Shown: in pieces, positions 1 through 64,000 of the stretch | Position numbering within the stretch: the stretch's first letter is position 1 | Layout of the letters: the number at the start of each line of letters is the position of its first letter | DNA from: Olsenella timonensis | GTDB lineage: Bacteria; Actinomycetota; Coriobacteriia; Coriobacteriales; Atopobiaceae | Assembly (NCBI RefSeq): GCF_900119915.1 | Contig: NZ_LT635455.1 | Coordinates: 1,612,001-1,676,000 of the forward strand | Length of the DNA stretch: 64,000 nucleotides | Direction: 5' to 3' | The notes under the pieces: generated by a model | What the model was told of the DNA's origin: nothing | What the model saw: only the letters and a program-made list of their open reading frames with translations | The model's database searches: none | Position numbers and translations under genes: made by a program

Positions 1-60
1 CCGTCGGACCCGGAGACCCCGCCCGACCCCGAGAATCCGCCCGAGTCGGAGACCCAATAG
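1..60 (+). CDS. C-terminal end of an unknown protein (partial)
   Basis: Frame 1 is open from the window edge to a TAG at 58-60 and encodes about 19 residues rich in Pro, Glu and Asp. Such tails are typical of linker or surface-protein C-termini. The stop is followed within 30 bases by a strong hairpin terminator, which supports this being a genuine gene end. Nothing can be said about the function because the body lies outside the window. Confidence 0.5.
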   Translation, partial: PSDPETPPDPENPPESETQ

Positions 61-87
61 CGCACCACCGAACAGCACGCAGGCATA

Positions 88-129
88 CGCAACGGGCGCC
101 GCTCCCCGATTGGGGCGGCGCCCGTTGCG
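88..129 (+). terminator. Rho-independent terminator after the partial gene
   Basis: A long GC-rich inverted repeat, with cgcaacgggcgccg on the left and cggcgcccgttgcg on the right around a short loop, lies just downstream of the stop at 60. The T-tract after it is weak. Confidence 0.65.
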
Positions 130-197
130 TTGCCCCCTCCCTCCTGCCGTATCATGCGATGAGTGGAACCTTGCGAACTGCTCTTCTCGGAGGACGC

Positions 198-1289
198 ATG
201 ACGTACAACGATCGCGACGCTCGACTGCGCCAGGGCTCGGGCCCGCGCTCAGGCTCTTCTCGCCCCCACGGCCAAGGTGCGCGGGGCCGCGTCCCCTCCC
301 AGGGCGCCTATCACGGCCCGCGCGGCACGAGGCAGCGTCCCGCCGGCCCGCGCGGCTCGTCCGGTCCGGGCTACCCGCTGCGCGCGCGCAGCATCAATTT
401 CCAGAGCGGCCGCGCACGCCGGATGAGCGCCAACCGCCGCCTGCTCATCCTCGGCGCGCTTGCGCTCGTCATCCTCGTGCTTATCGTGGTGGGCATCTCG
501 AGCTGCGTGCGCGGCTGCAGCGCCGAGCAGCAGTCCGCCGAGACCAACCCCGTCGACGAGCGCGTCGCCGCGGGCGTCGACGAAGACCTCACGAACCAGT
601 TTGCCGCCGAGCTCGACCAGGGCGAGAAGCTCGCGCAGATCGCCGCCAACGCAGACGCCTACGAGAACCAGGACCTGCTCGCGCTCGCGCTCGCCCAGCC
701 CGACGCCATCGACTTCGTCGCCGCCTACCCCGAGGCCGAGAAGACCGCGCAGCCCTACGGCGAGGACGTGAGCGCCGGGACCGTCCCCGAGCTCGTCTGC
801 TGGGACGAGCGCTGGGGCTGCGTCGACTACGCGGGCGCGCCGCTCGCGCTCACCGGGTCCGGCCCAACCTCCCTCGCGATGGCCTACATGGCGCTGACCG
901 GCAACGGGGACCGCACGCCGGCGGACTTCGCCCAGGCCGTCACCGACGCCGAGGCGGCGAGCGGCGACTCGCTCATGTCTGGGACGTTCCTCACCGACTC
1001 CCTGGGCGAGTACGGTCTCTCCTGCTCGACGTACACCTCGAACGAAGAGAACCTCACCCAGGTGCTCGACACGGGCACCTACCTGCTCGTCGAGGCGCAG
1101 GCCGGGACGCTTACCGACGCTGCCCACTGGGTCATCGTCGTGACCGAGGGCTCGGACGGCTCGCTCACGGTCTACGACCCCACCTCTCCGGAGGTCAGCG
1201 CGCACCCTTGGGACCCCGCGACCATCGCGGGCGCCACCAACACCCTCTATGCGATCAGCGCGGCCGAGGGCGACAGCGCCACGGAGTGA
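198..1289 (+). CDS. Membrane-anchored C39-like (papain-fold) protein with Cys-to-Ser change
   Basis: A 363-residue protein with a basic, Gly/Pro/Arg-rich cytoplasmic N-terminus (1-80), one membrane helix (about 81-101) and an extracellular region. Residues 200-355 resemble the peptidase C39_2 domain, with a WDERWG motif followed by GPTSLAM. In that family the residue before GPTSLAM is the catalytic Cys. Here it is Ser221, while the His (His310 in AAHW) and Asp (Asp327 in YDP) positions are kept. It may be an inactive, binding-only homologue or a serine variant. The ATG at 198 is preferred because GGAGG lies just upstream; an in-frame ATG at 159 has no such site. It stands alone and is transcribed toward the YbjQ-family gene. 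Confidence 0.8.
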   Translation: MTYNDRDARLRQGSGPRSGSSRPHGQGARGRVPSQGAYHGPRGTRQRPAGPRGSSGPGYPLRARSINFQSGRARRMSANRRLLILGALALVILVLIVVGISSCVRGCSAEQQSAETNPVDERVAAGVDEDLTNQFAAELDQGEKLAQIAANADAYENQDLLALALAQPDAIDFVAAYPEAEKTAQPYGEDVSAGTVPELVCWDERWGCVDYAGAPLALTGSGPTSLAMAYMALTGNGDRTPADFAQAVTDAEAASGDSLMSGTFLTDSLGEYGLSCSTYTSNEENLTQVLDTGTYLLVEAQAGTLTDAAHWVIVVTEGSDGSLTVYDPTSPEVSAHPWDPATIAGATNTLYAISAAEGDSATE

Positions 1290-1292
1290 CGG

Positions 1293-1329
1293 CGGAGAGG
1301 CGGGGCCCTTTGCCGCCCGGCCCTCTCGT
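1293..1329. terminator. Possible bidirectional terminator
   Basis: An imperfect inverted repeat (gagaggcgggg paired with cccggccctctc) fills the 39-base gap between two convergent genes. There is no clear T-tract. Confidence 0.35.
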
Positions 1330-1646
1330 CAGCGGCGGCGCAGCTTGACGGCGGTGCCCGAGCAGCAGGTCATGATCATGCCCTCGAAGGTCTCGTAGCC
1401 GATCCTGGCCCCCACGATGGCGTCGGCGCCGAGCGCGGTGGCGCGCTGCTCCATCTCGCCGAGCACCTCGGTGCGCGCGGCCTGCAGCTCCTCCTCGTAG
1501 CCGGCCGAGCGGCCGCCGAAGATGTTGCGCACGCTCGCCCCGATGTCGCGGAACATGTTGATGCCGCTCACGGCCTCGCCGGTGACGATGCCGAGATATG
1601 CGGTGATCTCACAGCCCTCGACGGAGTTGGTGGTCGTAACGATCAT
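1329..1646 (-). CDS. YbjQ-family (UPF0145) heavy-metal-binding-domain protein
   Basis: A 105-residue protein matching the YbjQ/UPF0145 family over its full length, including the N-terminal TTTNSVEG segment and the [10 protein letters not shown] core. Family members form small oligomeric alpha/beta domains of uncertain function. It starts 4 bases before the end of the histidine kinase gene (ATGA overlap), with GAAGGGAG upstream, so it is translationally coupled as the last gene of the ABC/kinase operon. Its role in that operon is unknown. Confidence 0.85.
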
Positions 1647-2698
1647 CTCTGGCTCCCTTCGTGCGACGGGAGGGGGCGCTCCCCCTCCATCGTCAGCGTA
1701 ACGGTAAGCTCGGGGCCGTGCAGGCGGGCGGAGAGCGCCATCCCCTGGGCGGCAGCAAGCTGGCTGGCAACGGCGAGCCCCAGCCCGGAGCCGGCCGTCG
1801 CGCGCGAGGCGTCCGCTTGGTAGAAGCGCTCGAAGAGACGCTCGGCATCGATTGCGGCAGGGTCCGCCACCGGGTTCGAGAACTCCGCGACGACGCGGCC
1901 GCCCCCGCCCGCCTGGCGGGCGGTCACCCTGAGGGGCCCGGACCCGTGGCGCAGCGCGTTGACGGTGAGGTTCTCCACGATGCGCGCGAGCGAGTCGGCG
2001 TCCGCCCGCACCACCGGCGCGGGGTCGGGAAGGTCGAGCTCCGGTTCCCAGCCACGCTCCTCGAACTCCGGGTAGTGGCCGAGAAGGGCCTGCTCCAGCA
2101 CCGGTCGCAGCGCGACGGGGGCGATCTCGAGCGGGGTGTCGGGGTCCGCCGCGCGAGCATAGGAGAAGAGCTCGTCGAGCAGTCCCGACATCGCGGCGAG
2201 ACGCGCATCCGCAGCCGCGAGCTGGGCGTCCTTTCGCTCCGGGTCCGGCTCCTCGCGAGCAAGCTGCAGATAGCCGCGGGCCCCGGTGAGCGGCGTCCGC
2301 ACGTCGTGTGAGAGCGCCGAGAGCCCGCGGGAGAACTCGTCCGCGGCGCGCAGGGCCTCCACACGCTCCTCGTCCGCCGCGTCAAGCTCGGCGTTCACGG
2401 CGTCGACCATGGCCACCATCCCCGGCAGCCGGCTGCCGCAGGTGAGGCGCACGTTGCTCGAGCGGTCGCGAGCGGAGAGGGAGCGTGCCTGCCGGCCGAG
2501 CTCGGTCACGTAGCAGCCGATCGCGAAGAGCGCCCCGAGGCCAACGCCGACGAGCAGCATGGAAGCGAGTAAGAGGGCATCAGCCATACGAGTCTCCTCC
2601 ACGACGTGTGCGAGCCACTCCATCCTAGAGCTCGCGAGCAGCCAGTCCGCGATCGGCTCCAGCCACCGGTAGAGCTGCTCGAGGAACGCGTCGCCCAT
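1643..2698 (-). CDS. Sensor histidine kinase
   Basis: About 351 residues: a hydrophobic N-terminus with one clear membrane helix (about 41-64), a linker, a HisKA dimerisation domain with the H-box [10 protein letters not shown] (phospho-His near residue 131), and a HATPase domain with the N-box [11 protein letters not shown] and the G-box GSGLGLAVA. It has almost no extracellular sensing loop, so the signal is probably read in the membrane or from the ABC partner, as in antimicrobial-peptide-sensing kinases. The ATG at 2698 overlaps the upstream permease stop by one base. A GTG one codon earlier (2701) is equally possible. The matching response regulator is probably the one at 5644-6330, beyond the ABC genes. 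Confidence 0.88.
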
Positions 2699-3519
2699 CA
2701 CGCGAGGTCACGCCTCGAGCCCACGATCGTACCGAGCACCGCGCACGCAAGGCAGAGGGGCGTGCACACGACGAGCGCGCGAACGGCAGGGGCCACCCCG
2801 GTCGCGTCCACAGCGAGCATCTCCGCCGCCCCGTTGCCGATCGACGCGAGCGTGACGTAGGGCGCCCAGGCCCACGTCGCCTCCAGGGCGGGCCCCCACC
2901 CCAGACCGAACACGTTGCTCACGAGCAGCAGAAATGAGAAGAACCCCTGCTCCACGGCTGACGCGAGCAGCAGGAACGTCACGACGAACGCCAACGCCCG
3001 GCTGCGCGTGAGCTGGCCGACAAGCAGCACGACGAGCGCATAGGCGCACGCCACGAGCCAGCCCTCACCCGCCCATACGACGATCTGCCAGAGCGGCTCG
3101 ACGTTTGTCACCGGGCGCATGGTCACGAAGACCCCGATGCCGCTGAACGCGAGATAGGCAAGCAGGACGACACCCGAGAGGATGATCGTGAGCAGGTACT
3201 TCTCGGCGAAGTAGGATACGCGTCCGCGCAGGGATGCAAGGAGCGTACGATCGAAGCCGGCATCGGAGTCCACGCAGGAGAGGTGTGCCGCCACGAAGGG
3301 CGCGACGGTCGAGACGAGAGCGATGCTCGACCCACGGCCGGCGAGGCGGAGGGCGCCGGAGCGCGCAGTGAGGCCGTCGTAGACGACCCCGGGCTCGAGT
3401 GGCCACCAGATCGTGAGGACGGCCGACCCCAGGGTGGCGAGCGCCACGAGCGCGAGCACGACCCACGGCCATCGCGAGCGGGCCACACGGTAGAGATCGG
3501 ACTTGAGCAGGGCAATCAT
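2698..3519 (-). CDS. ABC transporter permease (ABC-2 type, lantibiotic-immunity-like)
   Basis: A 273-residue membrane protein with about six predicted helices. The N-terminus MIALLKSDLYRVARSRW matches that of its neighbour (MIPLLRSDAYRVLRSRW), so the two permeases are diverged duplicates that probably form a heterodimer. The start at 3519 overlaps the stop of the upstream permease by 4 bases. Two dissimilar ABC-2 permeases beside one ATPase and a two-component system resemble the EpiEG/MutEG type of peptide-export or immunity transporter. The substrate is inferred only from that arrangement. Confidence 0.82.
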   Translation of the reverse strand: MIALLKSDLYRVARSRWPWVVLALVALATLGSAVLTIWWPLEPGVVYDGLTARSGALRLAGRGSSIALVSTVAPFVAAHLSCVDSDAGFDRTLLASLRGRVSYFAEKYLLTIILSGVVLLAYLAFSGIGVFVTMRPVTNVEPLWQIVVWAGEGWLVACAYALVVLLVGQLTRSRALAFVVTFLLLASAVEQGFFSFLLLVSNVFGLGWGPALEATWAWAPYVTLASIGNGAAEMLAVDATGVAPAVRALVVCTPLCLACAVLGTIVGSRRDLA

Positions 3520-4316
3520 GCGACATCCCTCCTTGAGACGAGCAGCGCGTCGACGGCGACGGTCGCCACGATGGTCGGAAGGCAGACGACGAGCGCGAGG
3601 GCGGCAGGCGCCAGACGCACGGCGTTGTCCGCCGAGAGGAGCGCGACGGCGCCCTCTCCGATGGCGCCGACGGCCTGCGACGGGAGCCACGGGGCCACGG
3701 CAGAGGAGAAGTCGAGGAAGCTGCCCCCGGCGAGGTAGCAGAGGGCGTCGATGCCCACGACGATACCCCCCTCGAGCAGCCCCGTGGACGCGAGGATCGC
3801 AAAGCCCATGCTCACCGCCTCGCTGCGAGTGAGATGCGCCACGAGCACGGTGAGCACCGCATAGGTCGAGCTCACGAGCCAGTTGCTGCCGAACCAGGCA
3901 GCCACCTGCCACGCGGGCTCGTGAGCGAGGACGGGCACGCCGGAGAGCGGCACGGCAAGAAGCCCAAGGGCCAGCGCGACGACCAGCGCGACCGCGGAAA
4001 GAAGGACCAGGAACACGCACTTCTCGGCAAACCACGTCACGCGGCCGCCGCGGCTCAACGAGGAGAGGACCGAGCGGCCAAATCCGATGTCCGTCCGGTC
4101 GCAGCACACGATCGCCGCCATGACGGCGGCGAGAATCTCGATGCCGCCGAGGCTCAACGCCGACCCGGTGAGGCTGTCGAAGGCGACGGGGCCCATGTTC
4201 GCCCAGCGCATGAGAAGGGCGGGGGCGAACGTCAGGAACGCCATGAGGGCAAAGACCACCCAGATCCAGCGGGACCGCAGGACGCGGTAGGCGTCCGAGC
4301 GAAGCAGGGGGATCAT
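3516..4316 (-). CDS. ABC transporter permease (ABC-2 type), paralogue of the next gene
   Basis: A 266-residue protein with six predicted membrane helices, the first beginning near residue 17. It shares the LRSDAYRVLRSRW N-terminal block with the permease encoded downstream, which indicates tandem duplication. It overlaps the ATPase gene stop by 4 bases (ATGA). The operon reads ATPase, permease, permease, kinase, YbjQ-family protein. The role is membrane subunit of a drug or bacteriocin efflux pump, by family and context. Confidence 0.82.
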   Translation of the reverse strand: MIPLLRSDAYRVLRSRWIWVVFALMAFLTFAPALLMRWANMGPVAFDSLTGSALSLGGIEILAAVMAAIVCCDRTDIGFGRSVLSSLSRGGRVTWFAEKCVFLVLLSAVALVVALALGLLAVPLSGVPVLAHEPAWQVAAWFGSNWLVSSTYAVLTVLVAHLTRSEAVSMGFAILASTGLLEGGIVVGIDALCYLAGGSFLDFSSAVAPWLPSQAVGAIGEGAVALLSADNAVRLAPAALALVVCLPTIVATVAVDALLVSRRDVA

Positions 4317-5248
4317 CGCGCACCGCCGTTCTTCTCGGCGTCTGTGCCGCCCATGAGTTCGACGAAATACTCCTCGATGTCGCGCTCGACGGTCGCGAGC
4401 TCGCGAACCTCGAGCCCGGCCGCGAAGACCGCCCCGCTGACCTCGTCGGCCGACGCGCCCGTAATGGTGATGGCGCCGTCGGGCTCGACGCGCATCGCCG
4501 CCGCGGGGAGCTCCTGCTCGAGCAGGACGAACCCGCGCTCCGGCTCCGCCAGGCGCACGCGCACGGAGCTGCCGCAGCGCTCGTGCAGCTCCTCGTCGGT
4601 GAACTCCGCCGCGAGACGCCCGTCCGAGATGACGCCGAAGCGCGTCGCCACGCGGTCGAGCTGGTCGAGGACGTGGGAGGAAATCATAATCGTGACCCCG
4701 TGCTCGCGGTTGAGCCGCACGAGCGCGAGGCGCATGGCCCGCGTCGCCTCGGGGTCGAGGCCGTTGAACGGCTCGTCCAGGAGCAGCAGGTCGGGGCTGC
4801 CCACGAGCGCGAGCGCGAGCCCCAGGCGCTGCTTCATGCCGAGCGAGTAGGCCTTCACGCGCCGGTGGTCGGTCGGCTCCAGCCCCACAAGGCCGAGCAG
4901 GTCGTCCGCGACCTGGCCCGCGTGCGTCATGCCGAGCGCGAGCGCCTTGGCGACGAGGTTGTCCCGGGCGGTAAGGCTGGCCAGCACGCCGGGGCTCTCG
5001 ATGAGCGCGCCCATGCGGGAGAACCCCTGCGGGGTGGCGCCACCCCCGACCGGGTCGCCGAAGAGGACGACCTCGCCGTCAGTGGGACGAGCCAGGCCCG
5101 CGACCATCTTCATCGTGGTGGACTTCCCCGAGCCGTTCTTGCCCACAAAGCCGTAGATGTCTCCTGCGGCGACGGTCATGTCAAGGTGGTCGACGGCCAG
5201 CTTGCGGCGGTAGCGCTTGGTGAGGCCGCACGTCTCTATGACGTTCAC
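4313..5248 (-). CDS. ABC transporter ATP-binding protein
   Basis: A 311-residue ATPase of the CcmA/BcrA type. The nucleotide-binding domain spans about residues 3-215: Walker A GKNGSGKSTT, signature SLGMKQRLGLA, Walker B LLLLDEPFNGLD and a switch His in MISSHVLDQ. A C-terminal extension of about 95 residues follows, as in BcrA and EpiF-like exporters. The GTG at 5248 is preferred because AGGAAAGGAG precedes it at good spacing; an upstream in-frame ATG lacks one. It is the first gene of a leftward operon with two permeases, the kinase and the YbjQ-family gene. Confidence 0.88.
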   Translation of the reverse strand: MNVIETCGLTKRYRRKLAVDHLDMTVAAGDIYGFVGKNGSGKSTTMKMVAGLARPTDGEVVLFGDPVGGGATPQGFSRMGALIESPGVLASLTARDNLVAKALALGMTHAGQVADDLLGLVGLEPTDHRRVKAYSLGMKQRLGLALALVGSPDLLLLDEPFNGLDPEATRAMRLALVRLNREHGVTIMISSHVLDQLDRVATRFGVISDGRLAAEFTDEELHERCGSSVRVRLAEPERGFVLLEQELPAAAMRVEPDGAITITGASADEVSGAVFAAGLEVRELATVERDIEEYFVELMGGTDAEKNGGAR

Positions 5249-5643
5249 GCTCGCTCCTTTCCTGAGGGTGCCTACCATGATGACGGGCGAACCTTCAGAA
5301 TCCGTGAGCCAACCCTAAAGAAAGTTTGAGGTTCCCTTGCATGCGCCGACAAGGCGTCGGCGCGACCCGATGGCGCAAGCGCCGCGCAAAACCCCCTCTC
5401 GTGTGATAGAACTGCGCCGCGGCAGGCAGAACCGTCTCTCGTGTGATAGGTATTCTCCCCGTGGAGAGGATTCGATTCGACTATTGATTTTTTTAACTGG
5501 GCTTTTCCGGGCGATCCTGTCATTTGCCGTAGCTCGGGCGCAAAAACTCATCACACGAGCGGACGTTTTGCTATCGAGATGGGAAAATCATCACACGGAC
5601 GGCGGTTTTGCAGTCCGACCGGAGCGAGCGAGCCCGCCCGTCG
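5249..5643. other. 395-base intergenic region carrying a four-unit inverted array
   Basis: No credible gene. The leftward promoter of the ABC operon should lie here. Most of the region is occupied by the repeat array described separately. An AT-rich stretch around 5475-5500 lies at its centre. Confidence 0.6.
5386..5611. repeat. Nested inverted array, four 22-base units (family G)
   Basis: Two direct copies of a 22-base unit ending ctctcgtgtgat start at 5386 and 5426. Two inverted copies beginning atcacacg start at 5550 and 5590. Both direct pairs are spaced exactly 40 bases start to start. The arrangement is unit-unit-centre-inverted-inverted around about 100 bases of AT-rich DNA. It lies upstream of the ABC operon and downstream of the response regulator. 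Confidence 0.75.
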
Positions 5644-6330
5644 TCATGCGAGCTTGAAGCCCATGCCCCAGACGGTCTTGAGGTAGCCGTCGGTGCCGGT
5701 TGCCCGCAGCTTGGCACGGATGTTTGACACGTGCACCGCGACCGTGGAGTCATCGCCGGCGTAGGGCTCGCCCCATGCCAGCTCGAAGAGCTCGGCCTTT
5801 GAGAACACCTTGCTCGGTCTGCGAAGAAGCTGCTCGAGGATGTTGAACTCGATCTTGGTGAGCGGAACCTCCGTCTCGCCGTCGACCATGAGCGTGCGCG
5901 CACCGGGGTCGAGCGCCCAGCGACGGTAGCGCAGGATCCCCTCCCGGCCGACGGGGACGGCGCCACGGTGACGCAGCTGCACCTCCACGCGGGCCGCCAG
6001 CTCGTCGAGGTCGAAGGGCTTGGCCAGATAGTCGTCGGCGCCCAAGGCCAGAAGCCCGATCTTGTCGGCCGGCGCGGTGCGGGCGGAGATCACGACGATC
6101 GGGGTCGCGGCGTCACGCCCACGGATGAGTCCAACGAGCCCCTCGCCCGTCACGCCGGGCAGCATGAGGTCGCAGACGACCACGTCAAAGGCGACGCTTC
6201 CCTCGCCCAGCAGCAGACGCGCCTCGGAACCTGAGAACGCCTGCACGACGGTGTGACCGTCGCGCGAGAGACGCGTGGCCACCACGTCGTTGATCGCCGC
6301 GTCATCCTCCACGACCAGCACTCGTGCCAT
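5644..6330 (-). CDS. OmpR-family response regulator
   Basis: A 228-residue protein. The receiver domain (1-118) has acidic residues Asp9/Asp10, phospho-acceptor Asp54 (VVCDLMLPG) and the conserved Lys in LAKPF. A winged-helix DNA-binding domain occupies about 128-226 and ends GYLKTVWGMGFKL. The ATG at 6330 has GAAGGGGG upstream; an in-frame ATG ten codons earlier is less likely. The ABC operon and histidine kinase follow on the same strand, so it probably pairs with the kinase at 1643-2698 and controls the exporter. That pairing is inference from position. Confidence 0.9.
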   Translation of the reverse strand: MARVLVVEDDAAINDVVATRLSRDGHTVVQAFSGSEARLLLGEGSVAFDVVVCDLMLPGVTGEGLVGLIRGRDAATPIVVISARTAPADKIGLLALGADDYLAKPFDLDELAARVEVQLRHRGAVPVGREGILRYRRWALDPGARTLMVDGETEVPLTKIEFNILEQLLRRPSKVFSKAELFELAWGEPYAGDDSTVAVHVSNIRAKLRATGTDGYLKTVWGMGFKLA

Positions 6331-6376
6331 GCGCGCCCCCTTCCCGTCCGACCGCCCCATTCTGCCACATCAACCC

Positions 6377-6489
6377 AATACGCGATTGCCAACGTTTCAA
6401 GCCTCCCAAACGTTGGCAATCGCGTATTCACTCCGATTGATACGCGACTTCCAACGTTCTGGGAGCCAAAACCGTTGGAAGTCGCGTAT
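6377..6489. repeat. Tandem hairpin pair (family A/B, copy 1)
   Basis: The first hairpin has perfect 21-base arms (6377-6397 and 6408-6428, core tacgcgattgccaacgttt) and a 10-base loop. The second has perfect 17-base arms (6440-6456 and 6473-6489, core tacgcgacttccaacg). The two hairpins are closely related and offset by 62 bases. They sit 47 bases upstream of the response regulator start and downstream of the mutase gene. No T-tract follows, so they are not ordinary terminators. A second copy lies at 38287-38398. Confidence 0.85.
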
Positions 6490-6599
6490 TGGCACGGAGC
6501 GCGGCGACACAAGAGGAGCCCCGCCGTTTCCTGAGAGGAGGTTCCGCAGGGCGCACTTCCTCGTGGAAACGACGGGGCCCATTCGTGCGTGAGGAGAAC

Positions 6600-8321
6600 C
6601 TACGACAGGATCTCCTTGGACGCGGCCTCGAGCTTGGCGCGCACGGCCTCGGACTCCGCGCGCGTGGCACCCTTGGAGAAGAGGTACGCCTTGACCTTGG
6701 GCTCCGTGCCGGACGGACGGAAGATGACCTTGTTGTCGTCCTCGAGGCGGAACTCGATGACGTTGGCGGGCGGCAGCGTCTGCGGCGCCTCCTTCTGCAG
6801 GCCGGAGACGCGCGGCATCTCGGGGCCGGTAGCGTAGTCGGTCATGCCGACGACCTTGTAGCCGGCGATCTCGGTCGGCGGGTTCTTGCGCAGGCCGTCC
6901 ATGATGGAGGCCATCTTGTCGGCGCCGGCAGCACCCGGGAAGGACGCGTTGACGGTGCCGTTGAGGTAGTAGCCGTACTTCTGGTAGAGCGCGTCCATGG
7001 CCTCGTAGAGGTCCATGCCCCGCTCGGCGTAGTACGATGCCATCTCGACGCAGAGCATCGTGGCGACGATGGCGTCCTTGTCACGGGCGTGCGTGCCCAC
7101 GAGGTAGCCGTAGGACTCCTCGAAGCCCATGAGGTAGCGGTCCTCCTCGCCCTCGTCCTTGAGCTGGTCGATCTGGTCGCCGATGTACTTGAAGCCGGTG
7201 AGCACGCGCCGCATCTCGAAGCCCCAGTCACGCGCAAGCGCGTCGGGCATGGAGGACGAGACGATCGTGGAGACGGCGACCTTGCGCGTCACGTCCTCGC
7301 CGCGGTCGCGCGCCATCGTGGCGAGCCAGTCCATGAGCAGCACGCCCATCTCGTTGCCGGAGAGCAGGACGTAGTCGCCGTCATGCGGGATGGCGGTGCC
7401 CATGCGGTCGGCGTCGGGGTCGGTGGCGACGACGAGGTTGGGCTTGACCTCCTCGGCGAGCTTGAGCGCGAGCTCGAGCGCCTCGCGGAACTCCGGGTTG
7501 GGGTAGGTGCAGGTCGGGAAGTCGCCGTCGGGCTGGGACTGCTCGGGCACCACGGAGACCTTCTCGACGCCGATCTCCTTGAGGATGCGGGTCACGAGCT
7601 CCATGCCCGTCCCGTTGAGCGGCGTGTAGACCACGGAGTAGTCGCTTCCGGCCTTGAAGCCGGGGACGGAGACCTTCTTGATGCTCTCGATGAAGCTGTC
7701 GAGGACCTCCTCGGGCGTCCACTCGATCAGGCCCTTCTCGATGCCCTCGTCGAAGTCCATGACGTTGACGGCGAACGGGTCGACGCGGGCGATGTTGGCA
7801 GAGATCTCCGCCGCCGCCTCGTCGGTGATCTGGCCGCCGTTGTCGTTGTAGACCTTGTAGCCGTTGTAGGGGGCGGGGTTGTGGGAGGCCGTGAGCACGA
7901 TGCCCGCGGAGGTGCCGAGGTGGCGCACCGCGAACGACAGCGTGGGGACCGGCTCGATGCGCGGGTAGACGTAGACGTGGATGCCGTTGGCGGCGAGCAC
8001 GCCGGCCGCCACGCGCTGGAAGTCCTCGCCCTTGTTGCGCGAGTCGCGGGCGAGCGCGAGCGTGGGGCTGTCGTAGTGGGCGTTGAGGTAGTCGGCCACG
8101 CCCTGGGTCGCCTGCGCCACCACGTAGACGTTCATGCGGTTGGTGCCCACACCGAGCGTGCCGCGAAGGCCCGCGGTGCCAAAGGCGAGATCGCGGTAGA
8201 AGGCGTCGAAGAGCTTGTCCTCGTTGCCCTCGCGGCAGAGGTCGTCGAGCTCGATCACGAGGTCGGGCTCGGTGACGTTGTCCTGCCAGGCGCTGACCTT
8301 GGCCTCAATGCTTGCGTCCAT
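6600..8321 (-). CDS. Phospho-sugar mutase (phosphoglucomutase/phosphomannomutase)
   Basis: A 573-residue enzyme of the alpha-D-phosphohexomutase family, close in length to Bacillus PgcA. It interconverts hexose-1-phosphate and hexose-6-phosphate to link glycolysis with sugar-nucleotide and glycogen synthesis. Visible motifs are the phosphoserine loop TASHNPAPYNGYK (Ser146), the metal-binding loop ATDPDADRMG near 307-316 and the phosphate-binding loop RPSGTEPKVKAY near the C-terminus. The ATG at 8321 begins MDASIEAKV and has GGGGG upstream. It is followed by the family A/B hairpins rather than a classical terminator. The exact substrate, glucose or mannose phosphate, cannot be decided from the sequence. 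Confidence 0.92.
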   Translation of the reverse strand: MDASIEAKVSAWQDNVTEPDLVIELDDLCREGNEDKLFDAFYRDLAFGTAGLRGTLGVGTNRMNVYVVAQATQGVADYLNAHYDSPTLALARDSRNKGEDFQRVAAGVLAANGIHVYVYPRIEPVPTLSFAVRHLGTSAGIVLTASHNPAPYNGYKVYNDNGGQITDEAAAEISANIARVDPFAVNVMDFDEGIEKGLIEWTPEEVLDSFIESIKKVSVPGFKAGSDYSVVYTPLNGTGMELVTRILKEIGVEKVSVVPEQSQPDGDFPTCTYPNPEFREALELALKLAEEVKPNLVVATDPDADRMGTAIPHDGDYVLLSGNEMGVLLMDWLATMARDRGEDVTRKVAVSTIVSSSMPDALARDWGFEMRRVLTGFKYIGDQIDQLKDEGEEDRYLMGFEESYGYLVGTHARDKDAIVATMLCVEMASYYAERGMDLYEAMDALYQKYGYYLNGTVNASFPGAAGADKMASIMDGLRKNPPTEIAGYKVVGMTDYATGPEMPRVSGLQKEAPQTLPPANVIEFRLEDDNKVIFRPSGTEPKVKAYLFSKGATRAESEAVRAKLEAASKEILS

Positions 8322-8493
8322 AGCGTGTTCCCCCATTTGGTCGGGGCGCGGAGGGCCGCGCCTAATCCACACGTATGGGGTGAATACTACTCGCACCCGC
8401 GGCCCGCTGGCGTCGGCTCTACGCGGACGGACGGCGAGCGGCGGGGAGCGGGGAGCCGTGATCGCAACGAGGAGGGCGCCCGTCGCGACGACC

Positions 8494-9522
8494 CTAGCGG
8501 GCCGCTCTGCCGGCGGCATCCCCCTCGCCACGGCCGTCCCCCGTCTCGCGCGCGCAGGGGCCCTCGCCCCGCTCGCGCACCAGATAGAGCGGCCGGCGCT
8601 TGGTCTCGAGGTACGTCTTCGCGAGATACTGCCCGATGACGCCCAGACAGAGCAGCTGGACGCCCGCAACGAGCAGGATGACGGTCATGAGCGAGGGCCA
8701 CCCGTCGACCGGGTCGCCGAAGAGCGCGGCGCGCACGATCACGAAGACGGCGAAGGCGAGGGCCACGACGCACAGCGCGATGCCCATGACCGAGGCGAAG
8801 GCCAGCGGCGCCGTGGAGAACGCCGTGATCCCGTCGAGGGCGTAGGCGGCCAGCTTGAAGAAGCTCCACTTGGTCTCCCCCGCCACGCGCTCCACGTTCT
8901 CGTAGGGAAGCCACACGGTCCTGAAGCCCACCCAGCCGTAGATTCCCTTGGTGAAGCGGTTGCGCTCCCCCAGGGAGAGGACCGCGTCGACCATCGGGCG
9001 CGACATGAGGCGGAAGTCGCGCGCGCCGTCGACGATGTCGGCGTCGGAGATCCTGTTGATGACGCGGTAGAACAGCCGCGCGCAGGCCGAGCGGATGGGC
9101 GGCTCGCCGGCACGCGTCACACGTCGCGTGGCCACGCTGTCACAGTCGCCCGCGCAGAGGAGGTCGTACATCTCGGGCAGCAGGGAGGGCGGGTCCTGCA
9201 GGTCGGCGTCCATCGTGGCGACGCAGGCGCCGCGCGCCGCCTCGAGCCCGGCGATCAGCGCCGACTCCTTGCCGAAGTTGCGCGAGAAGGAGATCCAGCG
9301 CACCTGGCAGGGCAGGTCGTCGCGCTCGGCGAGGGAGCGCATGACGTCGAGGGTGCCGTCGGAGGACCCGTCGTCCACGAGCACGAGCTCGAAGCACAGG
9401 CCCTTCTCGGCGCGCATGGGACCGAGCACGCGGGACAGCTCGTCGGCGAAGGCGGGGAGGCTCTCCCGCTCGTTGTAGCAGGGGACCACGACGGAAAGGT
9501 CCGGGGTCGCGACGTCTGACAT
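8494..9522 (-). CDS. Family 2 glycosyltransferase, polyprenyl-phosphate type (GtrB/DPM1-like)
   Basis: A 342-residue protein with an N-terminal GT-A catalytic domain: SVVVPCYNERESLP near residue 10, DDGSSDGT, then DADLQDPP with the nucleotide/metal-binding acidic residues. Two membrane helices (about 233-260 and 268-295) close the protein. This is the GtrB/Csb-like architecture that transfers a sugar from a nucleotide donor to undecaprenyl phosphate at the inner membrane face for wall-polymer decoration. The ATG at 9522 has GGAAGGAG upstream. No flippase or second transferase lies next to it. Confidence 0.87.
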   Translation of the reverse strand: MSDVATPDLSVVVPCYNERESLPAFADELSRVLGPMRAEKGLCFELVLVDDGSSDGTLDVMRSLAERDDLPCQVRWISFSRNFGKESALIAGLEAARGACVATMDADLQDPPSLLPEMYDLLCAGDCDSVATRRVTRAGEPPIRSACARLFYRVINRISDADIVDGARDFRLMSRPMVDAVLSLGERNRFTKGIYGWVGFRTVWLPYENVERVAGETKWSFFKLAAYALDGITAFSTAPLAFASVMGIALCVVALAFAVFVIVRAALFGDPVDGWPSLMTVILLVAGVQLLCLGVIGQYLAKTYLETKRRPLYLVRERGEGPCARETGDGRGEGDAAGRAAR

Positions 9523-9568
9523 GGGTTCTCCTTCCGACGGCGACACGCCCTATGGTATCCCACCCTCG

Positions 9569-11791
9569 CTACGCGCGCTCCACGAGGTAGGCGCGATGGA
9601 TCCTCCGGTTGCGCGAGAAGTCCTCGGGGATGGTCTCGTCAGAGATGTCGGTGAGGCGCACGCCGGCGCGGGCGAGCTTGTCCTCGTCGGGTCTGAAGGT
9701 GCGCAGGTTGCACGAGAAGATCGCGCGGCCGCCGCGCACGAGCAGCCGAGAGACGCCGATGATCAGCTCCGCGTGGTCGCGCTGCACGTCAAAGGAGCTC
9801 TTGCGCATGCGCGCCGAGTTGGAGAACGTGGGCACGTCGCAGAAGACGAGGTCCCAGCGGTTGCGCGTATGACGCTGCTCGGTGACCCACTCGAGCACGT
9901 CCGCCTGCACGAACTCGTGCTCGGGGCCCGCGAAGCCGTTGCGCGCCATGTTGCGCCGCGCCCACTCGAGCGAGGGCCGCGAGAGGTCGACCGTCGTGGT
10001 GTGGCGCGCGCCGCCGTCGGCGGCGTAGACCGTGGCGGTGCCGGTGTAGGCGAAGAGGTTGAGGAAGCGCTTGGACCCCTTGGTCTGCTTCATCATCTCG
10101 CGGATGCGCGAGCGGGTCTCGCGGTGGTCGAGGAAGATCCCGCAGTCCAGGCGCTGGGAGAAGTTGACCTCGAAGGTGAGCCCGCCCTCGTCCACGAGGT
10201 GCGCGCCCTCCGGGAGCCGCGGCCGGTCTCCCCGGCGGGGGGAACGCCGCTCCCGCGGCACCCCGGCCCCCGCGGACCCCTCGCCCGCATACTGCGAGCC
10301 GCCGCGCGCCCGGGTCCGGACGCGCAGGCTCACGTCGGACGGCGCCACGCCGAGCACGCGCGGCGCGATCGTCAGCACGTCGAGCAGCCGGCGGCGCGCG
10401 AGCTCGGGGTCCACGCCGCGCGGGGCGGCGTACTCGGAGACCGTGAGCCAGCGTCCCGGGGTCTCGGAGCCCTCGTAGAGCTCTATCGCCACGGCGTAGT
10501 CGGGCAGGTCGGCGTCGTAGACGCGATAGCAGGTCACGTCCTCGCGCCGCGCCCACCTGGCCCGGAGGCGGGCCACCTTGGCGAGGCGGCGGGCAAACTG
10601 CTCGGAGGACGCCACGAGCACGCTCGCGCGCCCGCCGTCGGGAAGCCCGACCGACGCCGCGGGCCCGACCTCGTCGCTCGGCGCATAGGCGCGGATGGTC
10701 GCCGGGTCGCGCCCGACGATGACCTCGACCACGGAGGCTGGCTCGCTCCGCAGCGCCGCGTCCGGGGCGGCGTCGCGGGAGAGCGCGACGAGCCTGCGCC
10801 CCGCCGCCGCGGAGAGCTCCGAGAGCGCCGTCGCCTCGACGGCGAGCTCGCCCTCCCCCACCCAGGACAGGTCGCAGGCGAGAAGGGCGGCGTCGGCCGG
10901 GACGTCGGCCGGGGCGCACGTCACGACGCCGACGCCGACGCCCGCGCCGCGCAGCGCCTGGCGACATGCCGCGGCCGCGCCGGGCCGGTCGTCGCAGGCG
11001 ACGAGCGAGCACGGCCGCCCCTCCCCCGCGGCGGCGCGCTCGTCCGCCTCCGCGAGGAGGTCCCGCCAGGCGTCGGCGTCATGCCCGGCCCAGCCCGCAA
11101 AGCCCCAGCGAGACCGCAGCAGCCCCGGCGCGCGGTCGAGCGCGGCGGAGGCGGCCTCCACCAGGATGCTCCCCTGCCCCGGCCACAGGGCGGCGAGGCG
11201 CGCGTCGGCGGAGCGCACGAGGTCGTCCCAGCCGCCGGCGGCGAGAAGCGCGGCGGCGTAGTCCGGACGCAGCGAGGCCAGCCGCCCGTCGGCGCGCGAC
11301 GCGTAGCCGCGCCGGAAGAGCGGCTCCCCGGCGAGGTCTATCGCCAGGGTCGCGCGCTGGGAGGAGAGCCTCACGGAGACGGTCACGTCCGCGCGCACTG
11401 TGTCCACCATCGGGCGCGCGCCCCGGACGGAGACCAGGCGGTCCACGATGGCGTCCTTGGTGCGCAGCGCCACGAACTGCGTGTTGCGGAGCCGGGCGTT
11501 GGTGCCGTGGGCGTCCACCACGAGCGTCGCGCCGGGTGCGAGGTGGCTCTCCCAGTCGACGCCCGAGACGCCCTCGTAGAGCTCGTCGGCGTCGCCGGCG
11601 CCGACGCGCGCGAGCACGAGCAGCACGCGCGACGCCAGGCGCGACCACAGGCACGCCCGGTAGGCGTCCGCCAGCGAGCCGCCAAAGGACACCTGGCCGG
11701 CGAGCGGACGCACCTGCGGCACCCCCAGTCGCGCCAGCTCGTCCGCCAGCAGCCGCTCGAAGCCCTTGGGGCACGTCGCCACAAACTCCAT
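9569..11791 (-). CDS. rlmKL: RlmKL-type 23S rRNA methyltransferase with degenerate N-terminal catalytic domain
   Basis: A 740-residue protein with the RlmKL order: N-terminal THUMP region (about 1-160), an RlmL-like domain (about 165-390) and a C-terminal RlmK-like domain. The RlmK part is intact, with NLFAYTGTATVYAADGGA for S-adenosylmethionine and DVPTFSNS as catalytic loop. In the RlmL part the SAM motif is reduced to GQGSILVEAA, and the usual NPPYG loop cannot be found; CDLSWVGEG stands at about that place. The first modification activity may therefore be lost. The ATG at 11791 (MEFVATCPKGFE) has GAAAGGTG upstream. Closest E. coli function: m2G2445 and m7G2069. Confidence 0.85.
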   Translation of the reverse strand: MEFVATCPKGFERLLADELARLGVPQVRPLAGQVSFGGSLADAYRACLWSRLASRVLLVLARVGAGDADELYEGVSGVDWESHLAPGATLVVDAHGTNARLRNTQFVALRTKDAIVDRLVSVRGARPMVDTVRADVTVSVRLSSQRATLAIDLAGEPLFRRGYASRADGRLASLRPDYAAALLAAGGWDDLVRSADARLAALWPGQGSILVEAASAALDRAPGLLRSRWGFAGWAGHDADAWRDLLAEADERAAAGEGRPCSLVACDDRPGAAAACRQALRGAGVGVGVVTCAPADVPADAALLACDLSWVGEGELAVEATALSELSAAAGRRLVALSRDAAPDAALRSEPASVVEVIVGRDPATIRAYAPSDEVGPAASVGLPDGGRASVLVASSEQFARRLAKVARLRARWARREDVTCYRVYDADLPDYAVAIELYEGSETPGRWLTVSEYAAPRGVDPELARRRLLDVLTIAPRVLGVAPSDVSLRVRTRARGGSQYAGEGSAGAGVPRERRSPRRGDRPRLPEGAHLVDEGGLTFEVNFSQRLDCGIFLDHRETRSRIREMMKQTKGSKRFLNLFAYTGTATVYAADGGARHTTTVDLSRPSLEWARRNMARNGFAGPEHEFVQADVLEWVTEQRHTRNRWDLVFCDVPTFSNSARMRKSSFDVQRDHAELIIGVSRLLVRGGRAIFSCNLRTFRPDEDKLARAGVRLTDISDETIPEDFSRNRRIHRAYLVERA

Positions 11792-11971
11792 CGGGTCACC
11801 TTTCGCCCGTCTCGGTCCCTCTCGCCCCAGTCTATCCGAGGCGGCCATGCGCGCCCCTCACAATCTGGCCCCAGACGACCCCCGACCGATGGGTATGCGT
11901 GGTCGCCCCCCCATATCCGCCGAGAAACGCTACACTATCCGCGTCTCTGTAAGCCTCGAGGTTGGAGTCTC

Positions 11972-14212
11972 ATGGCAACGACGGCTGCGCCCGCGCGCAG
12001 GGCCCGCTACACGGGCATCCCGCTGTCCGCGGCAATGGTCCTGGTCACCCTGGGCGTCGTGTACGGCGACATCGGCACGAGCCCGATGTACACCCTGAAG
12101 GCGATCATCGCCGGCAACGGCGGCCTTCCCACCATGTCCCAGGACGTGGTCCTGGGCGCCCTCTCGCTCATCATCTGGACGCTCACCCTCATCACCACGG
12201 TCAAGTACGTGCTCGTGGCCATGAAGGCCGACAACCACAACGAGGGCGGCATCTTCGCGCTCTACAGCCTGGTCAGGCGCTGCGGCAGATGGCTCATCAT
12301 CCCCGCCATGATCGGCGGGGCGGCGCTTCTCGCCGACGGCATCCTCACCCCGGCGGTGACCGTCACCACGGCAATCGAGGGCCTGCGCACCGTCGACTTC
12401 ATCTATGACGTCATCGGTGACAACCAGGGCATCGTGGTCGCCATCGTGATCTGCATCCTGTGCGTCCTCTTCTTCCTCCAGAAGGCGGGCACCTCCACGA
12501 TCGGCAAGCTCTTCGGCCCGGTCATGACGCTGTGGTTCGCCTTCCTCGCCTTCGCCGGCCTCATGAACATCGGCCTGGACCTCAGCGTCCTGCGCGCCTT
12601 CAACCCGCTGCGCGGCATCATGTTCCTCTTCGACGGCAACCTCAACGCCGCCGGCCTCATGGTGCTCGGCAACGTCTTCCTGTGCACCACCGGCGCCGAG
12701 GCCCTCTACTCGGACATGGGGCACGTGGGCAAGCCCAACATCTACGCCACCTGGCCGTTCGTGAAGGTCTGCCTCATCCTCAACTACCTCGGCCAGGGAG
12801 CCTGGATCATCGCCAACGCCGGCAACGCCGACCTCGCCGCCATCTCCGACCTCAACCCGTTCTTCCAGATGCTGCCCGGTCAGATGCGCGTCTTCGCCGT
12901 CCTGCTCTCCACCTTTGCCGCCATCATCGCCTCCCAGGCGCTCATCACCGGCTCCTACTCCATCGTCTCCGAGGCCGTGCGGCTCGACCTCATGCCCCAC
13001 ATGCGCATCAACTACCCCTCCGAGACCAAGGGGCAGATCTACATTCCGCTCGTCAACAACATCATGTGGATCGGCTGCATCTGCGTCGTGCTGCTGTTCC
13101 AGACCTCGGCCCACATGGAGGCGGCATACGGCCTGGCCATCACGGTCACGATGCTCATGACCACGATCCTGCTCACGTCCTACCTCTCCAAGGTCCGGCG
13201 CAGGACCGCGCTCGCCGTCCCGTTCGCGATCTTCTTCGGGGCCATCGAGTTCATGTTCTTCTTCTCGAGCCTCACGAAGTTCTTCCACGGCGGCTATGTC
13301 ACCGTCATCATGAGCTTCCTGATCTTCGTGGTCATGTACGTGTGGCGCCGCGGGACCGCCGTCGAGCGCACGCAGACGGTCTACCTGCCCGTCCGCGAGT
13401 ACCTGGACCAGCTCTTCGACCTCTCCCACGACGAGGACTACCCGCTGCTTGCCGACAACCTGGTCTTCCTCACCAACGACTCGTCGTTCGACAAGCTCGA
13501 CCGCGACATCCTCTACTCGATCCTGGACAAGCGGCCCAAGCGCGCCAAGGCGTACTACTTCCTCAACGTCCAGGTGACCGACGAGCCGCACACCCACGAG
13601 TTCATCGTCAACGACTTCGACACCGACTTCCTCTTCAAGGTGCAGCTGCGCCTGGGCTTCAAGGTCAACCAGCGCATCAACACCTACCTCTACCAGATCG
13701 TCGCCGACCTGATGGAGCGCGGCCAGCTCGCCCCCCAGAACCACAAGTACTCGATCTACCGCGAGCATGGCACGGTCGGCGACTTCCGCTTCTGCCTCAT
13801 CCGCAAGGTGATCTCCCCGGAGACCGACATCTCCGGCTTTGACCAGCGCCTCATCGAGCTCAAGTACCTCATCCGCAGCTTCTGCGGCTCGCCGGCGCGC
13901 TGGTACGGCCTGGAGAACTCGAGCGTGATCTTCGAGTACGTCCCGCTCTTCTCCAAGACCAAGCGCCAGCACAAGCTCACGCGTCGCCCGCTCGAGGAGG
14001 TTGCGCCGCAGGTGGCGGCCCGCCTCGCCGAGAGCCGCGAGAGCGCCGAGGACGACGAGGACATCTTCTCCGTCCGCATGAGGGACGAGCGCGAGGCGCA
14101 GACCGAGGAGGCGGTTCGCGGCCTCGTGGGCGGCGACACGGCCACGTTCCGACCGCTCGTCATCAACGAGGAGGACGAGGAGGAGTCGGCGTCCGGGGAG
14201 GGCGCCGAGTAG
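11972..14212 (+). CDS. kup: KUP-family potassium uptake transporter
   Basis: A 746-residue K+/H+ symporter of the KUP/HAK family. The N-terminal signature GVVYGDIGTSPMYTLKAI is followed by about 12 membrane helices up to residue 450, then a long cytoplasmic domain ending in an acidic tail (EDEEESASGEG). The motif LGNVFLCTTGAEALYSDMGH is characteristic of the family. Start at ATG 11972 (MATTAAPARRARYTG) with GTTGGAG upstream. The gene is monocistronic and followed by a strong terminator. The 180 bases upstream show no obvious c-di-AMP riboswitch. Confidence 0.95.
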   Translation: MATTAAPARRARYTGIPLSAAMVLVTLGVVYGDIGTSPMYTLKAIIAGNGGLPTMSQDVVLGALSLIIWTLTLITTVKYVLVAMKADNHNEGGIFALYSLVRRCGRWLIIPAMIGGAALLADGILTPAVTVTTAIEGLRTVDFIYDVIGDNQGIVVAIVICILCVLFFLQKAGTSTIGKLFGPVMTLWFAFLAFAGLMNIGLDLSVLRAFNPLRGIMFLFDGNLNAAGLMVLGNVFLCTTGAEALYSDMGHVGKPNIYATWPFVKVCLILNYLGQGAWIIANAGNADLAAISDLNPFFQMLPGQMRVFAVLLSTFAAIIASQALITGSYSIVSEAVRLDLMPHMRINYPSETKGQIYIPLVNNIMWIGCICVVLLFQTSAHMEAAYGLAITVTMLMTTILLTSYLSKVRRRTALAVPFAIFFGAIEFMFFFSSLTKFFHGGYVTVIMSFLIFVVMYVWRRGTAVERTQTVYLPVREYLDQLFDLSHDEDYPLLADNLVFLTNDSSFDKLDRDILYSILDKRPKRAKAYYFLNVQVTDEPHTHEFIVNDFDTDFLFKVQLRLGFKVNQRINTYLYQIVADLMERGQLAPQNHKYSIYREHGTVGDFRFCLIRKVISPETDISGFDQRLIELKYLIRSFCGSPARWYGLENSSVIFEYVPLFSKTKRQHKLTRRPLEEVAPQVAARLAESRESAEDDEDIFSVRMRDEREAQTEEAVRGLVGGDTATFRPLVINEEDEEESASGEGAE

Positions 14213-14235
14213 CCGTCCTTCTCGCCACGCGTGAG

Positions 14236-14272
14236 AGGAGCCCGGTCTGCGCTGGCAGGCCGGGCTCCTTTG
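14236..14272 (+). terminator. Rho-independent terminator of kup
   Basis: aggagcccgg and ccgggctcct form a perfect 10-bp stem, with a 14-base spacer and a short T-tract, 24 bases after the kup stop. Confidence 0.85.
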
Positions 14273-14314
14273 TCGGGCGAGAAGAACGCGGGGCCAGCAG
14301 CGACCCCCCCGGCG

Positions 14315-15766
14315 CTACCGCTCGTCCATGGGCACGTAGGCGCCCCCATGGGGCATCACGGAGTTGTAGGCGGGGCGGATGATGCGGCCGGCGCCGTAGA
14401 GCTCCTCCATGCGGTGCGCGGTCCAGCCGGCGAGGCGGGCCATCGCGAAGATGGCGGTGTAGAGGTCCGGCTCGATTCCGAGCATGGAGTAGATGAAGCC
14501 CGTGTAGAGGTCGATGTTGGCGCACAGCGCCTTGCCCGAGCCCTTGATGTCATGCATGACCTGCGGGCCCAGGCGCTCGATGCTCTCGATGAGGCCAAGG
14601 CGCTCGGAGAGGCCCTTGTCGGCGGCGACGCGGCGGGCGTACTTCTTCACGATGACGGCGCGCGGGTCGGAGAGCGTGTATACCGCGTGCCCCAGGCCGT
14701 AGATGAGGCCGCTCTTGTCGAAGGCCTCCCTGCGGACGATCTTGGCGAGGTAGCTCGCCACCTCGTCGTCGGAGTCCCAGTGGCGCACGTGGGAGGCGAC
14801 GTCGTCGATCATCTGACTGACCTTGAAGTTGGCCCCGCCGTGCTTGGGGCCCTTGAGCGAGCCGATCGCCGCCGCGTAGGCCGAGTAGGCGTCGGTGCCC
14901 GAGGAGGAGAGGACGCGCGTGGTGAACGTCGAGTTGTTGCCGCCGCCGTGCTCGGCGTGGAGGATCAGCATGACGTCGAGGAGCATCGCCTCCTCGTGCG
15001 TGAAGCCGTCGTCCGAGCGCAGGACGTCGAGCACGGTCTCGGCCATCGAGTAGCCCTCGCGCACCGGCGGGACCATGAGCTTCTCGTCCGCGAGCTGGGC
15101 CTTGTGGGCCGCATGGGCGACGGCCGCCGTGCGCGGCCAGCGCCCGAGCAGCGAGAGCGCCACGTCGACCTCGTGCGTGGGCGAGGTGTCGTCGGGGTTG
15201 GGGTCAAAGGCGTAGAGCAGAAGCGTCGCGCGCTGCAGCACGTTCATGATGTTGTGGCTGTACGTGGCACGCGGGAAGATGCCGAAGTAGCCCTCGGGGA
15301 GCTGCTTGCGGGCGTCGATGCGCGCGCGGAAGTCGTCGAGTTCCTCGCGGGTGGGCAGCTTGCCGGCGATGAGCAGGTACGCGATCTCCTCGTAGCCAAA
15401 GCGGTCCTCCGCCTGGGAGGCGCCGATGAGGTCGGCGACGTGGTAGCCGCGATAGACGAGGTCTCCCTCGTCGGGCTCGATGCCGTGGTCGGTGCGCTTG
15501 TAGCCGTGCACGTTGGAGATGGTGGTGAGGCCGACGAGCACGCCCGAGCCGTCCGCGTTGCGCAGGCCGCGCTTGACGTCGTATCTGGTGTAGAGCTCGG
15601 CGGGCACCACGTCCACGTCCTCGTAGCCGTGGTAGAGCCCGTCGGAGACGGGAGGGAGCCCCAGGCCCACCGAAGGCATGGGGTAGGCGTCGGCAACGTG
15701 GTCGAAGGCCGGGGTATCGCGCGGGGTGAGAATGGGCCTTCCGCCGCCCTTGGGCAGGTGAATCAT
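14315..15766 (-). CDS. gltA: Citrate synthase
   Basis: A 483-residue citrate/2-methylcitrate synthase family enzyme condensing acetyl-CoA and oxaloacetate. Visible motifs are LHAEHGGGNNSTFTTR, GPKHGGAN and GLGHAVYTLSDPRA, which hold the two catalytic His residues. It is longer than E. coli GltA by about 55 residues at the N-terminus. The ATG at 15766 has GGGAGGAGG at ideal spacing. The ACT-domain gene precedes it by 45 bases on the same strand, so the two are probably co-transcribed. No other TCA gene is nearby, which suggests a branched pathway supplying 2-oxoglutarate for glutamate; that role is inference. Confidence 0.92.
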   Translation of the reverse strand: MIHLPKGGGRPILTPRDTPAFDHVADAYPMPSVGLGLPPVSDGLYHGYEDVDVVPAELYTRYDVKRGLRNADGSGVLVGLTTISNVHGYKRTDHGIEPDEGDLVYRGYHVADLIGASQAEDRFGYEEIAYLLIAGKLPTREELDDFRARIDARKQLPEGYFGIFPRATYSHNIMNVLQRATLLLYAFDPNPDDTSPTHEVDVALSLLGRWPRTAAVAHAAHKAQLADEKLMVPPVREGYSMAETVLDVLRSDDGFTHEEAMLLDVMLILHAEHGGGNNSTFTTRVLSSSGTDAYSAYAAAIGSLKGPKHGGANFKVSQMIDDVASHVRHWDSDDEVASYLAKIVRREAFDKSGLIYGLGHAVYTLSDPRAVIVKKYARRVAADKGLSERLGLIESIERLGPQVMHDIKGSGKALCANIDLYTGFIYSMLGIEPDLYTAIFAMARLAGWTAHRMEELYGAGRIIRPAYNSVMPHGGAYVPMDER

Positions 15767-15811
15767 CGGAACCTCCTCCCGGGGCCGGGGCCCGGCCCGC
15801 TCGAGCGGCGC

Positions 15812-16102
15812 CTAGAGGCGGTACATGTACCTGAAGACCTCCTCGCGCTGCATCATGATCTGCACGCCGAGACCCTCGGAGAGCTTGTCGAGGCAGGCCT
15901 TGAGCTCGGCGAAGTCTGCCTGGGCAAGGTCGACGAGCATGGTCATCGTGAAGATGCCCTGCAGGATCGTCTGCGAGATGTCCAAGATGTTGGCATCGCG
16001 CTCGCTGAGCGCGCCCGCCACCGCGGCGACGATGCCCGGGCGGTCGCCTCCCAGCACGGTGATGACGGCCCTGCCGCCGCTGGTCTCCTGATTGGACGTC
16101 AT
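15812..16102 (-). CDS. ACT domain protein (UPF0237/GcvR-like)
   Basis: A 96-residue protein made of a single ACT domain: AVITVLGGDRPGIVAAVAGALSE as the ligand-loop strand and helix, then ILDISQTILQGIFTM. It matches the UPF0237 family. Such proteins bind amino acids or small effectors and act as regulators; no target is known here. Start at ATG 16102 with ACAGGAGGG upstream; a longer reading to 16192 lacks a ribosome site. It sits immediately upstream of citrate synthase, a possible regulatory link. Confidence 0.87.
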   Translation of the reverse strand: MTSNQETSGGRAVITVLGGDRPGIVAAVAGALSERDANILDISQTILQGIFTMTMLVDLAQADFAELKACLDKLSEGLGVQIMMQREEVFRYMYRL

Positions 16103-16214
16103 CGTGGTCCCTCCTGTGACGGGTCTGCTGCGTCGTACCATTGTACGGGCGAGCGGCGCATCCGCACAGACACCACACGAGAAGGACCGCAAACGGTAAC
16201 GAGGGCGGCGTGCC

Positions 16215-16715
16215 CTAGTTCTGCTCGGGCTCCTCGCCCATGCTGCGCCGCAGGAGCAGCATGACGTCCTCGGGCGTGCAGCCGAGCGCGACGGCGAACT
16301 CGGAGCTGGAGCGCTCGCGGGCCTCCTTGAGGATGCGCTCGTAGGCCACGGGCGGGCGCTTGTTGCGCGCGGAGAGCTCGTCTATCCTGGCGCGGAACGT
16401 CTTCACGATGCGAACGGAGTCCCGGCAGGAGCCCTGGCGCATCTCGTTGCGGTAGTGCTCCTCCTCGAGGGAGTTGTTGCGTGCCTGGAAGCGCTCGACC
16501 TCGATCGTGGGGTAGTCCTCGATGATCTGCTCGGCCTCGGCGCGCGAGAGGACGGGGCGGAGGCGCCCCTCGTTGGCGACCGGGAAGCTGATGTGCACCG
16601 GATGGCGCTTCCCGATGGGGAGCAGCCGGTAGACCGCCTGGGGGCCGTCCGTCACATCCTTCACCTGACACACGCCCTGCCCCGGGTGAACGAGATAGTC
16701 TCCGACGGAATACAT
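16215..16715 (-). CDS. carD: CarD family transcriptional regulator
   Basis: A 166-residue protein. The N-terminal CarD/TRCF RNA-polymerase-interaction domain (about 1-60) begins YSVGDYLVHPGQGVCQVKD, followed by a helical DNA-binding C-terminal region with LSRAEAEQIIEDYP. CarD stabilises open complexes at rRNA and other promoters in actinobacteria. Length and layout match CarD proteins. The ATG at 16715 has GAAAGGAG upstream. It is a single gene; a TATACT -10-like element and a TTGACA sequence lie upstream on the same strand. Confidence 0.9.
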   Translation of the reverse strand: MYSVGDYLVHPGQGVCQVKDVTDGPQAVYRLLPIGKRHPVHISFPVANEGRLRPVLSRAEAEQIIEDYPTIEVERFQARNNSLEEEHYRNEMRQGSCRDSVRIVKTFRARIDELSARNKRPPVAYERILKEARERSSSEFAVALGCTPEDVMLLLRRSMGEEPEQN

Positions 16716-16739
16716 GGCCCGCTCCTTTCACGTGGGTCG

Positions 16740-16793
16740 AGTATACCACGCAAAAGAGTTATTTTGCGCCGTTTGCGGAAAGGGTATTGTCAA
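16740..16793 (-). promoter_or_regulatory. Candidate carD promoter elements
   Basis: On the minus strand a TATACT (16740-16745) lies 24 bases before the carD start, and a TTGACA (16788-16793) lies further upstream. Their separation is too large for one promoter, so these are probably two elements or only the -10 is real. Confidence 0.35.
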
Positions 16794-16866
16794 GAACTAC
16801 ACATATGGGTATTTTTTTGCGTTTACCTTTCAAGGGCGCGATGGCGGATGGCTCCGTCGCCGCCCG

Positions 16867-17529
16867 CTAGTCGAGGACCTCGACCGTGGTGATGACGGGC
16901 TGGTCCTCGGGCGCAACCAGCCCGCTCTGCTCGTCCGCCGCGACGACCTTCTCGCAGATGGCGTCGACGACCTCCATGCCCGAGGTCACGGTCCCAAAGG
17001 CGGCGTACTGCCCGTCGAGCGAGGGCGCGGTCTCCTGCATGATGAAGAACTGCGAGCTCGCCGAGTCGGGGTCGGAGGCGCGCGCCATGGAGATGGTGCC
17101 CCGCACGTGCGGGATGCTGTTCTCCACGCCGTTGTCGGAGAACTCCCCCTTGATCGTGGCGCCCGACCCTCCCGTGCCGTCGCCGGCGGGGTCGCCGCCC
17201 TGGATCATGAAGCCGGGCACCACGCGATGGAACGTGAGGCCGTCGTAGAAGCCGTCCTCTGCCAGGTGGCAGAAGTTGGAGACCGTGATCGGGGCCACGT
17301 TGGCGTTGAGCGTCACCTCGATCGAGCCGTACCCCTCCACGTCGATGCGCGCGTGGTGGACGCCGGTCGCGTACGGGTCGTCAGGGTCGGCCTGCTGCCC
17401 CGCCTCGGACGCCCCGTCCCCCTCCGCGGGGGCGTCCCCCACCGGCAGCGAGCTCACCACCAGCAGCACCAGGACGGCCAGGACGGCGAGAAGGACGAGC
17501 GGGAGCAGCCTCTTGTTGCGAGCGGTCAT
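16867..17529 (-). CDS. Secreted or membrane-anchored cyclophilin-type peptidyl-prolyl isomerase
   Basis: A 220-residue protein with an N-terminal hydrophobic segment (about 8-26) acting as signal or anchor, an acidic Gly/Asp-rich linker, then a cyclophilin domain (about 58-218). Signature residues are FHRVVPGFMIQGGDP, containing the catalytic Arg, and SSQFFI. It probably assists folding of exported proteins outside the membrane. ATG at 17529 overlaps the brnQ stop by 4 bases, so it is translationally coupled to that gene; GAAAGGGG also precedes it. Confidence 0.88.
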   Translation of the reverse strand: MTARNKRLLPLVLLAVLAVLVLLVVSSLPVGDAPAEGDGASEAGQQADPDDPYATGVHHARIDVEGYGSIEVTLNANVAPITVSNFCHLAEDGFYDGLTFHRVVPGFMIQGGDPAGDGTGGSGATIKGEFSDNGVENSIPHVRGTISMARASDPDSASSQFFIMQETAPSLDGQYAAFGTVTSGMEVVDAICEKVVAADEQSGLVAPEDQPVITTVEVLD

Positions 17530-18854
17530 GCGAGCCCCTTTCGATCGGAGGGCGGAAGGACGAGCGCGAGCAGCGCCGCGACGAGGACGGGACACACCCA
17601 GCCGAGGCCCACATCGGCAAGCGGCAGGGCGCCGAGTGACACGCCCCACGCATCACAGGCGGCCTCCGCCGCGCTCGCGACGGCGGCGACGGCCACCGTC
17701 CAGCGCCAGAGGGGACCGGCGCACGCCAGCCGGCCGCGGAGCAGTCCCAGCACGACGAGCACGATGGCCACCGGGTACAGCACCCCGAGCAGCGTCGCGG
17801 AGAGGTCGATGATCGCGTCGAGCCCGAGGTTGGAGACCGCGCATGAGAAGACCGCGAAGACCAGGGCGCAGGAGCGATAGGAGACGCGCGGCAGCTCCCC
17901 GGCGAAGTAGGAGCCGCAGCAGCTGATGAGCCCGATGCAGACGTTCAGGCAGGCAAGCAGGAAGATGGCCGCGACCACCACCGTGCCCGCGACCCCGAAG
18001 TGCGCGGTCGCCGAGGCGGTGATGACCGCCGCGCCGTTGGTGACGCCGGCGAGCGCCTCGCCCTGCTCGACGCCGACCACGGCGAGGCCGCCGTAGACGG
18101 CGACCATGAGGACGCCCGCGATCGCCCCGGCGCGACAGACCTCGCGCATGACGCCGCGATCGCCCTCGACGCCGAGGCCGCGCACGTTGCTGGCGATGAC
18201 GATGCCAAAGGTGAGCGACGCGAGCAGGTCCATGGTCTGGTAGCCCGTGAGGAAGCCCTGCACGGCTGGCCCCTCGTCATAGGGGGCGACCGGGGCGACG
18301 GACGGCAGGTCGTCGGCGCCCGCGAGCGAGAGGACCGACGCCCCCACGACGAGCACGATGAGCAGGATGAGGGACGGTCCGGTCAGCCGCCCGAGCAGGC
18401 GCGTGAGCCGCCCTGGGCGCAGCGCGAGCACGAAGGCGACCACGAAGAACAGGATCGAGAACGCGAGCCGCGACGCCTCGGGCGACCACGAGGCGGGCAG
18501 CAGCGGAGAGAGCATCTCAAAGGCCGTCGAGGCCGTGCGCGGGATGGCAAGGCACGGGCCGATCGCGAGGTAGACCATGGCAACAAAGACGCGGGAGAAC
18601 AGCGGATGAACGCGCGCCGCCAGCTCGCCGAGCGTACCCGAGAGCGCCACGACGACGATGCCGAGCACCGGCAGGCCGACGCCCGCCACGAGAAAGCCGA
18701 GCAGCGCGGGCAGGGCGTCGCGCCCGGCCTGGACCCCCAGCAGCGGCGGCAGGATGAGGTTGCCCGCCCCGAAGAACATAGAGAAGAGCGTCACCCCGAC
18801 GAACAGCGACTGCCGCCGGGAGAGCCGGGCATCCGCCGGCGCGTCCGTCCCCAT
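17526..18854 (-). CDS. brnQ: Branched-chain amino acid transport system II carrier protein
   Basis: A 442-residue LIVCS-family secondary transporter with about 12 membrane helices, taking up Leu, Ile and Val with cations. The N-terminal signature FVGVTLFSMFFGAGNLILPPLLG is diagnostic. Start ATG 18854 has GAGGGGG upstream. It lies 10 bases downstream of the Tat lipoprotein gene, forming a three-gene leftward unit with the cyclophilin. Confidence 0.92.
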   Translation of the reverse strand: MGTDAPADARLSRRQSLFVGVTLFSMFFGAGNLILPPLLGVQAGRDALPALLGFLVAGVGLPVLGIVVVALSGTLGELAARVHPLFSRVFVAMVYLAIGPCLAIPRTASTAFEMLSPLLPASWSPEASRLAFSILFFVVAFVLALRPGRLTRLLGRLTGPSLILLIVLVVGASVLSLAGADDLPSVAPVAPYDEGPAVQGFLTGYQTMDLLASLTFGIVIASNVRGLGVEGDRGVMREVCRAGAIAGVLMVAVYGGLAVVGVEQGEALAGVTNGAAVITASATAHFGVAGTVVVAAIFLLACLNVCIGLISCCGSYFAGELPRVSYRSCALVFAVFSCAVSNLGLDAIIDLSATLLGVLYPVAIVLVVLGLLRGRLACAGPLWRWTVAVAAVASAAEAACDAWGVSLGALPLADVGLGWVCPVLVAALLALVLPPSDRKGLA

Positions 18855-18864
18855 ATCGGCCCCC

Positions 18865-20775
18865 TCACGACGAGCAGCAGGCGACGACCCAGTCGAGCAG
18901 GTTTGACGTCGCCGTCCCGGAGCGCTCCGCGAGCACGTGCCCCTGGCCCCACACCGGCGTGTGCTCCACGTCAGACACGCCGTCGTACTTGCGCAGGGCC
19001 CAGACGATGTTGGCGGCGGTGGCCAGCGACGTGTCGGTGTCGAAGAGCCCCTCGTTGACGCGCCAGTGCGGGGCGACCGAAGACTGGCCGTACCCCTCGT
19101 AGTGACCGCTCAGCCACGTGAGCGGGTTCATCATCGCCACGCGCTCCGCCATGGGGGTCTCGAGCGCGTCGACCTTCTCGAGGTCCTCCGCCCAGGCGCT
19201 CTCGTAGTCGGGGTCCCAGTCGTCGCAGGCGGAGAACTCGTCGACGCCGGCGGAAACCGCGTCCGCGACGCAGGCGGAGAAGTGCAGCGTCGACTCCTCG
19301 CCGACGCCGAAGAGCTGGTTGGCGCGCGAGCTGCGATCGGGCTGGTCGAAGGGCGCCGCGGAGAGCCGGGCGGGCCGCAGGCGCGTGACGAAGTCCCGCA
19401 GGCTCGTCACCGAGACGGAGCCGGAGCGGTGGTTGTAGTTGATCCAGACCGCGTCCTCGTTGAGCGACGCGAAGTAGCTCTGCGCCGAGTCGTAGATCGT
19501 GGACTGGACCTGGGCGACGCCCGCCACCTGGCTCGGGTCTGCCGTCTCGTCCGGCGCGAGCTGCCCGGTGCCGTCCGCCGTCGCCTCGCCGTCCGGCGCG
19601 GCCTGGCTGGCGGTGTCGGCGGCGCGCGTGGTCGCGAGGTTGGGGTCGCCGGGGAAGGTCGGGTCCTCGAGCCTCTGCGGGGTGTAGGCGTAGGGGAAGG
19701 CCGTGTTCTGGACGAAGTACGTGGCGGCGTCGTCCACCTCGGAGAGAAGGGCCTGGGCGTAGGAGCCCATCGAGTAGATGCCCGCCTCCGTCTCGTCGAG
19801 CGTGAGCTGGGCGTCGTCGGCGTCGCGCAGGTCCATCTCGTTGACCCATGCGCCGTAGGCGGCGGCGAGGTCGTGCGAGAGGAGCTGCGTCCAGGTGCCG
19901 TCGGCGCGCGAGGGGTCGGCGCAGTACTGGCCCTGGCACCACTCGTAGGCGGCGTCGGCCATGTCGTAGGAGGTCACGGGGCACCACGAGGCGCTGCCGG
20001 CGATGGCGTCGGAGACGGCGGCGCCCGTCGCGTCGTGCGTGACGGCCCCTATCTCCGCAAGGTAGGGGTCGAACAGGGCGGAGTCGCCCGAGGCGCCGAG
20101 GACCGCGGAGAGGCCGCCTCCCGCCCCGAAGCCGAAGACGAAGGCGCGGCTCGTGTCGCATGGCAGGGACGCCGCGTTGTAGCGCAGGTAGCGGATGGCG
20201 GCCTTGAGGTCCGCGACCGGCCACGGCGAGCCGCCGGGGATGAGCTCGCTCGACCCGGTCGCCGTGTCAACGGCGGCGGAGCGGCCGCGGAACCCCGCGT
20301 AGACGTAGACACAGCCCTCTCCGAGATAGGGGGCGAGGCCGTCGTAGCCGTAGGCGGTGGGACTCTCCTGGGCGGCGAGCGTCCCGGAGTTGATGGGCAT
20401 GAGGACGGGGGCCGTGGCGGGCGTGAAGCTTCCGACCACGGCCTTGTCGTTGACGGTGCACGTGTAGGTGTCGCCGTTCTTCTCGGCCGTGAAGTACGCG
20501 CCGGGGACGAAGATCGCCAGGGACTCGTAGGTCTCGGTCGCGGGAGTCAGGCAGTAGGTGAGGCCGAGCTGGTAGTAGACGTTGTGCTCCTCGTCGAAGC
20601 GCCAGGCCGAGGCATCGAGGGCGAGGCTCTCGAACTGCGAGGCGTCGACCTCCGGCTCGGCGGGCGCGTCGTCGGCCGGGGGCTCGGAGGCGTGCTGGGC
20701 GGGCGTGCAGCCCACCGCGCCGGCGAGCGTCCCCACGGACGCGAGGGCGAGAAACTCTCTACGTGTGCAGCCCAT
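18865..20775 (-). CDS. Tat-exported lipoprotein, alpha/beta-hydrolase-like (tannase-like) with missing nucleophile
   Basis: A 636-residue protein. It begins MGCTRREFLALASVGTLAG, a twin-arginine motif followed by a lipobox-like AVGC with the lipid-bearing Cys near residue 23. The body resembles the alpha/beta hydrolases related to bacterial tannase and esterase, including a GASGDSALFDPYL segment. In relatives the nucleophile elbow reads G-x-S-x-G; here it is GFGAG (215-219) with Gly217 in the Ser position. The protein may therefore be catalytically dead or use another residue. It is the first gene of the unit with brnQ and is divergent from acylphosphatase. The substrate is unknown. Confidence 0.75.
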   Translation of the reverse strand: MGCTRREFLALASVGTLAGAVGCTPAQHASEPPADDAPAEPEVDASQFESLALDASAWRFDEEHNVYYQLGLTYCLTPATETYESLAIFVPGAYFTAEKNGDTYTCTVNDKAVVGSFTPATAPVLMPINSGTLAAQESPTAYGYDGLAPYLGEGCVYVYAGFRGRSAAVDTATGSSELIPGGSPWPVADLKAAIRYLRYNAASLPCDTSRAFVFGFGAGGGLSAVLGASGDSALFDPYLAEIGAVTHDATGAAVSDAIAGSASWCPVTSYDMADAAYEWCQGQYCADPSRADGTWTQLLSHDLAAAYGAWVNEMDLRDADDAQLTLDETEAGIYSMGSYAQALLSEVDDAATYFVQNTAFPYAYTPQRLEDPTFPGDPNLATTRAADTASQAAPDGEATADGTGQLAPDETADPSQVAGVAQVQSTIYDSAQSYFASLNEDAVWINYNHRSGSVSVTSLRDFVTRLRPARLSAAPFDQPDRSSRANQLFGVGEESTLHFSACVADAVSAGVDEFSACDDWDPDYESAWAEDLEKVDALETPMAERVAMMNPLTWLSGHYEGYGQSSVAPHWRVNEGLFDTDTSLATAANIVWALRKYDGVSDVEHTPVWGQGHVLAERSGTATSNLLDWVVACCSS

Positions 20776-20892
20776 GGGGCCTCCTCGGATAGCGGCTTGA
20801 CAGCGCGGGTATATTGTAGCAACGGGTCACGTGGGCGCCGGGCAGCCCATGCGACCGCCACATTCGCGCCCGGACGTCCGAGGGGAGGACGC

Positions 20893-21228
20893 GTGTCACC
20901 GTTCTGGAGGAGGAGCGGCGCGGAGCCCGCGCCCACGCCCGAGGGCGCCGAGCGGCTGCACGTGCGCTTCGTCGGGCGGGTTCAGGGCGTGGGGTTTCGC
21001 TGGACCGCGGCGATGGTCGCGCGCGGGCTGGGGGTCACGGGCTGGGTGAGAAACGAGCCCGACGGCTCGGTCACGGCAGAGGTGCAGGGCGAGCCGTCGC
21101 ATGTGGGGGCGTTCTTCTCGCGCATGCTCGAGGAGATGAGCCGCGGCGGACGCGCGGGCTACACCGTGGACCAGCGCGACGAGATCCCCGTGGTGCCGGG
21201 CGAGCGCGACTTCGAGGTGCGCTACTAG
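20893..21228 (+). CDS. acyP: Acylphosphatase
   Basis: A 111-residue protein with a short charged N-terminal extension and a full acylphosphatase domain (about 20-111). The phosphate loop GRVQGVGFRW carries the catalytic Arg, and GWVRNEPDGSV carries the catalytic Asn. It hydrolyses acyl phosphates such as acetyl- or carbamoyl-phosphate. The start is the GTG at 20893, preceded by GGGGAGG; no ATG fits. It is a single gene just before the tRNA-Phe promoter. Confidence 0.92.
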   Translation: MSPFWRRSGAEPAPTPEGAERLHVRFVGRVQGVGFRWTAAMVARGLGVTGWVRNEPDGSVTAEVQGEPSHVGAFFSRMLEEMSRGGRAGYTVDQRDEIPVVPGERDFEVRY

Positions 21229-21273
21229 CGCGACCGAGGGGCCAGCGGCAACCGGCGGGTCGCGAAAAAGTCT

Positions 21274-21301
21274 TTGACACGATGGGCGAGTTTGGTATAG
21301 T
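21274..21301 (+). promoter_or_regulatory. Promoter of tRNA-Phe
   Basis: TTGACA (21274-21279) and TATAGT (21296-21301) with a 16-base spacer lie 17 bases before the tRNA, the best sigma-70-type promoter in the window. Confidence 0.88.
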
Positions 21302-21317
21302 AATTCCCGCACCAAAT

Positions 21318-21393
21318 GGCTGGGTAGCTCAGTTGGTAGAGCAGGGGACTGAAAATCCCCGTGTCAGGGGTTCGACTCCCTTCCCCGCCACCA
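21318..21393 (+). tRNA. tRNA-Phe(GAA)
   Basis: A 76-base cloverleaf with the anticodon loop ctgaaaa (GAA), D arm gctcagttggtagagc, T loop ttcgact, discriminator A and encoded CCA. The acceptor stem has one mismatch, U4 opposite C69, between ggctggg and ccccgcc. Discriminator A73 fits the UGGU bulge of the pheST T-box in this window. Confidence 0.97.
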
Positions 21394-21401
21394 GGACGCT
21401 C

Positions 21402-21436
21402 GCGGGCCCCGGCTCCCATGCCGGGGCCCGCTTTTT
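21402..21436 (+). terminator. Rho-independent terminator of tRNA-Phe
   Basis: gcgggccccgg pairs with ccggggcccgc over a short loop, followed by ttttt. Confidence 0.92.
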
Positions 21437-21481
21437 CGTGTCGGCCGCCGCCCGCGGCGCCGGCTCCCGGACGGTCCCGAC

Positions 21482-21991
21482 CTACGAGGGGCCGGTCATG
21501 CCGAGCAGACAGCCGCACAGGTCGACGGCGTCGCCGTAGGGGACGACGACGGTCCCGCGCAGGTCCCTGCCTCGATAGCGCGTCGGGTTCGTGGCGCCCA
21601 GGTCGCTCGCCTCCATGCCGTCGGGCGTGGGGACGAGGCGCAGGTGCCGACGGGAGACCGCGCGGGAGTGGAGGACGATGTCGCAGCCGTCGCCGCGGCC
21701 GATCGTCACCCCCTCGGGGGGAACGCCCGTCCAGACGTCGACCGAGGGGGTCCTCAGGTACAGCCCCACCTCCCCCGCAGACGCCGCGACGGCTCCGACG
21801 AGGTCGAGCGTGGCACCGTCGTCAGCCGCGGGCGTCGGCTCCGGGAGCCTCGGGGGCTCGGGGCGGCCGGCGCCGCGCGTGAAGTCGTACAGGCAGCCGT
21901 AGCAGACCTTCATGTCCGCATAGAGCTCGGCCCCGCAGCGGGGGCAGGTCCTCGTCTGGTAGCTCGGGGGCATTCCCCTCGTCTCGCCCAT
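21482..21991 (-). CDS. Zinc-ribbon plus FHA domain protein
   Basis: A 169-residue protein. Two CxxC pairs (CPRCG and CYGC) near residues 14-33 form a zinc ribbon. A Pro-rich linker leads to a C-terminal FHA domain (about 75-165) with GVTIGRGDGCDIVLHSRAVSRRHLRL containing the phosphothreonine-binding Arg, Ser and His. It should bind Thr-phosphorylated partners of Ser/Thr kinases. Start ATG 21991 has GAGGAG upstream. As the last gene of the leftward Tad cluster it may couple pilus function to phosphosignalling, which is inference. Confidence 0.85.
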   Translation of the reverse strand: MGETRGMPPSYQTRTCPRCGAELYADMKVCYGCLYDFTRGAGRPEPPRLPEPTPAADDGATLDLVGAVAASAGEVGLYLRTPSVDVWTGVPPEGVTIGRGDGCDIVLHSRAVSRRHLRLVPTPDGMEASDLGATNPTRYRGRDLRGTVVVPYGDAVDLCGCLLGMTGPS

Positions 21992-22005
21992 CTCGATCTC
22001 CTCTC

Positions 22006-22365
22006 TCAGCCTCCAACCGTATCCGGCGTGAGGGACGTCACCCAGAGGTGCTCCCCCTCCTCGAGCCATGCCCCCTCGCGCGCAGGTCGTTCGATGGCAC
22101 AGCACGCATCCGGATGGGCGAGAAACTCGCGCGGCGGAAGCGCCCTTCTCACCAGCAGCACCTCCCCAAGCTCGCCCACAAGGGCGACGTCGATCGGGTA
22201 GCGCATTCCAAACGTGTGGATTGACGGGCAGTGCGCGAGCATGACGGCGCCCGCGCCGGGACCCGTCCCCAGGAGCCCCCGCAGGCGCTGCGCCCAGCTC
22301 GTCAGCACCCTGAGCTCGATCACACGCTCCGGACGCTCTTGCGAGGCGAGTCTCGCCGCGGCCAT
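22006..22365 (-). CDS. DUF192 family protein
   Basis: A 119-residue protein matching DUF192 (COG1430): a core of RLRGLLGTGPGAGAVMLAHCPSIHTFGMRYPIDVALVGELGEVLLVR. The HTFGMRYPIDV motif is the family hallmark. The function is unknown; members are often exported or lie next to pilus genes. No signal peptide is present. It begins one base after the TadE-like gene stop, so it belongs to the Tad operon. Confidence 0.85.
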   Translation of the reverse strand: MAAARLASQERPERVIELRVLTSWAQRLRGLLGTGPGAGAVMLAHCPSIHTFGMRYPIDVALVGELGEVLLVRRALPPREFLAHPDACCAIERPAREGAWLEEGEHLWVTSLTPDTVGG

Positions 22366-22366
22366 C

Positions 22367-22840
22367 TCAGACCACCACCCCGGGACGGTGCCGGTCGACG
22401 ACGAGCTCGCACTCGTGCTCGAGCGCGAGCGGCGCCTCGTACGTGACGCCCGGAAGGCGGAGCATCCTCGGCCAGGGCCGATACGTCAGCGTGCACACGT
22501 AGCGCGTGAGCAGCGGGGACACGCCCGACGCCCCTCCCGTCGCACCCGAGACCGACTCGCCTCGCACCTCCACCTCGCACCGGTCCTCCCTGCCGAGGGA
22601 CTCCTCGATCGACTCGCGGACGGCGGCGCCGGCGGAGCGCTCGCCCTGCTCGCCCGGAGGCGCCACCCCGTGGGCGATCACCGCGTCCTGCGCCGCCTGG
22701 TCGAAGGCCGCGCACGCCTCGACGAACCCCATGAGGTTCAGCGCCACGAGCGCGACGACGATCACGACGGGCGTGAGCACGGCGAGCTCGACGGTCATCT
22801 GCGCGACGCGGGAGCGCAGGGTCCCTGCCGCGCACCTCAT
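22367..22840 (-). CDS. TadE-like pseudopilin (second)
   Basis: A 157-residue protein with a short basic N-terminus, then AQMTVELAVLTPVVIVVALVALNLMGF: a type III prepilin-like cleavage context with a Glu five residues in, followed by the membrane helix. The remainder is an extracellular domain with two Cys. Such minor pseudopilins assist Tad pilus assembly. ATG at 22840 overlaps the TadG-like gene stop by 4 bases. Confidence 0.78.
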   Translation of the reverse strand: MRCAAGTLRSRVAQMTVELAVLTPVVIVVALVALNLMGFVEACAAFDQAAQDAVIAHGVAPPGEQGERSAGAAVRESIEESLGREDRCEVEVRGESVSGATGGASGVSPLLTRYVCTLTYRPWPRMLRLPGVTYEAPLALEHECELVVDRHRPGVVV

Positions 22841-24897
22841 GGCAGACCTCCCGTCCCCGTGAGGTCCACGGAGAGGGGGATCGAGACGCCGGTCCCCGGG
22901 ATCGGCAGCTCCGCGACCGTGAGCCCGCCCTCCCCGAGCGCGGCGGGCGGCGTCACGCCCACGGCGCGGGCGAGGTCGGCGACCGACGCGGAGTCGGGCA
23001 GGCGGGAGAGCAGGTCGCGCACCGCCGACGCCTGTTCGACGCCGCCGCGCTCGAGCACGTCCCGAGAGTTCGTCAGCACCGGCTTTCTCAGCCGCATGTC
23101 GACCGGCTCGAGCCCGAGGTCGCGCATGACGCCCCCGAGCTGGTCCCGCAGCCACGCGCCGACGGAGCCGCCCATGACGCCGTCGAGTCGGTCGAGGAAC
23201 CCCTCCCCGACCTCCGCCACCCTGCCGTGGGCAGAGCCGTAGCCCACGAGCAGCGAGCCCCAGAGCTCCATGACCCCGTCCAGGGCGCCGCCGAGCACCG
23301 AGTCAGAGGCGGAGAGGGAATCGAAGAAGCTCGCCAGAACGTTGTTCTCGGCCGTCGACTCGTCGGGGGCGAGCGTCGCGGCCGAGACCGCCGCCCCCGC
23401 GGGCAGCTCCGCCGAAGAGAGAAACGACGCCGTGAGCTCGGTCGGGACGACGGTCCCCTCCGGGCGGGCGACCACGGCGACGCACCCCCACGCCCCGGGC
23501 GGACGCAGGGTCGGCCGCCCGGTGGTGAGCTGCTCGAGCGCCCTCTCAAACTCGAGCTCCCCCTCCTCCGCGAGCTCGCGCGTGCGCGCCTCGGCGGCCG
23601 CGAGGTCGTCACGCGCCGCCTCGTAGTCCTCGGACGCCTCCACGATGATGCGCCAGTGGTGCTCGAAGCCGTTTTCGATCGACGTCGAGGCGGAGGCGAC
23701 CCGACCCAGGTCGCCAACGTCCATCTGGCACTGCGGGCAGCGCGAGACCGCGCCGGCGTCGAGCTGCGCGAGCGAGGCGCTGCCGGAGGGTCCCCCGGTC
23801 GCCCCCGGGCAGTCGAGGGACGAGTGAAGCGTCCGGGAGCCGCCCTCGTCCGTGCACGGCCACGCGACCCGCGTGTAGAGATCGGTGGCGCGGGTCTCGT
23901 CGGCGTTTCTCGGCAGGAGGGGCAGGTCCGCCTCGACCGTTCCGTCGGGATGCTCGGCCCAGGATCCCGAGCGCACCCTGCCCAGCGCGTACTCGTAGAA
24001 CGCCCGCCGACACGCGGCGTCGGTGAGCTCCTCGGGCGTCGAGCCGACCACGCGCTCGTTGGCGAGACGGGCGGCGTAGTAGGCGCGGGCCCGCACGAGG
24101 GGGACGCCAAAGCCCCAGGTCTCACATGAGGGGTAGTGGGGGTTCGCGGAGGAGGGGAGCCCGGCGAGGGCGCCCGCGCGCTCATGGAGCGAATGGGGCC
24201 GCGACCCGCAGTCCGCCATCCAGCCGCGCTCGAGGGCCTCGTCGGCTCGCTCGCGCGCCTCCTGCGCGTCGAGGGAGGCGTCACGCATCCGCTCGGAGAG
24301 CCCGTCGAGGGGCGCGTCGTCCGCATCGGCGAGAAGTGCCGAGAAGTCCGACCCCGACTCCAGCGGAACGGGGAGCGCGCAGCCGACGTAGGAGAGGCCG
24401 TCCTCCCCGTTTGCCGCGACGCACGAGGCGGAGTTCGCCACGACGAGCGTAGGGAGCGCCGCCTCGAGGCGCTCGAGCCCGCTCGCGGCAGAGCGCGCGA
24501 ACCCCCGTCGCGCCTCCAGAATCTGGCCCCCCGTGGCGCAAAGCTGCGCCCCGACGGCCGTGAGCCCGGGCACGCACGAGGCGACGAGTCCGGCGCCGTA
24601 GACGACCATGCCCGTGACCCCCAGGCTCAGCACGCAGGCGTCGAGCACCTGGGCCACCGTCGAGAACGCGGCCACCGCGTTGGCGCCCGCGAGCGCGGAG
24701 GCGTCCGCGACGCGCTGGACCTCGGACGAGCGTGACGCGACCCAGCCGGCGGACGCCGCCGCGAAGACGAGCGTCAGGCTCAGCATCAGCGCGACTGCCA
24801 CGGCGACCGTCGTGAACCCGCCCTCGTCGTCACGAAAGGCGGACAGCGCGCACGCAGGACGGCGACCGCTACCCCCACATGTCGACCCATTCGTCAT
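22837..24897 (-). CDS. TadG-like pilus-associated protein with Cys/His metal-type motif
   Basis: A 686-residue protein. An N-terminal membrane helix (about 28-50) follows DDEGGFTTVAVAVALML, as in TadG-like proteins. A large Ala/Glu-rich extracellular region follows, with helical stretches (about 205-225 and 440-475). Near 360-395 there is a His-x4-Cys ... Cys-x2-Cys pattern (LHSSLDCPG ... RCPQCQ) like small metal-binding modules. The cleavage-site Glu found in its pseudopilin neighbours is absent. The start is the ATG at 24897 with GGAGGGG upstream, overlapping the upstream TadE gene by 29 bases. It is probably a surface component of the Tad pilus. Confidence 0.78.
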   Translation of the reverse strand: MTNGSTCGGSGRRPACALSAFRDDEGGFTTVAVAVALMLSLTLVFAAASAGWVASRSSEVQRVADASALAGANAVAAFSTVAQVLDACVLSLGVTGMVVYGAGLVASCVPGLTAVGAQLCATGGQILEARRGFARSAASGLERLEAALPTLVVANSASCVAANGEDGLSYVGCALPVPLESGSDFSALLADADDAPLDGLSERMRDASLDAQEARERADEALERGWMADCGSRPHSLHERAGALAGLPSSANPHYPSCETWGFGVPLVRARAYYAARLANERVVGSTPEELTDAACRRAFYEYALGRVRSGSWAEHPDGTVEADLPLLPRNADETRATDLYTRVAWPCTDEGGSRTLHSSLDCPGATGGPSGSASLAQLDAGAVSRCPQCQMDVGDLGRVASASTSIENGFEHHWRIIVEASEDYEAARDDLAAAEARTRELAEEGELEFERALEQLTTGRPTLRPPGAWGCVAVVARPEGTVVPTELTASFLSSAELPAGAAVSAATLAPDESTAENNVLASFFDSLSASDSVLGGALDGVMELWGSLLVGYGSAHGRVAEVGEGFLDRLDGVMGGSVGAWLRDQLGGVMRDLGLEPVDMRLRKPVLTNSRDVLERGGVEQASAVRDLLSRLPDSASVADLARAVGVTPPAALGEGGLTVAELPIPGTGVSIPLSVDLTGTGGLP

Positions 24898-25342
24898 AGT
24901 CCCCTCCGATCCAGTCCGCACGCAGGTCGCCGGTCGTCTCCACCACGAGCGTGACCGTCCCCTCCCGCGTCGTTCCGAGCGCCGAGACGAGCACCCCGAG
25001 CAGCGGCAGGGGTCGGACGCTCCCCGCCAGGGTGACCGTCACCTCGCCCGCATCGTCGGGCCCCGCGACCTCGACTTCCCAGCCGCGCGTCCCGCCCTCG
25101 TGAAATATCGCGAGGTCGGGCACCGCGGCAAGCCGCCGGAGGGCAAAGGAGCGCAGGTCGTCCTCCGAGCCGCGCGACGTTGCGGCGAGCCGCGCAAGCT
25201 CTCCGGCCGTCGACGCCATCAGCGTCCTCGTGTACAGCACGCACACCGGCTGGACGAGGAGCGCGAGGAGCGTCAGCACGACCGGGAGCAGGAGGGCCGC
25301 CTCGACGCTCATCTGCCCCGCATCGTCTCTCGCGCGCGTCAT
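24869..25342 (-). CDS. tadE: TadE-like pseudopilin (first)
   Basis: A 157-residue protein. The leader MTRARDDAG is followed by QMSVEAALLLPVVLTLLALLV, fitting prepilin peptidase cleavage after Gly9 with Glu at +5 and a membrane helix. The extracellular part (about 40-157) is predicted to be alpha/beta. Start ATG 25342 has TGGAG upstream and lies next to the stop of the pilin-like gene. Family role: minor pilin needed for Tad fibre assembly. Confidence 0.82.
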   Translation of the reverse strand: MTRARDDAGQMSVEAALLLPVVLTLLALLVQPVCVLYTRTLMASTAGELARLAATSRGSEDDLRSFALRRLAAVPDLAIFHEGGTRGWEVEVAGPDDAGEVTVTLAGSVRPLPLLGVLVSALGTTREGTVTLVVETTGDLRADWIGGDYDEWVDMWG

Positions 25343-25343
25343 C

Positions 25344-25580
25344 TCAGTACTCCAGGACGTCCCTGAGCAGGGCGACCGCACCCTGCCCCGTACCATGCGA
25401 GGCGCTCGTCGTCGCCAGGCCCACCAGCACCCCGTCCCTGCCCGCGTGCCACAGCAGCCCGAGGGCGACGACCGCCGAGACGAAGGCGAGGAGCACGAGC
25501 AGGTACTCGACCGTCGACTGGCCGCGCCCTCCCCCTAGGACCCAAAGGCACCGGCCACGTCGTCGACGCTCATGCGCCAC
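25344..25580 (-). CDS. Prepilin-like small protein of the Tad operon
   Basis: From a GTG at 25580 the frame gives 78 residues: a basic leader, then GGGRG and QSTVEYLLVLLAFVSAVVALG. This is a canonical type III/IV prepilin cleavage context, Gly followed by a mature start with Glu at +5 and Tyr at +6, and a membrane helix. It overlaps the preceding gene by 46 bases. The ribosome site is weak and the start uncertain, but the pilin signature, together with the stop one base before tadE, makes the gene credible. It is longer than the Flp pilin and may be a minor pilin. Confidence 0.65.
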   Translation of the reverse strand: MAHERRRRGRCLWVLGGGRGQSTVEYLLVLLAFVSAVVALGLLWHAGRDGVLVGLATTSASHGTGQGAVALLRDVLEY

Positions 25581-25978
25581 CTGGCGACCGAGCACCCTCC
25601 TCCCCCGGCGCCCTCGACGACGAGGCACACCTCCGCCCAGTCGCCGCCCTGCAGCACGCATCCCCAAACACCCCCAAAGAGATCGAGGTATCCCGACCGG
25701 ACCACCAGACAGTCTCCCTGCTCCCCCCGCTCCCTCAGGACCTCGGCCGCCTCGTCCGGCACGTCTCGCGAGCTCGTGTGCCCCTCTCGCGCGAAGGGCA
25801 CGCCGAGCGACCCGAGCGCCCCCGCGACGCCCGTCGCCCCCCGCGACGCCTCCGCGGCGTCGTCCCCCTCGACGGGCGGCGAGGCCGCGACGGGGGCGGA
25901 GCCGACCGAGCGGGCGAGGACGGCGAGGCACGCCGTCCCGAGCAGCGCCGCCACGACCAGGGCCTCACGCGCCCTCAT
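25535..25978 (-). CDS. Exported hypothetical protein of the Tad operon
   Basis: A 147-residue protein with an N-terminal hydrophobic helix (about 7-22) of signal-anchor type, an Ala/Pro/Asp-rich linker, and a small C-terminal domain containing three Cys (near 90-130) and several Trp. No family is recognised. Its ATG overlaps the flp stop (CTATGA), so it is translationally coupled to the pilin. By position it is a candidate pilin chaperone or minor pilus component; that is inference. Confidence 0.7.
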   Translation of the reverse strand: MRAREALVVAALLGTACLAVLARSVGSAPVAASPPVEGDDAAEASRGATGVAGALGSLGVPFAREGHTSSRDVPDEAAEVLRERGEQGDCLVVRSGYLDLFGGVWGCVLQGGDWAEVCLVVEGAGGGGCSVARWRMSVDDVAGAFGS

Positions 25979-26154
25979 AGCGAGTTGATGCCGCTCGCGA
26001 TGGCCTCCCAGAGCTCTGCGACGCGGTCTCTGAACGCGAGGATCGAGACTATCGCCAGAACGACGAGGACCCCGACGAGGATCGCGTACTCCGTGGTGCC
26101 CTGCCCGCGCTCGTCGACGACGAGCCCCCTCAGGTCAAACGACTCCCTCTTCAT
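25975..26154 (-). CDS. flp: Flp-type major pilin (59 residues)
   Basis: Short gene encoding 59 residues. The leader ends DERG, followed by QGTTEYAILVGVLVVLAIVSI. Cleavage after Gly17 gives Glu at +5 and Tyr at +6, the Flp hallmark, and then one hydrophobic helix and a short amphipathic tail (FRDRVAELWEAIASGINSL). GGGAGG lies 5 bases upstream. It sits between tadC and the other pilin genes, as expected for the pilus subunit. The prepilin peptidase gene (tadV) is not in the window. Confidence 0.88.
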   Translation of the reverse strand: MKRESFDLRGLVVDERGQGTTEYAILVGVLVVLAIVSILAFRDRVAELWEAIASGINSL

Positions 26155-26179
26155 GTCTGCCTCCCATCTCTCCGAACGC

Positions 26180-26821
26180 CTACCCTGACACCACCGACCC
26201 CAGCAGGGGGCCGAGGATGGCCAGGAACATCGCGGGGACGATGAGCGTCCCCAGCGGCACGAGCATCTTCACCGGGACGCGCTCTATCTCCGCCTCAACC
26301 TGGGCCCGCTGCTCGTCCCGAATTACCTGCGCCTGCCGCTCGAGCGCCTCCGCGAGCGGCGACCCGAAGGCGAGCGCCTCGCCGACCACGCCCGCGAACC
26401 TCCTGAGCGCCGCCACGCCCAGCTCGTCGGCCAGCTCCCAGAGCGCGCGCTCCCGGTCGACCACGCCGATGCGCCAGCTGAGCATCGCCTCCTCGAACGC
26501 ACGGGAGAGCGGCCCGCCCGCACGCGAGCAGTAGAGCTCGAGCGAGGCATCGAAGGAGAGGCCGGCGGAGAGGCCGAGCGTCACCACGTCGAGCATGACC
26601 GGCAGCTCCGACAGGCACGACGCCCTTCTCCTCGCGAGCTCCTCCGTCCTTCTCGCCCGCCTGAGCATCGGAACCTCGCGCACGCGCGCCGCAGCGCCCT
26701 CGAGCGACGCCAGGGCGCGACGGGCGCGCAGCCTCCCCCCGCCGCGCCCGGAGAGGGCGAGGGCGGCGGCACCGGCCGCGGCGACCGAGCACCCCGCCAG
26801 GAGCGAGCCCGTCACGTCCAT
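26180..26821 (-). CDS. tadC: TadC, Tad secretion inner membrane protein (T2SF domain)
   Basis: A 213-residue protein with an N-terminal membrane helix, a T2SSF domain (about 70-190, with SELPVMLDVVTLGLSAGLSFDASL) and a C-terminal helix. TadB and TadC form the membrane platform acted on by the TadA ATPase. It is shorter than typical TadC (about 280-300), missing part of the N-terminal region. The ATG at 26821 overlaps tadB by 10 bases. Confidence 0.83.
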   Translation of the reverse strand: MDVTGSLLAGCSVAAAGAAALALSGRGGGRLRARRALASLEGAAARVREVPMLRRARRTEELARRRASCLSELPVMLDVVTLGLSAGLSFDASLELYCSRAGGPLSRAFEEAMLSWRIGVVDRERALWELADELGVAALRRFAGVVGEALAFGSPLAEALERQAQVIRDEQRAQVEAEIERVPVKMLVPLGTLIVPAMFLAILGPLLGSVVSG

Positions 26822-27762
26822 CGCCGCACCCCGCTCATGAGGCGCCTGATGATCAGCAGCGCCGTGGTGTCGAGCGCCGCGGCAAGCGCCACGCAGGCCA
26901 GGCCCGTCGGCGTGAGCAGGCCCGCCTGGAAGTCGGGCGAGACGAGCGCGAGCAGCGCGAGCATGGCTGCCGGCAGCAGGGAGACGATCCTGACGGACAG
27001 CCTCACCTGCGCCGTCTTGACGCCGAGCAGGCGCTCGAACTCCCCCTGGCGCTCGGCGAGCGCCGCCGAGCGCATGAGAAGGCCCCGAAGGGGGCTTCCC
27101 GTCCGGTGAGAGATCACGAGCGCGGTCGCCAGCAGCTCGGCCCCCGGCGCGTCGAGCTCGCGGGCGAGGAGGACGACGGCGTCCTCGGTCGAAGATCCGC
27201 AGCGCAGGCGCAGCGACATCCGCGTGAACGCGTCCGCCACCGGTCCGCGCTCGTGGGCGCCGACGTAGGACACGGCCTGCGCGAGCGTCTGCCCGGAGGC
27301 CAGCGCGACGGAGAGCGTGCGATACACGCCCGGCATCGTCGACATGACCTCGCGACGCTCGCGGGCACGGCGCGCCCCGTCGCGGGCGTGCGCTCCCGCG
27401 ACCACGACGGCCCCCGCAGCGACCCCGGCGACCGGCGACCCCATGAGCAGCCCCGACCCGACCGACAGAGCTGCCAGCAGGACGCCCAGGGCGACCGCCG
27501 ACGACCGCTCGTCCAGCTCGACGCCCCGCGACGCAGCCGCGGCCGAGAGGCCGCGCGCATGCTCGCGCCAGGGGCCGCAGGCGAGAAGCGCCTCCGCGAC
27601 CCTCGTCCTCCCCGCCCGCCGCAGCAGCCGCAGCGCCCTCAGGAGCCAGCGCGCCGCGAGGCGCGACGACGCCTCCCGAGACGGTGCGGCCGGCCCGCCG
27701 AACGCCACGCCGGCCGCGACCCACGCGCTCAGGAAGACGCCTGCTGCAAGCAGGACCTCCAT
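26812..27762 (-). CDS. tadB: TadB, Tad secretion inner membrane protein (T2SF domain)
   Basis: A 316-residue protein with N-terminal helices (about 3-22 and 92-130), a cytoplasmic T2SSF domain (about 155-275, including MPGVYRTLSVALASGQTLAQAV and TGSPLRGLLMRSAALAERQGEFE) and C-terminal helices. GGAAAGGAGG precedes the ATG at 27762, which overlaps the tadA end by 34 bases. It is the platform subunit of Tad pilus assembly. Confidence 0.87.
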   Translation of the reverse strand: MEVLLAAGVFLSAWVAAGVAFGGPAAPSREASSRLAARWLLRALRLLRRAGRTRVAEALLACGPWREHARGLSAAAASRGVELDERSSAVALGVLLAALSVGSGLLMGSPVAGVAAGAVVVAGAHARDGARRARERREVMSTMPGVYRTLSVALASGQTLAQAVSYVGAHERGPVADAFTRMSLRLRCGSSTEDAVVLLARELDAPGAELLATALVISHRTGSPLRGLLMRSAALAERQGEFERLLGVKTAQVRLSVRIVSLLPAAMLALLALVSPDFQAGLLTPTGLACVALAAALDTTALLIIRRLMSGVRRWT

Positions 27763-29066
27763 TGCTCGACCTCCTTTCCGTCCAGCACCCCGTCCTCGAC
27801 AGCACGCCCGACGAACGCCGGCTCGCACTCGAGACGCCACGTCCGGTCTGACACGCTGAAGCCGACCCGCTCGTCGAGGCACGCGGATCCGTCGGCCGCC
27901 CGCGAGACCTCCGTGAGGGAGGTCACGAGCCTCGTGCCGTCGGCGAGGCGCCTCGTGACCACGATCAGGTCGATCGCAGTGGCGACCTGCTCCTCGATGA
28001 GCCCGGTCGGCAGGTCCATGCCGAAGCGGGCCATGAGGACGAGGCGCATGAGCGCCTCCTCCGCGCTGCCCGCGTGAAGGGTGGTCATCGAGCCCGCGTG
28101 TCCCGTGGAGAGCGCGTTCAGCATGTCGATGCACTCCCCCGAGCGCACCTCGCCCACGACGATGCGGTCCGGCCGCATCCTGAGCGCGTTCTTCACCAGC
28201 TCGCGGATCGTCACCTCGCCGGTCCCCTCGATCGAGCTGTCGCGCGCCTCGAGGCGCACGACGTTGGGGTGGACGTCAAAGCGCAGCTCGGCCGAGTCCT
28301 CGATCGTCACGATGCGCTCGCCCCGGGGGATCTCGCACGAGAGGGCGTTGAGCAGCGTCGTCTTCCCCGATCCGGTCCCGCCGGCAACCGCGATCGAGCG
28401 CGAGCACCGAACCGCCCACGAGAGGAGCTCCGCGTACCATGCCGGCATCGCGCCCAGCTCCACGAGGCGACCGAGGCTCCTTATGCGGTCGGAGAACTTG
28501 CGAATCGTCACCGCGGGCCCGTCGATCGCGATGGGCGCGGCGACGGCGTTGACGCGGTCGCCGTTCGGGAGCCGCGCGCTCACGATCGGGCTCGCGCGGT
28601 CGAGGCGGCGGCCGAGCGGCGCCAGGATGCGGTCGAGCACGATCATGATCTGCTCGGGGGAGTCGAACACGGCGTCCGCGGGGTGGATCTCCCCTCCGCG
28701 CTCGTAGAAGAGGGCGTCCGTGCCGTTGATCATGACCTCGGAGACCCCGTCGTCCTCGAGCAGCGGCTGGATCGGGCCGAGCCCGCAGATCTCGTCGGCG
28801 ACCTGCCGCAGCAGCGTCTCGCGGTCCACGCCCGGCATGAGGTCGTCCTCGGTGTTGAGGATGGCCTCGAGCACGACGCGCAGCTCCGCTCGCGCACGGG
28901 GCGCGCCCTCGTCCGCGAGCAGGGCGGCGATGGTGGCAAGGCCCAGCCGCTCGACGAGGCCGCCCTTGAGACGCTCCCGTGCCCTCCGCAGATCCTCGGA
29001 CGCGCCGGAGGCCCGCTCGGGGCCCTGTCGCTCCTCCACCTCGCGCACGCGATCGAGAACCGACAC
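27729..29066 (-). CDS. tadA: TadA/CpaF secretion ATPase
   Basis: A 445-residue type II/IV secretion ATPase powering Flp pilus extension. It contains an N-terminal helical domain (1-100), then the ATPase core: Walker A GGTGSGKTT (229-237), an Asp box and Walker B (RPDRIVVGEVR), and a His box (TGHAGSMTTLHAGS). It starts at GTG 29066, directly after the tadZ stop, with GGGAGG upstream. Length is normal for CpaF. Confidence 0.93.
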   Translation of the reverse strand: MSVLDRVREVEERQGPERASGASEDLRRARERLKGGLVERLGLATIAALLADEGAPRARAELRVVLEAILNTEDDLMPGVDRETLLRQVADEICGLGPIQPLLEDDGVSEVMINGTDALFYERGGEIHPADAVFDSPEQIMIVLDRILAPLGRRLDRASPIVSARLPNGDRVNAVAAPIAIDGPAVTIRKFSDRIRSLGRLVELGAMPAWYAELLSWAVRCSRSIAVAGGTGSGKTTLLNALSCEIPRGERIVTIEDSAELRFDVHPNVVRLEARDSSIEGTGEVTIRELVKNALRMRPDRIVVGEVRSGECIDMLNALSTGHAGSMTTLHAGSAEEALMRLVLMARFGMDLPTGLIEEQVATAIDLIVVTRRLADGTRLVTSLTEVSRAADGSACLDERVGFSVSDRTWRLECEPAFVGRAVEDGVLDGKEVEQWRSCLQQASS

Positions 29067-30296
29067 CTAGCTCGCCTCCCTTCTCGACCAGAACAGCCCC
29101 CGGCGCCGACGCTGACGGGGCGCCCCGTAGGCTCCGCGTGCCTCCTCGCAGTCGGGCAGGCACCCGAGCTCGGCGAGGAGCTGCGCGAGCGTCGACGAGA
29201 CGGAGTCCGAGAAGGGGTAGCCCGGCTCGCAGAGCTCTCGCACGCGACCCGCGGACATCAGCTCGTCGACCTCCTCGCCCCCGTCGACCACACGGTAGGA
29301 GCGCGCCGCCTCGAGCCCGACCTCCGGGCGCGACGGCGCACCGGGCCCGCGCCCCCGCGGGTCTGAGCGGTTCTCGAGCCGGGCAATGCGGGCACGCGCA
29401 ACCCCGAGCCGCACCGCGAGGCCACTCATGCGCGCGAGGGCGGAGACCGATCCCGCGCGGCCGTCCGTCACGAGCACCAGCCGATCGGCGCCCTGCACCG
29501 CCTGCGCCACTGCGTCGGTGAAGGTCGTCGACGTGTCAATGACCACCAGGTCGTACGCTTCCCTCGCCCACGCGATGACCGCCCCGGTGAGCGGGGACGC
29601 GAGCTCGGCGAGCTCGGGGCGCCCGCACGGGCCGACGACGCTCACCCCCGGGGCCGCGGAGACGGCGAGGCGCGAGAGCGCGTCTGCCGCCGCCTCCCCG
29701 TCGAGCGAGGCCAGGTCGCCGCCGCATGCGAGGCCGAAGCCGGCATAGGCGTTGCCGCAGGAGAGGTCGAGGTCGACGAGACACGTCCTGAGGCCCCAGC
29801 GGGAGGCGACGACAGCGGCGCAGGACGCGAGCGTCGTCTTGCCCGCCCCTCCCCTTCCGGAGCAGAACACGATGGTCGCCGCCCCCTCAGCGGGGGGCAC
29901 CGGCGACGCCGCGGAGGGCTCGCGGGCGCCGACAGGCCCGGACGCGTCGGGCCCCTCGGGAGCGCGCCCCGTGCACGAGGGGAGGTCGACGACGAGGTCG
30001 ATCCCCGCACGGGCGGCACGGGAGCGGAGCGACCCCGTGGCCGCCTCGCACGCAAGCACGACGCAGCGCGCGTTTCCGCCGTCGGCGATCGCCGCCGCGA
30101 GATTGACGTCGGAGACGCCCGAGAGCACGGGGCCCACCACGAAGCCCAGCGTGCCGGGGTCAGCCGTCGACGACATGCGCCGCAGCTCGTCGGCGCTTCT
30201 CGCAAAGGAGAGCTCCGCCGCGCGGTCGAGCGCGTCGACCGCGCCCCGAACGAGGTCCTGGTATCCTTGCGCGCAGTACGCCGCCCATGCGCTCAT
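29067..30296 (-). CDS. tadZ: TadZ/CpaE-like ATPase
   Basis: A 409-residue protein. The N-terminal receiver-like domain (about 45-105) lacks an obvious phospho-acceptor. The MinD/ParA-type ATPase domain (about 140-330) has a deviant Walker A, SGRGGAGKTT (146-155), and VDLDLSCGNAYAGFGLA. CpaE/TadZ localises the Tad machinery at the membrane or pole. The ATG overlaps the cpaB stop by 4 bases. Confidence 0.87.
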   Translation of the reverse strand: MSAWAAYCAQGYQDLVRGAVDALDRAAELSFARSADELRRMSSTADPGTLGFVVGPVLSGVSDVNLAAAIADGGNARCVVLACEAATGSLRSRAARAGIDLVVDLPSCTGRAPEGPDASGPVGAREPSAASPVPPAEGAATIVFCSGRGGAGKTTLASCAAVVASRWGLRTCLVDLDLSCGNAYAGFGLACGGDLASLDGEAAADALSRLAVSAAPGVSVVGPCGRPELAELASPLTGAVIAWAREAYDLVVIDTSTTFTDAVAQAVQGADRLVLVTDGRAGSVSALARMSGLAVRLGVARARIARLENRSDPRGRGPGAPSRPEVGLEAARSYRVVDGGEEVDELMSAGRVRELCEPGYPFSDSVSSTLAQLLAELGCLPDCEEARGAYGAPRQRRRRGLFWSRREAS

Positions 30297-31033
30297 GACG
30301 CACCCCCTTCCGCCGCCCCCTCGGGGGAGGCGGCACCTTCCCCTGCGACCTCCTCGGGCGGAACGCTTGTCGGGACAGTCTGCTCGCCCTCGGCGAGGTC
30401 GAGCGCCCGCGCCCCGGGCAGGGCGAGCCTGAGGCTCCCCTCGTCGCTCGCCGCCAGCAGCCGTGCCACGTCGTCGGGGGCGACGGCGAGCGTGAGCGCG
30501 CCCGTCGGGACCACGCCGGAGCCCGTCTGCGGAACGGAGAGCACGCGCACGTCCAGGGCGAGGAGCTGGACCCTGCCGTCCGCCGTCTCATACGCCGCGA
30601 GTGTCTCGCCCGCCTCCGTCCCCGGGGGAACGCCCAGGTCGTCCGAGACGGGGACGGTGATCGCGACACGGTCGGCGGGCACCTCCACCGCCTCGGTGGC
30701 GTCCCTGAAGTTGAGCCCCGTGAGCGGGGCGCCGGCGGCCGCGGGCACGCTCACCTCGGACCCGAGCACCTCGTCGAGCCCGGTCACCGCGTCTGCCGGC
30801 GCGAGGTCGACCAGCCACTCGCGCTCGGCCGCGTTTGCCCGCGTGACGCTCTCACCCGCCTCGATGCCCTCCGTTGCCACGACGAGGGTCACGACCTCGC
30901 CTCCATAGCGCTCGAGCGCCTCGGCGCGCGCCCGGTCCGCCTCCTGGCGGACATGGCCCCCATACGCCAGGCACAGCAGGAGCGACGCCAGCGCGCACGA
31001 CCCCGAGACGACCAACCTCAGACGACGGGTCAT
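30293..31033 (-). CDS. cpaB: CpaB/RcpC-like pilus assembly protein
   Basis: A 246-residue protein with an N-terminal membrane helix (about 6-24), then an SAF-like domain (about 45-105: VVATEGIEAGESVTRAN, with FRDATEAVEVPADRVAITVPV following) and an acidic Ala/Gly/Pro-rich C-terminus. It is the first gene of the Tad operon. Gram-positive CpaB homologues act without a secretin. GGGAAGGGGAGG precedes the ATG at 31033. Confidence 0.83.
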   Translation of the reverse strand: MTRRLRLVVSGSCALASLLLCLAYGGHVRQEADRARAEALERYGGEVVTLVVATEGIEAGESVTRANAAEREWLVDLAPADAVTGLDEVLGSEVSVPAAAGAPLTGLNFRDATEAVEVPADRVAITVPVSDDLGVPPGTEAGETLAAYETADGRVQLLALDVRVLSVPQTGSGVVPTGALTLAVAPDDVARLLAASDEGSLRLALPGARALDLAEGEQTVPTSVPPEEVAGEGAASPEGAAEGGAS

Positions 31034-31275
31034 GAGACCTCCCCTTCCCAGCGACGGGCAACACGTCGATGGGGGACATTCTCCCGCTCGCGAGGTCAAA
31101 TCCGAGGTCGTCCGAAAAAAGTCGGACACGAATCTTTCTCTGGCTTTCTTCAGACTGTCAGACGAGAACGTCGTCCCAGCAAAAATGCTGGCGATGTGGC
31201 ACTCATCCTCATCTATATCTGAACTATTTGCACACAGGTTCCACACAGGGGCCCATGCCGGGGGGACATGGGCGC
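31034..31275 (-). promoter_or_regulatory. Leader and regulatory region of the Tad operon
   Basis: This 242-base gap is more AT-rich than its surroundings. On the plus strand cacacagg occurs twice, at 31231 and 31242, exactly 11 bases apart. A TATAGA hexamer near 31212-31217 (minus strand) is a possible -10. Two small hairpins lie in the presumed leader: ccagca/tgctgg at 31176-31191 and gtccga/tcggac at 31110-31127. Together they suggest a regulated promoter and structured leader; no regulator is known. Confidence 0.5.
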
Positions 31276-32412
31276 CTAGATGATGACGTCGGGGTCCAGC
31301 GTACGCGCGCTCTCGCGCATCTCGCGCGCGAGCGCGAGGTAGCAGCGGAGCCGCTCCTCCGAGAACGCCCCCCGCTCGAAGTGGTCTCGCACGGCGCACC
31401 CCGGCTCGTGGGTATGGGTGCAGTCGCTGAAGCGGCACTCGAGCGCCGCCTCGGCGATCTCGGGGAACGCCCGCGCGAGCCCGCGCTCATGCCCCACCAG
31501 GGGCAGGCTCCTGAGCCCCGGCACGTCGACGATCACGCCCGCGCCCGGCAGACGGACCATGACGCGCGAGACCGTGGTGTGGCGGCCGGCGTCATCCCGC
31601 TCGCGCACCCGGCCCGTGGCGAGCGCCTCGTGACCGAGAAGCGCGTTGAGGAGCGTAGACTTGCCCGCACCCGACTCGCCGAGGATCATCGCCGAGGTGA
31701 GGGGCGCAACGCAGTCGCGCACCGCCTCGACGCCGACGCCCGTCGACGACGAGGTCACGACCACGCGCACGTCGTCGCCCACCAGGCGCCGCACGCTGCC
31801 GAGGTCCCGCTCGAGGGCGCCCTCGTCCGCCCGGTCCGCCTTGGTGAGCACCACGACGGGCGTGAGGCCGCAGTCACGCGCCAGGACGAGCGAGCGCGCC
31901 ACGCGGCCGAGCAGGAGCTCGCCGGCGCCGAGGGGCTGGACCACGAGGATGGTGTCGACGTTGGCGGCGAGCACCTGGCGCTCGCCGCGGCTGCGCCCGC
32001 GCCACCGCTCGAAGGAGGTTCGCCGCGGAAGCACGCGCTCGATGACGCCCATGTCGTGGCCGGGGGCGCGGCGCACCGCGACGCAGTCGCCCACGGCGGG
32101 CAGATGTCCCTCGTCCCCCTCGCTGCCCCGCTTGGCAAAGGTCACGGCATGCTCGGCGCGAAAGGCCTCCCGCGCGGTGACCACGAGCGGATAGCCGCGG
32201 TCGAGGCGTACCACAAAGCCAATCGACATCTCGCCCGCGTTCTCCGCACCGGCGAGAAACGCGTCGAAGGCGGTGCGCTGCGCGTCGTCGAGGCGCAGGT
32301 CTGCGAAGTCGGGCAGGTCCTGCAGGGCGTCCATCTCGGGGAGGGTGATCTTCTGCTGGCGCTCCGCGCGCCGCCTGCGCGACGCCGCCGTCCGCTGTCC
32401 CCGCTTTGCCAC
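31276..32412 (-). CDS. rsgA: Ribosome small subunit-dependent GTPase A
   Basis: A 378-residue 30S-maturation GTPase. The circularly permuted GTPase order is clear: G4 (VLTKAD), then G1 (GESGAGKSTLLN), then G3 (DVPGL). An N-terminal OB-type region precedes it. The C-terminal zinc finger uses Cys in CRFSDCTHTHEPGCAV. The GTG at 32412 (VAKRGQ) is chosen over a GTG two codons earlier because GGGAGG is then 5 bases upstream. It follows a 307-base gap containing a palindrome and is divergent from no gene; the ATPase gene upstream reads the same way. Confidence 0.9.
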   Translation of the reverse strand: MAKRGQRTAASRRRRAERQQKITLPEMDALQDLPDFADLRLDDAQRTAFDAFLAGAENAGEMSIGFVVRLDRGYPLVVTAREAFRAEHAVTFAKRGSEGDEGHLPAVGDCVAVRRAPGHDMGVIERVLPRRTSFERWRGRSRGERQVLAANVDTILVVQPLGAGELLLGRVARSLVLARDCGLTPVVVLTKADRADEGALERDLGSVRRLVGDDVRVVVTSSSTGVGVEAVRDCVAPLTSAMILGESGAGKSTLLNALLGHEALATGRVRERDDAGRHTTVSRVMVRLPGAGVIVDVPGLRSLPLVGHERGLARAFPEIAEAALECRFSDCTHTHEPGCAVRDHFERGAFSEERLRCYLALAREMRESARTLDPDVII

Positions 32413-32525
32413 GCACACCTCCCGGCCCTTCCGTCCTTCTCGCCCATCTTAGCGCAGCACGACTGCGGGACGGGCCGGTCTCCGGCGGCAGGGCCGCTCG
32501 CCCGTGCGCGCGATTTGCGCCGAAG

Positions 32526-32581
32526 CGGAGCAACTACGGAAAAGAGGCCAAAATACGCAGCGGTTTTCCGTAGTTGCTCCG
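32526..32581. repeat. Long hairpin (family E)
   Basis: Perfect 18-base arms, cggagcaactacggaaaa (32526-32543) and its complement (32564-32581), with a 20-base loop. It lies in the gap 32413-32719, between the ATPase terminator and rsgA, about 115 bases upstream of rsgA. No gene is otherwise seen in that gap. Confidence 0.85.
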
Positions 32582-32663
32582 TCTCGACAAAAGTGGACGG
32601 CGGGGGCGAGGCACACAGACGAGCGGCGCCCGATGCCCGGCGCCCGCGCACGCGCCCGGAACG

Positions 32664-32696
32664 AAAACGGGCCCCGACGGAAGACCGTCGGGGCCC
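32664..32696 (-). terminator. Rho-independent terminator of the Ca2+-ATPase gene
   Basis: gggccccgacgg and ccgtcggggccc form a perfect 12-bp stem with a 4-base loop, followed on the minus strand by GTTTTCG, just after the ATPase stop. Confidence 0.88.
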
Positions 32697-32719
32697 GGGC
32701 AAGGCAACGGAGCGCGAGG

Positions 32720-35398
32720 CTAGTCGGCGTTCTTCTCGACCGCGCGCATGACCGCCTTGTAGACCTCCATGATCGGGATGATCAGGAAGGCAAGGCCGAC
32801 GGCGCAGGCGAGGGCGTCGAGCGGGAGCTCCATGAAGCCGAACATCTCGGCCAGGAACGGAACCTCCACGACCACGACCGTGAGGATGAGCGCGAGCACC
32901 GCGGCGCCCCACAGCCACACGTTCTGCTTCTTCATCGAGAAGAGCGAGGCGCGGCGGCTGCGCATGTTGAAGCAGTGGAAGATCTCCACCATGGACAGCG
33001 TGATAAACGCCATGGTGACGCCCTCCTCGTCGGCGGTGCCGGCGATCATGTCCGCGATGTTGATGTAGCCCATGTCAAACCACACGCCCACGAAGAACGA
33101 GGCGAGCACGAGCAGCGTGATGATCACGCCCTGGAAGGCGATGTCGAAGCCCATGCCGCCCGCGAAGACGCCGTCGGTGGCGTTGCGCGGCTTGCGCTTC
33201 ATGACGTTGCCCTCGGCCTCCTCCATGCCGAGCGCGAGCGCCGGGAAGCAGTCCGTGATCAGGTTGATCCAGAGCAGCTGCACCGGCTGGAAGATGGTGA
33301 AACCCACGAGCGTGGCGACGAAGACCGAGAGGACCTCGGCGATGTTGGCGGAGAGCAGGAACTGGATGACCTTGCGGATGTTGTCGTAGATGCGGCGGCC
33401 TTCCTCGACCGCGCTCACGATGGTGGCGAAGTTGTCGTCGGCGAGGACCATGTCCGCCACGTTCTTGGTGACGTCGGTGCCAGTGATGCCCATGCCCACG
33501 CCGATGTCGGCGCGCTTGATGGACGGCGCGTCGTTCACGCCGTCGCCGGTCATGGCGACAATCTTGTCCTTGGCCTTCCAGGCCTCGACGATGCGCGTCT
33601 TGTGCTCGGGCTGGACGCGGGCGTACACGCAGTAGTCCTCGATCTTGGCGTCGAGCTCCTCGTCGCTCATCTTGTCGAGCTGGGCGCCCGTGATGGCCTG
33701 GGAGCGGTCGGTCGCGATGCTGAGGTTCTTGGCGATGGCGAAGGCGGTGTCGATGTGGTCGCCCGTGATCATGACGGTGCGGACGCCGGCACCCTGGGCC
33801 TCCCTGATGGCGGCTGCCACCTCGGGGCGCTCCGGGTCGATCATGCCGGAGAGGCCACAGAACGTCAGGTCGTGCTCGAGCGCCTCGGCGGAGCAGTCGT
33901 CGGGCATCGCGCTCCAGGTGCGGCTGGCCAGCGCGAGCACGCGCAGGGCCTCGTCGGCCATGGCCTTGTTGGCGGCGAGCAGCTCGGAGCGGCGCTCCTC
34001 CGTCAGCGGGACGACCTTCTCGCCGTCGTAGATCTTGGTGCACAGGCCGATGACCACGTCGGGGGCACCCTTGGTGTACTGCTCGAAGGTGCCGTCGGCC
34101 TCCTCCACGACGACGGACATCATCTTGCGGCCGGAGTCGAACGGGGCCTCGCCCACGCGCGGGTGCTCCACGTCCAGGCCGGTCATGCCAGCCTTGGCGG
34201 CGTCATTGACCAGGGCGCACTCGGTGGGCTCGCCAACGGACTCGCCCTTCTCGGCGTCCCACTTGGCGTCGGAGCAGAGGGCCATGCCGGCGAGGAACTT
34301 CTCCTCGGCGGCGGCGAGCTCGTGGCGCACGACGGTCATCTTGTTCTGCGTGAGGGTGCCGGTCTTGTCGGAGCAGATCACCTGCGTGCAGCCGAGCGTC
34401 TCGACGGCCGTCATCTTGCGGATGATGGCCTGGCGACGGGCCATCTTGGTCACGCCCATGGAGAGCACGATCGTGACCACCGCCACGAGACCCTCGGGGA
34501 TGGCAGCGACGGCCAGCGACACGGCCACCATGAAGGTGTCGAGGATCATCTCGGGGTGCGAGCCCAGCTCGCCGAAGTGGCGCACGATGTCCACCGCGAA
34601 GATGATCACGCAGATGGCGAGCACCAGCTTGGTAAGGATGCCGGAGAGCTCGTTGAGCTTCATCTGGAGCGGCGTGAGCTCCTTCTTGGCAGTGGTGAGG
34701 GCGCCGGCGATCTTGCCCATCTCGGTGTTCATGCCGGTGCCCGCTACCACGGCGCGACCGCGGCCGTAGACCACGGTGGAGCCCATGTAGCACATGTTCT
34801 TTCGGTCGCCGAGGGGCACGTCGTCGGCGTCGGCGGCAAGCTCGAGGGCCTCGACGTGCTTCTCCACCGGCACGGACTCGCCGGTGAGGGCCGCCTCCTC
34901 GATCTTCATGGACGCGCTCTCGAGCACGCGGCAGTCCGCGGGCACGGAGTCCCCTGCCTCGAGAAGGACGATGTCACCGGGAACGAGCTCGGCGGAGGGC
35001 AGGTGGAGGAGCTTGCCGTCGCGCATGACCTTGGACTGCGCGGCGCTCATCTGCTGCAGGGCCTCGAGGGCCTGCTCGCTCTTTGCCTCCTGCACGACGC
35101 CGAGGACCGAGTTGATGATGACCACCGCCAGGATGATGATGACGTCCGCCCACTCGGGCTCGCCCTGGATCATGCCGGTCACCGCGGAGATGAACGCGGC
35201 GACGATGAGCATGATGACCATCGGGTCCGCCATCTGCTCGAAGAAGCGCTTCCAGAGCGGGGTCTTCTCCTCCTTCTCGAGCTCGTTGGGCCCGTACTGG
35301 CTGAGGCGGCTCGACGCCTCGGCCGCGCTGAGGCCGCTCTCCCCGTCTGAGGACAGCTCCTTCAGCACCTCGTCAGACGACGAAAGGTACTCTTTCAA
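32720..35398 (-). CDS. Cation-translocating P-type ATPase (Ca2+ type)
   Basis: An 892-residue P-type ATPase of the P2 (SERCA/PMCA-like) class. The N-terminal cation ATPase domain, actuator LTGES (171-175), helix-4 AAIPEGL, phosphorylation site SDKTGTLTQ (Asp344), a hinge MTGDGVNDAPS and about ten membrane helices are all present. The probable role is Ca2+ export. No ATG fits. The start is the TTG at 35398, with AGGAGG eight bases before it; upstream readings have no ribosome site. It is a single gene with its own terminator. Confidence 0.9.
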   Translation of the reverse strand: MKEYLSSSDEVLKELSSDGESGLSAAEASSRLSQYGPNELEKEEKTPLWKRFFEQMADPMVIMLIVAAFISAVTGMIQGEPEWADVIIILAVVIINSVLGVVQEAKSEQALEALQQMSAAQSKVMRDGKLLHLPSAELVPGDIVLLEAGDSVPADCRVLESASMKIEEAALTGESVPVEKHVEALELAADADDVPLGDRKNMCYMGSTVVYGRGRAVVAGTGMNTEMGKIAGALTTAKKELTPLQMKLNELSGILTKLVLAICVIIFAVDIVRHFGELGSHPEMILDTFMVAVSLAVAAIPEGLVAVVTIVLSMGVTKMARRQAIIRKMTAVETLGCTQVICSDKTGTLTQNKMTVVRHELAAAEEKFLAGMALCSDAKWDAEKGESVGEPTECALVNDAAKAGMTGLDVEHPRVGEAPFDSGRKMMSVVVEEADGTFEQYTKGAPDVVIGLCTKIYDGEKVVPLTEERRSELLAANKAMADEALRVLALASRTWSAMPDDCSAEALEHDLTFCGLSGMIDPERPEVAAAIREAQGAGVRTVMITGDHIDTAFAIAKNLSIATDRSQAITGAQLDKMSDEELDAKIEDYCVYARVQPEHKTRIVEAWKAKDKIVAMTGDGVNDAPSIKRADIGVGMGITGTDVTKNVADMVLADDNFATIVSAVEEGRRIYDNIRKVIQFLLSANIAEVLSVFVATLVGFTIFQPVQLLWINLITDCFPALALGMEEAEGNVMKRKPRNATDGVFAGGMGFDIAFQGVIITLLVLASFFVGVWFDMGYINIADMIAGTADEEGVTMAFITLSMVEIFHCFNMRSRRASLFSMKKQNVWLWGAAVLALILTVVVVEVPFLAEMFGFMELPLDALACAVGLAFLIIPIMEVYKAVMRAVEKNAD

Positions 35399-35690
35399 CG
35401 TATTTCCCTCCTGGGTCGACGTGTTCCGCCCGACAGGTTGACGCCCGATCGTAACTCCCCAGGAGGGGCAAGGGCTCGTCAAGGCTGCCGTGTCGGGCAG
35501 CTGAAACAACAGCTGACACTATACCCGAAAGCGCCGTGGCAAGACGTCCTTTTCGCCGTTCCTTGCAGAGAATCTGCTAAAGCGCAAGGACTTTTCGGCG
35601 GGCGCAGAGCTTACACAGAGCTTGCCTGCGCTAAACTTGAGCTTTGTAAGGTATACGAGCGCGCGTGCGCGCACATGGAAAGGACCGTTC

Positions 35691-36692
35691 ATGAACATCC
35701 TCTTCTTTGGTACCGCCAGCTACGACAAGGCGTCGTTCACCAAGGAGCTCGCCCAGTACCCCGAGATCAAGATCGACTTCACCGAGACCAACCTCACCCC
35801 CATGACCGCCGCGCTCGCCCGCGGCTACGACGCGGTCTGCGCCTTCGTCAACGCCGACTGCGGCGCCATGACCCTCGAGATCCTCGCCGGCTTTGGCGTG
35901 AAGCTCCTCCTGATGCGCTGCGCGGGCTTTGACGCCGTGAACGTCCCCGTCGCCGAGGACCTCGGCATCAGGGTCACCCGCGTCCCCGCCTACTCTCCCG
36001 AGGCCATCGCCGAGCACGCCATGGCGCTCGCCCTGGCCGCCAACCGCCGCATCTGCAAGGGCTACATCCGCGTCCGCGAGAACGACTTCTCCCTCGACGG
36101 CCTCGTGGGCAACACGCTGCACGGCAAGACCGCCGGCATCATCGGCACCGGTCGCATCGGCGCCGCGCTCTGCCGCATCTGCAAGGGCTTCGGCATGAAG
36201 GTCCTGGGCTCCGACCTCTATCCCAACCAGAAGCTCGTGGACGAGGGCGTCGTCGATGAGTACGTCGACTACGACGAGCTCTACCGCCGCTCCGACCTCA
36301 TCTCGCTGCACGCCTTCCTCAACGAGGAGAGCCGCCACATGATCAACGACGAGTCCATCTCCAAGATGAAGGACGGCGTCATCTTCGTGAACACCGGGCG
36401 CGGCGGCCTCGTCGACACCCAGGCCCTCATCCGCGGCATCCTCTCCGGCAAGATCGGCGCCGCGGGCATCGACGTCTACGACGAGGAGGGCCCCAACGTC
36501 TACCAGAACCGCGCCGGCCAGGTCATCGACTCCGTCACCGCGCGCCTGTGCTCCTTCCCCAACGTCGTCATGACGAGCCACCAGGCGTTCTTCACCCACG
36601 AGGCCCTCGGCGAGATCGCCCGCGTCACGCTGGACAACGCGCGCGCCTTCGCCAACGGCACCGACTTCGTGGACCGCAGCGTGGTCTGCTAG
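35691..36692 (+). CDS. D-2-hydroxyacid dehydrogenase (D-lactate dehydrogenase type)
   Basis: A 333-residue enzyme of the D-isomer 2-hydroxyacid dehydrogenase family. It has a split catalytic domain, a Rossmann core with GTGRIGAALC, the catalytic Arg in NTGRGGLVD, the Glu region GIDVYDEEG, and the catalytic His in MTSHQAFFTHEAL. It resembles fermentative D-LDH. The ATG at 35691 has GGAAAGGA upstream. Pyruvate kinase follows 47 bases downstream on the same strand, so the pair could make pyruvate and reduce it to D-lactate. Confidence 0.9.
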   Translation: MNILFFGTASYDKASFTKELAQYPEIKIDFTETNLTPMTAALARGYDAVCAFVNADCGAMTLEILAGFGVKLLLMRCAGFDAVNVPVAEDLGIRVTRVPAYSPEAIAEHAMALALAANRRICKGYIRVRENDFSLDGLVGNTLHGKTAGIIGTGRIGAALCRICKGFGMKVLGSDLYPNQKLVDEGVVDEYVDYDELYRRSDLISLHAFLNEESRHMINDESISKMKDGVIFVNTGRGGLVDTQALIRGILSGKIGAAGIDVYDEEGPNVYQNRAGQVIDSVTARLCSFPNVVMTSHQAFFTHEALGEIARVTLDNARAFANGTDFVDRSVVC

Positions 36693-36739
36693 CGTATCCG
36701 CTCGCCCGTTTCCCAGTCCGAGCATAGAGAGAGGCTCAG

Positions 36740-38191
36740 ATGGCAACATTCAAGAAGAAGAAGACCAAGATCGTGTGCACCATGGGTCCGGCCGTCGAGG
36801 ACGAGGAGGTGCTGCGCCAGCTCATCCTTCACGGCATGAACGTGGCGCGCTTCAACTTCTCCCACGGCAGCCACGAGTACCACCGCAAGAACATCGAGCG
36901 CGTGCGCGAGCTCTCGCGCGAGCTCTCCATCCCGGTGGCCATCCTGCTCGACACCAAGGGACCCGAGGTCCGCACCGGGCTTCTCAAGGACGGGGAGAAG
37001 GTCCAGCTGGAGACCGGCAAGACCTGCATCGTGACCACCGACGACGACGTCGTCGGCACCGCCGAGCGCTTCTCGCTCGACTACAAGGACCTGCCGGGCG
37101 AGGTCCAGAAGGGCTCCGTCATCCTGATCGACGACGGCCTGATCGGCCTTGAGGTCGACCACGTCGAGGGCTCCGACATGTACTGCAAGATCACCAACGG
37201 CGGCATGCTCGGCGAGCACAAGGGCGTCAACGTCCCCAACGTCAACATCGGCCTGCCCTCCGTCACCGCGCAGGACCGCGCCGACATCATGTTCGGATGC
37301 GAGCTGGGCATCGACGCGATCGCCGCGTCGTTCATCCGCGACGGTAAGGCAGTCCAGGAGATTCGCAAGATCTGCATCGAGATGGGCACGCCCAACGTCC
37401 TCATCTTCCCCAAGATCGAGAGCGCGCTCGGCGTGCGCAACTTCGACGAGATCCTCCACGAGGCCGACGGCATCATGGTCGCCCGCGGAGACCTGGGCGT
37501 GGAGGTGCCGGCCGCCGAGGTCCCGCACATCCAGAAGACCATCATCAAGAAGTGCAACCAGCACTACAAGCCGGTCATCACCGCCACGCAGATGCTCGAC
37601 TCCATGCAGCGCAACCCGCGGCCCACGCGCGCCGAGGTCACCGACGTCGCCAACGCCGTCTACGACGGCACCGACTGCGTCATGCTCTCCGGCGAGACCG
37701 CGGCCGGCAAGTACCCGATCGAGGCCGTCAAGACGATGTCCGAGATCTGCAAGGAGACCGAGAAGTACCTGCCCGAGCGCAAGGAGTACCACGACCGCGG
37801 CGGCGTGCGCAACGTCAACGGCGCCACCGGCTTTGCCGCGCTCGAGATGGCCGACCGCGTCAACGCGAAGTGCATCCTCGCCCCCACCCACTCCGGCCGC
37901 TCCGCGCGCCTGATCTCCACCTTCCGCCCCAAGATGCCGCTCTACGCGACGTCCCCGAGCGAGGAGACCATCCGTCGAACCTGCTTCTACTGGGGCGTCT
38001 ACGCCTATCGCACCGTGGAGCAGGGCTCGCTCTCCAGCACGCTCTACAACGCGCTGACCACGGCAAAGAACAACGGGCTCGTGGACACCGGCGACATCGT
38101 CGTCATCACCGCCGGCGACGCGCAGACCTCGCCGCGCCTCGGCGACTACACCACGTCCACCAACATGGCGATGGTGGCGCAGGTCCAGTAG
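36740..38191 (+). CDS. pyk: Pyruvate kinase
   Basis: A 483-residue glycolytic enzyme converting phosphoenolpyruvate and ADP to pyruvate and ATP. Motifs: TKIVCTMGPA with RFNFSHGSHEYH near the N-terminus, IFPKIES (catalytic Lys), MVARGDLGVE, and ATQMLDSMQRNPRPTRAEVTDVANAV. The C-terminal allosteric-type domain is present. ATG at 36740 has GAGAGAGG upstream. It is probably co-transcribed with the dehydrogenase and ends at a strong terminator. Confidence 0.96.
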   Translation: MATFKKKKTKIVCTMGPAVEDEEVLRQLILHGMNVARFNFSHGSHEYHRKNIERVRELSRELSIPVAILLDTKGPEVRTGLLKDGEKVQLETGKTCIVTTDDDVVGTAERFSLDYKDLPGEVQKGSVILIDDGLIGLEVDHVEGSDMYCKITNGGMLGEHKGVNVPNVNIGLPSVTAQDRADIMFGCELGIDAIAASFIRDGKAVQEIRKICIEMGTPNVLIFPKIESALGVRNFDEILHEADGIMVARGDLGVEVPAAEVPHIQKTIIKKCNQHYKPVITATQMLDSMQRNPRPTRAEVTDVANAVYDGTDCVMLSGETAAGKYPIEAVKTMSEICKETEKYLPERKEYHDRGGVRNVNGATGFAALEMADRVNAKCILAPTHSGRSARLISTFRPKMPLYATSPSEETIRRTCFYWGVYAYRTVEQGSLSSTLYNALTTAKNNGLVDTGDIVVITAGDAQTSPRLGDYTTSTNMAMVAQVQ

Positions 38192-38219
38192 CAGCTGGCC
38201 GGCAACCCCCGATTCGCAG

Positions 38220-38248
38220 GGCCCCGGACGTGCGTCCGGGGCCTTTTT
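38220..38248 (+). terminator. Rho-independent terminator of pyk
   Basis: ggccccggac and gtccggggcc form a perfect stem, followed by ttttt. Confidence 0.93.
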
Positions 38249-38286
38249 CGTGCGCAGCCGCAGGTTCTTCTCGGCCGCGCCCGCTC

Positions 38287-38398
38287 AATACGCGACTTCA
38301 ATCGTTTTTGGCCCTACAAACGTTGGCAATCGCGTATTCGTCAGACTCAGTACGCAACTTCCAACGTTTCAAGCCTTCGAGACGTTGGAAGTTGCGTA
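38287..38398. repeat. Tandem hairpin pair (family A/B, copy 2)
   Basis: The first hairpin (38287-38338) has the same arms as the copy at 6377 with a few mismatches. The second has perfect 17-base arms (38351-38367 and 38382-38398, core tacgcaacttccaacgt). The two hairpins are offset by 62 bases as in copy 1. They sit between the pyk terminator and the 3' end of the convergent HNH gene. Confidence 0.85.
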
Positions 38399-38453
38399 TC
38401 ACAGAACCCCGCTCAGCCACGCCGCAGCAGAGAGACAAAGCTCGCAGCACTCC

Positions 38454-39311
38454 CTAGGAATCCCTTGGAACCGAATCTCCTTTGCCAAGATTGCATGTCT
38501 CGCAAAGCGTCTGCAGATTGCTCATCACTGTTTGTCCGCCACGGGACACGGGAACGATGTGGTCAACGTGCAGCTTAGCTCCGTCTGCAGCGGAGGCGCC
38601 GCAACGCACGCATCGAAAATGGTCACGCTCAAATACCTGGTAGCGCAATTTGGGCGTCACCTTGGCCCGCTCCTGGCGGCGTCGCTCCGTCTCTGAAACC
38701 TTATGATGGCTTTGCTCTATAGCCGAGCGAAGCATGGCCTCCGTAAAGAGAAATCCTTTGTGATAGTTATTCTTGCCAGCAGGTGAACGGTAGATCACAT
38801 CAAGATAGAGCTTTGCCTCCACCTCCGGATGAATCTCAAGCGGGCTACAGAGACCAGCCTCTATCTCCCCCAACTTTCCCGTAAATACTGTAGCAGGTAA
38901 CTTAACCAGATTTTCATAGTATTCACGAGCAACTTCTCGGTTCACGCCAGCGCTAACAATAGAGTGCCTAATCCGGCTCTCGTTTGCGGAAACATAGTCA
39001 ATAACATACTGACGCGCTCGAGTTTGGTCAAAACGATCAAATTGTCCTTTTGAAGAGCAAACGATCAGCTCGCGCATCTCGCACGTATTCCAGAAACGCG
39101 GCTCAAATCTTGCCCTTAACTCAACGAGTGCACGATATCGCGGACTCTCCACCTTGACGCGGGAGACTCGTCCCGCATGCTGTTCGCGCTGAATATATCT
39201 AATCGCAAGAATAAGTAGGGCGCATCCTACGACGAATAAAATGACCAAGATAAAGATGCCCCCCGACGCCATCGGCGAGGCGTATGTCCCATCCATCCAC
39301 GTCAAGCCCAT
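38454..39311 (-). CDS. Membrane-anchored HNH endonuclease
   Basis: A 285-residue protein with an N-terminal membrane helix (about 17-42), a middle region of about 150 residues with no recognised domain, and a C-terminal HNH domain: two CxxC pairs (CVRCG and CETCN) flanking LHVDHIVPVSRGG, with the catalytic His in VDH. Its DNA is clearly more AT-rich and less codon-biased than all neighbours, which suggests recent transfer. TTGGGGGTG precedes the ATG at 39311. A membrane-tethered nuclease could act on incoming DNA; the role is unproven. Confidence 0.8.
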   Translation of the reverse strand: MGLTWMDGTYASPMASGGIFILVILFVVGCALLILAIRYIQREQHAGRVSRVKVESPRYRALVELRARFEPRFWNTCEMRELIVCSSKGQFDRFDQTRARQYVIDYVSANESRIRHSIVSAGVNREVAREYYENLVKLPATVFTGKLGEIEAGLCSPLEIHPEVEAKLYLDVIYRSPAGKNNYHKGFLFTEAMLRSAIEQSHHKVSETERRRQERAKVTPKLRYQVFERDHFRCVRCGASAADGAKLHVDHIVPVSRGGQTVMSNLQTLCETCNLGKGDSVPRDS

Positions 39312-39444
39312 ATCACCCCCAAGAAAACAGGCGGGCCATCCGTCAACAGACTCTTTTTAGCAACCATGATACCCCGGTCTCGACGGGACGACCGCCCAGC
39401 GCTAACGTAGCTGGCACGAGCCCTACGACAGATTGGAGCCCAAC

Positions 39445-40236
39445 ATGGGAAAGCTCGACGGAAAGGTCGCCGTCGTCACCGGCGCCTCAAAGGGCATCGG
39501 CGAGGGAATCGCGCGGGTCTTCGCGCGGCACGGCGCCAAGGTTGTGCTCGCGGCGCGCGGAGAGGGCGTCCTCGCCTCGGCGGAGGCGATGCGCGCGGAG
39601 GGTCACGAGGCCATCGGCGTCCGATGCGACGTCTCCGACTTCGCCGACTGCCAGCGTCTCGCCCAGGCCGCGATCGACGCCTACGGTCGCATCGACGTGC
39701 TGGACTGCAACGCCGGCATCTGCGTCCTCGGCGACTTCCTCACCGCGGACGACTCCTGGCGCGACTCCCACATCGACGTCAACATCAAGGGGGTCTGGAA
39801 CGCCTGCAAGGCCGTGGTGCCCGCAATCGTCGAGGCGGGCGGCGGCGCGGTCGTCGTCACGAGCTCCGTAACGGGCGACATGGTGGCAGACCCGGGCGAG
39901 GTCGCCTACGCCACCACCAAGGCTGCCCTCGTCGGGTTCACCAAGGCCCTCGCGCGCGAGCTCGCCGACAAGAGCATTCGAGTGAACTGCATCTGCCCCG
40001 GCTACATCCGCACCCCGCTCGTCGACGGCATGGCGGAGCAGTCCGACCCGGAGGACCCCGAGCGCGCCATCGACGCCATCGCGGCCGCCGTGCCGCTCGG
40101 GCGCCTCGGCACCCCCGAGGAGTGCGGAGAGCTGTGCGCGTTTCTCGCCTCGAACGAGTCGAGCTACCTCACCGGCACGCAGATCGTGATCGACGGCGGC
40201 TCCACGCTGCCGGAGACCTCCTCGATGGGCCAGTAG
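39445..40236 (+). CDS. ucpA: SDR family oxidoreductase UcpA
   Basis: A 263-residue short-chain dehydrogenase with the same length as E. coli UcpA and very similar blocks: KGIGEGIAR, DVNIKGVWN, SSVTGDMVADPGE, and SSYLTGTQ leading to IDGGSTLPET. The Rossmann motif is GASKGIG (13-19). The catalytic residues are Ser140 or Ser141, Tyr155 and Lys159. UcpA is linked to furfural tolerance in E. coli; the natural substrate is unknown. The ATG at 39445 has TTGGAG upstream. An earlier TTG at 39433 is not preferred. Confidence 0.9.
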   Translation: MGKLDGKVAVVTGASKGIGEGIARVFARHGAKVVLAARGEGVLASAEAMRAEGHEAIGVRCDVSDFADCQRLAQAAIDAYGRIDVLDCNAGICVLGDFLTADDSWRDSHIDVNIKGVWNACKAVVPAIVEAGGGAVVVTSSVTGDMVADPGEVAYATTKAALVGFTKALARELADKSIRVNCICPGYIRTPLVDGMAEQSDPEDPERAIDAIAAAVPLGRLGTPEECGELCAFLASNESSYLTGTQIVIDGGSTLPETSSMGQ

Positions 40237-40279
40237 CGGTCGAAAAGCTGCCTTCCATCGACGCTGACTTCCTAGGTGC

Positions 40280-40398
40280 GTCCTTAAAATCGAGGCTGTG
40301 GCAAGCTCGTGGCGCCACAGCCTCGTTTTTAAGGACAGTCAGCCGCAAAGCTGCAGGTAAGGTTTTCCCCTCCGTGCCGCAGCCTCGATTTTCAGGAC
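40280..40398. repeat. Inverted-unit array (family C/D, copy 1; three units)
   Basis: A hairpin with 23-base arms (40280-40302 and 40314-40336, one mismatch; core ccttaaaatcgaggctgtgg) is followed by a further inverted unit at 40374-40398. It fills the gap between convergent ucpA and the GH13 gene. The same unit occurs four times at 47532-47670. Confidence 0.8.
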
Positions 40399-40420
40399 AC
40401 CGCACGAGAACGGTAGACTC

Positions 40421-41752
40421 CTACCGCTCGCAGCGCCAGTAGCACGCCGAGAAGGGCGCCAGCTCGGAGCCGCCGCCAAAGTCGTGCTCCTCGCCGGTGA
40501 CGAGGTCGACGCCGCGCCCGCACTGCGCGTCAAAGTGCACCACGGCCGGCGCATCCGCCGCGTTGATCGCCACGATCACGCGCTCGCCCTCGCTGCGCCG
40601 CTGGAACACCAGCTGCTGCGGCTGGCACTGAAGCTGCGTGTAGTCGCCCCAGACCAGCGCCTCCGAGCCAGCGCGCGCCGCTCCCAGCGCACAGATCCAG
40701 TCCGTGAGCTCGTTCCACTCCGGGGCGTCAAGAGCCGGCCGCAGCTCGTGGTCGCCGGGGAGCTGCTCCCCCTCGATTCCCCACTCGCTGCCGTAGTAGA
40801 CCGCCGGCACACCGCACATACCAAACAGGAGCCCGTAGAGCGGCCGCAGCTGGCGCTTGTCGTCCAGCTTGGTCGCGATGCGCGGGACGTCGTGGTTGTC
40901 CACAAAGTCCAGCATGTGACGCCCGGTGTAGAGGTCCCACGGGTGGCTGCCGCTCTGACGCTCCAGCGCGTAGGCGATCTCGTGCATGTTGGCGGAGTTC
41001 ATCGACGACCACAGCCCCTTGTACGCCTCGTAGTTGGTCACCGAGTCGCACAGGTCGTCGCCCATCCACTGGTTGTAGTCGCCAAACATGGTCTCGCCCA
41101 CGAGCGGGAACTTCTCGCCGCGCTCGCGGCCAATCTCGTCGGCGAGGCTGCGCAGGGAGCGCAGGTAACCCTGGTCGAGGCAGTACGCCACGTCCAGCCG
41201 CAGGCCGTCGATGTCGAACTCGCGCACCCAGCCGCGGATGACGCTGGCAAGGTAGTCGTTGAGCTCGCCGTTCCAGTGGTTGAGCCTCACGAGGCTCTGC
41301 GCGCCCTCCCAGCAGCTGTAGGAGAGACCGTCTCCAAAGCAGTTGTTGCCGTTGAAGTCAATCTCGAACCAGCCGACGTACGGGCTCTCGCCGCGACGCT
41401 CCAGCACGTCCCTAAACGCCCAGAATCCGCGCCCCACATGGTTGAACACGCCGTCGAGAAGGACCCTGATGCCGGCGGCGTGACACGCGTCCACCACCGC
41501 GCGCAGGTCCTCGTTGGTGCCCAGGCGGCAGTCGACCTTCGTGTAGTCGCGCGTGTCATAGCCGTGCGAGTCCGACTCGAAGACCGGATTGAGCAGAAGG
41601 CATGTGACGCCGAGCCTGGCCATGTGGTCCACCCAGCCGTCGTCCACGAGCTTGAGCAGACGATGCTCGAGCACGCCGTCGTTCTCGTGCGGGGCCCCGC
41701 AGAGGCCCAGAGGGTAGATCTGATAGACGAAGGACGGCTCGAACCAGCTCAT
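40421..41752 (-). CDS. GH13 alpha-amylase family glycoside hydrolase
   Basis: A 443-residue cytoplasmic protein (no signal peptide) with the GH13 TIM barrel: region I DGVFNHVG, region II GLRLDVAY with nucleophile Asp187, region III VGETMFGDY with acid/base Glu220, and region IV FVDNHD with Asp288. A short all-beta C domain closes it. It probably acts on maltodextrins or similar alpha-glucans inside the cell; specificity is not readable. ATG at 41752 has GAGAGGAG upstream. It lies 30 bases after a dehydrogenase gene that reads toward lower coordinates, so it is not clearly in that operon. Confidence 0.88.
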   Translation of the reverse strand: MSWFEPSFVYQIYPLGLCGAPHENDGVLEHRLLKLVDDGWVDHMARLGVTCLLLNPVFESDSHGYDTRDYTKVDCRLGTNEDLRAVVDACHAAGIRVLLDGVFNHVGRGFWAFRDVLERRGESPYVGWFEIDFNGNNCFGDGLSYSCWEGAQSLVRLNHWNGELNDYLASVIRGWVREFDIDGLRLDVAYCLDQGYLRSLRSLADEIGRERGEKFPLVGETMFGDYNQWMGDDLCDSVTNYEAYKGLWSSMNSANMHEIAYALERQSGSHPWDLYTGRHMLDFVDNHDVPRIATKLDDKRQLRPLYGLLFGMCGVPAVYYGSEWGIEGEQLPGDHELRPALDAPEWNELTDWICALGAARAGSEALVWGDYTQLQCQPQQLVFQRRSEGERVIVAINAADAPAVVHFDAQCGRGVDLVTGEEHDFGGGSELAPFSACYWRCER

Positions 41753-41782
41753 GGCGCTCCTCTCGGATGTCGGGTGACTACC

Positions 41783-42739
41783 TCATTCTAGCCGCAGCGC
41801 AGCGTCCACGGCATGCGAGACCATCTCGTCGACGGCCTGCTGCGTGTAGAACGCCACATGCTGCGTGAGCACGGTGTTGGGAAACTGCCGCAGGTAGGCC
41901 ATGTCGCGGTTGGCGATGATGTCGTGCATGTGGAAGGCGTGGTATATCTCGTCCTCCCCCTCGAACACATCCATGGCCAGCGCTCCGATCTTGCCGGACT
42001 CGATGCCCGCGACCAGCGTGTTCACGTCCATGAGACTCGCACGGGCAGTGTTTACCAGCACCACGCCGTCCCGCATCTGCGCGAGCGTCTCGTCACGCAC
42101 CATGTGGAAGTTCTCGGGCGTGGACGGAGCGTGGAACGTGATGACGTCGGAGCCGGCAAAGAGCTCGTCGAGACTCACGTACTCGCCCAGCTCGCGAAAC
42201 TCGTCACTTGGGACGGGGTCATAGCCGATCACGCGCGCCCCAAACCCGTCCAGGCGACGCGCCATCGCACGACCAATTCTCCCCGTCCCCACGATTCCCA
42301 CCGTGAGCGAAGAGAGCGTGCGGCCCATGAGCCCGGGGAGCGAGAAGTCGTTCACGTTCTGGCGGTAGACCATCTGCTTGTACTTTCGCAGCGCCACCAG
42401 CATGAGCATGATCGTGAAGTCGGCCACGCTGTCCGGGGCGTAGCTCGTGTTGGACACGGCGATGCCGAGGCGCCGGGCCGCCGCCAGGTCGATGTGGTCG
42501 GTCCCGATGGTGCGAGTGACAAACACGGAGAGGCCTCTCTCTGCCAGCGCGGCGAGAAGATCCTCGTCGTAGCGCTCCATGCCCGCGACGAGCACCGCGT
42601 CGAACCCGCGTACGAGGTCGGCGCTCTCCATCGTCAGCGGCCCCTCGCAACAGGTCAGCTCGTCCACGTCGGGGCGCTGCGCCTGCCGCTCGAACTCCGC
42701 GCGCTCGTCCGGACGAACGTCGAAGGCGATGATTCTCAT
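41783..42739 (-). CDS. D-2-hydroxyacid dehydrogenase, second copy (D-lactate dehydrogenase/VanH-like)
   Basis: A 318-residue enzyme with GTGRIGRAMARR as the NAD-binding motif, the catalytic Arg in NTARASLMD, the Glu region MDVFEGEDEIY and the catalytic His in LTQHVAFYTQQAVDEM. It is a diverged paralogue of the protein at 35691. Start ATG 42739 has GGAAGGAG upstream. A TATACT -10-like element lies at 42769-42774 (minus strand), and an inverted repeat sits just upstream of it. Products could serve D-lactate fermentation or wall precursors. Confidence 0.87.
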   Translation of the reverse strand: MRIIAFDVRPDERAEFERQAQRPDVDELTCCEGPLTMESADLVRGFDAVLVAGMERYDEDLLAALAERGLSVFVTRTIGTDHIDLAAARRLGIAVSNTSYAPDSVADFTIMLMLVALRKYKQMVYRQNVNDFSLPGLMGRTLSSLTVGIVGTGRIGRAMARRLDGFGARVIGYDPVPSDEFRELGEYVSLDELFAGSDVITFHAPSTPENFHMVRDETLAQMRDGVVLVNTARASLMDVNTLVAGIESGKIGALAMDVFEGEDEIYHAFHMHDIIANRDMAYLRQFPNTVLTQHVAFYTQQAVDEMVSHAVDAALRLE

Positions 42740-42777
42740 GGGGGCTCCTTCCTGGCGGCGTTTTCCCCAGTATACGA

Positions 42778-42821
42778 ACCCAAACCCTGCCGCACGCGCG
42801 GAACCCCTTGAGGGTTTGGGT
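42778..42821. repeat. Inverted repeat at the dehydrogenase promoter
   Basis: acccaaaccct (42778-42788) and agggtttgggt (42811-42821) are perfect 11-base inverted arms, offset 33 bases start to start. They lie immediately upstream of a TATACT -10 candidate for the gene at 41783-42739, so this may be an operator. Confidence 0.6.
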
Positions 42822-42848
42822 GGGTTTGGCAGCGAACAGGGGCTTGCC

Positions 42849-43502
42849 CTACGAGCGCGCGGTGAGGCCGGCCACGATGGCGGCGTGCGCCTCCTCGCGA
42901 GCCACCTCGAAGAACTCCGCCGTGAGCAGCTGGTAGGCGGGCGGCTCGCCCAGGTGCTCCTCACGGTTCTTCTCGACGATGCGCACCGCGGACTCCACAG
43001 CACCGCGCACGTCGTGCGGCAGAATCATGTACGGGGGGAACTCGGAGCATTGGGCGAGAAGCGCGTCGTCCACGCGCGGCACCATCGAGATGTCGAGCGT
43101 ACGCCCAAAGAGCGCGAAGTCCCCCTGCTTGCCGATGCGGGCCCGCTCCCCCGCCTCGACGCCAATGCTCGCCAGGTAGGCACGGGTGTGTGCGTTGTAC
43201 ACGTGATCCGCCACGAGATGCGCCCAGGCGCCGAGGGTCACGTCGGAGACCTCGCGCTGTCCGGCGATGTAGTAGTCCCAGAACTCGTCATAGCGCGGCA
43301 GCGGGATGTGCTCGCGGACGGAGTGGTGCGTGAGCTTGTAGTCGATGCGCAGCGTGGTGTCGGGCACCATGTAGCCGACGTAGACGTCGGGCACGAAGTT
43401 GCCGAAGAGAAACGCGTTGACGTCGGAGACCCCCAGGGCGTCCGCCCCCTCCTCGCGAAGAAGCCGCTCGACGTGCGCGGTATGTATGTTCCAGCTCGGC
43501 AT
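42849..43502 (-). CDS. Zinc-dependent phospholipase C-like family protein
   Basis: A 217-residue protein. It begins MPSWNIHTAHVERLL and has His/Asp clusters spread along the chain: FLFGNFVPDVYVGY, THHSVREHIPLPRYDEF and GAWAHLVADHVYNAHTR. These match the uncharacterised zinc-dependent phospholipase C family domain. No signal peptide is visible, so it is probably cytoplasmic. The actual substrate is unknown. AGGATTACTCCC precedes the ATG at 43502; a longer reading to 43604 has no support. Confidence 0.75.
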   Translation of the reverse strand: MPSWNIHTAHVERLLREEGADALGVSDVNAFLFGNFVPDVYVGYMVPDTTLRIDYKLTHHSVREHIPLPRYDEFWDYYIAGQREVSDVTLGAWAHLVADHVYNAHTRAYLASIGVEAGERARIGKQGDFALFGRTLDISMVPRVDDALLAQCSEFPPYMILPHDVRGAVESAVRIVEKNREEHLGEPPAYQLLTAEFFEVAREEAHAAIVAGLTARS

Positions 43503-43584
43503 GGGAGTAATCCTAGCACGCGCCGGCGCGGCCGGACACCTTTTGCGTGCCCGACCGCGCCCGCACGGCGAGAAGAGCGCGCGG

Positions 43585-46050
43585 CTAGCTGCGGACCTCG
43601 CCACCGGTCGCCTTGCAGACCTTGGTCACGAGCTTGGCGTGCGCCTTCTCGACCTCGTCGGAGGTGAGGGTGCGGTCGGCCGCTCGATAGGTGAGCGAGA
43701 AGGCCATCGACTTCTTGCCCGCACCCACGCGCTCGTCGTCGCGATAGACGTCGAAGAGGCGCACGTCGGCGAGCAGCCTGCCGCCGGCGGAGGTGATGCG
43801 CTGCATGAGGGTCTCGCAGGTCACGGACTCGTCCACGACGATCGCCAGGTCCACGTCAACGCCCGGGAGCGTCGGCACGTCCTGGTAGGGGAGCTCGTCG
43901 GCGGCGAGGCGCAAGAGGGCCGCCTGCGAGAGCTCGAACGCCACCACGGGCGCGTCGACGCCCATCGCCTTGAGGCCGCGCGGGTGGACGTTGCCCACCC
44001 ATCCGACGACCTCCCCGCGCGCGAGCACCTCGGCGGCGCGGCCGGGCTGGAGCCACGGATACTGCTCGGGGTCCGCCGCCTTGAAGCGAACCTTCGTCAC
44101 GCGCAGGGCGTCGAGCAGCTCCTCCACCACGCCCTTGGCGTCGAAGAAGTCGTACTCGTCGTAGCGCTGGTTCCAGGCGTCGTCGGCGCGCCGCCCGCAC
44201 ATGACGCCGCAGACGTAGCTCGGCTCGTCGGGAAGGCTCGCGTGCTCCTTGCCGAAGAAGACGCGACCGATCTCGTAGAGCGCCACGTTGGCGACGCCGT
44301 GGTCGAGGTTGTAGGCAACGGAGCGCAGGAGCCCCGGCAGCATGTCTCGGCGCATCTCGGACTGCTCGGCCACGAGCGGGCGGATGATCCTCACGGGCAC
44401 GCCGCGGCCGGCCTCGGGGATGCCGAGGCGGGAGAGGTCGTCCGGAGCGGCAAAGCAGTACGTGGAGGTCTCGGAGAGGCCGCACGCGCGCAGCACCTGG
44501 CCGATCTTGCGGACGCGGCGCTGCTCGGGGGTGAGGCCACCGGCGTGGTCGCGCGCCGCCGGGATGGTCGGCGCGACGTCGCCCTCGCCCCACAGGCGCA
44601 CGACCTCCTCGATGAGGTCGACCTCGCGCGTGAGGTCGGGACGGTTGGTCGGCGCGACGACGGCCAGGGCGTCCTCGCCGGCCCGCTCGACGGAGCAGCC
44701 CAGGCGACGCAGGCGCGCCGCCATGAACTCCTCGGGAATGTCCGCGCCGCTGACGAGGCGCGTGCGGCTCGGGCGCAGCGTGATCTGTGCAGGGGCATCG
44801 TCGGCCTCGCCCGGGTAGACGTCCACGATGCCCGGGCAGACCTCGGCCCCGCAGCACTCCTCGAAGAGCGCCGCCGCTATCTGCGCGACGTTGGCGCAGT
44901 TGGACCCGTCGACCTTGCGCTCGTAGCGAATCGAGGCCTCGCTCATGAGGTCGAGGTTGCGGGAGGTGCGGGAGGTGTGGCCGGACGAGAAGTTCGCGCT
45001 CTCCAGGAGCACGTCGGTCGTGGCCTCCGTGATCTCCGAGTCCAGCCCGCCCATGACGCCCGCGAGGGCGATCGGCGTGCGGCCGTCGTCGGTGATGAGG
45101 CACATGTCGGAGGTCAGCTCGCGCTCCTGGCCGTCGAGCGTCACGAGCTTCTCGCCGTCCGCCGCGGCGCGCACCACGATGTGGCGCCTGCCGTCGCGCT
45201 CGGTGAGCTTGCCCAGGTCGAAGGCGTGGAGCGGCTGACCCGTGAGGTACATCACGTAGTTGGTCACGTCCACGACGTTGTTGATCGAGCGACCGCCCGC
45301 GGCGGCCACGCGCTGTGCGAGCCAGTCGGGCGACGGGCCAATCTTCACGTTGCGCACCACGCGCGCGGTGTAGCGCGGGCAGAGCTCGGGGTCGTCGATC
45401 GTCACGTCAACGAGGTCGGCGGCATCCGGACCCTGCTCGGCCTTCACGGCGGGAAGCTCGATGTGGGTGTCCTCGTCGAGGATGGCGGCGACCTCCACCG
45501 CCATGCCGGTCATGGAGAGGCAGTCGGGGCGGTTGGGCGTGATCTCGCAGTCGATCACGGTGTCGGACATGCCGAGGTAGTCGGTGAGGTCCATGCCCAC
45601 CGGGGCGTCCTCGGGGAGGATCATGATGCCCTCGTGGTCGCTGCCGAGGCCGAGCTCGCGCGCCGAGCAGTTCATGCCGCAGGACTCCACGCCACGCAGC
45701 TTGCTCTTCTTGATCTTGAAGTCGCCGGGCAGCACCGCGCCGATCATGGCGCACACGATGTGGTCGCCCTCGTTGAAGTTCTGGGCGCCGCAGACGATCT
45801 GCAGGGGCACGGGGTTGCCGTCCTCGTCGACGTTCTTGTCGCCGACGCTGACCTGGCAGAGCCACATGTGGTCGGAGTCGGGATGGGGCTTCTTGCTCAC
45901 GACCTGCGCCGTGACCACGTGCTCGAGGTTGGCGCCGACCTTCTCGACGGCCTCGACCTCGGTGCCGGTGCGGGTGAACTCGGCCACGAGCTCGGCGGGG
46001 TCCGCCGGCACGTCGACCATGCTCTTGAGCCATTCATATGAGACGCGCAT
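43585..46050 (-). CDS. pheT: Phenylalanine-tRNA ligase beta subunit
   Basis: An 821-residue subunit of the alpha2-beta2 enzyme that charges tRNA-Phe. Domains in order: EMAP-type tRNA-binding OB fold (about 40-150), B3/B4 editing domain (about 205-370), B5 (about 400-470), a class II core-like domain, and a C-terminal FDX-ACB anticodon-binding domain (about 725-820). GAGAAGGAG precedes the ATG at 46050. It follows pheS by 43 bases in one transcript under T-box control. Confidence 0.97.
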   Translation of the reverse strand: MRVSYEWLKSMVDVPADPAELVAEFTRTGTEVEAVEKVGANLEHVVTAQVVSKKPHPDSDHMWLCQVSVGDKNVDEDGNPVPLQIVCGAQNFNEGDHIVCAMIGAVLPGDFKIKKSKLRGVESCGMNCSARELGLGSDHEGIMILPEDAPVGMDLTDYLGMSDTVIDCEITPNRPDCLSMTGMAVEVAAILDEDTHIELPAVKAEQGPDAADLVDVTIDDPELCPRYTARVVRNVKIGPSPDWLAQRVAAAGGRSINNVVDVTNYVMYLTGQPLHAFDLGKLTERDGRRHIVVRAAADGEKLVTLDGQERELTSDMCLITDDGRTPIALAGVMGGLDSEITEATTDVLLESANFSSGHTSRTSRNLDLMSEASIRYERKVDGSNCANVAQIAAALFEECCGAEVCPGIVDVYPGEADDAPAQITLRPSRTRLVSGADIPEEFMAARLRRLGCSVERAGEDALAVVAPTNRPDLTREVDLIEEVVRLWGEGDVAPTIPAARDHAGGLTPEQRRVRKIGQVLRACGLSETSTYCFAAPDDLSRLGIPEAGRGVPVRIIRPLVAEQSEMRRDMLPGLLRSVAYNLDHGVANVALYEIGRVFFGKEHASLPDEPSYVCGVMCGRRADDAWNQRYDEYDFFDAKGVVEELLDALRVTKVRFKAADPEQYPWLQPGRAAEVLARGEVVGWVGNVHPRGLKAMGVDAPVVAFELSQAALLRLAADELPYQDVPTLPGVDVDLAIVVDESVTCETLMQRITSAGGRLLADVRLFDVYRDDERVGAGKKSMAFSLTYRAADRTLTSDEVEKAHAKLVTKVCKATGGEVRS

Positions 46051-46093
46051 GTTCTTCTCCTTCTCGCGCGATCAGATCGGATGGTTGGGGCGC

Positions 46094-47173
46094 CTAGAAC
46101 TGCCTCAGGAAGCGCATGTCGCCGGTCATGAGCATGCGCAGGTCGGGCAGGTCGTAGCGCAGGCACGCGATGCGCTCGACGCCCATGCCAAAGGCGAAGC
46201 CGGTGTACCTCTCGGAGTCGATGCCGCAGTACTCGAGGACGTTGGGGTCCACCATGCCGGCGCCCAGGATCTCCAGCCACCCGGTGCCCTTGCAGAAGCG
46301 ACAGCCCTTGCCGCCGCAGACGCCGCAGGAGACGTCGACCTCGCAGCTGGGCTCGGTGAACGGGAAGAAGTGCGGGCGGTAGCGCGTGGCGCGGTCCTCG
46401 CCGAAGACCTGGCGCAGGAAGTAGTCCATCGTGCCCTTGAAGTCCCCGAAGGTGATGCCCTCGTCCACGACGAGGCCCTCCACCTGCGTGAACTGCGGCA
46501 GGTGGTTGGCGTCGGCGGTATCCGGGCGGAAGACCGTGCCCGGGCAGATCATGTAGATGGGCGGCTTCTGGCGCTCCATGACGTGCACCTGCACGCCCGA
46601 GGTCTGGGTACGCAGGAGGATGTCGGACTCGCCCTGGACGTTGGTCTCCTCGGCATGCAGCATGGTGCCGGGCGCGTTGTCAACCACGTAGAAGGTGTCC
46701 TTTGCCGAGCGGCTGGGGTGGTCCTCCGGGGCGTTGAGCGCGGTGAAGTTGTACCAGGTGCTCTCCACGTAGGGACCGTCCTCGACGGTGTAGCCCAGGC
46801 CGCAGAAGATGTCCTCGATCTCCTCGCGGATCCGCCCGATCAGGTGCTGGGTGCCCTGGGAGACCCGACGGCCCGGCAGCGTCACGTCCACGGCGTCGGC
46901 TGCCATCCTCTGCTCCAGCAGGGCGGCGGAGAGCTCCTCGCGCCGAGCCTTGAGCGCGGCGTCCACGTTGGCGCGCACGGTGTTGGCAAGCTGGCCCATG
47001 GCCGGCCGCTCCTCGGGGGGCACCTGGCCCATCGAGCGCATGATGGCCGTGAGCTGGCCCTTCTTGCCCAGGAAGCTCACGCGCAGCGTCTCCAGGGCCT
47101 CCATGGTCTCGGCGGCGGCCAGGCCCTGCTGGAACTGGGCCTCGATCGCCTTGAGGTCGTCGGACATCGACAT
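46094..47173 (-). CDS. pheS: Phenylalanine-tRNA ligase alpha subunit
   Basis: A 359-residue catalytic subunit: an N-terminal coiled-coil tRNA-binding region (1-95), then the class II core with HPAR-like motif HPSRSAKDTFY, motif 2 around GTVFRPDTADANHLPQFTQVEG, and motif 3 GFAFGMGVERIACLRYDLPDLR. The ATG at 47173 has GAAGGG upstream; a second ATG two codons later is possible. It is the first gene of the T-box-regulated pheST operon. Confidence 0.97.
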   Translation of the reverse strand: MSMSDDLKAIEAQFQQGLAAAETMEALETLRVSFLGKKGQLTAIMRSMGQVPPEERPAMGQLANTVRANVDAALKARREELSAALLEQRMAADAVDVTLPGRRVSQGTQHLIGRIREEIEDIFCGLGYTVEDGPYVESTWYNFTALNAPEDHPSRSAKDTFYVVDNAPGTMLHAEETNVQGESDILLRTQTSGVQVHVMERQKPPIYMICPGTVFRPDTADANHLPQFTQVEGLVVDEGITFGDFKGTMDYFLRQVFGEDRATRYRPHFFPFTEPSCEVDVSCGVCGGKGCRFCKGTGWLEILGAGMVDPNVLEYCGIDSERYTGFAFGMGVERIACLRYDLPDLRMLMTGDMRFLRQF

Positions 47174-47193
47174 CGCACAATCCCTTCTCTACT

Positions 47194-47490
47194 AAAAAAC
47201 CGCCCTTCGGCAGCCCTGCTGCTGCCCAAGGACGGAATGATCCGCGGTACCACCTCGGTTGGCGCGACGGGTTGTCTCCCCCGGGCGCCCGCTCGCTCCG
47301 CCCCGTGCCGTGGGGCTGACGGCTTCCCTACTTGACAGGTCAAAAGGGGACAGTCCCCTTTTGACCCACGTTCAGGTCGCGGCTGGTGGAGTGAACTCCG
47401 GGCCTCTGCCTTGGAGGGGGCTCTCAGCCGGTGACCCCCGTCTCTGTCCGCTGGCAACGCGACGCCCAGACCTCTCCGTCATCGCCTGCG
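47194..47490 (-). promoter_or_regulatory. tRNA-Phe T-box riboswitch controlling pheST
   Basis: On the minus strand the leader contains a specifier hairpin GGAGTTCACTCC (47388-47399) exposing UUC, the conserved T-box CCGAGGTGGTACCGCGG near 47241-47260, and a terminator (CCGTCCTTGGGCAGC pairing with GCTGCCGAAGGGCGG, then six T) at 47194-47235. The UGGU bulge matches the ACCA end of tRNA-Phe. Uncharged tRNA-Phe should favour antitermination. A 29-base palindrome sits between the specifier and antiterminator regions. The rest of the gap 47174-47762 holds the family C/D array. Confidence 0.93.
47338..47366. repeat. Perfect palindrome inside the T-box leader
   Basis: ggtcaaaagggga and tccccttttgacc are perfect 13-base arms around three bases. 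The GGGGACAGTCCCC core resembles dispersed REP-type palindromes known from many bacteria. It may be an insertion into the variable linker of the riboswitch. Confidence 0.8.
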
Positions 47491-47531
47491 TGACATGGTA
47501 GCACAGGCGGCGCCCGCGGGTTACCACGCGC

Positions 47532-47670
47532 GTCCTGAAAAACGAGGCCGCGGCACGTCCTTCTCGGCTGGTGTCCTGAAAAACGGAGCTGTGGCACGTT
47601 TGGCGTGCCGTAGGTTCGATTTTCAGGACAGTTTGAACGGATTCCGTGCCGCAGGCTCGATTTTCAGGAC
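47532..47670. repeat. Nested inverted array (family C/D, copy 2; four units)
   Basis: Two direct 25-base units (gtcctgaaaaacgagg...) start at 47532 and 47573. Two inverted units (...cgattttcaggac) start at 47605 and 47646. Spacing is 41 bases in each pair, giving an outer pair enclosing an inner hairpin. It lies between the lipase-like gene end and the pheST leader. The same unit is seen at 40280-40398. Confidence 0.85.
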
Positions 47671-47762
47671 GCGTGATGGGAACTGGACAGACGCGGCAGG
47701 GCGGTACATACGCAGCAGAGGCAGACGCAGCCCCAGGCGAGAAGAGCGCCCGCAGGGCCCGG

Positions 47763-49064
47763 CTACGAGAACGTGAGGTCCGCCGCCGTGGTGGCGTCGA
47801 GCCAGGCGATGTAGGTGTTGGGATAGTGGCTCGCGAGCAGCCGCCCCACGTCGACGCCGAGGCACGCCTGGACCAGCGACGCGAGCCCGGCGGGCGTGAC
47901 CAGCTCGTCGAAGCTCGACACCGACGCGCCCACGCGCTCGACGAGCTCGACGGCGGCGGCACGGTCATCCTCCGTCACGGGGCAGTCCGCCCCCATCGAC
48001 GCCGCGTAGGAGGAACGCATCTCGTCGGTCGCCGCGTCGTCGCCCATCTGGGGCAGCCACACGTCGCGGCCGTATCGCCGGTAGCCCCAGCTCTCGAGCG
48101 GGAGCATCGTGACCACGTCGGACGGGTTGAGGACGTTGAAGATGTTGTCGTAGCGCGCGTCGCGTGCGTCGGCCGCCGAGGTGCAGTTGGGCGTCGCAAA
48201 GCCATAGGCGCGCACGGACTCCGCGGAGGTGATGGCACCCGAGCCCCCGGAGGCGCCGTCCGCGTAGCTCGCGAGCAGGTTCGCCACCGCGGCACCGCGA
48301 CTGTGGCCGCAGAACAGGTACGTCCGCTCGACGTCAGGGTCCTCCGCCGCGGCGCGCCGCTCCAGGTCGGCGACGATCTCCTCCGCGGCGAGCGTGAAGC
48401 CGAGGTGGTCGCCGCCGTCCCCCTCTGTCCCGGCACCCTCGATCCGGGCGTTGGAGAGCCACTCCGACCCGTACGAGCCGCGCACCATCACGACGGTCAG
48501 CAGCTTCTCCGCGCCGGTCTGCGACGAGCGCACGCGCCGGGTCGCCACGGTGTAGGCGACCACGTCCGTGCCGTCCACGATGCCGAGCACCTCGTCCATG
48601 ACCTCGCTGCGATAGCGGTACGACGAGGTCTCGACCTCCTCGAACCCAAGGTCGGCGAGAGCGTGCTCGGCATAGGCCGGCGCGGTCGAGCCCTGCTGGT
48701 AGTAGGCGCTCTCGGCGTTGGCGACGGCCGAAAGCACGGCGCAGGTGTGCGCGAGCTCGTGGTTGTAGGTCGTCGGGTCCTCGAAGAACCAGTCGTCGTC
48801 CCAGGAGACCTCGGAGGTTACCCGATGGCCCTCCGCCGAGAAGAGCGCGGCGTACTCGACGGTCGTCGTGAAGGCGCCCTGACGGCGCGCGGCGACGAGC
48901 TCGGGGGCCGTGACGGCGTTGGTGCCGCTGACGCGCTCGAGTCGGCGGGCGTGCAGCACCGCGGCCCCGGCAAGGGTGGCGCTGTCGGCCAGCGCGACGG
49001 TCACGAGCAGGGCGAGCAGTGCCCGCCGCCCGCGGCCTCGTCGTCCTTCTCGACGTCGTGACAT
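47763..49064 (-). CDS. Secreted class 3 lipase-like / Mbeg1-like protein
   Basis: A 433-residue protein with a basic N-terminus and a signal-anchor helix (about 14-37). The alpha/beta hydrolase region carries GHSRG (nucleophile Ser255) in LFCGHSRGAAVANLLASYA, with an Asp in LNPSDVV and a late His in SHYPNTYIAWL as plausible triad members. This resembles class 3 lipase and Mbeg1-like families. The substrate is unknown. GGGAGGGG precedes the ATG at 49064 and forms one arm of an inverted repeat. Confidence 0.75.
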   Translation of the reverse strand: MSRRREGRRGRGRRALLALLVTVALADSATLAGAAVLHARRLERVSGTNAVTAPELVAARRQGAFTTTVEYAALFSAEGHRVTSEVSWDDDWFFEDPTTYNHELAHTCAVLSAVANAESAYYQQGSTAPAYAEHALADLGFEEVETSSYRYRSEVMDEVLGIVDGTDVVAYTVATRRVRSSQTGAEKLLTVVMVRGSYGSEWLSNARIEGAGTEGDGGDHLGFTLAAEEIVADLERRAAAEDPDVERTYLFCGHSRGAAVANLLASYADGASGGSGAITSAESVRAYGFATPNCTSAADARDARYDNIFNVLNPSDVVTMLPLESWGYRRYGRDVWLPQMGDDAATDEMRSSYAASMGADCPVTEDDRAAAVELVERVGASVSSFDELVTPAGLASLVQACLGVDVGRLLASHYPNTYIAWLDATTAADLTFS

Positions 49065-49069
49065 GAGAG

Positions 49070-49106
49070 CCCCTCCCGGTCGATGCGTCCATCATACCGG
49101 GAGGGG
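49070..49106 (-). promoter_or_regulatory. Inverted repeat covering the start region of the lipase-like gene
   Basis: cccctcccggt (49070-49080) and accgggagggg (49096-49106) are perfect 11-base arms. On the minus strand the proximal arm contains the ribosome site GGGAGGGG and the loop contains a TATGAT -10-like hexamer. It could act as an operator or as a ribosome-site-masking hairpin. Confidence 0.45.
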
Positions 49107-49155
49107 CGTGCGCTCGGAGGGCTCTCCGCGAAAGGTGACGAAACCCTAAGGTCGC

Positions 49156-50322
49156 CTACTCGACGAGGGTGCCGCCGACATAGGTTGCGGCGAGGGTCAT
49201 GTCGGCGTTGAAGACCGTGAGGTCGGCGGCGCGGCCGGGCTTGATGAAGCCGACGCGGTCGTCGACGCGCGCGGAGCGGGCGGCGACCTCGGTCGCCATG
49301 CGAATGGCCTGCTCCGCGGTCACGATCTGCCAGTCGACCATGTTCTTCACGCCGCGCGCGAGCGTGAGGACGGAGCCCGCGATCGAGCCGGTGGTGCCGT
49401 CCTCCTTCACGATGTAGCAGAGGTTGTCCTTCATGACCACCGGCATGCCGCCCGAGACGTAGTTGCCCTCGGGCATGCCGCCGCAGATGAGGCAGTCGGT
49501 GATCAGGACGGTGTGCTGCCAGCCCTTTGCGTCGACGAGCGCCTTGATGGCGGCGGGGACGACATGCTTGCCGTCGCAGATGACCTCCGCGTACGTGTCG
49601 GCGGTGGTCATGGCGCAGCCGGTGACGCCGGGGTCGCGGTGATGCAGGCCGCGCTGCCCGTTGTAGGTGTGGACGAAGCAGCTCGCGCCCGCGTTGACGG
49701 CGGCCAGCGCCTCGTCGTAGTGGGCGTCGGAGTGGCCGATGGCGGTCACGACGCCGCGGGCGTCGAGCGCGGCGATGTAGTCGAGCGCGCCGTCCTTCTC
49801 GGCGGCGAGGGCGCTCTTGACGATGCGGCCGCCCGCCCTCTCCTGCCAGCCGTCGAAGACCTCGACGCTCGGGTCGATCAGGAAGTCGGGGTTCTGGGCG
49901 CCGACGTGCGCGGTCGTGAAGAACGGGCCCTCGAGGAAGATGCCCGCGACGCGCGCGCCGACGAAGTCCTCGCCGCGACGCTCGTCAGCCTCCGCGATGG
50001 CGGCGCAGGCGCGGCCGATGTCCTCGACGGACTCGGTGAACGTGGTGGGAATCCACGCCGTCGTGCCGGCCTTGGCGAGGTAGACGCTCGAGTCGTCGAT
50101 GCTGTCGGGGTCGCAGTCGGTGGTCGCGTGGTTGTGGAAGCCGTGGATGTGGGTGTCCACGAGGCCCGGGCCGACGATGCACCCCGTGAGGTCGTGGATC
50201 TCGCAGCCGGGGGCCTCCTCGGACCACCCGACGAACTTACCGTCCGCGATGGTGAGGTAGCCGCCCTGCATGGTTGCCCCCGGAAGGACGAACCTGTCGG
50301 CCTTGATGGCAAACGTGCTCAT
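49156..50322 (-). CDS. nagA: N-acetylhexosamine-6-phosphate deacetylase (NagA/AgaA)
   Basis: A 388-residue amidohydrolase removing acetate from GlcNAc-6-P or GalNAc-6-P. Metal and catalytic residues are visible: DTHIHG (His58, His60), FLEGPF (Glu131), AIGHSDAHY (His197), FVHTYNGQRG (His218) and LITDCL (Asp276). GGGGGAATC precedes the ATG at 50322. It is downstream of agaS with a hairpin between them. Lying beside an Aga-type PTS and AgaS, it probably acts as AgaA on GalNAc-6-P, though both substrates are possible. Confidence 0.9.
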   Translation of the reverse strand: MSTFAIKADRFVLPGATMQGGYLTIADGKFVGWSEEAPGCEIHDLTGCIVGPGLVDTHIHGFHNHATTDCDPDSIDDSSVYLAKAGTTAWIPTTFTESVEDIGRACAAIAEADERRGEDFVGARVAGIFLEGPFFTTAHVGAQNPDFLIDPSVEVFDGWQERAGGRIVKSALAAEKDGALDYIAALDARGVVTAIGHSDAHYDEALAAVNAGASCFVHTYNGQRGLHHRDPGVTGCAMTTADTYAEVICDGKHVVPAAIKALVDAKGWQHTVLITDCLICGGMPEGNYVSGGMPVVMKDNLCYIVKEDGTTGSIAGSVLTLARGVKNMVDWQIVTAEQAIRMATEVAARSARVDDRVGFIKPGRAADLTVFNADMTLAATYVGGTLVE

Positions 50323-50337
50323 TACGATTCCCCCTTG

Positions 50338-50367
50338 GAAAACGGCCCGGGGAGGCTCCCCGGGCCG
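50338..50367 (-). terminator. Hairpin between agaS and nagA
   Basis: cggcccggggag and ctccccgggccg form a very strong stem, followed on the minus strand by TTTTCC, 16 bases before the nagA start. It probably causes partial termination or stabilises the agaS message. Confidence 0.6.
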
Positions 50368-50389
50368 AGCGAGTCGGTCGGTGCGGCGC

Positions 50390-51556
50390 CTACGCCTCGA
50401 ACGGGTGGATGGTGACGCCCTTGACCACGCGGTTGACGGTGCCGGTGGGGCTCGGCGTGTCGGGCGTGTTGCCCACGCGGATGGAGTTGAGCAGCGAGAC
50501 CGTCTGGCCAACCATCACGAACGGCAGCGCCAGGTAGCCCTCGGGGACCGCGTCAAAGCCGGAGAAGGTGAAGGACTCGCCCTCAAAGACGGGGCCGCAG
50601 TCCTGCTGGACGGCGATCGTCTTCTGCGCGATCTTGTCGCCGCCGATCTCGTTCAGGATGTCGAGGTCGTACTGACGGGTGTACTCGTCGTTGTTGACGA
50701 AGACGAAGACCAGGGTCTTGTCGTCGACGAAGGACTTGGGCCCGTGGCGGTAGCCCATCGAGCTGTCCCAGGAGGTGGCCACGAGGCCGTGGGCGAGCTC
50801 GAGGATCTTGAGCTGGGCCTCCTGGGCGAGACCGACGAAGGAGCCCGAGCCGAGATAGGTCACGCGGGTGTAGTCGCCGGCGAGGAAGGCCGCGACCTCG
50901 TCCTCGCGCGCGACGACCTGCTCGCCCATCCGAGCGATGGTCTCGACCCAGGCGGCCTTCTCCTCGAGGGACGCGGTGTCGAAGATGAGGGTGGCGAGCA
51001 GCGTCATGCAGCTGTAGGAGCCGGTCATGGCGAAGCCCTTGTCGTTGGCGCGCGGGATGAGCAGGGTGAGCGCGGACGGGTCGTCGGCGGACTCGACGGC
51101 CAGACGGCCCTCGGGCGCGCAGGTGATGTTGAGGAAGCGGACGTTGCTCACATAGGTGCGGGTGACCTCGACGGCCGCCAGCGACTCGGGGCTGTTGCCG
51201 GAGCGCGCGAACGAGACGAGCAGCGTGGGCTCGTCGGGGTTCAGGAAGTCGCGGGGCGCCGAGACGATGTCGGTCGTGGCGACGGGCTTGAAGTCATACA
51301 GCGAGCGGTCCCCGACGCGGCGCAGGTACGGGGCGCAGGTGTCGGAGACGTAGTCGGAGGTTCCGGCGCCGGTGAAGACCACGGAGAGGCGCCCGTCGCC
51401 CATGGCGCGGGCTTCGGCGAGAAACGCGTCGATGGCGTCGAGGTTGGCCTTGTAGATCTCGAGCGTGTCCCTCCACAGCTCGGGCTGCTGCTTGATCTCC
51501 GCGGTTGTGATCTGCGCCCCCATGGAGGTGAGGGTCTCCACGTCCTTCTCGAACAT
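50390..51556 (-). CDS. agaS: SIS domain sugar-phosphate isomerase/deaminase AgaS
   Basis: A 388-residue protein with two SIS domains (about 35-185 and 220-370). The Ser/Thr-rich phosphate-binding loops are GAGTSDYVSD and SFARSGNSPES. It matches AgaS, which converts galactosamine-6-phosphate to tagatose-6-phosphate and ammonia. The ATG at 51556 has GGAAGGGAG upstream. It lies between the GntR regulator and nagA in one leftward unit. Confidence 0.88.
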   Translation of the reverse strand: MFEKDVETLTSMGAQITTAEIKQQPELWRDTLEIYKANLDAIDAFLAEARAMGDGRLSVVFTGAGTSDYVSDTCAPYLRRVGDRSLYDFKPVATTDIVSAPRDFLNPDEPTLLVSFARSGNSPESLAAVEVTRTYVSNVRFLNITCAPEGRLAVESADDPSALTLLIPRANDKGFAMTGSYSCMTLLATLIFDTASLEEKAAWVETIARMGEQVVAREDEVAAFLAGDYTRVTYLGSGSFVGLAQEAQLKILELAHGLVATSWDSSMGYRHGPKSFVDDKTLVFVFVNNDEYTRQYDLDILNEIGGDKIAQKTIAVQQDCGPVFEGESFTFSGFDAVPEGYLALPFVMVGQTVSLLNSIRVGNTPDTPSPTGTVNRVVKGVTIHPFEA

Positions 51557-51584
51557 TGCCTGCTCCCTTCCCTAGGCGGACTGC

Positions 51585-52313
51585 CTAGCTTCTGACATGC
51601 GTGACCTTGTATGTGAACTGGTCGGCGCGCGCCACGCTGTGCGTGTACTCGACGACCATGTTCTTCACGTTGTAGGTGGTGCGGACGAGCGTGAGGACCG
51701 GCGAGCCCTCGGCGATGCCGAGCTCGACGGCGTCCGACCCGCGTGCGATGCTCGCGTAGAACTCCTCCTCCGCGATCTTGATCTTCTCGTGGTAGTCCTG
51801 CTCCATGAGGTCATAGAGGGGCTTGGCGGCCACGAGGGCCTTGGTGAGCCCGGCGAACTCGCTCGCGGGCAGGTAGGTCTGCTCGACCATCATGGGAATA
51901 TCGTCTGCCAGGCGCAGCCTCCGCATGCGAAAGACCGTCTCGCCCAGGCGCAGGCGAAGGCGCTCGGCGACGCTCTTGGTCGCCTCGAGCGCCTTGAAGT
52001 CGAGAATGACGGTACGAGGCGTCCGCCCCAGGCTGCGCATCTGCTCGGTGAAGCTGTAGGCGCCCATGAGGTTGGTCGCCTCGCGCGCCGAGTCGGAGAC
52101 GAACGTCCCCTTGCCGTGGCGACGCGTGATGAGGCCCATCGTCTCGAGCTCCTTGAGGGCGAGACGAACCGTGGTGCGCGAGAGGCCGTAGCGGTCCGAG
52201 AGCTCACGCTCGGAGGGCAGCAGGTCGCCCGGCTCCATGTCGTTCTCGATCTTCTCGCGCAGGAGGTCGACGAGCTGATCGTAGAGCGGCTGCTTTCTTG
52301 TGATGGTTGCCAT
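51585..52313 (-). CDS. GntR-family (HutC/UTRA) transcriptional regulator
   Basis: A 242-residue regulator with an N-terminal winged HTH (about 5-75: PSERELSDRYGLSRTTVRLALKEL) and a C-terminal UTRA effector domain (about 95-235). It is of the NagR/DasR/AgaR type, which senses amino-sugar phosphates. Start ATG 52313 has GGGGGG upstream. It heads the regulator-agaS-nagA unit and is the probable repressor of the PTS operon, where DasR-like operator sequences are found. Confidence 0.88.
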   Translation of the reverse strand: MATITRKQPLYDQLVDLLREKIENDMEPGDLLPSERELSDRYGLSRTTVRLALKELETMGLITRRHGKGTFVSDSAREATNLMGAYSFTEQMRSLGRTPRTVILDFKALEATKSVAERLRLRLGETVFRMRRLRLADDIPMMVEQTYLPASEFAGLTKALVAAKPLYDLMEQDYHEKIKIAEEEFYASIARGSDAVELGIAEGSPVLTLVRTTYNVKNMVVEYTHSVARADQFTYKVTHVRS

Positions 52314-52424
52314 GTGCCCCCCTTCGCTCGTCGTCGATATGCCCGGAGCGTGAGGCGGACCGAGTGTCCGCGGGCGATCTGCCCCACGCCGTCCGAACAT
52401 ACCCGCGGGAATGCCGCGAGAGGA

Positions 52425-52460
52425 GGGGAGGTGCGCAGGACGCGTCCCGCGCACCTCCCC
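52425..52460 (-). terminator. Hairpin after the PTS operon
   Basis: ggggaggtgcgc and gcgcacctcccc form a perfect 12-bp stem 16 bases after the IID stop. No T-tract follows, so termination strength is uncertain. Confidence 0.55.
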
Positions 52461-52475
52461 CGAGAGAACGAGCGA

Positions 52476-53555
52476 CTACCAGATGCTCGGCCAGATGCCG
52501 CAGCCGGAGCCCAGAATGCCGATCACGAAGAGCAGGAGAATGCCCTTGAGCGGCGTGAAGTTGTGCTTCGCGAACAGGAAGTAGAGCAGAAGCACGAGGG
52601 CCAGCGGGACGAGCTTGGGCATCACGGAGTCGAGCGTGGAGGCCACGGAGTAGCTGACCTCGCTCTCGGTGATGGTGCCGTAGGTGACCTGGCTCATGCC
52701 GTTGCCGAGGTCGACGATGCCGGTGGTGACGGCGTTGCCGTCAGCGTCGGCGGCCGTGAGGGGGTTGCCCTCCATGTCGGTCATGCCGAGCGTGCCAGCC
52801 TCAGCGGTCTCGGTGTCGACGGCGAGGTCGGCGAAGTTCTCGGCCTCCTCGTTGGACACGACCACGGTGGTGGCGGCGAGGCCACGAGTGGTGCCGTTGG
52901 GGATCGTGAGGTTGATCTGGGTGGCACCCATGGTGACGGTCAGCGCGCCGACGACGAAGACGCCGAGGATGGAGGCGGCACGGGTGAACGCCTGCATGTT
53001 GGCGGTCAGGGCGTCAATGGCGGACGTACCGACGCTGTAGGACCAGTTCATGAGGCCGAAGCGGCACGCGAACTGGGCGATGTTGAAGATCACCAGGAAG
53101 ATGATCGGGGCGGCGATGTTGCCGTCGAGGGCCATGTTCGAGGTGATGCCGGCGGTGATGGGCACGAGGGTCAGCCAGAACAGGGCGTCGCCGATGCCGC
53201 CGAGCGGCGAGGCCGCGGAGATGCGGACGGCGCGGATGGTCTGGGTGTCGACCTTGTTCTGCTCGAGGGCGAGCACGATGCCCATGACGAAGGTCACCAG
53301 GAACGGGTGCGTGTTGATGAAGTCCAGGTTGTGGTACATCGACGCGGCAAGGTCGTTCTTGTTGGTGTGAACCTTCTCGAGGCCGGGGATCATGGCGAAG
53401 AGCCAGCCGCCGGACTGCATGGTCTCGTAGTTGAACGAGGACTGGAGCCAGCAGGAGCGGAGCGCCATGCGGTTCAGCGTCTTCTGGTCAACGTTGGGAG
53501 CCGGGGTGAGGTCCTCATACTGGGCGGGAACCTCGAACTCAGTCTTAGATGCCAT
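52476..53555 (-). CDS. agaD: PTS mannose/AGA-family EIID component
   Basis: A 359-residue EIID protein. The conserved N-terminal block LRSCWLQSSFNYETMQSGGW and the segment SPLGGIGDALFW are family hallmarks. It is longer than usual IID (about 270-300) because of a polar stretch of roughly 65-85 residues (about 220-305), predicted extracellular, between membrane segments. With IIC it forms the channel. ATG at 53555 has GGAGGTGA upstream and overlaps the IIC end by 11 bases. The last gene of the PTS operon. Confidence 0.9.
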   Translation of the reverse strand: MASKTEFEVPAQYEDLTPAPNVDQKTLNRMALRSCWLQSSFNYETMQSGGWLFAMIPGLEKVHTNKNDLAASMYHNLDFINTHPFLVTFVMGIVLALEQNKVDTQTIRAVRISAASPLGGIGDALFWLTLVPITAGITSNMALDGNIAAPIIFLVIFNIAQFACRFGLMNWSYSVGTSAIDALTANMQAFTRAASILGVFVVGALTVTMGATQINLTIPNGTTRGLAATTVVVSNEEAENFADLAVDTETAEAGTLGMTDMEGNPLTAADADGNAVTTGIVDLGNGMSQVTYGTITESEVSYSVASTLDSVMPKLVPLALVLLLYFLFAKHNFTPLKGILLLFVIGILGSGCGIWPSIW

Positions 53556-54345
53556 CGGTGAAGTCACCTCCATCAGAGACAGCGCCCTTCAGCTCGGTCT
53601 GCTGCTGGAAGTCCCAGAAGGCGATGCCGAAGCCGATGAGGGTGAGGATGAGCAGGGCGGGGCCGGAGATGGCCTCGATGTTGGTCGCGATGAGGGCGAG
53701 GCCGAAGCCCATGAAGAAGAAGCCCCACATGTCGCGGCTCATCATAATCTTGAGCAGGATGGCGAAGCCGACGAACTTCATCATGTTGCCCGCCTGGGAG
53801 AGGCCGACGTTCAGCCACTCGGGGATGGCGTCAACGATGGTCTGGCCGAAGGCCTGGCCGCCGATGAAGAACAGGGTGACGATGAAGGAGAAGATCAGGC
53901 CGAGGATGATCTCGGAGATGACCGTCCACTTCGTGATGCCCTTGGTGTCGGCGTTGACCGCGCAGCCGCGGAAGAACTCAAGCAGGGGAGCGCGGAGCGT
54001 GAAGAACAGGGTCACGCCGTACTGGCCGAGCAGGGCGAACGGAATCGCGAGGGCGACCGCCGCGTTGGCGTCGACGTTGTCGAGCGTGCACGCGAAGACG
54101 GCTGCCATGATGCCACCAATGACCGCGTTGGGCGGCTGGGCGCCACCGATCGGCATGTTACCGATGGTCATGAGCTGATAGGTGCCGCCGACGACGAGGC
54201 CGAGCTCGACGTTTCCAAGGATGGCACCCACGATGGGACCCGTCACGATCGGCTGGTACAGCGACTCGAGGAAGTCGAACTGGTCGATGGCCGCGATAAA
54301 CGTGACGATGAAGATGAGAACAATCTGGACGATTGAAGCCTCCAT
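53545..54345 (-). CDS. agaC: PTS mannose/AGA-family EIIC component
   Basis: A 266-residue membrane protein of the EIIC mannose/sorbose family with about seven helices. The motif GGTYQLMTIGNMPIGGAQPPN is diagnostic. It carries the sugar across the membrane with IID. GAAAGGAGG precedes the ATG at 54345. A perfect hairpin lies between it and the IIB gene. Confidence 0.92.
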   Translation of the reverse strand: MEASIVQIVLIFIVTFIAAIDQFDFLESLYQPIVTGPIVGAILGNVELGLVVGGTYQLMTIGNMPIGGAQPPNAVIGGIMAAVFACTLDNVDANAAVALAIPFALLGQYGVTLFFTLRAPLLEFFRGCAVNADTKGITKWTVISEIILGLIFSFIVTLFFIGGQAFGQTIVDAIPEWLNVGLSQAGNMMKFVGFAILLKIMMSRDMWGFFFMGFGLALIATNIEAISGPALLILTLIGFGIAFWDFQQQTELKGAVSDGGDFTDGI

Positions 54346-54391
54346 CTCTTGTCCCTCCTTTCAGTGTGTCTTGGATAAGACGTTTCGTGTC

Positions 54392-54411
54392 GTGCGCGGC
54401 GCGCCGCGCAC
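54392..54411. other. Palindromic hairpin between agaB and agaC
   Basis: gtgcgcggcg/cgccgcgcac is a perfect 20-base palindrome in an 84-base gap. It may adjust the IIB to IIC expression ratio. Confidence 0.5.
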
Positions 54412-54429
54412 CAAGAACCCTGTGGTCGC

Positions 54430-54912
54430 CTACGAGAAAAGCTTGTTGACGTCTTCGACCGGCGTGCTCGGGACACGCCTGATCTCCAGCTCGACCCCCC
54501 TTTCCTGAAGCTCACGGAAGGCGGCGACATCCTCGTCGCTCACTGCGACCGAAGTGGCGACCTGCCGCTTTCCCTCAGCCATGTGCATGTTGCCAATGTT
54601 GACCTTCTTGATGGGCACACCACCCTTGACGAGCGTGAGCACATCTTCAGGGTTCTCACAGATGATGAAGATCTTCTGCTTGGGCGAGGCCTTGCCGATG
54701 ATCTCGATCGTGTGCTGGAGCGAGAAGAACCTCGTGGCGACGCCCGTCGGGGCGGCCATCTTCATGAGGTTCTGACGCATGGTGTTGGTAGAGACCTCGT
54801 CGTTGGCGACGAGGATGAGGTTGGCACCGATGGTGGAGTTCCACTGGGTGGCAACCTGGCCGTGGATGAGGCGGTTGTCGATGCGGGTGAGAAGAATGTT
54901 GGGCTCTGCCAT
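54430..54912 (-). CDS. agaB: PTS mannose/AGA-family EIIB component
   Basis: A 160-residue cytoplasmic EIIB. The phosphorylated His is His17 in RIDNRLIHGQV. It passes phosphate from IIA to the incoming sugar. Length and motif match the AgaB/ManX-IIB family. GAGAAAGGG precedes the ATG at 54912. Confidence 0.93.
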   Translation of the reverse strand: MAEPNILLTRIDNRLIHGQVATQWNSTIGANLILVANDEVSTNTMRQNLMKMAAPTGVATRFFSLQHTIEIIGKASPKQKIFIICENPEDVLTLVKGGVPIKKVNIGNMHMAEGKRQVATSVAVSDEDVAAFRELQERGVELEIRRVPSTPVEDVNKLFS

Positions 54913-54984
54913 CTTTATCCCTTTCTCTTTTGGCTGCCGAGTCTTAGGAACGCGGGAGGGCGCCTCCCCTCCTGCGGCACTGCC

Positions 54985-55269
54985 TTAGTCGATCTCCTGA
55001 ATCGCGTAGCGCGAGACGTCGAGCATGGCCCCGGAGCGGACCTTGACCACGACCCGGTCGCCGTCGACCTCCTTGACGGTGCCGAAGATGCCGCCGCCGA
55101 ACATGACCTCCTGGCCGGGGGCGAGGTCCTTGTGCACCTTCTCGAAGTAGGTGCGCTTCTTGCGCATCTTGAGATAGGACCAGATGGTGAACACCACGCC
55201 CATCAGGACGAGGAACGCGAGAAGGACGACGGACGACGCCAGGACGTTGTCGAGGAAGTTCTCGGGCAT
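54985..55269 (-). CDS. yajC: YajC-family protein within the PTS operon
   Basis: A 94-residue protein with one N-terminal membrane helix (about 10-32), a basic segment (MRKKRTYFEKVHK) and a small beta domain (GQEVMFGGGIFGTVKEV), as in the SecDF-associated YajC. The start overlaps the IIA stop by one base. The same YajC placement is known in the pneumococcal hyaluronan/AGA PTS operon. It probably serves the transporter rather than the main Sec system, which is inference. Confidence 0.87.
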   Translation of the reverse strand: MPENFLDNVLASSVVLLAFLVLMGVVFTIWSYLKMRKKRTYFEKVHKDLAPGQEVMFGGGIFGTVKEVDGDRVVVKVRSGAMLDVSRYAIQEID

Positions 55270-55703
55270 CAGATCCCGTCACCATCCTCGGGCTCCTCGG
55301 ACGCCTCGACCTCGAGCACGGGGGCGGCGATGCCCATCTGGCCGATCTCGACCGCGGTCTGGACGAGCTCCTCGGCGGTGGTGGCGTCGGTGCGCATGGA
55401 CATGCACTCGAGCAGCATGGGGAGGTTGACGCCCGTGACCACGCGCACGCCCGGGATGGTTGCGCCGGCCATCATGGCCTGGTTGAACGGGGTGCCGCCC
55501 ATGAGGTCGCAGAACACGACGACCTCGCCGCACCTCTCGGCCATCTCGGCGATGGCGCCGGAGATCTTTGCGGGGAACTCTCCCGCCTCGTCCTCGAGGA
55601 ACGTCACCATGGCGAAGTCCTGCTGCGGGCCGCCGACCATCTCCAGCGCGGCGCCGACGCCCTCCGCGAAGACGCCGTGACCCGTGAGAATGCAACCGAC
55701 CAT
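55269..55703 (-). CDS. agaF: PTS mannose/AGA-family EIIA component
   Basis: A 144-residue EIIA domain. The phosphorylated His is His9 in ILTGHG; the segment VVVFCDLMGGTPFNQA is the family core. It receives phosphate from HPr. It is the first gene of the operon IIA-YajC-IIB-IIC-IID. AAAGGAGAGG precedes the ATG at 55703. A TGGT-TACT-ACCA operator candidate lies 30 bases upstream. Confidence 0.93.
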   Translation of the reverse strand: MVGCILTGHGVFAEGVGAALEMVGGPQQDFAMVTFLEDEAGEFPAKISGAIAEMAERCGEVVVFCDLMGGTPFNQAMMAGATIPGVRVVTGVNLPMLLECMSMRTDATTAEELVQTAVEIGQMGIAAPVLEVEASEEPEDGDGI

Positions 55704-56206
55704 TGCCTCTCCTTTGTCTGCTGTCTCTCTTTAACTGGTTACTACCATAAGCCTTGCTAACCCACTTTACCTGATTCACATCACTTTCTCTCCACTTTTT
55801 CTGCAAATGGGCAAGAAGTTCCGTTCGCCCGAGTTTCACTACCGCTCACGGTAACACAAGGCGTTTAACTGGTATTTTTCATGCCAGTTAGTATTCTATT
55901 TCGTTGTTTCGCCCTCGTTTTTCGCTCGTTTCGCTTTGTTCTCCTTGTGTTTCTTCTCCTCATTTCTTTCAGTAACTGGTATTTTTTGCTGAGTACCTTG
56001 CTCGGGCCGCAAGTTGATGAACAGCGGTTTGTTTGGCTTTTCTTCAACCGCCGCTGCGGGCGGTCCCCCGCCCCCGCGCGCAGGCGCAGGCGCAGGGAAA
56101 CGTAAGCAAACGAAACCGCGCACGTGAATTCGTGCGTTCCGACTCCCGCCGCGCGCTTTCAGGCGATAAGATGCTGGGAGCGCTTCCCCAGACTAAGGAG
56201 CCCCCC
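55704..56206. promoter_or_regulatory. Divergent regulatory region of the amino-sugar PTS operon and kinase gene
   Basis: This 503-base gap is strikingly AT-rich between 55730 and 56040. It contains aactggttactaccat (55733-55748), with a TGGT-N4-ACCA palindrome as in DasR/NagR boxes. A second site is aactggtatttttcatgccagtt (55867-55889), with inverted AACTGG arms. A third aactggtattttttg begins at 55974. The last two repeat aactggtattttt in direct orientation 107 bases apart. They are probable operators for the GntR/UTRA protein at 51585. No gene is credible here. Confidence 0.65.
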
Positions 56207-57142
56207 ATGATCTCTACCGTCACGCTCAACGCCTCCATCGACAAGGCCTACCGACTCGCCTGCCCGCTCGTCGACGGGACGGTCATGCGCGTCGAGGCCT
56301 GCATAGACAACGCCGGCGGCAAGGGGCTCAACGCGGCCCGCGCCGCGGCGACCTGCGGCGAGGACGTCGTCGCCACCGGATTTGTGGGCGGCAACAACGG
56401 CCGGCTCCTCTGCGAGCTGCTCGACGCCGACGGCATCGCCCACGACTTCGTCCACGTAAAGGCCGAGACGCGCTGCTGCGTAAACATCCTCGAGCCCGAC
56501 GGGCGCTCGACGGAGTTCCTGGAGCCCGGACGCCCCGTGGGAAGCGAGGAGGTCGCGGCGGTCCGCGAGAAGGTCGCCGAGATCGCCAACCGCGCCGCGG
56601 TGGTGACGTTCAACGGCAGCGTCCCGGCGGGCGCGGGCATGGACATCTACCGCGAGCTCGTGGGCGCGGTGCGCACCGCCGGCAAGCCCGTCATCCTCGA
56701 CACCTCGGGCACCCTGCTCGTCAACAGCCTCGAGGCGCGGCCCACCATGATCAAGCCGAACACCGACGAGATCCAGGCGATTCTCGGTCGCAAGCCCGAG
56801 TCCATCGAGGAGATCGTGGCGGCCGCGCGCGAGGTGCACGAGAAGTGCGGCATCGAGAAGGTCGTAGTCTCGCTCGGCGGCGACGGCTCCGTGATGGCCT
56901 GCGACGAGGGCGTCTTCCGCGGCCGCGCGCCGAGGATCGACGTGGTGAACCCCGTCGGGTCGGGCGACACGATGGTCGGGGCCTTCGCCGTGGCAATCGC
57001 CCGCGGCATGTCGGTCGAGGAGCAGCTCTCCTTTGCCATGAGCTGCGCGAGCGCCAACTGCCTCTCCGCGAGCACCGGTCACTTCGACATGGCCGTCGCC
57101 GACGAGCTGCGCTCCCAGACCAGCGTGGAGCGCGTGGGCTAG
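56207..57142 (+). CDS. PfkB-family sugar-phosphate kinase (tagatose-6-phosphate / 1-phosphofructokinase type)
   Basis: A 311-residue ribokinase-fold kinase. Motifs: NAGGKGLNAARAAATCG near residue 36 for sugar phosphate binding, and PVGSGDTMVGAF with the catalytic Asp254. It belongs to the LacC/FruK group. Divergent from the AGA PTS operon and sharing its control region, it most likely phosphorylates tagatose-6-phosphate to the 1,6-bisphosphate; fructose-1-phosphate is the alternative. ATG at 56207 has AAGGAG upstream. Confidence 0.87.
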   Translation: MISTVTLNASIDKAYRLACPLVDGTVMRVEACIDNAGGKGLNAARAAATCGEDVVATGFVGGNNGRLLCELLDADGIAHDFVHVKAETRCCVNILEPDGRSTEFLEPGRPVGSEEVAAVREKVAEIANRAAVVTFNGSVPAGAGMDIYRELVGAVRTAGKPVILDTSGTLLVNSLEARPTMIKPNTDEIQAILGRKPESIEEIVAAAREVHEKCGIEKVVVSLGGDGSVMACDEGVFRGRAPRIDVVNPVGSGDTMVGAFAVAIARGMSVEEQLSFAMSCASANCLSASTGHFDMAVADELRSQTSVERVG

Positions 57143-57192
57143 GGGCTCGCCTCTGGTCGTCGTCCCGCCGGCAATCCGCGGACGAGGCCGGG

Positions 57193-58008
57193 CTACCGCT
57201 CGAACGGCCACTCGCCGCGCGCGAGGGCCTCCACCGCCGCCGCGACGGCATCGTCTTCGCACGCCCCGATGTGCCAGCGCGCCGCCGCGGCGGCCTCGTG
57301 CGTGGCCCCCGAGACGGCCACGGAGTTGGGCACTGCGGAGAACATGGGCAGGTCGTTGTCGGCGTCTCCGAAGACCACCACCTCGTCGGGCGAGATTCCA
57401 AGTCGCTCGCAGATCCACAGCACCGCCGCGCCCTTGTTCCAGCCGTGCGGCATGATGTTGGAGTAGACAGGCATCGCGCGGTCCACGTCGAGAGAGGGCA
57501 CCTCGGCGTTCAGGCGCGCCACGAGGGCGGCCATGCCGGCCTCGTCTCCCCCGAAGAACACGTTTGCCTTCACCACGGTGAGGTCCGGGAGGCGCCCCAG
57601 CTCCACGCACCGCTCGGCATAGGCGGGGAAGGACCGGGCGAGGTCGTCGCGCGTGCCCGCGGCCACGATCGGGACCGCGCCGTCGAAGCACACGAGGCCC
57701 GCGTGCGGCGTCTCGGCCGCGATGGCGCGCACCCGCTCGAGCGCACCCGCTTGGAGCGTCTGCTCCAGCACCTTCTCCCCGCCGAGGTAGACCTGGAGAC
57801 CGTTGGTGGCGAGCGCCGTGGCGCAACACGCCTCGTCCCCGCCGAAGAACGACGGGATCCAGGCATAGCCCCGCCCGCTCGCGGGCCCCACGAGCATCCC
57901 GGCGTCGATGGCGGCATGGAACGCCGCGACGGTACGCGGCGAGACCGCGCGCTCCCCCGCCGGGAGGATCGTACCGTCGATGTCGGTAAGTATGAGCTTC
58001 ACGGGCAT
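57193..58008 (-). CDS. Cof-type HAD-IIB sugar phosphatase
   Basis: A 271-residue HAD-superfamily hydrolase. Motif I is LTDIDGTI (nucleophile Asp9), motif III Lys lies near HGWNKGAAV and motif IV is VVFGDADNDLPMF. The C2-type cap is in the middle. It dephosphorylates sugar phosphates or similar small molecules. ATG at 58008 overlaps the DeoR gene end by 10 bases, so the two are co-expressed. The substrate is not identified. Confidence 0.9.
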   Translation of the reverse strand: MPVKLILTDIDGTILPAGERAVSPRTVAAFHAAIDAGMLVGPASGRGYAWIPSFFGGDEACCATALATNGLQVYLGGEKVLEQTLQAGALERVRAIAAETPHAGLVCFDGAVPIVAAGTRDDLARSFPAYAERCVELGRLPDLTVVKANVFFGGDEAGMAALVARLNAEVPSLDVDRAMPVYSNIMPHGWNKGAAVLWICERLGISPDEVVVFGDADNDLPMFSAVPNSVAVSGATHEAAAAARWHIGACEDDAVAAAVEALARGEWPFER

Positions 58009-58802
58009 GGCTTCCCCCTTCGTTCCCCTGGCTGATACATGATGCGACAGCCCAGTTCCTCGCCGTCGGCTCGGACGGCCTCCCCCGGGTCCGCGTCGGT
58101 GATGAGCGCCTCCACGTCGGCGAGCGTGCCAAACCACAAGAGCCCCGGCGCGCCCACTTTGGACGAGTCCATCAGCACGTAGGTGCGCTCGGCGCAGGCG
58201 AGAAGGGCACGCTTGAGCTCGGCCATGTCCTGGTTGTTGGTCATGAGCCCGCACCCGGGCACGTAGGAGGTGGGCGAGACGAACGCCTTGTCAGGGTGCA
58301 GGACCTCGAGCGCGCGCAGCGCGAGCGGGCCCGCCGTGTAGCGGTGCCCCTTGCGGAGGCCGCCGCCGAGCATGATGACGTCGAGCGAGGGGGCGGAGCG
58401 GTCCACGTAGTCGGCGATCGTGAGGTCGTCGGTCACGACGGTGACGCCCGAGCGCCCGGAGATGGCGCGCACGAACTCGAGCGCCGTGGTGCCCGAGTCC
58501 ACGAGGACCGATTCGCCGTCCTCCACCAGAGGCGCCGCGAGACGCGCGATGGCGCGCTTGGCCTCGACGTTCACGTTGATGCGCCGCTCCTGGACGGAAA
58601 CCGTGAGCGTCTTGGAGAGCGAGACCGCCCCGCCGTGCGTGCGGCGCAGCTTGCCGTCGCGAGCGAGGGCGTCGAGGTCGCAGCGGGCGGTCACGCGACT
58701 GACGCCAAACGCCTCGGCGAGCTGGGTGACCTGCACCGACGTGGCGCGGTCGAGCATGGAGAGAATCGCGGCGCGGCGCTCCTCCGGCGACATGCCAGCC
58801 AT
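57999..58802 (-). CDS. DeoR/GlpR-family transcriptional regulator
   Basis: A 267-residue regulator. The N-terminal HTH_DeoR (about 8-60) includes VTQLAEAFGVSRVTARCDLDALARDGKLRRTHGGAV. The C-terminal DeoR sensor domain contains VDSGTTALEFVRAI, an ISOCOT-fold phosphate-sugar site. GGGGAGGG precedes the ATG at 58802. It precedes a HAD phosphatase and is divergent from the aldolase fragment, which it may have regulated. Confidence 0.9.
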   Translation of the reverse strand: MAGMSPEERRAAILSMLDRATSVQVTQLAEAFGVSRVTARCDLDALARDGKLRRTHGGAVSLSKTLTVSVQERRINVNVEAKRAIARLAAPLVEDGESVLVDSGTTALEFVRAISGRSGVTVVTDDLTIADYVDRSAPSLDVIMLGGGLRKGHRYTAGPLALRALEVLHPDKAFVSPTSYVPGCGLMTNNQDMAELKRALLACAERTYVLMDSSKVGAPGLLWFGTLADVEALITDADPGEAVRADGEELGCRIMYQPGERRGKPCP

Positions 58803-58942
58803 GACCCTCCCCTCTCGGCAGTTGTGTATGAAATGTGTTTCCTTTTCTTGCCTTATAAGCAAAAGAATAGCTTACTTTTTCTTTTCTTTTGACAAGAACT
58901 GGGGACGGGGCGGCCTGCGGCATCCCAAACAGGGCACCGAGC

Positions 58943-59067
58943 ATTATCTGGGTACTTTTTGGGCCCCCATGGAAGTAGCCGTCAAGCGGACACGCCAGCT
59001 ACCAGCGTCTCTGCAGGGCGGCAGGGGCCGGATACTTCGGGGGCACTCAGAAAAGTACCCAGATAAT
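58943..59067. repeat. Large imperfect palindrome (family F) in a 409-base gap
   Basis: attatctgggtactttt (58943-58959) and its exact complement (59051-59067) flank 91 bases in which further weaker complementarity continues inward (near ggaagta and tacttcg). It lies in the gap 58803-59211 between divergent deoR and the aldolase fragment. The remaining gap holds an AT-rich stretch near 58840-58890, the probable deoR promoter, and no gene. Confidence 0.8.
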
Positions 59068-59211
59068 TCAAGCGCCTCCCTCGTCGCGATTCTTCGTTTG
59101 CTTTCCCTTCCGCCGCGGACGCGGGGCCGCCCACGGCACGCGACGGCACCGGCCATCTGCGCGGGCACGTACAATGACAGCGTCAGTCGGTCCACAGGGA
59201 AGGGAGTTTCG

Positions 59212-59463
59212 ATGCTCGTCACCACCAAGGAGATGCTTCTCGACGCCCAGGCCAACCACTACGCCGTTGGCGCGTTCAACATCGAGAGCCTCGAGTTCGT
59301 CATGGCCGTGCTGGCCGCCGCCGAGGAGACCAAGTCCCCGGTGATCATGCAGACCACGCCCGGCACCGTCAAGTTCGCCGGTCTGGACTACTTCTACGGC
59401 ATGGTCAAGGCCGCGGCGGAGCGCGCCACCGTTCCCGTGGCCCTGCACCTCGACCACGGCGAC
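59212..59463 (+). pseudogene. Truncated class II ketose-bisphosphate aldolase (KbaY/GatY type)
   Basis: From the ATG at 59212 (AAGGGAG upstream) 84 codons match the N-terminus of class II fructose/tagatose-bisphosphate aldolases: NHYAVGAFNIES, SPVIMQTTPGTVKF and VALHLDHGD, including a metal-binding His. After HLDHGD the similarity ends abruptly. The following bases encode the C-terminal region of an AraC-type regulator on the other strand, so about 200 residues are gone. It would have been the last step of the tagatose pathway of this cluster. Confidence 0.82.
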
Positions 59464-60259
59464 GGCGCGGCGCGCAGTTCCTGCCAGCGCTCGCGCGCCC
59501 ATACGGAGCCGCCGAGCCCAGGCCACTCAGCTCGGCGACGGCACCCATCGGGCGCGTGGTGTGCGCGAGCATGCGGCACGCCTGCTGAACGCGATAGTCG
59601 CGCAGGTGCTGCTGCGGCGTCACGCCGAGGCTCTCCCGGAACGTCCGGTGGCACTCGCGCGCGCTCGGCATCGCGGCGGGACCGCCCGACGGGCGCGGGC
59701 GCGCGAGCTCGAGGAAGCCGAGCCATATCTCCGAGAGCTCGTTGCGCAGCCGCAGCTCCCACCCGTCCCCGCCAAGCTCGAACGTCTCAAAGGAGCGTCG
59801 CACGGCCTCGCACAGGCCCCGCGTCGCCTCGTCCTCGGGAGCGGCGACCAGCAGCTCCACGGAGGTCGCGCTCGTCAGCGGCTCAACGTATCGCCGATAG
59901 ACGCGCGAGGAGGGCTCGGCCGGCAGCGCGGGGCGAAACTCGTGTATGAGCAGGTTGGCCCCGCGGCGACCGCCCGTGGCGTTGGTCGCGTGGAGGACGT
60001 TGGCGTTGACCAGCCCCGCCGAGCCCTCCCGAACGATCGCGCGGTCATGCGGCGTGGCGTAGTCGACCGAACCGGAGCAGGCATAGAACAGCTCGATCTC
60101 CTGGTGCCAGTGCCACGGGACGGCACGGTCGGCGTAGCGGTCGTGCTCAGAGCGAACCCCCAGATAGGGGAAGTCCTCGCCGATGCCGTCGAGCAGCTCC
60201 TCGCGTCCCCCGGCGCATCTCGATGCGATCGAAGACGGCGTAGGAGCCGCCGCCCTCAC
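59464..60259 (-). pseudogene. Degraded AraC-family regulator
   Basis: The open frame gives an N-terminal cupin-type sensor (about 25-110, PWHWHQEIELFYACSGSV). The HTH region then starts directly at SARECHRTFRESLGVTPQQ: the first HTH unit, about 35-40 residues, is missing after a GGPAA junction. The end (GLGSAAPYGRASAG) no longer reads like the conserved second HTH. It appears to carry an internal deletion plus a damaged 3' end fused to the aldolase fragment. A GTG at 60259 overlaps the upstream deoR stop. Confidence 0.7.
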
Positions 60260-61062
60260 TCATCCGCGAGAACCTCGATGACCTCGACGTCCCGCTCGCC
60301 AGACGAGCAGGCCTCGCGGACGAGGCCGCCCGGGTCCCGGTCCATGATCACCACGTCCACGTCGTCGGGCTTGGCGAAGCGCAGAAACGACCTGCCCGCG
60401 CCCACCTTGCTCTGGTCCATGAGGACGATCTTGGTGCGCGCGTGGCGCAGGAACTCCACCTTGGTGTAGGCGGTCTGCTCGTACTCGGTGAGGAAGCCAA
60501 AGCTCGGCTCAAAGCCGTCGACCCCGAGGAATACCTGGTCGAGATAGATGTCTGCCAGGCTCGCCGCCACGAGCGGCCCGCAGTAGTGGCGGTACTCGCG
60601 CGCGAGGACCCCGCCCGTGCACATGATCGTCGCCTCGGGAAGGTGCTGCTCGGCGTACTCGATGATGTGGCAGGAGTTGGTCACGATGGTGATGCCCGAC
60701 TTGGCGCGCAGGGCCTTCACGAACTCGAGCGTCGTGGAGCCGCTTCCCACCAGGATCATCTCGCCGTCACGGACCCGCGCCGCCGCGCAGCGGGCGATCG
60801 CCTGCTTGGCGCGCGCGTTCTTGCGGACGCGCTCCGAGACGCGCGGAATCACGTACTCCGAGACGCGCACCGCGCCGCCGTGCGTGCGCTTGAGCCGCCC
60901 CTCGCCCTCGAGGTAGTCCAGGTCGGCACGGGCGGTCACGGCAGAGACCCCGCACTCGCGGCAGATGTCCGAGATGAGCACCGACGGGCGGCTCTCGATC
61001 ATCTCGATGATGTGCTGGCGCCGCTCGACCGCGAGCATGCGCCCCTGTCCCTCACGCTTCAT
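60256..61062 (-). CDS. DeoR/GlpR-family regulator, probable fructose operon regulator
   Basis: A 268-residue protein with HTH_DeoR (about 14-65: ISDICRECGVSAVTARADLDYLEGEGRLKRTHGGAV) and a DeoR sensor domain including GSGSTTLEFVKAL. It differs clearly from the paralogue at 57999. GGGAGGGG precedes the ATG at 61062. It lies 100 bases downstream of fruK on the same strand, so it is probably the FruR-type repressor responding to fructose-1-phosphate. Confidence 0.88.
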   Translation of the reverse strand: MKREGQGRMLAVERRQHIIEMIESRPSVLISDICRECGVSAVTARADLDYLEGEGRLKRTHGGAVRVSEYVIPRVSERVRKNARAKQAIARCAAARVRDGEMILVGSGSTTLEFVKALRAKSGITIVTNSCHIIEYAEQHLPEATIMCTGGVLAREYRHYCGPLVAASLADIYLDQVFLGVDGFEPSFGFLTEYEQTAYTKVEFLRHARTKIVLMDQSKVGAGRSFLRFAKPDDVDVVIMDRDPGGLVREACSSGERDVEVIEVLADE

Positions 61063-61162
61063 CTGACCCCTCCCCTGTCAGAGCGTAGCTCGTCGGTGGC
61101 ACAAGAGGTTTCTCGGGGCTTGTTTTCTCGCAAAGCGAAAGGAATCGTCGGTGGACGGCGCG

Positions 61163-62080
61163 CTACGAGAGCCGCGTCACCTCGATGGACCTGGCAATCT
61201 CGTCAACGAGCGCAAAGTCTCCCAGGCCGGCGCACATGGCGACGTTGCCCCCTGTGGCCATCGCGCGCACCAGGGCCGGCTCCACCTCGTCGCGGGCGCC
61301 CAGCCATGCGGAGAGGAAGCTCGCCAGCGTGGCGTCGCCGGCGCATGCCGTGGAGAGCACCTTCACCTTGGCCGCGCTCGCACGCCAGACGTGCTCGCCG
61401 TTGGAGAAGTACGCGCCCTCTCCGCCGAGCGTGAGCAGCACGTTCTTTGCGCCACGCTCGTGGATGTGCGCGAGCGCGGAGAGGATGTCGCCCTCGTCGG
61501 CAACGTTCACGCCGAAGATCTCCGCGACCTCCTCGTCGTTGGGCTTGATCAGCAGCGGGTGGCGCTCCACGAGCTCGGCGAGGTGCGGGTGCGAGATGTC
61601 GAGCACGAACTCAGCGCCCTTCTCCTGGCAGACGTCGATCAGCTCGTCGTAGTAGGAGGCGTCCATCTCGGGGGAGAGGCTGCCGGAGACCACCAGGCAC
61701 TCGAGGTCGTCCAGGCCGCGCAGCAGCTCCAGCATCTCGAGCTGCTTCTCGCGGCTCACGGGCGCGCCCGCGTTGGGGAACTTGTACTCCCCCTCCGGCG
61801 TGGTCACGAAGATGTTGACGCGGGTGATGCCGTCGATGGTGACGGGTCGCACCGGGCAGCGCTTCTCGGCCTCGCGGACGATGTAGTCGCCGGAGAAGCC
61901 GCCGAAGAACCCCAGTATCACCGAGTCCACGCCGTAGTGCCCCAGCGTGAAGGAGACGTTCAGGCCCTTGCCGTTGGGGGTGTAGACGGCGTCGCGCGTG
62001 CGGTTGACCTTCTTGGTGGTGAGCGTGTCCGCGTTGACGTTCATGTCAACGGCGGGGTTGGTGGTGAGCGTGTAGATCAC
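61163..62080 (-). CDS. fruK: 1-phosphofructokinase
   Basis: A 305-residue PfkB-family kinase converting fructose-1-phosphate to the 1,6-bisphosphate. Motifs: NGKGLNVSFTLGHYG near residue 36 and STACAGDATLASFL with the catalytic Asp249. The usual GAGD reads CAGD, a variant also consistent with an active enzyme. GGGAGGAG precedes the start, GTG at 62080. It lies next to the fructose PTS gene. Confidence 0.9.
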   Translation of the reverse strand: MIYTLTTNPAVDMNVNADTLTTKKVNRTRDAVYTPNGKGLNVSFTLGHYGVDSVILGFFGGFSGDYIVREAEKRCPVRPVTIDGITRVNIFVTTPEGEYKFPNAGAPVSREKQLEMLELLRGLDDLECLVVSGSLSPEMDASYYDELIDVCQEKGAEFVLDISHPHLAELVERHPLLIKPNDEEVAEIFGVNVADEGDILSALAHIHERGAKNVLLTLGGEGAYFSNGEHVWRASAAKVKVLSTACAGDATLASFLSAWLGARDEVEPALVRAMATGGNVAMCAGLGDFALVDEIARSIEVTRLS

Positions 62081-62109
62081 GGCTGCTCCTCCCGAATCCT
62101 CCCATTTGG

Positions 62110-62140
62110 GCAGAAGGGGCCCGGCGCTTGGCCGGGCCCC
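62110..62140 (-). terminator. Hairpin between fruA and fruK
   Basis: ggggcccggc and gccgggcccc form a perfect stem just after the fruA stop. The T content after it is low, so it may only attenuate. Confidence 0.55.
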
Positions 62141-62162
62141 AGAAACGTGCGCGTAGCTGCAG

Positions 62163-63662
62163 CTACTCGGCGATCTTGCCGCCGTTCTTGTCGTAGTCGT
62201 GCTTCTTGAAGAGCACGAACAGGATGCCTCCAATGACCGCGCCGATGAGGATCGCGATCACCCACTGCAGGCCGCCGTCGACGACGGGCAGCACGAGGAA
62301 GCCGCCGTGCGGGGCGGGGTCGTGGACGCCCAGGAAGATCGTCAGGATGGCCGCGATGGAGGAGCCGAGCATCATGATCGGCATGACGGGCCAGATGTTC
62401 TTGGTCATGAACGGGATGGCGCCCTCGGTGATGTGGGTGCAGCCCAGGATGAAGTTGACGATGCCCGCGTCGTGGTCCTCCTGCGAGAAGTACTTCTTGC
62501 CCACGAGGACCGCGAAGGTGGTGATCAGCGGCGGGACGATGCACGCGGCGGAGACGGCGGCCATGAAGTTGGTGCCGAAGTTGTAGGCCTCGGTGCCCAC
62601 GCCGGCGGCGATGGCCTCGGTGAGCAGCAGGGTACCGGTGGTGTAGGCTGCCTTGTTGACGGGGCCGCCCATGTCAAAGGCGCACATGCAGCCGATGGCC
62701 AGGCCCAGGGGCACCGGGCCGGCGTTGTAGAGGCCCTGCAGGAAGTCCATCATGCCCTGGTTGATGGCGGCCATGGGGCCGGAGATGCCGAGCATGACGA
62801 GGCCGACGATGAAGGTGGAGCACAGCGGGTAGAGGAACATGGCCTTGAGGCCGTTCAGGCTCTGGGGCAGCCCGCTGAAAACCTTCTCCAGCGCGACGAT
62901 CACATAGCCGGCGAGGAAGCCGCCAACGATGCCGCCGAGGAAGCCGAAGCCCACGCCGGCGCCGCCGGCGTCGATGAGGCCGGTCTCGGCGTTGACGGGC
63001 AGGCCCTGGATGGAGATCATGCCGGCGACGAAGCCGGGGACGAGCGCCGGGCGCTTGCCGATGGACTCGGCGATGTAGGCCGAGAGCACGGGCACCATGA
63101 GGTTCATGGCGATGCCGCCGATGATCTTGAGCATCGCGGCGAAGGAGTTGTAGTCGGAGGCCGTGGAGTCGTAGGACGTGATGCCCCAGAGGAACGACAG
63201 GGCCGTGAGCACGCCACCGGCGACGACGAAGACCAGCATGTGGCTGACGCCGTTCATGAGGTGACGGTAGATCTGGTGGCCGACGGACTCCTTCTCGACG
63301 ACCTCGTCGGCAGACGCGTTGGCGACCTCGGAGCTGAGCTCGCCCTCGGCCTTGGCGGCGAGGGCCTTGTCGATCAGGCCCTCCGGGTCCTTGATGGCGG
63401 CCGTCACGCCGACGCTGATGAGGGGCTTGCCCTCGAAGCGCTCCGGCTGGACGTCCTTGTCGGCGGCGATGATGACGGCCTTGCAGGCCTTGATCTCGGC
63501 CGGCGTCACCTCGTTCTCGGCGCCGACCTGGCCCTGGGTCTCGACCTTGATGGTCAGGCCCTTGGCAGCGGCGGCCTTCTCCAGGGCCTCCTTGGCCATG
63601 TAGGTGTGGGCGATGCCCGTCGGGCAGCCCGTCACGGCCAGAAGATCGTACTTCTCTGCCAT
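62163..63662 (-). CDS. fruA: PTS fructose transporter subunit IIBC
   Basis: A 499-residue protein. The EIIB-Fru domain (1-100) has phospho-Cys13 in VTGCPTGIAHTYMA. A linker leads to the EIIC-Fru domain (about 145-490) with about nine helices and the motif GCTHITEGAIPF. No IIA domain is present, unlike many Gram-positive FruA proteins of about 630 residues, so IIA must be supplied by another gene. GAAGGGAGAG precedes the ATG at 63662. Confidence 0.92.
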   Translation of the reverse strand: MAEKYDLLAVTGCPTGIAHTYMAKEALEKAAAAKGLTIKVETQGQVGAENEVTPAEIKACKAVIIAADKDVQPERFEGKPLISVGVTAAIKDPEGLIDKALAAKAEGELSSEVANASADEVVEKESVGHQIYRHLMNGVSHMLVFVVAGGVLTALSFLWGITSYDSTASDYNSFAAMLKIIGGIAMNLMVPVLSAYIAESIGKRPALVPGFVAGMISIQGLPVNAETGLIDAGGAGVGFGFLGGIVGGFLAGYVIVALEKVFSGLPQSLNGLKAMFLYPLCSTFIVGLVMLGISGPMAAINQGMMDFLQGLYNAGPVPLGLAIGCMCAFDMGGPVNKAAYTTGTLLLTEAIAAGVGTEAYNFGTNFMAAVSAACIVPPLITTFAVLVGKKYFSQEDHDAGIVNFILGCTHITEGAIPFMTKNIWPVMPIMMLGSSIAAILTIFLGVHDPAPHGGFLVLPVVDGGLQWVIAILIGAVIGGILFVLFKKHDYDKNGGKIAE

Positions 63663-63944
63663 TCTCTCTCCCTTCGGCTCTTCTCTCGGCGCCCGCTGGC
63701 GCCCTTCTGTTACCGGCGCATTCACGCAAGAAACGCCATTTCTCCACGTGAACACCACACTGGGTTCATTATGCACCAAGAAAGCGTAAATAAACGAAAA
63801 AAATCGGAAGCAAGGGTAAGTTTTTCGCAAGCTGCCGCTGACCGACCCATCCGCCCCGCCGGTGGTTTCCTTTTTCCAAGACCAGTGAGAAACGAAAGGG
63901 CCGCGGGACCGCATGCCGACGATCGGACAGAAGCGCAAGCCGAC
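63663..63944 (-). promoter_or_regulatory. Upstream region of the fructose operon
   Basis: The AT-rich segment 63755-63830 includes a minus-strand CATAAT (about 63768-63773) as a possible -10. No open frame or repeat is convincing. The rest of the 338-base gap to the window edge is GC-rich with no gene seen, apart from the terminator at its end. Confidence 0.4.
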
Positions 63945-63984
63945 GGAAAAGGCGCGCGCAGGCCGCTCGGGACCTGCGCGCGCC
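63945..63984 (-). terminator. Terminator of a leftward gene beyond the window
   Basis: ggcgcgcgcagg and cctgcgcgcgcc form a perfect 12-bp stem, followed on the minus strand by TTTTCC. It should end a gene lying past position 64000. Confidence 0.75.
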
Positions 63985-64000
63985 CAGGGTGACGGGGCGG

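Follow-up and report, generated by a model that had tools for sequence, protein, structure and literature searches.

RAYT proteins are the Y1 HUH transposases of REP elements. In REPIN/RAYT systems the gene has its own flanking repeats, copies of these are dispersed, and the repeats fall into lineage-specific classes (PMC2817692, PMC3116915, PMC8266576, PMC8049555). The foot of the REP palindrome carries a GTAG/CGTC tag (PMC3733652), and insertion sequence (IS) elements are often inserted at REP sequences (Tobes and Pareja 2006; PMC1525189). Inverted repeats of 23 bp are the binding sites of AbiEi (two repeats) and Rv2827c (four) (PMC7319586), and the target on which the EDxHD homing endonuclease I-Bth0305I dimerises is nearly 60 bp long (PMC3943268).

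The present analysis concerns nested arrays of short units in the window, the whole stretch of 64,000 nucleotides that was analysed. In the reading preferred here, to which a probability of roughly 0.6 is given, the array would be a multi-site recognition element for a protein of an AbiEi-like/EDxHD (Vsr-like)-nuclease family, maintained or spread with the help of its cognate protein. No description of a pairing of such arrays with these proteins was found in the open-access literature; subscription papers were not covered.

Results

A nested array and its unit in the genome

A preliminary description had proposed a four-unit nested array with 41-base spacing on both sides, and four 26-bp units were located exactly there, at 47532-47670. 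They stand in the order ++--, with starts at +0 +41 -72 -113 and hence steps of 41, 31 and 41 bp:

47532 to 47557, plus strand, C/D unit 1, GTCCTGAAAAACGAGGCCGCGGCACG
47573 to 47598, plus strand, C/D unit 2, +41 from unit 1
47604 to 47629, minus strand, C/D unit 3, inverted, +31 from unit 2
47645 to 47670, minus strand, C/D unit 4, inverted, +41 from unit 3

The three-unit relative claimed at 40280-40398 does exist, between two convergent ORFs, but its layout is 0/-31/-93 and includes no 41-base step:

40280 to 40305, plus strand, unit 1 of the second C/D array
40311 to 40336, minus strand, unit 2, +31
40373 to 40398, minus strand, unit 3, +62

Searching the 2,176,737-base genome (G000) with the 26-base C/D pattern and allowing up to 3 mismatches gave 35 matches; the reversed pattern, used as a control, gave none. 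One array is completed by a further unit, the 36th, which has 4 mismatches. The 36 units occupy 12 places, namely 11 arrays of 3-4 units and a lone unit at 913302; a lone match with 6 mismatches at 908098 was left out of the count as chance. The ends of the unit read GTCCTG...GGCACG. Across the 11 arrays the letters of the spacers are mostly unlike while their lengths are kept; the spacers of the arrays at 17612 and 18934 are alike. Inspection by eye of the 11 C/D arrays of G000, whose outer ends are inverted, revealed no target-site duplication around them, and movement of the arrays is therefore not proved.

In arrays of type 0/-31/-93, a semi-conserved motif near CGAGAAAnCCGCAGGTCG occurs in the 36-bp gap (window 40337-40372, for example), perhaps a diverged fourth unit or the site of a second protein. 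Rfam gave no match in 46900-48000 at gathering thresholds, and a T-box leader beside the array, a guess without support at these thresholds, was rejected.

The steps within the 11 C/D arrays of G000 are 31, 40-41 or 62 bp. Five of these arrays have the layout +0 +40 -81, its mirror or a 41/41 variant, two have +0 +41 -72 -113, and four have +0 -31 -93 or its mirror. Spacing that varied freely among other copies would have refuted the common geometry proposed in the preliminary description. The proposal survives this comparison: in seven genomes of the genus, 49 clusters keep to steps of 30-32, 39-42 or 62-63 bp, the sole other step (57 bp) falling at a visible deletion (L068). Among the 49 are 10 single units and 4 two-unit clusters, several cut by contig ends. 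The forms seen in the genus are +0 +40/41 -81/82, +0 +41 -72 -113, and +0 -31 -93 and its mirror, with expanded forms of up to +0 +41 +82 -123 -164 -205. GTCCT stands at the outer ends in C/D arrays with both ends visible.

The gene enclosed by C/D arrays and its predicted protein

Two complete C/D arrays (L001:7613 and L001:8935) enclose a 368-aa gene outside the window (G000:C1:17754-18857), and one C/D array lies 77-183 bp upstream of the gene start. An AlphaFold2 model of the protein has a mean pLDDT of 91. Residues 181-306 superimpose on the catalytic domain of I-Bth0305I (3r3p; Z 9.6, rmsd 2.8, 95 of 97 aligned). Residues 1-176 align with AbiEi (6y8q), over the C-terminal part of AbiEi only (Z 7.4, rmsd 3.6, 119 aligned), and a Z of 7.4 is in the range that possibly means only a common arrangement. 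Foldseek alone returned no match at E ≤ 0.001, and a search of PDB sequences gave weak matches only, among them 3r3p at E 0.48. The protein is predicted to combine an AbiEi-antitoxin-like domain with an EDxHD/Vsr-like nuclease domain in which the active-site residues are kept.

Among C/D-type proteins the columns E184 (32/32), D228 (31/32), H256 (32/32) and D265 (29/32) are conserved; their assignment to the E-D-x-H-D motif is our own mapping. A second subfamily, described below, has E224, D258, E272 and K278, and a histidine at the matching place was not found. Pfam matches among 32 family members were all weak: MTES_1575 (14), DUF559 (2) and DUF2726 (1), of which MTES_1575 is a Vsr-family nuclease domain (PMC3710099). 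None of the 32 matched a Y1/HUH transposase in Pfam; the predicted folds match AbiEi and an EDxHD nuclease. PADLOC reported a weak AbiEi match (E 0.029) for one of four proteins.

Private arrays beside other family genes

Other members of the family also have flanking arrays, with different unit words and a like kind of spacing. When the 450-bp flanks of 46 database loci were scored, a repeat score of ≥15 was reached upstream in 32/46 and downstream in 36/43, against 1/40 and 3/39 distant segments and 0/46 and 0/43 shuffles. Of 43 loci with both flanks, 26 scored on both, 13 on one and 4 on none. The score takes any repeat, and the near and far loci include orthologues, so they are not independent. 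Here and in the two comparisons that follow, repeats of low complexity were skipped, as were segments of insufficient length for scoring. The second subfamily behaves likewise (upstream 17/30, downstream 27/30; distant 2/27 and 0/29; shuffles 0/30 and 0/30), as do 19 loci from other genera (near 11/19 and 13/17; distant 2/18 and 1/17; shuffles 0/19 and 0/17). The latter set consists of 18 of 23 new loci and a Gordonibacter locus (L171), 5 loci of the same genus being excluded; at these loci there is often one inverted pair about 90-135 bp apart instead of an array.

The A1 profile finds nine family genes in G000, two of them copies of a single gene. For eight of the nine, a repeat of the gene's own word lies nearby; gene 1264778 has no flanking array. 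A copy pair of one such word stands apart from its gene, at L005:12621, and another word recurs in the window, in the array at 5387. For four further array words of G000, the 263 kb searched contained no copy distant from the gene, which slightly lowers confidence in the preferred reading. One family gene is present twice (G000:C1:2081098-2081910 and 2175447-2176259), with the same flanking repeats and in opposite orientation, perhaps within a larger inverted duplication. Separately, a short GGCGAGAAGGGC/GCCCTTCTCGCC motif recurs in intergenic DNA beside arrays (e.g., L001 about 7560-7600 and L124:2135-2247), and beside the family gene G000:726645 it forms a 13-bp tandem array.

The window contains further array families:

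5387 to 5448, plus strand, two units 40 bp apart of a CAAAACnnnnnCTCGTGTGATR array
5549 to 5610, minus strand, two inverted units 40 bp apart of the same array
6378 to 6489, strands + - + -, ATACGCGAYTKCCAACGTT array, 0/31/62/93
38288 to 38399, strands + - + -, second ATACGCGA array, 0/31/62/93

The array at 5387-5610 is laid out +0 +40 -162 -202 (40/122/40) and is taken to be family G of the preliminary description. One flank of the paralogue G000:1913592, which encodes 336 aa, carries (at L120:1203-1426) the same unit in the same layout with a different spacer sequence. The ATACGCGA family (6378 and 38288) has 34 pattern matches, with 0 in controls, and takes the form + - + - at 0/31/62/93 in 11 of 12 clusters, the remaining cluster having two units. 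An array of this type adjoins the 3' end of a more distant relative, G000:1292544-1293617 (358 aa), for which no Pfam family was found. The model of this protein (pLDDT 88) aligns with the whole of AbiEi (6y8q; Z 11.6, rmsd 6.5, 181 residues), a moderate Z for a predicted model, and with 3r3p (Z 9.6, 97 of 97 residues). It belongs to the second subfamily, whose homology with the C/D-type subfamily rests on a comparison of profiles (E 6e-6 for a single comparison, probability 85, 220 columns).

Array families can thus be correlated with paralogous proteins, as had been proposed: C/D with the gene at 17754, the 40-base family with 1913592 and the 31-bp pitch with 1292544. The earlier suggestion of one mechanism with different specificities, for example through related DNA-binding proteins, gains support from homologous proteins whose flanking units differ; binding itself is inferred. 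Two isolated inverted pairs also occur in the window, ATTATCTGGGTACTTTT at 58943-59067 (108 bp apart), which resembles the single-pair form beside other family genes, and CGGAGCAACTACGGAAAA at 32526-32581 (38 bp apart).

In the flanks of 43 family genes, adjacent units of the same orientation (n = 240) are 41 (106), 31 (50), 42 (34), 62 (20), 30 (9) or 40 (7) bp apart, with 14 other steps. Adjacent units of opposite orientation are 20-114 bp apart, a distance that is not fixed and varies widely among families. The dominant step per gene (n = 42) fits a period of 10.45 bp (R 0.96); the fit depends chiefly on two clusters (31 and 41), and there was no null model. Steps of 31, 41 and 62 bp correspond to about 3, 4 and 6 turns of DNA. 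Of the geometry said to be common to different units, the fixed steps stand, but a single 41-base rule does not, the steps being near 31, 41 or other fixed values.

Co-divergence of unit and protein, and a change of unit

Over 43 of 45 loci, unit similarity is correlated with protein identity (Mantel r 0.439, with 0/2000 permutations as high). L149 and L151 were dropped for a unit score under 19, L171 was not included, and the orthologues present are not independent. Units were similar in 13/13 pairs above 80% protein identity, in 78% of 18 pairs at 65-80% and in 10% of 118 pairs at 55-65%, falling to about 1% or less below. The N-terminal and C-terminal parts of the protein are correlated with the units about equally (0.418 and 0.404).

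Because close pairs share ancestry, a switch of unit in trans is stronger evidence than the Mantel result. The GTTCCCAAAA pattern has 42 matches in genome G026, 1 in G010 and 0 in G000, G014, G028, G009, G030 and the controls; the GTCCTKAAAA pattern has 4 matches in G026 and 32 in G000. The units flanking G026's own family gene are of the GTTCCC type. One array site has orthologous flanks in three genomes: its units are of the GTCCTG type in G000 and G014, and in G026 two of the three are of the GTTCCC type. G026 has changed its unit almost genome-wide, along with the arrays at its own gene.

Presence and absence of arrays, and IS insertions

At the pheS-lipase site two conserved anchors are 291 bp apart in G000, which has a C/D array between them. 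They are separated by 318 bp in G014 (array of another unit), by 106 bp in G028 (a single C/D-like unit) and by 17 bp in G026 and G009, which have no array. A clean empty site with a target duplication was not found there, and G030, which has another gene at this place, was not comparable. The array of G014 (L173:2748-2950) takes the place of the C/D array in this window; it reads +0 +40 -151 -190 and is partly like the CAAAAC..CTCGTGTGATR family.

Several contigs of G028 break where an element ends inside a C/D array. The copy in G029 includes a complete ORF encoding rve and HTH_21 domains, and from these Pfam domains we take the element to be IS3-like. As many contigs had been fetched by unit, ends were counted from the IS search alone; 5 were found in G028 and 6 in G026, and one had no flank in its contig, leaving 10 readable. 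A C/D-type unit (≤2 mismatches) lies within 150 bp of the IS end in 6/10 (4/4 in G028, 2/6 in G026; contig ends L282-L292, L040-L046), and pieces 300-450 bp from IS ends reach 5 mismatches at best. In three of the six, a gap of 5-6 nt separates the IS end from a unit's inner end. The arrays are a frequent, not exclusive, landing site of the IS. That every IS end of G026 and G028 abuts a unit was rejected on the unbiased count of 6/10, and no IS end was detected in G000, which has 36 units.

Distribution of the family and of its arrays

Of 197 genomes sampled from the order, 162 contain the family (E ≤ 1e-20), and all 31 genomes of the genus have relatives, with 5 to 18 matches each. Named relatives are mostly from Olsenella, Thermophilibacter and other Atopobiaceae. 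The C/D pattern occurs in 8/31 genus genomes, G024 having one match with 1 mismatch and G030 two matches. Several C/D arrays are at orthologous sites across species, with units kept and with a large part of the spacers and flanks diverged. G010 has C/D arrays, and a close cognate gene was not found in its draft (best 40% identity; 90% complete); this counts against a strict gene-array pairing, unless the draft lacks the gene.

A family gene adjoins mfd in 16 of 62 loci compared, opposite to mfd in L087, L091, L126, L128, L142, L153, L154 and L158 and in the same orientation in L136-L138, L143, L148, L150, L152 and L161. L087 is the C/D gene of G000, and L091 and L153 represent a single G026 gene present in two collections. 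The mfd locus of G028 (Ca. Olsenella stercoravium) holds another paralogue (L154, 50%). The C/D gene of that genome (L127) lacks both mfd-locus neighbours within the 2.5 kb that can be read on one side, and the other side ends after about 200 bp. No nucleotidyltransferase toxin gene is present at the mfd locus, where the neighbours are mfd and a glycosidase; this applies to this locus only.

Discussion

Proposed mechanism and alternative explanations

In the preferred reading, each array would be recognised by a protein from one member of a large family. Most of the family genes examined have arrays of their own unit alongside, and at least four families of G000 also have copies elsewhere in the genome. 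Units of the same orientation every 3, 4 or 6 helical turns, arranged in inverted blocks, may place several copies of the protein on one face of double-stranded DNA. As REPIN/RAYT suggests by analogy, the cognate protein most likely helps to maintain, spread or homogenise the arrays, and it probably nicks or cuts at or near them through the conserved active site, for which there are no cleavage data. Binding, cutting and protein-driven spread are inferences; what has been observed is the association, the different words for different genes, the spacing, the co-divergence, the unit switch in one species and the presence or absence at one site. A more far-reaching form of the reading is tentative, with odds somewhat short of even. 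It holds that Coriobacteriales have a new self-spreading repeat system, a non-homologous counterpart of REPIN/RAYT, in which AbiEi/EDxHD nuclease genes each recognise and propagate their own helically phased array and specificity has switched repeatedly and genome-wide.

The main rival is a purely regulatory role, which is judged unlikely. The protein would be an AbiEi-like repressor acting on the flanking arrays as operators, with the dispersed arrays forming a regulon or serving as decoys; its nuclease domain would have some other role, and nothing would move. AbiEi and Rv2827c do autoregulate through inverted 23-bp repeats (PMC7319586), and an array lies 77-183 bp upstream of the C/D gene start. 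Several arrays are conserved in position, and the persistence of many arrays at one site in several species fits a fixed regulatory role as well. Against it, downstream arrays are at least as common as upstream ones (36/43 vs 32/46; 27/30 vs 17/30), the window arrays at 40280 and 38288 lie between convergent gene ends, and the pheS-lipase anchor distance varies (291/318/106/17 bp) with the presence of the array.

Less probable still is a role in defence, in which the nuclease would attack incoming DNA and the genomic arrays would label self or titrate the enzyme. AbiEi and Vsr-like domains are found in conflict systems (PMC3710099, PMC7319586), and many diverging paralogues with different units would suit such a role. 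Against it, the neighbours at the mfd locus, the only locus concerned, are mfd and a glycosidase, with no defence genes, and PADLOC gave only the weak AbiEi match (E 0.029) for one of four proteins.

The arrays might also be passive MITE- or REP-like repeats moved by an unrelated transposase, such as that of the IS3-type element, with the link to the genes incidental. The presence of this element at array units in 6/10 readable ends (G028, G026) is in keeping with the idea, which is nevertheless disfavoured and given very little weight: the IS end was undetected in G000 despite 36 units, the IS ends are unlike the units, and the idea does not account for the arrays beside the genes, for the Mantel correlation or for the switch of unit. 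Equally little credence is given to RNA-level elements (terminators or hairpins) under selection for pairing, for although inverted units can pair and facing units are slightly more alike than reshuffled ones (114/2000 shuffles as low; not significant), the test falls short of significance, hairpin covariation is weak, Rfam gave no match at gathering thresholds in 46900-48000, and hairpins have no need of evenly spaced direct-repeat blocks.

The finding links a large, functionally uncharacterised family to specific DNA arrays, usually with a different word for each gene. The many natural protein-DNA pairs would be material for working out a recognition code, and the role of AbiEi/Vsr-like fusions becomes directly testable. 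The system is possibly a second, independent bacterial route to dispersed repeat populations.

Comparison with known systems

The IS elements that target REP sequences resemble the IS3-like element, which is often found at the repeats; the array targeted in the present case is of a different, phased kind, and not all of the IS copies are in arrays. I-Bth0305I shares the fold of its catalytic domain with the C/D protein (Z 9.6), but the family genes stand alone between genes, beside multi-site arrays, and their DNA-binding part is AbiEi-like and not NUMOD. The AbiEi proteins (S. agalactiae AbiEi, Rv2827c) are alike in the predicted N-terminal fold, which in the ATACGCGA-family protein extends to the whole of AbiEi, and in having inverted repeats of similar length near their own gene (PMC7319586). 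They differ in that the family protein is fused to a nuclease domain, the arrays are also downstream and dispersed, and no toxin gene lies between the family gene and its neighbours at the mfd locus.

As in REPIN/RAYT, the C/D and ATACGCGA repeats flank their own gene, are dispersed between genes and fall into lineage-specific classes. In contrast to RAYT, the family protein has no Y1/HUH match and is predicted to be AbiEi-like with an EDxHD nuclease; the C/D units are phased in nested inverted blocks, and their ends lack the GTAG/CGTC tag. REPIN/RAYT is the closest working analogue of the arrays described here, but the enzyme and the tag differ.
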